A stretch of 18,548 bases of DNA, taken from assembly GCA_007131945.1 (NCBI GenBank), contig SLPP01000267.1, forward strand, positions 1 through 18,548. Reading direction: 5' to 3'. The stretch's first letter is position 1, and each line of letters opens with the position of its first letter. Of this stretch, positions 1 to 18,548 are shown in pieces. The position numbers were made by a program, and so were the translations under genes. The notes below the pieces were generated by a model. That model did no database searches. It was not told where the DNA came from and worked only from the letters and a program-made list of their open reading frames with translations. The stretch comes from Paracoccaceae bacterium. GTDB lineage: Bacteria; Pseudomonadota; Alphaproteobacteria; Rhodobacterales; Rhodobacteraceae.

Positions 1-47
1 CCTTGGTAAGGGAGAGGCCGTGAGTTCAATCCTCACCGGCAGCACCA
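1..47 (+). tRNA. tRNA-Thr(GGT), 3' portion (5' end outside window)
   Basis: The window opens inside a tRNA. The anticodon loop reads TTGGTAA, giving anticodon GGT (threonine), followed by the 3' side of the anticodon stem (GGGAG), a short variable loop, a perfect T-stem (GTGAG/CTCAC) around the loop TTCAATC, the acceptor strand CGGCAGC, discriminator A and an encoded CCA at 45-47. The D-arm and 5' acceptor strand lie outside the window, so the pairing partner of the acceptor cannot be checked. tRNA 3' ends are common integration sites for tyrosine recombinases, and an integrase remnant follows directly. Confidence 0.9.
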
Positions 48-142
48 TCATTTTGTCTTTCGGATCAAAAAGTTGCGTGCTATCAGCGTGTTGAGGCGCG
101 CTCGGTTCTACACCGAGGTGCTACACCGCCATGGTATTGCAT

Positions 143-478
143 ATGAGTCGACCACACCGCCACCCGAAAACCGGCGTCTACTATTTTCGCCAGAAGACCC
201 CCGCCGATCTGCGGAGCAAGTTCGGCAAGGCCGAAGCCGTCTGGTCGCTGAAGACCAAGGACCCCACGGAAGCGAAGATACGGCACTCCGAAGCGGCTCG
301 GCGTCAGGCGCTCGTCTGGGAGTCGCTCAGGGCGCTGCCAGCGGCCATCCCGCACAAGCAGCTGGTCGCGCTTTCCGGGGTCTTCTACCGGGAGCTTGTC
401 GACATGCTGGAATGCGAGCCCGGCGAGACGAAGCTCTGGCGCACCATGCTTCACAAGTTCGAGCCGGCAAGATACTGA
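143..478 (+). pseudogene. Truncated N-terminal fragment of a tyrosine-type phage integrase
   Basis: The 111-residue product begins MSRPHRHPKTGVYYFRQK and continues PADLRSKFGK, which matches the N-terminal arm (DUF6538-type) of tyrosine recombinases that integrate at tRNA genes. Intact members are roughly 350-450 residues. Here the frame stops at 476-478, before any core-binding or catalytic region (no R...HxxR...Y), and no catalytic segment is recognisable in other frames downstream. It sits 95 bases past the tRNA-Thr CCA end, in the usual place of the integrase of a tRNA-integrated element. An in-frame ATG at 131 is an alternative start. The family call comes from motif recognition; loss of function is inferred from the truncation. 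Confidence 0.7.
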
Positions 479-654
479 ACGCTTGAGCGGCTTTGCGTCG
501 GGCGCTCGTCTCGGCGTTGTCAAGGTGGCTCAGCGAACCCCTTTGCAGAGAGCTTTCTTCCTTGCCCGAATGGCTTTACCCGCGCGGCCGGGCACCCCGC
601 AACCGGGTGGGAAGGGGCGTCCCCGTCGCCGTGGACCCCGTTGCCCGGCGCCCG

Positions 655-1359
655 TCAGCCGATGCGGCGGAAGGTCGAGACGGGGCCGGAATTGTCGAAG
701 AAGGGTACGGTCTCGGGCAGTCCGCGGCGCAGCACCTCCTCGGCCTCGGCCAGGACTACTTCGGTGATGAAGGGCAGGTCGAGCCGCCGCGCCTCGGCGA
801 TCTCGATCCAGTGCAGGTGGCTCAGTTCTTCGCAGGCCCGCCCGAAATCGTCGAGATCGGCATCGATCACCGCGGCATCGGCGAGGAAGAAGCGCGCATC
901 GAAGCGACGCGGCCGCCCGGCCGGCGTGATCGCGCGGAAGATGTAGCGCAGCGCGTCCGGCGAGGGCCGCATGCCGGCCGCGGCGAAGGCCCGCCAGTCA
1001 TCGGGTAGCGGCCCCTGCCACGCGCCCGGCCGTCCGAGCATCAGCCCGGCCTCCTCCCACAATTCGCGGATCGCGCCGGCGACCATCGCCTCGGGCGAGG
1101 GCATGGTCTCGGTCACCGGCAACGCCGCCAGTTTCCGCCGCATCGAGGCATCGAGCGGGGCGTCGAGTCGTATCTCGGCATCCTCCGGATCGAGCGCACC
1201 GCCCGGGAAGACGAACTTGTTGGGCATGAAGGCCGCGCCTGCGCCGCGCTGGCCCATCAGCACGCGCGGCGCCGGCCCTTCGGTGTCGCGCACCAGCACG
1301 ATCGTCGCGGCATCGCGGATCGCGGTCCGGTCGCCCGGCGCCGGTGCCCCGTCGCTCAT
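655..1359 (-). CDS. NUDIX hydrolase, Nudt19-like (possible acyl-CoA diphosphatase)
   Basis: Product of 234 residues. The Nudix fold is shown by the strand FVFPGGALDPED (about 49-60) and the catalytic REL-WEE-AGL helix at 98-106 (metal-binding E102/E103). The stretch between the GG and REL is about 40 residues, much longer than in the standard Nudix box (GX5EX7REUXEEXGU). Such an insertion is typical of the Nudt19/RP2p-like subgroup, which hydrolyses CoA esters, so an acyl-CoA diphosphatase-like role is possible but the substrate is unproven. The start chosen overlaps the stop of the upstream DUF983 gene (ATGA), implying translational coupling; an in-frame ATG 48 bases upstream would run into that gene. 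Both genes are on the minus strand. Confidence 0.88.
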   Translation of the reverse strand: MSDGAPAPGDRTAIRDAATIVLVRDTEGPAPRVLMGQRGAGAAFMPNKFVFPGGALDPEDAEIRLDAPLDASMRRKLAALPVTETMPSPEAMVAGAIRELWEEAGLMLGRPGAWQGPLPDDWRAFAAAGMRPSPDALRYIFRAITPAGRPRRFDARFFLADAAVIDADLDDFGRACEELSHLHWIEIAEARRLDLPFITEVVLAEAEEVLRRGLPETVPFFDNSGPVSTFRRIG

Positions 1360-1760
1360 CGCCCGGCCGCCTCCTCGCCCTCGAACCCGTGCATCCGCCG
1401 CGACCACTGGAAGGCGACGATCGCCCCCTTCAGCCGCGGCAGCAGGAAGCAGATCATCGCCAGGGCGACCGACCAGGTGATCGCGATCATCGCCCAGGGC
1501 GGAAAGCCGAAAGCCAGGAAGACCGCGATGTAGACCGCCATCGACGCCTTGGCAACGACCAGCACGGTCAGGTAGGCAGGCCCGTCATCGGCGCGGTGGT
1601 GATGCAGCGCCTCGCCGCAGGTCGGGCAGGTATCGCGCACGCGCAGGAAGCCGCGCAGCATCGCGCCCTCGCCGCAGGCCGGGCAGCGCCGCTGCCAGCC
1701 GCGAAGAAGCGCGCAACCGAGTGGCCGATCGTCGACGCCGTGCGAAGGAAAAAAGGACAT
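1356..1760 (-). CDS. DUF983 family membrane protein with two CPxC knuckles
   Basis: Product of 134 residues. The N-terminal part is cytosol-like with two zinc-knuckle motifs, CPAC (26-29) and CPTC (45-48), followed by two predicted membrane helices (about 62-84 and 88-109) and a short charged tail ending in EGEEAAGR. This is the layout of DUF983 (PF06170), a family without an established function and widespread in alphaproteobacteria. The stop codon overlaps the NUDIX start by four bases, so the two form a minus-strand operon. In related genomes this pair is, as I recall, often found after rnr; here the upstream neighbour is instead a divergent EF-hand gene. No strong ribosome binding site is visible before the chosen ATG. 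Confidence 0.85.
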   Translation of the reverse strand: MSFFPSHGVDDRPLGCALLRGWQRRCPACGEGAMLRGFLRVRDTCPTCGEALHHHRADDGPAYLTVLVVAKASMAVYIAVFLAFGFPPWAMIAITWSVALAMICFLLPRLKGAIVAFQWSRRMHGFEGEEAAGR

Positions 1761-1920
1761 ACCCCGTCTTTCTTTTTCGGGACGCGTCGACTGTAGACCC
1801 GGCGAAGGCAAGGTCAAGCGCCGCGTGCGCGACAGGCGCGACGGAACCGCCCGACCGCCGCGTGAAAAGGGTATCGAAACCGCGGCCGGCCCGGCGTCGC
1901 CGCCATCCGAGGAGAGATCC

Positions 1921-2496
1921 ATGCGACTTCTGACACTGACCGCCGTGCTCGCGCTCGTCGCCGCGCCGGCCGTTGCCGATTCGGACCGCGCCGGAATGCG
2001 CGGCGCGATGCCCGGCTTCGATTTCGAAGCTGCCGATACCGATGGCGACGGCGTGCTCTCGCGCGAGGAATTCGCCACGCATGTCACGGCGCGGTTCGAA
2101 GCCGCGCGCAACGACATGATCGACCGCCGCGCAGCCGAGATCATGGCGGCAGGCGATGCCGATGGCGATGGCACGCTGACGATCGACGAGTTGCGTGCCG
2201 GCCTGGCCGCGGTGCACGAGGCCCGGATGGAACAGCGCGGCTCATGGCGGGAACGCCGCGCCGAAGGCCGTGCCGAGCGGGGCGAGGCCCGTGGCGAACG
2301 GCACGGGAAGGGTGAGCGCGGGCGCTTCGGCCGGCATGGAGGCATGCACGGCGGCGACCGCGACGCGATGATCGACCGGATGTTCGACCGGATCGACGCG
2401 GACGGCGACGGCGTGATCAGCGCCGAGGAATTCGCCGCGGCGCAGGCGCGCTGGGAAGAACGCGCCACGCGCCGTGGCCAGCGTCGCGGGGACTGA
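1921..2496 (+). CDS. Secreted EF-hand calcium-binding protein
   Basis: Product of 191 residues with an N-terminal signal peptide (hydrophobic 3-18, probable cleavage after AVA near residue 19). Three canonical 12-residue EF-hand loops are visible: D39-E50 (DTDGDGVLSREE), D79-E90 (DADGDGTLTIDE) and D159-E170 (DADGDGVISAEE), all with acidic residues at positions 1, 3, 5 and 12. Between loops two and three lies a linker rich in Arg, Glu, Gly and His (about 105-145). The ribosome site GAGGAGAG lies 4 bases before the ATG. It should act in the periplasm as a Ca2+-binding protein or sensor. It precedes an ECF sigma operon on the same strand by 106 bases; the link to that system is inferred from position only. 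Confidence 0.88.
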   Translation: MRLLTLTAVLALVAAPAVADSDRAGMRGAMPGFDFEAADTDGDGVLSREEFATHVTARFEAARNDMIDRRAAEIMAAGDADGDGTLTIDELRAGLAAVHEARMEQRGSWRERRAEGRAERGEARGERHGKGERGRFGRHGGMHGGDRDAMIDRMFDRIDADGDGVISAEEFAAAQARWEERATRRGQRRGD

Positions 2497-2550
2497 CCGC
2501 CGGTGCGTGACGCTTGCCCTGGCCGCAGCGGGACGCTAGGCCCGGTTGCG

Positions 2551-2567
2551 GCGGGCGCCACGCCCGC
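2551..2567 (+). terminator. G+C-rich hairpin between EF-hand and sigma factor genes
   Basis: A perfect 7-bp stem (GCGGGCG / CGCCCGC) around a three-base loop lies 54 bases after the EF-hand stop and 35 bases before the sigma factor ATG. It has no T-tract, so if it ends transcription it is not a classic intrinsic terminator. It could instead attenuate read-through into the sigma operon, or be a by-product of high G+C. Confidence 0.3.
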
Positions 2568-2602
2568 GCCGCCCCGCGACCAGGTCGGGATCCCCGCGCC
2601 GC

Positions 2603-3172
2603 ATGTCCGATGCCGCCAGCCCCTCCGACGCGGCGCTCCTGCGCCGCTACGCCGCCGGCGATGCCGAGGCCGCGCAGCTTCTGCTCGACCGGTTGGCGCC
2701 GCGGCTCTACCGGCTGGCGCTGCGGCTTCTCGCCGACCCGGCGGAGGCCGAGGACATCGTGCAGGAGGCGATGTTGCGGCTGTGGCAGATCGCGCCCGAC
2801 TGGCAGCCGGGGGCGGCGCAGCCCGCGACCTGGGTCTACCGGGTGGCGATGAATCTGGCCACCGACCGGCTGCGGCGCCGCCGGAGCGTCGCGCTGGACG
2901 CGGTGGCCGAGCCCGCCGACGACGCGCCGGCGCCGCTGCAGGCGATGCTCGATGCCGACCGCGAACGCGCGCTCGAGGCGGCGCTCGCGCAACTGCCCGA
3001 CCGCCAGCGCACGGCGGTGGTGCTGCGCCATCTCGAAGGGCTGTCGAACCCCGAGATCGCGGCGCTGATGGAAATCGGCGTCGAGGCGGTCGAGAGCCTG
3101 ACCGCACGCGGCAAGCGGCGCCTTGCCGAACTGCTCGCGCCCCGGCGCGCCGATCTGGGATATGAGTCATGA
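2603..3172 (+). CDS. ECF-type RNA polymerase sigma factor (sigma-70 family)
   Basis: Product of 189 residues, the usual length of an ECF sigma factor. Region 2 (about 24-92) includes AEDIVQEAMLRLW and the -10 recognition helix TWVYRVAMNLATDRLRRR; region 4 (about 126-176) includes LPDRQRTAVVLRHLEGLSNPE followed by a helix-turn-helix ending in ARGKRRLAELL. There is no region 1 or 3. It directs core RNA polymerase to a small regulon, usually controlled by a membrane-bound anti-sigma factor. The stop overlaps the start of the next gene (ATGA at 3169-3172), the usual coupling of sigma and anti-sigma. The ribosome site is weak; the start was chosen because MSDAASPSDAALLRRYAAGD has the normal N-terminal form and the longer frame is an Arg/Pro-rich artefact. 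Confidence 0.93.
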   Translation: MSDAASPSDAALLRRYAAGDAEAAQLLLDRLAPRLYRLALRLLADPAEAEDIVQEAMLRLWQIAPDWQPGAAQPATWVYRVAMNLATDRLRRRRSVALDAVAEPADDAPAPLQAMLDADRERALEAALAQLPDRQRTAVVLRHLEGLSNPEIAALMEIGVEAVESLTARGKRRLAELLAPRRADLGYES

Positions 3173-3585
3173 CCGACCGCAAGACCGACAAGCAGCTGAC
3201 ACCACCGGACGCGCTCGATGCGCTGCTCGACCGCGCCGCCGCGCGAATGCCCGATCCGCTGCCCGACCGGCTGCGCGCCCGGCTCCTGTCCGAGGCGCTG
3301 GCGCAGATGCCGCCGCCGGCGCGCCCGGCCAGCGCATCCCGCGGCGCCGGTTCGCTGGCGCGGCTCTGGCGGGCGCTCGGCGGCGCGCCGGGTCTCGCCG
3401 GTCTTACCACCGCCGGTTTCGCCGGGCTCTGGATCGGCGCGATGCCGCCCGAACCGGTCGCGGGGCTCTCGGCCGCGCTCTGGCAAGGGGCAGCGCTGGT
3501 CGGTCCCGATCCGGGCGGCTGGACTGCCGACACCCCCGCCGGGTTCGAGGATGACCCGCTTCTGGCGCTGCTGGAAGCCGACTGA
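3169..3585 (+). CDS. Small single-helix membrane protein, probable anti-sigma factor
   Basis: Product of 138 residues. The first 50 residues are charged and helical (PPDALDALLDRAAARMPDPL, then RLRARLLSEAL), followed by one hydrophobic segment at about 74-92 and a C-terminal part of about 45 residues ending DDPLLALLEAD. A cytosolic N-terminal domain, one membrane helix and a short periplasmic tail fit an anti-sigma factor, as does the four-base overlap with the sigma gene. No zinc-binding HxxxCxxC (ZAS) motif is present, so it is not a ZAS-type anti-sigma. The function is inferred from position and topology; I cannot assign the family by sequence. Confidence 0.6.
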   Translation: MTDRKTDKQLTPPDALDALLDRAAARMPDPLPDRLRARLLSEALAQMPPPARPASASRGAGSLARLWRALGGAPGLAGLTTAGFAGLWIGAMPPEPVAGLSAALWQGAALVGPDPGGWTADTPAGFEDDPLLALLEAD

Positions 3586-3597
3586 GGAGTTCTGGCC

Positions 3598-4101
3598 ATG
3601 CCCGGATCCGACCCCGCCCCAACCCCGCCGCGCCCCGGACGCGGCCTGCGTCTGGCGCTGATCGCCTCGCTGGCGCTGAACCTGCTGTTCCTCGGCCTGC
3701 TCGCGGGCGGGTTGATGATCGACCCGCAGCGCCATGCCCAGACCGTCGCCGGCCCCGACCTGCGCGCCCTCTGGCGCGCATTGCCCGACGAGAGCCGGCA
3801 GGCGCTCCGCGCCGAGTTCCGCGAGCGCGCCGGCGAGCGCGAACGCCCCGACCGCGGCGCGCGGCGGGAGCGGCTCTCCGAAAGCGAGGCCGAACTCCTG
3901 GCGCTGCTGCGCGCCGAAAGCTTCGACGCCGCGGCGTTCTCGGCGCTGCTCGAAAGCCGGCGCAAGGCGATGACCGAGCGGGCGGAGGCGGCGCAGTCGC
4001 TCTTCGTCGCCCGACTCGCCGCGCTCGACGCCGCCGAGCGCGCCGCCGTCGCCGACCGCTACGAGGAGACCAGACGCACCCGCCGTGCGACCCCGCGCTG
4101 A
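3598..4101 (+). CDS. Periplasmic heavy-metal-sensor-like protein (CnrX/Metal_resist type)
   Basis: Product of 167 residues. After a Pro-rich cytosolic start comes one membrane helix (about 18-41), then a long, highly charged, all-helical periplasmic part rich in Arg, Glu and Ala, with LWRALPDESRQALRAEFRER near 59-78 and a second helical pair around 105-155. This topology resembles the CnrX/ZraP-like 'periplasmic heavy metal sensor' proteins that sit with ECF sigma and anti-sigma genes. The helical part has few candidate metal ligands (little His, no Cys), so metal binding is uncertain. It follows the probable anti-sigma gene by 12 bases with a good ribosome site (GAGGAG) and is probably the third gene of the operon. 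It ends 8 bases from the convergent pleD stop. Confidence 0.6.
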   Translation: MPGSDPAPTPPRPGRGLRLALIASLALNLLFLGLLAGGLMIDPQRHAQTVAGPDLRALWRALPDESRQALRAEFRERAGERERPDRGARRERLSESEAELLALLRAESFDAAAFSALLESRRKAMTERAEAAQSLFVARLAALDAAERAAVADRYEETRRTRRATPR

Positions 4102-4109
4102 CACCGGCC

Positions 4110-5495
4110 TCAGGCGGCGCTGGCCGAGATCGTGACCTGGTTGCGCCCCTCGGTCTTCGCGGCGAAGAGCGCGACATCGGCCCGTTCGACGACCGAGCGC
4201 GCCGCCTCCGGCCCGCCATCGGGCCGGTCGTTGCCCAGAGCCAGCCCGACCGAGATCGTCACCCGCACCTCGCGCCCGTCCGGAAGCACCACCGGATCGA
4301 CCTCGATCGCGCGGCACAGCCGCTCGGCCGCCATGCGCGCGGTGCCGAGCGTCGTGTCGGGCAGCGCCACCAGAAACTCCTCGCCGCCGATCCGCGCCAC
4401 CAGGTCCGAGGGGCGCAGATTGTCGCGCAGCCGGTGCGCCACCGTCTCGAGCACCCGGTCGCCGGCGGCATGGCCGAAGGAATCGTTGATCACCTTGAAC
4501 CGGTCGAGGTCGAGCACCATCACCGCATAGCGCCGCCCCAACTCGCGCGCGCGCTGAGCGATGCGCTCGAGATGCGCCAGTGCATAGCGCCGGTTGTAGA
4601 GCCCGGTCAGCGGGTCGGCGACCGCCAGGCGCAACCCGTCGCGCACCTGCCGCCGCAACTGGTCCGCGCGCCGCTTCCGCGCGACATGCAGCTTCAGACG
4701 CAACGCCGTTTCCTCGGGGTCGAGCGGCAGTGTCAGGAGATCGGTCGCGCCGAGATCCAGCGCCATCGCCGCCGCCTCGCCGGCGGCATCGGACAGGACC
4801 AGGCAAATGGCCGAATGCCGGCTCTGTACCCGCGAGCGCAGATCCGAGACCAGCCGCAACCCCGAACCTGCCGCGGAAGGGTCGGCGCCGACAACATAGA
4901 CGTCGGGCACGCGCTGGCCATCGGCCTCCGCCAGCGCCGTGGTCGGGGTCAGGATGTCGATCCTGCCGCCGAAATGCGGCGCCAGCATCGCCCGCCAGGA
5001 CAGCGCCGTCGCCGCATCCTGCGCGATCAGCCCCAGATGGTCGGGCAGGTCGAACCCGCCAACGGTCTCGGCGAAACCCATGTCGCCGCAGGTCGCCGCG
5101 CGCAGGCGCAGCTCGTCCTCGGTCTCGCAGGCGCGCAGCAGGCTGCGGATGCGCGCCAGCAGGATCATCTCGTTCAGCGGCTTGGTGAGGAATTCGTCGG
5201 CGCCCGCGCGCAGCGCTTCCAGCCGGCGCGCGCGATCGGCCGAGGCGGTGATGATCACGACCGGGATGTGGCTGGTCGCCGGATCGGCGCGCAGCCGGCG
5301 GCAGACCTCGATCCCCGAGATGTCGGGCAGCATCATGTCGAGGAGGATCAGCTTCGGCTGCTGGTCGCGGGCGAGTTGCAGCGCGGTCATCCCGTCGGCG
5401 GCCTGGATGCTGTCGTGGCAAGCTTCCTTGAGCTTGACTTTCAGCATGATCCGGTTGACCGACATGTCGTCGACGATCAGTATCTTCTCAGCCAT
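4110..5495 (-). CDS. pleD: PleD-type response regulator / diguanylate cyclase (REC-REC-GGDEF)
   Basis: Product of 461 residues, close to Caulobacter PleD in length and layout. REC1 (about 3-120) has the acidic pair D9/D10, phospho-acceptor D53 (LLDMMLPD) and K105 (LTKPL). REC2 (about 150-272) is degenerate: D205 may occupy the acceptor position but the conserved Lys is replaced (LTLPL), so it is probably the dimerisation adaptor. The GGDEF domain (about 290-455) has an intact active site GGEEF at 370-374 and an inhibitory I-site RPSD at 361-364, five residues upstream. It should make c-di-GMP when phosphorylated, under product feedback. The start was chosen for the site GGAAGAGG and the MAEKILIVDD beginning. 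Divergent from DUF3572, a common alphaproteobacterial arrangement; no divK is next to it. Confidence 0.93.
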   Translation of the reverse strand: MAEKILIVDDMSVNRIMLKVKLKEACHDSIQAADGMTALQLARDQQPKLILLDMMLPDISGIEVCRRLRADPATSHIPVVIITASADRARRLEALRAGADEFLTKPLNEMILLARIRSLLRACETEDELRLRAATCGDMGFAETVGGFDLPDHLGLIAQDAATALSWRAMLAPHFGGRIDILTPTTALAEADGQRVPDVYVVGADPSAAGSGLRLVSDLRSRVQSRHSAICLVLSDAAGEAAAMALDLGATDLLTLPLDPEETALRLKLHVARKRRADQLRRQVRDGLRLAVADPLTGLYNRRYALAHLERIAQRARELGRRYAVMVLDLDRFKVINDSFGHAAGDRVLETVAHRLRDNLRPSDLVARIGGEEFLVALPDTTLGTARMAAERLCRAIEVDPVVLPDGREVRVTISVGLALGNDRPDGGPEAARSVVERADVALFAAKTEGRNQVTISASAA

Positions 5496-5712
5496 GGCCT
5501 CTTCCGCGAAGGTCCCGTTGCCGGGTCCGGACCGATATAGACGGAGTGAACGCACTCATACCGAAGCGTGCTCAACTTGTCAGATCGAATGGTTAACATT
5601 TTCTTTCACTTCGTTAACGAATGGCAAAGGCCGGCGGGGCCTCGCGCAAGATTGTTCTCGTTTCATCAACGTTATGGACCCGAATGGGAAACGATGTGGC
5701 GGTGACGCGTCA

Positions 5713-5991
5713 ATGACCCAGGCGCAGGCAGAGCTTTTCGCAACCGAGATCCTGGGCTGGCTCGCCGGGGATCACGCCCGAATCTGCGCCTTTCTGGCCA
5801 CCACCGGCATGACGCCCGATGCCCTGCGCGGCGCGGCCGGCGAGCCCGCCTTCCTGCTGGCGGTGATCGATTTCCTCATGGCCGACGAGGCGCTGCTGCT
5901 GGCCTGTTGCGCGGCGCTCGACGCGCCGGCGACGATGCCGGCGGCGGCCCGCGCGGCGCTGCCCGGCGGCGCGACCGTGCACTGGACATGA
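5713..5991 (+). CDS. DUF3572 family protein
   Basis: Small acidic product of 92 residues with the recognisable order AELFATEILGWLAGD, then AFLATTGMTPDALRGAAGEP, then LLAVIDFLMADEALLLACC. This is the DUF3572 domain, a short helical alphaproteobacterial family of unknown function, typically divergent from pleD as here. The start at 5713 has a GGCGGTGA stretch before it; an in-frame ATG at 5674 would add 13 residues and cannot be excluded. Its stop overlaps the start of the HAD phosphatase gene by four bases (ATGA), so they are probably translated together. Confidence 0.82.
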   Translation: MTQAQAELFATEILGWLAGDHARICAFLATTGMTPDALRGAAGEPAFLLAVIDFLMADEALLLACCAALDAPATMPAAARAALPGGATVHWT

Positions 5992-6722
5992 GGCGCCCGG
6001 TCGGCATGCCCGCGCCCTTCGCTGCCGAGTTGCGCGGTCTGGTTTTCGACAAGGATGGAACGCTTTACGACTTCCAGGCCAGCTGGGGCATCTGGGCACA
6101 GGCGGTACTCGTCGAGCTCACCGGCGAGGATGTCGCGCTCGCCGCGCGGCTGGCCGATGTGATGCGCTTCGATCCGCAGAGCGCGCGGTTTCATCGCGAC
6201 AGCCCGGTGATTGCCGAGACGAACGACCGGATCGCCGCGCTCCTGGCGGCGCATCTGCCCGACTGGCCGGGCGGCGCGATGTCGCTGGCCGACTGGCTGG
6301 CCGAGCGGGCGGCGCGGGCGCCGATGATCGAGGCAACGCCGTTGCGCCCACTCCTCGCGCGGCTCGGATCGGCGGGTTTCCGCCTAGGCGTGGCGACCAA
6401 CGACTTCGAAGCCGTCGCGCGGGCGCATCTGGCCGCCGAGGTCGCGCTCTTCGACTTCGTGGCGGGCGCCGATTCGGGGCACGGCGCGAAGCCGGATCCT
6501 GGGATGCTGCTCGCCTTCGTCGCCCGGACCGGCCTGCCGCCGCGGCAGGTCCTGATGGTCGGTGACAGCCGTCACGACCTCGAGGCCGGGCGCGCCGCGG
6601 GCATGCGGACGCTGGCCGTGCTGACCGGGGTCGCCGGCGAGGACGAGCTGGCGCCCTTCGCCGACGCCGTCTGCCCCGACATCGGGCACCTTCCGCGCCT
6701 GCTGGGGCTGCAGCCGGGCTGA
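5988..6722 (+). CDS. HAD-superfamily hydrolase, phosphoglycolate phosphatase-like
   Basis: Product of 244 residues carrying all four HAD motifs: I, DKDGTLYDF (nucleophile D21, acid D23); II, VATND (T137); III, GAKPDP (K168); IV, MVGDSRHDLEAG (D193, D197). A helical cap domain lies between motifs I and II (about 30-120), as in subfamily IA phosphatases such as phosphoglycolate phosphatase. Substrate specificity cannot be read from the sequence. The start overlaps the DUF3572 stop; an in-frame ATG at 6006 is an alternative. No functional tie to the flanking c-di-GMP genes is evident. Confidence 0.88.
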   Translation: MRRPVGMPAPFAAELRGLVFDKDGTLYDFQASWGIWAQAVLVELTGEDVALAARLADVMRFDPQSARFHRDSPVIAETNDRIAALLAAHLPDWPGGAMSLADWLAERAARAPMIEATPLRPLLARLGSAGFRLGVATNDFEAVARAHLAAEVALFDFVAGADSGHGAKPDPGMLLAFVARTGLPPRQVLMVGDSRHDLEAGRAAGMRTLAVLTGVAGEDELAPFADAVCPDIGHLPRLLGLQPG

Positions 6723-6809
6723 TCGGGCCTTGGTGAATCCTTAACGGCTATCGCCTAGCGTCACCGCGGGCCGGCTCGGGCCCGGAAGCGGCCTGGGGGA
6801 CCGGTACGC

Positions 6810-7451
6810 ATGCATGGACTTGTCAACCGCGCGATCCAGTGCTTCCTGCACGAGTCGTTCGGTGCCGCGCTCTGGGACGCGGTGGCCGAGCGCGCGGAAC
6901 TGACCGAGGCGCTGGGGCCCGACGGGTTCGAGGCGATGCGCGTCTATGACGACGCGCTGACCGAGGCGGTCCTTGCCGCGGCCTGCGAACGGCTGAACCG
7001 GCCGCGCGAATCGCTGCTCGAGGATCTCGGCCTCTACCTGATCTGGAACGACCGGCTGGAGCCGCTGCGCCGACTGCTGCGCTTCGGCGGGCGCAGCTTC
7101 ACCGAGTTTCTCTACTCGCTCGAGGATCTGCGCGGCCGCACCCGGCTCGCTGTGGCCGAGCTCGACCTGCCCGAACTGGAACTCGACGAGACGGGCGAGG
7201 GCCGCTTCACCCTGCGCTGCCGCGCCTGCCCGCCCGGCTTCGGCCATGTCATGGTCGGCATCCTGCGCGCGCTCGGCGACGATTACGGCGCGCTGGTCGT
7301 GCTCGACCATCTCGGCCCGGTGCCGCCGGTCGCGCGCGGCGACGACCGGCGCCTGCAGGGACGCATGGACGAGCTTCTGTCGATCGCGGTGCACGACCCC
7401 GACTTCCATGCCGGCCGGCGCTTCGACCTCGCCGGCAGCGGGGTGGCGTGA
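6810..7451 (+). CDS. H-NOX (HNOB) domain protein lacking the heme-ligand residues
   Basis: Product of 213 residues. The start MHGLVNRAIQCFL and the middle YDDALTEAVLAAACERLN align well with H-NOX domains, including the guanylate cyclase beta1 subunit. H-NOX proteins normally bind heme and sense NO or O2. Two hallmarks are absent. The proximal heme histidine, which in beta1 follows EFLQNLDAL, is R108 here (EFLYSLEDLR). The YxSxR motif that binds the heme propionates is replaced by C137-R-A139-C-P141. Heme binding by the standard mode is therefore unlikely; the fold is otherwise full length. The next gene, 13 bases on, encodes an HNOBA-GGDEF protein, the usual signalling partner. A GGGGGA ribosome-site-like stretch lies about 10 bases before the ATG. 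Confidence 0.87.
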   Translation: MHGLVNRAIQCFLHESFGAALWDAVAERAELTEALGPDGFEAMRVYDDALTEAVLAAACERLNRPRESLLEDLGLYLIWNDRLEPLRRLLRFGGRSFTEFLYSLEDLRGRTRLAVAELDLPELELDETGEGRFTLRCRACPPGFGHVMVGILRALGDDYGALVVLDHLGPVPPVARGDDRRLQGRMDELLSIAVHDPDFHAGRRFDLAGSGVA

Positions 7452-7464
7452 TGGGCGGGACCGA

Positions 7465-8478
7465 ATGATGGACGCACCACCGCAGCCGCTGACCTTCCAC
7501 CTTGGACCGGGGGCGCTGGGGCACCTGATGCCGCTCTATCTCTGGCTGTCGCCGGACGGCCTCATCCGCGGCGCCGGGCCGAGCCTGCGAAAGATCATGC
7601 GCCCGGACGCCACCGGCGCGCCGCTCGATTCGGTCTTCGAGCTGCGTCGCCCGCGCGGCGTCGTCGCGCCGGCCGAGCTGACCCGCGCCCCGGCGCTGCG
7701 CCTCAACCTGCGCGCCGCGCCGCACACCGCCTTCCGCGGCGTGGCGGTGCCGCTCGCTGGCGGCGAGGGGGTCCTCGTCAACCTCTCCTTCGGCCACGCG
7801 GTGCGCGAGGCGGTGCGCGATCATGCGCTCTCGGACACCGATTTCGCCGCCACCGACCTCGCCATCGAACTGCTCTACCTCGCCGAGGCCAAGGCCGCGA
7901 TCATGGGCGAACTCGAGAAGAGCAACGCCCGCCTGCACGGCGCCAAGCGCAATGCCGAGGAACTGGCGCTGACCGATGCGCTCACCGGGCTGCGCAACCG
8001 CCGCGGCATGGACCGCGCGCTCTCGGGCCTGCTCGCCGCGCGCGCCGATTTCGCGCTGATGCATCTCGACCTCGACCGTTTCAAGCAGGTCAACGACACG
8101 CTCGGCCATGCGGCGGGCGACCATGTCCTGACAGAATTCGCCCGGATGCTGCGCGACAGCGTGCGCACCGGCGACATCGTCACGCGCGTCGGCGGCGACG
8201 AGTTCATCCTGCTCTTTCCCGGCCTGACCGACTACGGCCCGCTCGAACGGGTGGCCACGCGCCTGCTCGAACTCCTGCGCGTGCCGATCGATTTCGCCGG
8301 ACAGCCCTGCGCCATCGGCTCGTCGATGGGCGCGGTGCTCTCGCGCAACTACGCCGCACCGCAGGCCGACCGGATGCTCAGCGATGCCGACCGCGCGCTC
8401 TACGCCTCGAAGGCGGCGGGCCGGGGCCGGCTGACGCTGACCGCCGCCGACGGCACGCTCGACACGCTCGCGGCCTGA
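7465..8478 (+). CDS. Diguanylate cyclase with HNOBA-like sensor domain
   Basis: Product of 337 residues. The N-terminal 130 residues (LTFHLGPGALGHLMPLYLWLSPDG onward in two parts: FHLGPGALGHLM, LYLWLSPDG) fit the PAS-like HNOBA domain that partners H-NOX in guanylate cyclases. A helical coiled-coil linker follows (about 132-168), then a GGDEF domain starting LTDALTGLRNRRG. The active site GGDEF (243-247) is intact and an I-site RTGD (234-237) lies five residues before it, so it should make c-di-GMP with product feedback. No membrane helix is seen, so it is cytosolic. Tandem ATGs at 7465/7468 leave the exact start open. It follows the H-NOX gene by 13 bases in a clear two-gene operon, and should be regulated by that protein. 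Confidence 0.9.
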   Translation: MMDAPPQPLTFHLGPGALGHLMPLYLWLSPDGLIRGAGPSLRKIMRPDATGAPLDSVFELRRPRGVVAPAELTRAPALRLNLRAAPHTAFRGVAVPLAGGEGVLVNLSFGHAVREAVRDHALSDTDFAATDLAIELLYLAEAKAAIMGELEKSNARLHGAKRNAEELALTDALTGLRNRRGMDRALSGLLAARADFALMHLDLDRFKQVNDTLGHAAGDHVLTEFARMLRDSVRTGDIVTRVGGDEFILLFPGLTDYGPLERVATRLLELLRVPIDFAGQPCAIGSSMGAVLSRNYAAPQADRMLSDADRALYASKAAGRGRLTLTAADGTLDTLAA

Positions 8479-8487
8479 GCCTCCGCA

Positions 8488-8516
8488 TTGCCGCCGCGTC
8501 CGGGTGGCCCTATGTT
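8488..8516 (+). promoter_or_regulatory. Candidate sigma-70 promoter of the lipoprotein gene
   Basis: A -35-like TTGCCG (8488-8493) and a -10-like TATGTT (8511-8516) are separated by exactly 17 bases. This predicts a transcript start near 8523 and a leader of about 25 bases before the lipoprotein ATG. It lies just after the diguanylate cyclase stop, so the lipoprotein gene probably has its own promoter. Confidence 0.45.
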
Positions 8517-8547
8517 GCGGTGTCCCCTTCAGGTCGCCGGAGTGCCC

Positions 8548-8985
8548 ATGCCGCGCCCCCTTCCCGCCGCCTGCCTGTCGCTGTTCCTCGCCGGCTGCGT
8601 CGCCATCGACGACCCGGTCGCCGCCCCGGCCGCCTGCCCGGTGATCGCGCAGCGCGACTGGTCGGCCTTCGTCAACGCCATGCCCGGCCCCGACGCCCGG
8701 CCCGAGCTGATCGTCAGCGGCACCGTGACCCTGCCCTCGGCCGGCTACCGCGTCGAGTTGCGCCCCGGTCCCGCCGACCGCTCGGCCCGCCCGGTGCAGG
8801 TGGTCGAACTGGTCGCGATCCCGCCCGACGGCCCCGCCGCCATGGTCCTGACCGAGGCGGATCTGCGCCTGGCGATGCCGGCGCTTTCCGCACCGCCCGG
8901 CGCGCCATCGCCCTATCGCGGTGTGCGCATCCTCTGCGACGGCGAAGAGCTTGCCTTCATCGCCCCGGTCGAGACCGCCTGGTAG
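8548..8985 (+). CDS. Small lipoprotein of unknown function
   Basis: Product of 145 residues with a lipoprotein signal peptide: a short N-terminus, hydrophobic core and lipobox L-A-G-C with the lipidated cysteine at 17. The mature part is a likely beta-rich domain of about 125 residues that includes PELIVSGTVTLPSAGYRVEL and ends FIAPVETAW. Two further cysteines (26 and one near 130) could pair in the periplasm. I do not recognise a characterised family. The start was chosen for the site GGAG five bases upstream and the signal peptide form. The SGNH hydrolase gene follows 27 bases later, perhaps co-transcribed. Confidence 0.75.
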   Translation: MPRPLPAACLSLFLAGCVAIDDPVAAPAACPVIAQRDWSAFVNAMPGPDARPELIVSGTVTLPSAGYRVELRPGPADRSARPVQVVELVAIPPDGPAAMVLTEADLRLAMPALSAPPGAPSPYRGVRILCDGEELAFIAPVETAW

Positions 8986-9012
8986 CCCGCCGCCGCGATC
9001 TCGCCCCGACCG

Positions 9013-9762
9013 ATGCCCTTGCTCGCCCATCCCCTCCTGCGCCTGGCGCTGTCGCCGGTCTACCTGGCACAGGGGCTCTCGGTCCGTCACCGCGCCGCCC
9101 GCCTGCCCGAGGCCGCCGGGCCGCGCGCCGGCAGCACCGGTTCCGGGCCACTCCTGCGGCTGCTGGTCCTGGGCGATTCCTCGGCCGCGGGGGTCGGCGT
9201 CGCGCAGCAGGACGCGGCGCTGGCCGGTCGGCTGTCGGCGACGCTCGCGGCCGGGTTCACCGTCCAGTGGCGGCTGCATGCGCGAACCGGCGCGACGACG
9301 GTCGACACGCTGGAGACTCTCCGCCGTCTCGACGCCGTTCCCTTCGACGCGGCGGTGGTGGCGCTGGGAGTGAACGACGTCGCCCGGCAGGTGCCGCTGC
9401 GCCGCTGGCTCGCCCGCCAGCAGGAACTGGCCGAACTCCTGCAGGCGCGGTTCGGCGTCCGGCGCGCCTATCTCTCGGGCGTGCCGCCGATGGGTCGCTT
9501 TCCGCTCCTGCCGCAGCCGCTGCGCGTGATGCTCGGCGCGCGCGCCGAGGTCTTCGACGCGGCGCTTGCCGGCTTCGCCGCCGGCCAGCCGCGCCTGCGC
9601 CACCTGCCCTTCGATGCCGCCGCGCTCGACCCCGCGCTGATGGCCGAGGACGGATTCCACCCCGGCCCCGAGATCTACCGCCTCTGGGCCGAGCACCTCG
9701 CCGCCGCGATCCGGGCCGATTTCGCGCCGCCGCCACCGCGCGAGGGCGATGCCGGACCTTGA
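9013..9762 (+). CDS. SGNH/GDSL-family hydrolase (esterase/lipase-like)
   Basis: Product of 249 residues. SGNH blocks are visible: block I LVLGDSSAAG with nucleophile S56; a block II glycine around RTGATT (92-96); block III GVNDVA with N121; and block V DGFHP with the catalytic pair D213/H216. It should hydrolyse an ester (lipid, acyl or acetyl group); the substrate is unknown. The first 25 residues are moderately hydrophobic but do not form a convincing cleavable signal, so it is probably cytosolic or loosely membrane-bound. The ribosome site is weak. It lies between a lipoprotein gene and a small unknown gene on the same strand. Confidence 0.88.
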   Translation: MPLLAHPLLRLALSPVYLAQGLSVRHRAARLPEAAGPRAGSTGSGPLLRLLVLGDSSAAGVGVAQQDAALAGRLSATLAAGFTVQWRLHARTGATTVDTLETLRRLDAVPFDAAVVALGVNDVARQVPLRRWLARQQELAELLQARFGVRRAYLSGVPPMGRFPLLPQPLRVMLGARAEVFDAALAGFAAGQPRLRHLPFDAAALDPALMAEDGFHPGPEIYRLWAEHLAAAIRADFAPPPPREGDAGP

Positions 9763-9816
9763 CGCGGTCCGGGCCGCGCTCCATCACCCCTTCACGCAGC
9801 CGGAGGCCCCTTGCCC

Positions 9817-10140
9817 GTGCCCGAAAAACGCCCGCCGCAGGTCTACACCCTGCTCGTCGAGATAGGTCGCAAGCCCGGCGACGGCCTGCCCGACGACGCC
9901 ACGGGCGCCGGCCTGCTGGTCTATGCCGCCGGCCGCGACGAGGCCGAGGCGGTGCGCGAGACCGTCGCCCTCCTGCGCCAGGCCGATCTGGCGCCGCTCG
10001 ACGTGATCGGTCACGGCACGCTCGACGAGCGTCTCGCCGCGGGCGAGGAGATCGACGAGCATGAGCGCGCGCTGATGCAGCGCGCGCTCGACGAGGATGC
10101 GGTGATCGTGGCGCAGATGACGCCCTTCACCGGCGACTGA
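9817..10140 (+). CDS. Small conserved-looking protein of unknown function
   Basis: Acidic product of 107 residues from a GTG start, beginning MPEKRPPQVYTLLVEIGRKPGD (first 10: MPEKRPPQVY), then an Ala/Glu-rich helix (AAGRDEAEAVRETVALLRQA), LAPLDVIGHGT, and ending MTPFTGD. The pattern strand-helix-strand-helix suggests a compact alpha/beta domain; no catalytic or binding motif is recognised. A strong site GGAGG (9802-9806) lies 10 bases before the GTG and 4 bases before an alternative TTG at 9811 in the same frame, so the start is uncertain by two codons. It follows the SGNH hydrolase gene by 54 bases. Codon usage is typical of the window, supporting a real gene. Confidence 0.65.
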   Translation: MPEKRPPQVYTLLVEIGRKPGDGLPDDATGAGLLVYAAGRDEAEAVRETVALLRQADLAPLDVIGHGTLDERLAAGEEIDEHERALMQRALDEDAVIVAQMTPFTGD

Positions 10141-10167
10141 AAGGACGCCGCAAGCGTCGGGGCCGGC

Positions 10168-10584
10168 TCAGCCCTTGGTGATCTGCACCCGCTTGCCGCC
10201 CTGTTCTGCCGGCGCCCGGCGCGGGACCGTGATTGTCAGCACGCCGTCCTTCAGATCGGCCGAGACCTTCGCTTCGTCGGCATCGGCCGGCACGCGGAAA
10301 CTGCGCTGGAAACTGCCGTACTGGCGCTCGCTGAAATACCAGGTGTCGCCCTTCTCCTCGCGCTCGGTCTTCTTCTCGCCGCGAACCGCGACGACGCCAT
10401 TCTCGACGGTGAGCTGGATGTCGTCCTCGGCGACGCCGGGCAGCTCCATCGTGATCCGGTAGGCATCCTCGCCCGAGGATGCCTCGGCCGCGGGCGCGAC
10501 CCAGTCGGCAAGCTTGCCGCCGAACTGGCGGAAGGGTTCGTAAAGCGACGGCCAGAAGGTGCCTAGCGGGGTTTTCTCGACCAT
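10168..10584 (-). CDS. Small heat-shock protein, Hsp20/alpha-crystallin family
   Basis: Product of 138 residues, normal for bacterial Hsp20. The alpha-crystallin domain runs from about 38 to 121 and includes YRITMELPGVAEDDIQLTVE, the strand VVAVRGEKK, the YFSERQYGSFQRSFRVP signature, and the closing LKDGVLTITVPRR. The short C-terminal tail has a degenerate anchoring motif (VQI). It acts as an ATP-independent holdase in the cytosol. The start was chosen for the strong GGAGG six bases upstream; longer frames include non-family residues. The upstream region carries an Fnr-type box and -10 element, suggesting induction at low oxygen rather than only by heat. Confidence 0.92.
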   Translation of the reverse strand: MVEKTPLGTFWPSLYEPFRQFGGKLADWVAPAAEASSGEDAYRITMELPGVAEDDIQLTVENGVVAVRGEKKTEREEKGDTWYFSERQYGSFQRSFRVPADADEAKVSADLKDGVLTITVPRRAPAEQGGKRVQITKG

Positions 10585-10620
10585 GATCTCCTCCATTCGA
10601 ATGCAGTTCCGAACGGGGCA

Positions 10621-10662
10621 GATATAGGAAGCCGCGCCGCGGTTTTCATTGATCCCGGTCAA
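10621..10662 (-). promoter_or_regulatory. Fnr/Crp-family box and -10 element upstream of hsp20
   Basis: On the plus strand 10649-10662 reads TTGATCCCGGTCAA, one mismatch from the Fnr consensus TTGAT-N4-ATCAA. On the minus strand a -10-like TATATC lies at 10626-10621. The centres are 32 bases apart, the spacing of a class II activated promoter (box centred at -41.5). The predicted start is near 10614, 30 bases before the Hsp20 ATG. The motif and spacing are seen directly; binding by FnrL or a relative is inferred. Confidence 0.65.
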
Positions 10663-10797
10663 AATCGCCTGGCGATGGAGCGGTGCGGCGCGCGCGTTCA
10701 ACCAAGGCCGCCGCAGACCGCCCAGGGCGTTGGGTCCAAAGCTTTCATTGTGGTTAACGGTATAGATATTTCATTTTTTGTCAGATACTTGAAGATT

Positions 10798-10813
10798 TGT
10801 GCACGCGTGCACA
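10798..10813. repeat. 16-bp perfect palindrome TGTGCACGCGTGCACA
   Basis: A perfect inverted repeat with no spacer sits 12 bases beyond the dapD stop, in the AT-rich gap before the hsp20 promoter. It could be a dimeric regulator's operator or a stem ending dapD transcription. It lacks a following T-run on the minus strand, so an intrinsic terminator is not well supported. Confidence 0.5.
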
Positions 10814-10825
10814 CCTTGCCCGGAT

Positions 10826-11650
10826 TCAGTCCCGCAGCAGCTCGTTGATCGAGGTCTTGGCGCGCGTCCTCGCGTCCACCCGCTTGACGATCACCGCGCA
10901 GTAGAGATGCACCCCGCCCGTGGACGGCATCGAGCCCGCCACGACGACCGAGCCCGCCGGCACCTCGCCATAGCTGACCTTGCCCGTCTCCCGGTCCACG
11001 ATCTTTGTCGACTGGCCGATGAAGACCCCCATGCCGAGGACCGAGCCCTCGCGCACGATCACGCCCTCGACAACCTCCGACCGCGCGCCGATGAAGCAAT
11101 CGTCCTCGATGATCGTCGGGCCGGCCTGCATCGGCTCCAGCACGCCGCCGATCCCGACCCCGCCCGAAAGATGCACGTTCCTGCCGATCTGCGCGCAGGA
11201 CCCCACCGTTGCCCAGGTATCGACCATCGTCCCCTCGCCGACATGGGCGCCCAGGTTGACGAAGCAGGGCATCAGCACCACGCCCTTCGCGATATGTGCC
11301 GAGCGGCGGACGACGCAGTTGGGCACGGCGCGGAAACCCGCTTCCTTCCACTGGTCCGGGGTCCAGCCGCGGAACTTCGAATCGACCTTGTCCCACCAGG
11401 TTCCGCCCTGCGGCCCGCCGGCATGCGGCTCCATGTCGTGCAGCCGGAAGCCCAGCAGCACGGCCTTCTTCGCCCACTGGTTGACATGCCAGTCGGCGCC
11501 CCGCTTCTCGGCCACGCGCAGCGCGCCCCGGTCGAGCGCATCGAGCGTCGCCTCGATCGCCTCGCGCGTCTCGCCGCGGGTGTCGGGGCTGATCGTTGCG
11601 CGCGCCTCCCAGGCGGCTTCGATGGCGGCTTCGAGGGCGTCGTTCGTCAT
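10826..11650 (-). CDS. dapD: 2,3,4,5-tetrahydropyridine-2,6-dicarboxylate N-succinyltransferase
   Basis: Product of 274 residues, the family's normal length. DapD transfers succinyl from succinyl-CoA to tetrahydrodipicolinate in the succinylase branch of diaminopimelate/lysine synthesis. The N-terminal helical domain leads to a left-handed beta-helix of hexapeptide repeats, visible from about 110 to 235 in [59 protein letters not shown] and [20 protein letters not shown]. The ribosome site AGGAG lies 8 bases before the ATG, and a candidate promoter lies in the shared gap with the divergent LOG gene. dapE, the next-but-one step, is also in this window (14975). Confidence 0.96.
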
Positions 11651-11686
11651 CGCGCGGCTCCTGCGGCTCTGGTCATGCGGTGCGCG

Positions 11687-11717
11687 ACGCTATAGCGTTG
11701 CGGCCCCGTACACGCAA
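11687..11717 (-). promoter_or_regulatory. Candidate dapD promoter containing a 12-bp palindrome
   Basis: On the minus strand a -35-like TTGCGT (11717-11712) and a -10-like TATAGC (11694-11689) are separated by 17 bases. The -10 lies inside the perfect palindrome ACGCTATAGCGT (11687-11698). The element is in the 84-base gap between divergent dapD and the LOG gene. A palindrome over a -10 could be an operator, but may be coincidence. Confidence 0.45.
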
Positions 11718-11734
11718 TCAGGCAGGCCAGTTAG

Positions 11735-12562
11735 ATGAACGAAAAGGGCCGGTTCCGCCCCTTCCCGGATGCCGAGGACGATGTCCGCACCTGGCGCGAA
11801 ATCCCCGACACGCCGCAAACGCGCAGCCCGGCCTACCGGCTGGCTTTCGACGACCCCGACTTCCTGATGCGCGACGAGTTGCGGCCGGTGCGGCTGCAGC
11901 TCGAACTCCTCAAGCCCGAGATGCTGATGGCCGAGCGGCAGATCGCCACGACGGTGGTGATGTTCGGCGGCGCGCGCATCCCGCCGCCCGGCAAGCCGGG
12001 CGGCGCACCGGGTCTCGCGACGCTCTCGCCCTACTACGCGCGGGCGCGCGACTTCGCGCGACTGGTCACCGAACGCAGCGTCTCGACGGGCTGTCGGCGA
12101 CTGGTCATCTGCACCGGCGGCGGGCCCGGCGTGATGGAGGCCGGCAATCGCGGCGCGGCCGAAGCGGGCGGCATCTCGATCGGCCTCAACATCGTCCTGC
12201 CGCACGAACAGGCACCCAACGCCTGGGTGACGCCCGAGCTGAGTCTCAATTTCCACTACTTCGCGATCCGCAAGATGCATTTCCTGATGCGCGCCGAGGC
12301 GATCACGGTCTTTCCCGGTGGCTTCGGGACGCTGGACGAGTTGTTCGAGACGCTGACCCTGATCCAGACGCAACGGATGGCGCGGGTCCCGTTCCTTCTC
12401 TTCGGGCGCAGCTTCTGGGAGCGGGTTATCAACTGGCAGGCGCTGGCCGATGCCGGCACGATCAGCCCGCACGACCTGGAACTCTTCCGCTATGTCGAAA
12501 CGGCCGAGGAGGCTCTTGCCGCGATCGACGATTGGCCGGTCGAAAGCCCCGCCCCACCCTGA
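11735..12562 (+). CDS. LOG-family protein (TIGR00730; nucleoside monophosphate phosphoribohydrolase)
   Basis: Product of 275 residues. It has both LOG signatures in a Rossmann-like fold: GGGPGVMEAGNRGA at 128-141 and PGGFGTLDELFE at 194-205. The catalytic Arg/Glu set of these enzymes maps to these motifs. LOG enzymes release the base from nucleoside 5'-monophosphates (cytokinin nucleotides in plants and some bacteria); older annotations call them lysine decarboxylases, which is not supported. The N-terminal 70 residues are longer than in the short LOG proteins. The ribosome site is weak (AGGCAGG region). It is divergent from dapD, and its last 73 bases overlap the convergent kinase gene. Confidence 0.9.
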   Translation: MNEKGRFRPFPDAEDDVRTWREIPDTPQTRSPAYRLAFDDPDFLMRDELRPVRLQLELLKPEMLMAERQIATTVVMFGGARIPPPGKPGGAPGLATLSPYYARARDFARLVTERSVSTGCRRLVICTGGGPGVMEAGNRGAAEAGGISIGLNIVLPHEQAPNAWVTPELSLNFHYFAIRKMHFLMRAEAITVFPGGFGTLDELFETLTLIQTQRMARVPFLLFGRSFWERVINWQALADAGTISPHDLELFRYVETAEEALAAIDDWPVESPAPP

Positions 12563-14721
12563 GCCACGCGCCGAAGCCGTGGTCTTCTGTTCGTTGGCGG
12601 CAACAACTCGCCGAGGGCGCTGCGCAGTCGTTCCAGTTGCAGCGGCTTCGTCAGGCAGTCATCGAAACCCGCGCGCATGTAGCTCTCGACCTGATGCGCC
12701 ATCGCGTTCGCGGTGAAGGCAAGGATCGGCACGGAACCGCGTCCGCGCGCTTTCTCGCGCGCGCGGATCTCGTTCAGCACGCTGACCCCGTCGATATCGG
12801 GCATCGAGATGTCGAGGATGATCGCGTCGAATTCCTCGCGCTCGAAGGCGTCGAGCGCCTGCACGCCGCCATCGACCATCTTCGGCGAGATCCCCAACTG
12901 CCCCATCATGGCGCTGAGGATCATCCGGTTGGTACGGTTGTCGTCGGCGGCAAGGACGCGAAGCCCGGCAAGGTCGTATTCGGGCTGCGCCACGGCCTGG
13001 GGCTCGACCGGGATCGCGACGGCCTTCTCGTCCGGCACAGGCAGCGGCAGATCGATCACGAAGCGCGTGCCCTCACCGCGCGCCGAGGTGAAGTCGATCG
13101 CGCCGTCCATCATGTCGACGAGTCGCTTGACAATCGCCATGCCGAGTCCGGTGCCGCCATACTTGCGGGCGATCGAGCCGTCGGCCTGGCCGAAATCCTC
13201 GAACACATGCGACTGTTCCTCGACCGTCATGCCGATCCCGGTATCGGTGACCGTCAGCCCGATGCGGTCGGGATCGGTGCAGTCGATCTCGACATGCACC
13301 GATCCCTCCTCGGTGAACTTGATCGCGTTGCTGATCACGTTGTGGAGGATCTGCAGCAGTCGATGCGGGTCGCCCCTCCGGGTGACGTGGCGCATGCCCT
13401 GAACGGTCACCCCGAAGGAGAGATGCTTTTCCGAGGCGCGCAGCGTATGCACCGCCTCCAGCCGGTGGGCGAGTTCCAGCATGTCGAAGGGCACCGCCTC
13501 GATCGATAGCTGGTCGGCCTCGATCTTCGACATGTCCAGAAGGTCGTTGATGATGCTCAGAAGCAGCGAACCCGAATCGTGCATGAGCCTGATCATGCGC
13601 TTCTGGTCCGTATCCTGCACCAGCCGCCCCAGAACCTCGGCGATGCCGAGAACCCCGTTCAGCGGCGTGCGCATCTCGTGGCTCATCTTGGCCAGGAAAT
13701 GCGACTTGGCGATGTTGGCGCGCCGCGCCTCTTCGAGCGCCACTTCACGCGCTCGCTCGGCATGGACCTGGTCGGTAACGTCGATCACCGCGTAGACGAC
13801 GCGGGCATGTTGCCGTTCGCCGGCCGGCACCGGCGCGGCATGGACCGAGCAGTAGCGCACCCCATCGGGACAGTTCAGCGCGAAGCGCTGGTCGACCACT
13901 GGCTGGCTGGTTTCCATCACCTTCTCGAACGGCGTCTCGCCCGGATCGAGCGGACGGCCATCCAGGTGCGCATAGGCCCAGTTCGCGGGACGGTGATCGG
14001 CGCCCAGCATCTCGTCCAGGGAAGCGCTGAGAACACGTTCCGCCGCGTCGTTGGCGAACAGGATGGTCCCGGTTTCGTCCAGCACGAGGATGCCCATCGC
14101 CGAGGTCGACAGGATACTGGCCAGGAACGCCCGTTCCTCGGCCAGTTCCGCCTGCGCGGCGCGGGCGGCACGGTCGCTCTCGCGCCGCTGGAGGACCGAA
14201 CAGATCACGTCGGCCACCGACTGCAGAAGGTAGAGTTCGCCAGGCAGGAATTCGTGTGCGTGCTCGACTCCGTCGAACCCCATCATGCCGTAGAGTTCCG
14301 AGCCCGAGCGCATCGGCACAAGCACGACCGACCGGATGCCCTGCATCTCGAAGAGCGGGCGGGCCGGGTCCTCGGGATCCAGCGCGCCGACATCGGGCAC
14401 CTGGAAGGGTCGGCCGGCGCGCAGATGGTCGAGGATGTCGCCATAAAGCGACAACGGCAGGCCCTGCAGATGCTCGATCATCGGCTCGGTGTCCGGGCCG
14501 CACCATTCGTGTGTGTTGTTGCCGACCTCGCCGTCGCGGACGAATACATAGGAACGGTCGCGCTTGCAGTAGACGCCGATGCGCGCGATCGCCTGGTTGA
14601 TCGCGCCGTCGATCTCGTCGATCGGCGCGCGCAGCAGGTCGTTGAGGATCTCGACGACCAGTGCCTGGATCCGGGTCAGGCGCGTCTCGTTGGTGATCGT
14701 CTCGCTATGCATGCTGGTCAT
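12490..14721 (-). CDS. Hybrid sensor histidine kinase (GAF-PAS-HisKA-HATPase-REC)
   Basis: Product of 743 residues without membrane helices, so a cytosolic sensor. Order: GAF (about 20-180), short coiled coil (about 182-200), PAS (about 200-320), HisKA with H348 (MSHEMRTPLNG), HATPase with N-box N465 (NVISNAIKF) and G-boxes DTGIGM (493-498) and GGTGLGMAIV (522-531), then REC (about 587-709) with D593/D594, acceptor D637 (LDISMPD) and K692 (LTKPL). The input signal cannot be read; GAF and PAS suggest a small soluble ligand or redox cue. A 34-residue Arg/Ser-rich tail follows REC and lies over the 3' end of the LOG gene. No DNA-binding partner regulator is adjacent. Start at 14721 or 14712 (both ATG). 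Confidence 0.94.
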   Translation of the reverse strand: MTSMHSETITNETRLTRIQALVVEILNDLLRAPIDEIDGAINQAIARIGVYCKRDRSYVFVRDGEVGNNTHEWCGPDTEPMIEHLQGLPLSLYGDILDHLRAGRPFQVPDVGALDPEDPARPLFEMQGIRSVVLVPMRSGSELYGMMGFDGVEHAHEFLPGELYLLQSVADVICSVLQRRESDRAARAAQAELAEERAFLASILSTSAMGILVLDETGTILFANDAAERVLSASLDEMLGADHRPANWAYAHLDGRPLDPGETPFEKVMETSQPVVDQRFALNCPDGVRYCSVHAAPVPAGERQHARVVYAVIDVTDQVHAERAREVALEEARRANIAKSHFLAKMSHEMRTPLNGVLGIAEVLGRLVQDTDQKRMIRLMHDSGSLLLSIINDLLDMSKIEADQLSIEAVPFDMLELAHRLEAVHTLRASEKHLSFGVTVQGMRHVTRRGDPHRLLQILHNVISNAIKFTEEGSVHVEIDCTDPDRIGLTVTDTGIGMTVEEQSHVFEDFGQADGSIARKYGGTGLGMAIVKRLVDMMDGAIDFTSARGEGTRFVIDLPLPVPDEKAVAIPVEPQAVAQPEYDLAGLRVLAADDNRTNRMILSAMMGQLGISPKMVDGGVQALDAFEREEFDAIILDISMPDIDGVSVLNEIRAREKARGRGSVPILAFTANAMAHQVESYMRAGFDDCLTKPLQLERLRSALGELLPPTNRRPRLRRVAQGGAGLSTGQSSIAARASSAVST

Positions 14722-14914
14722 TGTCGACTCTGCCGCGTTCCGGCCAGCGCAGGCAGGCCGGCACCCTTCCCGTTTCCCGGACCAATCGCTCCGTTATCGC
14801 CTGACTGTCTTAGCAAAGCCTTAACCGTTGGCCTCTCTCGGCAGGGCAGGTCAATTCCCATCACGCGCGAACTTGCTTGTCAACGATGCAATCCATGCGC
14901 GAGTTCGTGCCGCC

Positions 14915-14943
14915 TTGCCGTGTCTTCCGGTGCGCGCTAGCAC
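14915..14943 (+). promoter_or_regulatory. Candidate dapE promoter
   Basis: TTGCCG (14915-14920) and TAGCAC (14938-14943) are separated by 17 bases and would give a start near 14950, about 25 bases before the dapE ATG. The -35 hexamer equals that found before the lipoprotein gene. The -10 is weak (three matches to consensus). Confidence 0.33.
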
Positions 14944-14974
14944 GGGCGGCGAACAACAAGTGACCGGAGCCTGC

Positions 14975-16126
14975 ATGGCACACGAACCGCTCGATCCCGT
15001 CGACCTGACCGCCCGCCTGATCCGTTGCCCCTCGGTCACACCCGAGGAGGGTGGTGCGCTGCAATTGCTCGAGGCCGAACTGGCAGCGGCCGGGTTCGTC
15101 TGCACGCGGGTCGATCGGGCCGGGGTATCCAATCTTTTCGCCCGCTGGGGCGAGAAGGGGGCAAACCGGGCGCTGGGCTTCAACGGGCATACGGACGTGG
15201 TGCCGGTGGGGGATCCGGCGGACTGGACGCACGACCCGTTCGGTGGCGAGATCGACGGCGGCCGGATCTGGGGCCGGGGTGCGTGCGACATGAAATCGGG
15301 CGTTGCCGCCTTTGTCGCAGCGGCCGTGGATTTCGTCCGCGAGAGCCCGCCGCAGGGAGCTGTCATCCTGACCATCACCGGCGACGAGGAGGGCGATTCG
15401 ACCGACGGGACGGTCGCGATCCTCGCCTGGATGGAGGCGATGGGCGAACGGATGACCCATTGCATCGTCGGCGAGCCCACCTGTCCCGAATTCATGGGCG
15501 AGATGATCAAGAACGGCCGCCGCGGCGCGATGAGCGCCACGATCACCGCGCGCGGCATCCAGGGCCATTCCGCCTATCCGCACAAGGCGCGGAATCCGCT
15601 GCACGGGCTGGTGGCGCTGCTCGACAAGCTGGTGCGCCACGAACTCGACTGCGGCAGCCCCGGATTCGACCCCTCGACGCTCGCCCTGACGACGATCGAC
15701 ACCGGCAATCCGGCCTCGAACGTGATCCCGGCCGCCGCGCGTGGGGTGCTCAACATCCGCTTCAACGACCGCCACAGCGGCGCCAGCCTGACCGACTGGC
15801 TGAAGGCCGAGGCTGCGGTGATGGGGGAGGCGACGGGCATCGACTTCTCGGTCGATTCCAGGATTTCCGGCGAACCGTTCGTGACCGATCCAGGCGAGTT
15901 CACTGGCCTCGTTGCGCGCGCGGTCGAGGCCGAATGCGGCGTCAAGCCGGTGCTCTCGACCTCGGGCGGGACCTCGGATGCGCGTTTCATCCGCGGGCAT
16001 TGCGAGGTGGTGGAATTCGGCCTTGTCGGCACCTCGATGCACCAGGTGGACGAGTATGCCGAGGTCGCGCACGTCCGGCAGCTAAAGGCCGTCTACCGCA
16101 GGCTGCTCAGCGACTACTTCGCCTGA
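14975..16126 (+). CDS. dapE: Succinyl-diaminopimelate desuccinylase
   Basis: Product of 383 residues, the family's normal length. DapE removes succinate from N-succinyl-LL-diaminopimelate, using two metal ions. The M20 metallopeptidase motifs are present: H72/D74 in [10 protein letters not shown]105 in [11 protein letters not shown]138/E139 in TGDEEGD, E167 in VGEPT, and H356 in GTSMHQVDE. The dimerisation domain occupies about 180-290 ([20 protein letters not shown]). The start was chosen for GGAG five bases before the ATG; a longer frame would include residues not in the family. It works in the same pathway as dapD 3.3 kb away on the opposite strand, with a kinase and a LOG gene between. 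Confidence 0.95.
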
Positions 16127-16179
16127 GCGCCCACCAGAAATTCGATGACGCCAGAACGCGGAAGTGCTAGCCGCAGCGC

Positions 16180-18435
16180 ATGGACAGGATACCGACGAAA
16201 GCCGACCTTCAGGAGTGGCTGGCCGAGAACCCCGACGCCACCGGCCTGCGCGACATCGCGCGGGCCTTCGGGCTGAAGGGCGCGGCACGCACCGAACTCA
16301 GGCGCCTTCTGGCGGAGATGGAGGATGAGGGGCTGGTCGAGCGGCGCCGCCGACGCCGGGGCGCGGACCGCCTGCCGCCCGTCGGGGTTCTGCGCGTGAC
16401 CGGACCCGACGATGCCGGCGACCTCTTCGCCGAGCCGCAGGACTGGGAAGGCACCGGCAGGCCGCCGCGCATTCTCGTCGCGGCCCGCGCGACCGATCCC
16501 GCCCTCGGCACCGGAGACCGCATCCTCGCCAAGCTCCTGCCCGTGCGCGGCGAGGATCACGACTACCAGGCGCGCCTGATGCGCAAGCTTGACAGCGGAC
16601 CGCGGCGGGTTCTCGGCATCTATCGCGTGGGTTCGGAAGGCGGACGCATCGTGCCCATCGACCGCGGCGCCGACATGGAATGGCGCGTGCCGGCCGCGGA
16701 CAGGATGGACGCGAGGGACGGCGAACTGGTCGAGGCCGAGCAGACTGGTGCCCCGCGCCTTGGCCTGCCGCGAGCGCGCGTCAAGGCGGTCCTAGGCGAC
16801 CCGTCCGCGCCCAAGGCCGTCTCGCTCATCGCCATTCATCAGCACGGCATTCCCGACGAGTTCCCGGATGCCGTCCTGGTCGAGGCCGAGGCGATGGAAC
16901 CCGCGGGCCTCGGGAAGCGCGAGGATTTGCGCGACCTGCCGCTGATAACCATCGACCCGTCGGATGCGCGCGACCATGACGACGCGGTCTGCGCCATGCG
17001 CGATACCGACCCAAGGAACCCCGGCGGCTTCGTCGTCTGGGCCGCGATCGCCGATGTTGCGCATTACGTCCGCCCCGGGTCCGAGCTCGACCGCGAGGCG
17101 CGACGGCGCGGCAATTCCACCTATTTCCCCGACCGCGTCGTTCCGATGCTGCCCGAGAGACTCTCGGCCGATCTGTGCAGCCTGCATGAAGGCGCGGACC
17201 GGGCGGTGATTGCCGTGCGCATGGTCCTCGATGCGCATGGCCGCAAGATCGCGCACCGCTTCACGCGCGCGGCGATGCGCTCGCACGCGTCACTGAACTA
17301 CGGCCAGGCGCAGGCTGCCTTCGATGGTCGGCACGACGACGCGACCGAACCACTGTCCGGGATGCTCGCCGATCTCTACGCCGCGTGGAAGGCCACGGTT
17401 CCCGCGCGCGAGACGCGCCAACCCCTGGATCTGGACCTGCCCGAGCGAAAGATCGTGCTGTCGGACGAGGGCAAGGTCGTCTCGGTCGCCTTTCGCGAGC
17501 GGCTCGATGCGCATCGGCTGATCGAGGAATTCATGATCCAGGCCAATGTCGCCGCCGCCGAGGAACTGATCGAGCGCCGCTCGGGGCTGCTGTTTCGGGT
17601 CCACGAAGAGCCGAGTCCGGAAAAGATCGAGGCGCTGCGGGAGATCGCGGTCAACGCCGGCTTCACGCTGGCCAAGGGGCAGGTGCTGCACACGCGGCAT
17701 CTGAACGCGCTCCTGGCGCAGGCCGAGGGCACCCCGTTCGACGAGCTGATCAACATGTCGACCCTGCGCGCGATGACGCAGGCCTATTACAGTCCCGAGA
17801 ACTACGGCCATTTCGGTTTGTCGCTGCGGAACTACGCGCATTTCACCTCGCCCATCCGGCGCTATTCGGACCTGATCGTGCATCGCGCGCTGATCAGCGC
17901 CCATCGCTGGCCGCCGGACCCGCGCCGGGACGGGCTGAGCGGGTGGGACATCGACCATCTACTTGAAACTGCTCAGGTAATTTCCGAGGCCGAGCGTCGC
18001 TCGATGGCCGCCGAGCGCGACACGACGGACCGCTACCTTGCCGCCTTCCTCGCCGACCGGGTGGGGGCCACGTTCACCGGCCGGATTGCCGGGGTGGCGC
18101 GATTCGGGCTCTTTGTGAAGCTCGACGAGACGGGCGCCGACGGGCTGGTGCCGATCCGCTCGCTGGGCGACGAATACTTCCGCCACGATGCCGAGGCGCA
18201 GACGCTGACCGGCGAAAAGTCCGGGCAGATCATCGGCTTGGGCCAACGCGTCACAGTCAAGCTGGCCTCGGCCGAGCCGGTGACCGGCGGGCTTCTGCTG
18301 GAACTGCTGGAGGTCGAGGGCGCGACCGTCGCGCGGCCGAGGCGCACCGGGAGAAGCCGCGCCGCCGCGCGCAAGCCGGCCGCCGCGCGGGGCGCGAAGG
18401 CGAAGGCGCGGCGCAGGGAACGGCAGCGCCGTTGA
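16180..18435 (+). CDS. rnr: Ribonuclease R (RNB-family 3'-5' exoribonuclease)
   Basis: Product of 751 residues, within the usual range. The order is an N-terminal winged-helix-like region (about 1-65), cold-shock OB domains (about 65-235), the RNB catalytic domain (about 250-590) with the metal-binding set D259, D265, D267, D268 in IDPSDARDHDDAV, the closing YAHFTSPIRRYSDL, an S1 domain (about 628-710) and a Lys/Arg/Ala-rich basic tail (about 714-751). It degrades structured RNA processively in the cytosol. The gene starts 53 bases after dapE with a weak ribosome site. A short, diverged copy of its codons for residues 580-595 recurs 63 bases after its stop. Confidence 0.95.
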   Translation: MDRIPTKADLQEWLAENPDATGLRDIARAFGLKGAARTELRRLLAEMEDEGLVERRRRRRGADRLPPVGVLRVTGPDDAGDLFAEPQDWEGTGRPPRILVAARATDPALGTGDRILAKLLPVRGEDHDYQARLMRKLDSGPRRVLGIYRVGSEGGRIVPIDRGADMEWRVPAADRMDARDGELVEAEQTGAPRLGLPRARVKAVLGDPSAPKAVSLIAIHQHGIPDEFPDAVLVEAEAMEPAGLGKREDLRDLPLITIDPSDARDHDDAVCAMRDTDPRNPGGFVVWAAIADVAHYVRPGSELDREARRRGNSTYFPDRVVPMLPERLSADLCSLHEGADRAVIAVRMVLDAHGRKIAHRFTRAAMRSHASLNYGQAQAAFDGRHDDATEPLSGMLADLYAAWKATVPARETRQPLDLDLPERKIVLSDEGKVVSVAFRERLDAHRLIEEFMIQANVAAAEELIERRSGLLFRVHEEPSPEKIEALREIAVNAGFTLAKGQVLHTRHLNALLAQAEGTPFDELINMSTLRAMTQAYYSPENYGHFGLSLRNYAHFTSPIRRYSDLIVHRALISAHRWPPDPRRDGLSGWDIDHLLETAQVISEAERRSMAAERDTTDRYLAAFLADRVGATFTGRIAGVARFGLFVKLDETGADGLVPIRSLGDEYFRHDAEAQTLTGEKSGQIIGLGQRVTVKLASAEPVTGGLLLELLEVEGATVARPRRTGRSRAAARKPAAARGAKAKARRRERQRR

Positions 18436-18455
18436 GCCGCAACCGGGCTGCCGGA

Positions 18456-18477
18456 AAGCGGGTGGCAAGCGGGTGGC
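18456..18477 (+). repeat. Exact tandem duplication of an 11-base unit
   Basis: The unit AAGCGGGTGGC occurs twice head-to-tail, between the rnr stop and the second rnr fragment. It may mark a rearrangement junction. Confidence 0.75.
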
Positions 18478-18498
18478 AGCAGCGCGCGCCGCCCCCGC

Positions 18499-18548
18499 GA
18501 TCCGCGCAAGGACGGGCTGAGCGCCTGGGATATCGACCATCTTACTGA
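18499..18548 (+). pseudogene. Start of a second, diverged rnr fragment (continues beyond window)
   Basis: Reading from 18499, the translation is DPRKDGLSAWDIDHLT, against DPRRDGLSGWDIDHLL at residues 580-595 of the complete RNase R (17917-17964). At base level 41 of 50 positions agree by hand alignment. The similarity begins abruptly in the middle of the gene; no RNase R N-terminal part precedes it. Orientation is the same as the complete gene. It is either a remnant of another rnr gene left after insertion or replacement, or an assembly artefact at a contig edge. It is called a pseudogene because the part seen has no start. Confidence 0.6.

Follow-up and report, generated by a model that had tools for sequence, protein, structure and literature searches.

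The window, by which we mean the whole 18,548-nucleotide stretch of DNA analysed here, contains an H-NOX gene followed, after 13 bases, by the gene for a diguanylate cyclase. From the letters alone it had been proposed that this H-NOX protein has lost its heme ligands; the question is whether such a loss is an isolated accident or the mark of a distinct kind of protein and, in the latter case, what this protein may do beside a cyclase.

Heme site and constraint on the H-NOX gene

In an alignment with the Nostoc H-NOX, the heme ligand H105 corresponds to R108 of the window protein, and Y134-Q-S-T-R138 to C137-R-A-C-P141 (Table 1), which confirms both substitutions noticed in the sequence-only reading. 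Thus, the two marks of a heme-binding, NO-sensing H-NOX, the proximal His and the YxSxR motif, are both missing, their places being taken by Arg at 108 and by CRACP, and we infer that the protein is heme-free. The domain is otherwise full length and conserved, as had also been claimed: PF07700 matches it with 71 bits against a cut-off of 25.5 and is covered from position 1 to 157 of 163; the same profile is matched by all 100 members of alignment A2, three of which are canonical proteins (i.e., with His and YxSxR), and the predicted fold of the window H-NOX matches solved H-NOX structures.

Table 1. Features of the H-NOX locus, in window coordinates
Feature	Position	Strand	Basis
CtrA-box-like element (TTGG-N7-TTAAC) ahead of the H-NOX gene	6730..6745	+	pattern TT[AG][AG]N7TTAAC
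H-NOX protein, His-less (Group 5) type, 213 aa	6810..7451	+	ORF; PF07700, 71 bits; model; fold match
R108 codon (CGC), proximal heme-ligand (His) position	7131..7133	+	alignment to Nostoc H-NOX; sequence
P121, equivalent to Nostoc P118; identical in 251/251 sequences	7170..7172	+	alignment
C-R-A-C-P (137-141), where the heme-propionate motif YxSxR belongs	7218..7232	+	alignment to Nostoc H-NOX
Partner diguanylate cyclase (337 aa) with an H-NOXA-like PAS domain, a long helix at 132-168 and a GGDEF domain	7465..8478	+	profile matches; model

The gene does not look decayed, and in this respect too the earlier proposal is borne out: compared with its nearest relative (locus L049), the window has a dN/dS of 0.166 for the H-NOX and a similar 0.155 for the partner cyclase, which is intact, while in seven further pairs the values range from 0.07 to 0.24 and from 0.15 to 0.29, respectively. 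Decay or a sequencing error could be suspected from the fragmented assembly of the window's genome (417 contigs) and from in-frame stops or splits in a few relatives (genomes G176, G271 and G036; the G271 locus, L214, belongs to the 19 His-bearing members described below), yet the dN/dS of 0.17, the matching of the type in 288 of 394 genomes and the presence of the same Arg in an independent genome make this explanation extremely improbable, and the first two of these points led us to reject decay as a general explanation. Occasional decay does occur: an in-frame stop or a split interrupts the H-NOX frames of L214, L237 and G036:C34.

Across the 251 sequences of the type, conservation is 1.00 after rounding at G74, R88, R91, P121, G150 and G160, and 0.99 at R87; P121 and G150 take no step across the 248 sequences on the tree, while the proximal site takes 56, an unremarkable rate that puts it at rank 73 among 160 columns. 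The gene is maintained by selection, though not for the heme ligand. The E71-D72 pair and the RRLLRF signature are absent from the three canonical proteins that were read beside that of Dinoroseobacter shibae.

A family-wide type without the proximal ligand

A profile of the window's H-NOX type, built from 15 sequences, was run against 394 genomes that sample the same family at roughly one per genus, and matched 288 of these Rhodobacteraceae (in the broad sense), G004, G257 and G294 by canonical proteins only and a few others by fragments only. The reading of residues leaves out 48 listed mid-score places, picked without regard to residue, and ten genomes gave no reading as this type, their matches being fragmentary, canonical or interrupted by a stop; the 265 H-NOX ORFs extracted, less nine duplicates and five canonical proteins, make up the 251 distinct sequences. 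The proximal residue is Pro in 169 of them, Gln in 22, His in 19, Arg in 11, Asn in eight, Ala and Ser in five each, Gly in four, Glu in three, Thr in two, and Tyr, Lys and Asp in one each; about nine in ten members are without the proximal heme ligand, and the window's Arg is a minority state. YxSxR is found in its region in none of the 251, as opposed to all five canonical proteins. In the window's own genus (17 sequences) Gln prevails, with 12 cases, followed by Pro with three and Arg with two. The loss in the window H-NOX is not singular: it belongs to a family-wide type carrying Pro, Gln, Arg or other residues. A class-wide search with profile A1 gave a match in seven of 289 genomes, four from the same family (the window's included, and one via a canonical protein) and three, weak ones of 50 to 96 bits, from other families.

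Canonical H-NOX proteins also occur in the family (L002, L003, L006 and L011), again with a GGDEF gene downstream, and some genomes, such as G218 and G230, are matched for both types. In two annotated plasmid records the gene carries the annotation of a heme NO-binding protein.

According to a 2022 review, H-NOX Groups 1 to 4 all keep the proximal His, while Group 5, the cluster around the Paracoccus denitrificans H-NOX, has it in "fewer than 10%" of members, carries mostly Pro and is described as having no conserved Cys; what Group 5 senses is explicitly called an open question there (PMC8738867). The window's type shows the same traits, namely no proximal His, usually Pro in its place and no Cys conserved in the group, and the 7.6% of members with His (19/251) agree with the review's figure; unlike in Groups 1 to 4, His is not conserved in it. 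The P. denitrificans H-NOX is a tblastn match at E 1e-23 and sits, with Pro, in the same alignment as the window's; its gene also adjoins a diguanylate cyclase gene (PMC5588039). The window protein itself differs from the group in having Arg and not Pro, the comparison being with the review's description rather than with its sequence list. Since Group 5 is already in print (PMC8738867), the His-less type itself is known; what appears to be added here, as judged from sequence and unmet in the literature passages searched, is the absence of YxSxR in His members too, the repeated switching of the ligand, the sGC-like split and the upstream element.

The switching was followed on a FastTree phylogeny of the H-NOX and cyclase sequences, from which the trait columns had been removed and which was rooted with three canonical H-NOX; L214 and L237, whose in-frame stops did not keep them from the 251, and L157, which is without a partner, are outside the tree. 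The 19 His-bearing members are scattered, and on this tree a minimum of 14 switches between His and non-His is required. With equal costs and a His root, two losses and 12 regains are obtained, while 46 losses are needed if regains are forbidden; many branches are poorly supported, and the direction of change is thus left unclaimed. His and non-His forms appear to interchange repeatedly on this tree, and such relatives, some of them close to each other, offer ready pairs for comparing NO sensing with something else on one scaffold.

Among the His-bearing members is that of D. shibae DFL12 (locus L045, whose plasmid shows 100% identity to NC_009955.1 along 4001 compared bases). This H-NOX is of the same type, lies in the same gene pair and is 40% identical to the window's; it keeps the proximal His (LDDLHDR), unlike the window protein, and has C-I-W-H-R where YxSxR is expected. 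It is listed as a heme/NO sensor whose NO-bound form inhibits the cyclase Dgc1 (PMC8846402, PMC7232146). As a protein of this kind also lacks YxSxR, loss of that motif alone is no proof of heme loss, and its use as a sign of heme loss in the sequence-only reading does not hold; in the alignments, the loss is seen as a property of the whole type.

The partner diguanylate cyclase

Of the 265 loci, among which are nine duplicates and five canonical ones, 263 have a GGDEF gene on the same strand, overlapping or at most 500 bases downstream. The other two are L157, where the contig breaks off, and L009, a canonical locus. Of 250 partners, 249 carry an exact GGDEF motif; in the remaining one, L061, the matched frame has only 75 residues. 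Of 55 partners compared with HNOBA (PF07701), 49 match it with E no higher than 0.01, the best value being 6.9e-13; the window's own partner is among these, with E 0.0088 and 16 bits, under the curated cut-off of 23.4. The profile of the partners matches residues 205-383 of soluble guanylate cyclase (sGC) beta1 with E 1.8e-8, and also two H-NOXA-type kinase fragments (2p04, 2p08). In the model of the window's cyclase (pLDDT 94.9), a mixed alpha-beta N-terminal domain precedes the long helix and the GGDEF domain; the list of its solved-structure matches is filled by GGDEF domains, and the PAS part is barely probed by structure.

The sGC beta1 chain is arranged as H-NOX, H-NOXA/PAS, coiled coil and cyclase. 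On the strength of profiles and models, the window pair appears to have the same domain order and to resemble a beta chain split in two, with GGDEF replacing the cyclase; it differs from beta1 in consisting of two polypeptides, in carrying GGDEF where beta1 has a class III cyclase and in the absence of the heme ligand. A heme-free H-NOX fold is also reported for the pseudo-H-NOX of sGC alpha, which is without His in the human protein and without YxSxR in that of a moth (PMC8196705); however, in the alpha chain an N-terminal extension fills the pocket. The window H-NOX has no such extension: it starts at the canonical Met, and residue 1 of its model falls on chain residue 1. With its sGC-like partner, the window type may offer a simple two-protein model of a heme-free H-NOX talking to a cyclase.

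A second diguanylate cyclase is encoded nearby, at 4113-5498 on the minus strand; it is PleD-like, with a receiver and a GGDEF domain, and scores 409 bits with NCBIfam PleD, the cut-off being 474.

Proposed role of the pair and its regulation

We propose, with a probability of about 0.5, that the Group 5 H-NOX is a heme-independent inhibitory partner of its own diguanylate cyclase, in an sGC-like split pair. Starting from the observed sequences, gene order and conservation and from the predicted folds, we infer that the H-NOX docks on the H-NOXA/PAS-coiled-coil part of the cyclase and that, once docked, it would lower c-di-GMP synthesis. H-NOX proteins are considered to need a break of the Fe-His bond for their activation (PMC12329717), so that a protein without His is plausibly locked in the switched-on, inhibitory form. 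The output would be set by the amount of H-NOX, through a CtrA-type promoter, and perhaps also by a ligand other than heme, bound in the conserved hydrophobic pocket. In P. denitrificans, an hnoX mutant is reported to be partly biofilm-deficient and a dgcAB mutant to overproduce biofilm, and an inhibition of DgcA by H-NOX is suggested by the authors; the axial His is described as absent from the P. denitrificans and Rhodobacter sphaeroides proteins (PMC5588039), and the H-NOX of P. denitrificans strain HAMBI_2443, 41% identical to the window's, has a proximal Pro. Against the proposed heme-independent inhibition, Kumar and Spiro predict the P. denitrificans H-NOX to contain heme and to bind NO (PMC5588039), and NorB, the query for which is described below, is present in 59 of 212 His-less genomes, so that NO is made in many of them. 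A permanent inhibitor would leave the cyclase useless unless a further signal intervened; purely constitutive inhibition is thus unlikely to be the whole story, and the earlier claim that a heme-free H-NOX would need another signal is supported.

That signal may be a hydrophobic molecule, lipid-like or acyl, for which the emptied heme pocket would serve as receptor, making the pair a ligand-switched diguanylate cyclase; we regard this as unlikely. A broader form seems quite unlikely, in which Group 5 would be a split, heme-free sGC whose conserved hydrophobic pocket responds to a hydrophobic signal other than a gas and controls c-di-GMP synthesis in most genera of the family; His members such as that of D. 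shibae would then have repeatedly gone back to NO sensing on the same scaffold, or retained it. It is also doubtful that the protein still binds heme, loosely or by another ligand such as His2, and senses NO. His2 is found in 223 of the 251 sequences, while both the Nostoc protein and the canonical L002 have Tyr as residue 2; NO is reported to stimulate attached growth of P. denitrificans (PMC5588039), and for oxidised Caulobacter H-NOX a heme state is described that would fit two ligands from the protein (PMC12329717). However, His2 is as frequent in members with the proximal His (16/19) as in those without (207/232), so it does not look like compensation and was rejected as the replacement ligand; YxSxR is lost as well, and in P. 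denitrificans NO is described as acting also independently of H-NOX (PMC5588039).

Heme-independent signalling by the H-NOX fold is reported for Vibrio cholerae and Caulobacter, where oxidation of Cys at a zinc site activates the heme-free V. cholerae protein and also the Caulobacter one (PMC7108781, PMC12329717); with C-R-A-C in the window protein, C137 and C140 had been proposed to act as a redox or metal sensor. Yet the three-Cys zinc site of those proteins (PMC12329717) is not conserved in the window's type: in-register CxxC occurs in 11 of 251 sequences, and in eight of the 17 from the genus, Cys exceeds 20% of the 251 at positions 11 and 137 only, and the review's account of Group 5 is one without any conserved Cys (PMC8738867). 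CxxC sensing was therefore rejected as a conserved mechanism, and it is very improbable for the window H-NOX. A clade sharing R108 and CxxC, named in the sequence-only reading as a possible support for a distinct subfamily, shrinks to the window and its nearest relative, the only two of the 251 with both. Taken as a whole, the sequence-only reading stands as to the loss of the motifs, the intactness of the genes and the need for another signal, and falls as to this clade, the cysteines and YxSxR loss as an indicator of heme loss. The preferred role remains that of a heme-independent inhibitor of the adjoining cyclase.

A link of the proximal His with NO metabolism was looked for. Nitrite reductase (NirK over the cut-off or a strong NirS) was found in 12 of 19 genomes with His versus 18 of 61 without, the latter chosen by the author from fetched loci (Fisher p 0.014, kinship uncorrected), and NorB in 9 of 19 versus the above-mentioned 59 of 212 (p 0.11). 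The NorB query, a D. shibae ORF with a Pfam COX1 match and no NCBIfam family, is identified by solved structure as nitric-oxide reductase subunit B (E 1e-265). Comparison of independent pairs on the tree, few of them informative, gave no significance; with kinship taken into account, there is no clear link between the proximal His and denitrification. In the window's genome, 92% complete, NorB had no match at E 1e-100.

Upstream of the H-NOX gene lies a TT[AG][AG]-N7-TTAAC element, which resembles a CtrA box. The pattern TT[AG][AG]N7TTAAC occurs in 30 of 248 upstream regions of the type, versus a mean of 0.2 in shuffles (Markov resampling roughly keeping dinucleotides, 20 per pattern), and TTAAC alone in 106, versus 17.2, most often 40 to 59 bases ahead of the start codon; as the control pattern AATTG is likewise twofold high (80/248 versus 40.4), part of this excess may reflect general promoter composition, and the shuffles understate chance somewhat. 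The exact TTAA-N7-TTAA is present in only one of the 248 regions, as is TTAACCAT. A promoter and terminator scan of 6600-8700 returned nothing. In Rhodobacter capsulatus, control by CtrA is reported for the cyclase rcc02629 (PMC9143464), which adjoins an H-NOX homologue (PMC7232146).

Elsewhere, the window encodes a hybrid histidine kinase (12490-14721, minus strand), in which GAF, PAS, HisKA, ATPase and receiver domains are recognised, and an EF-hand protein beside a sigma-70-family (ECF-like) factor (1825-2496 and 2546-3172, both on the plus strand). A short ORF at 131-478 on the plus strand resembles, by eye, the start of a phage-type integrase.
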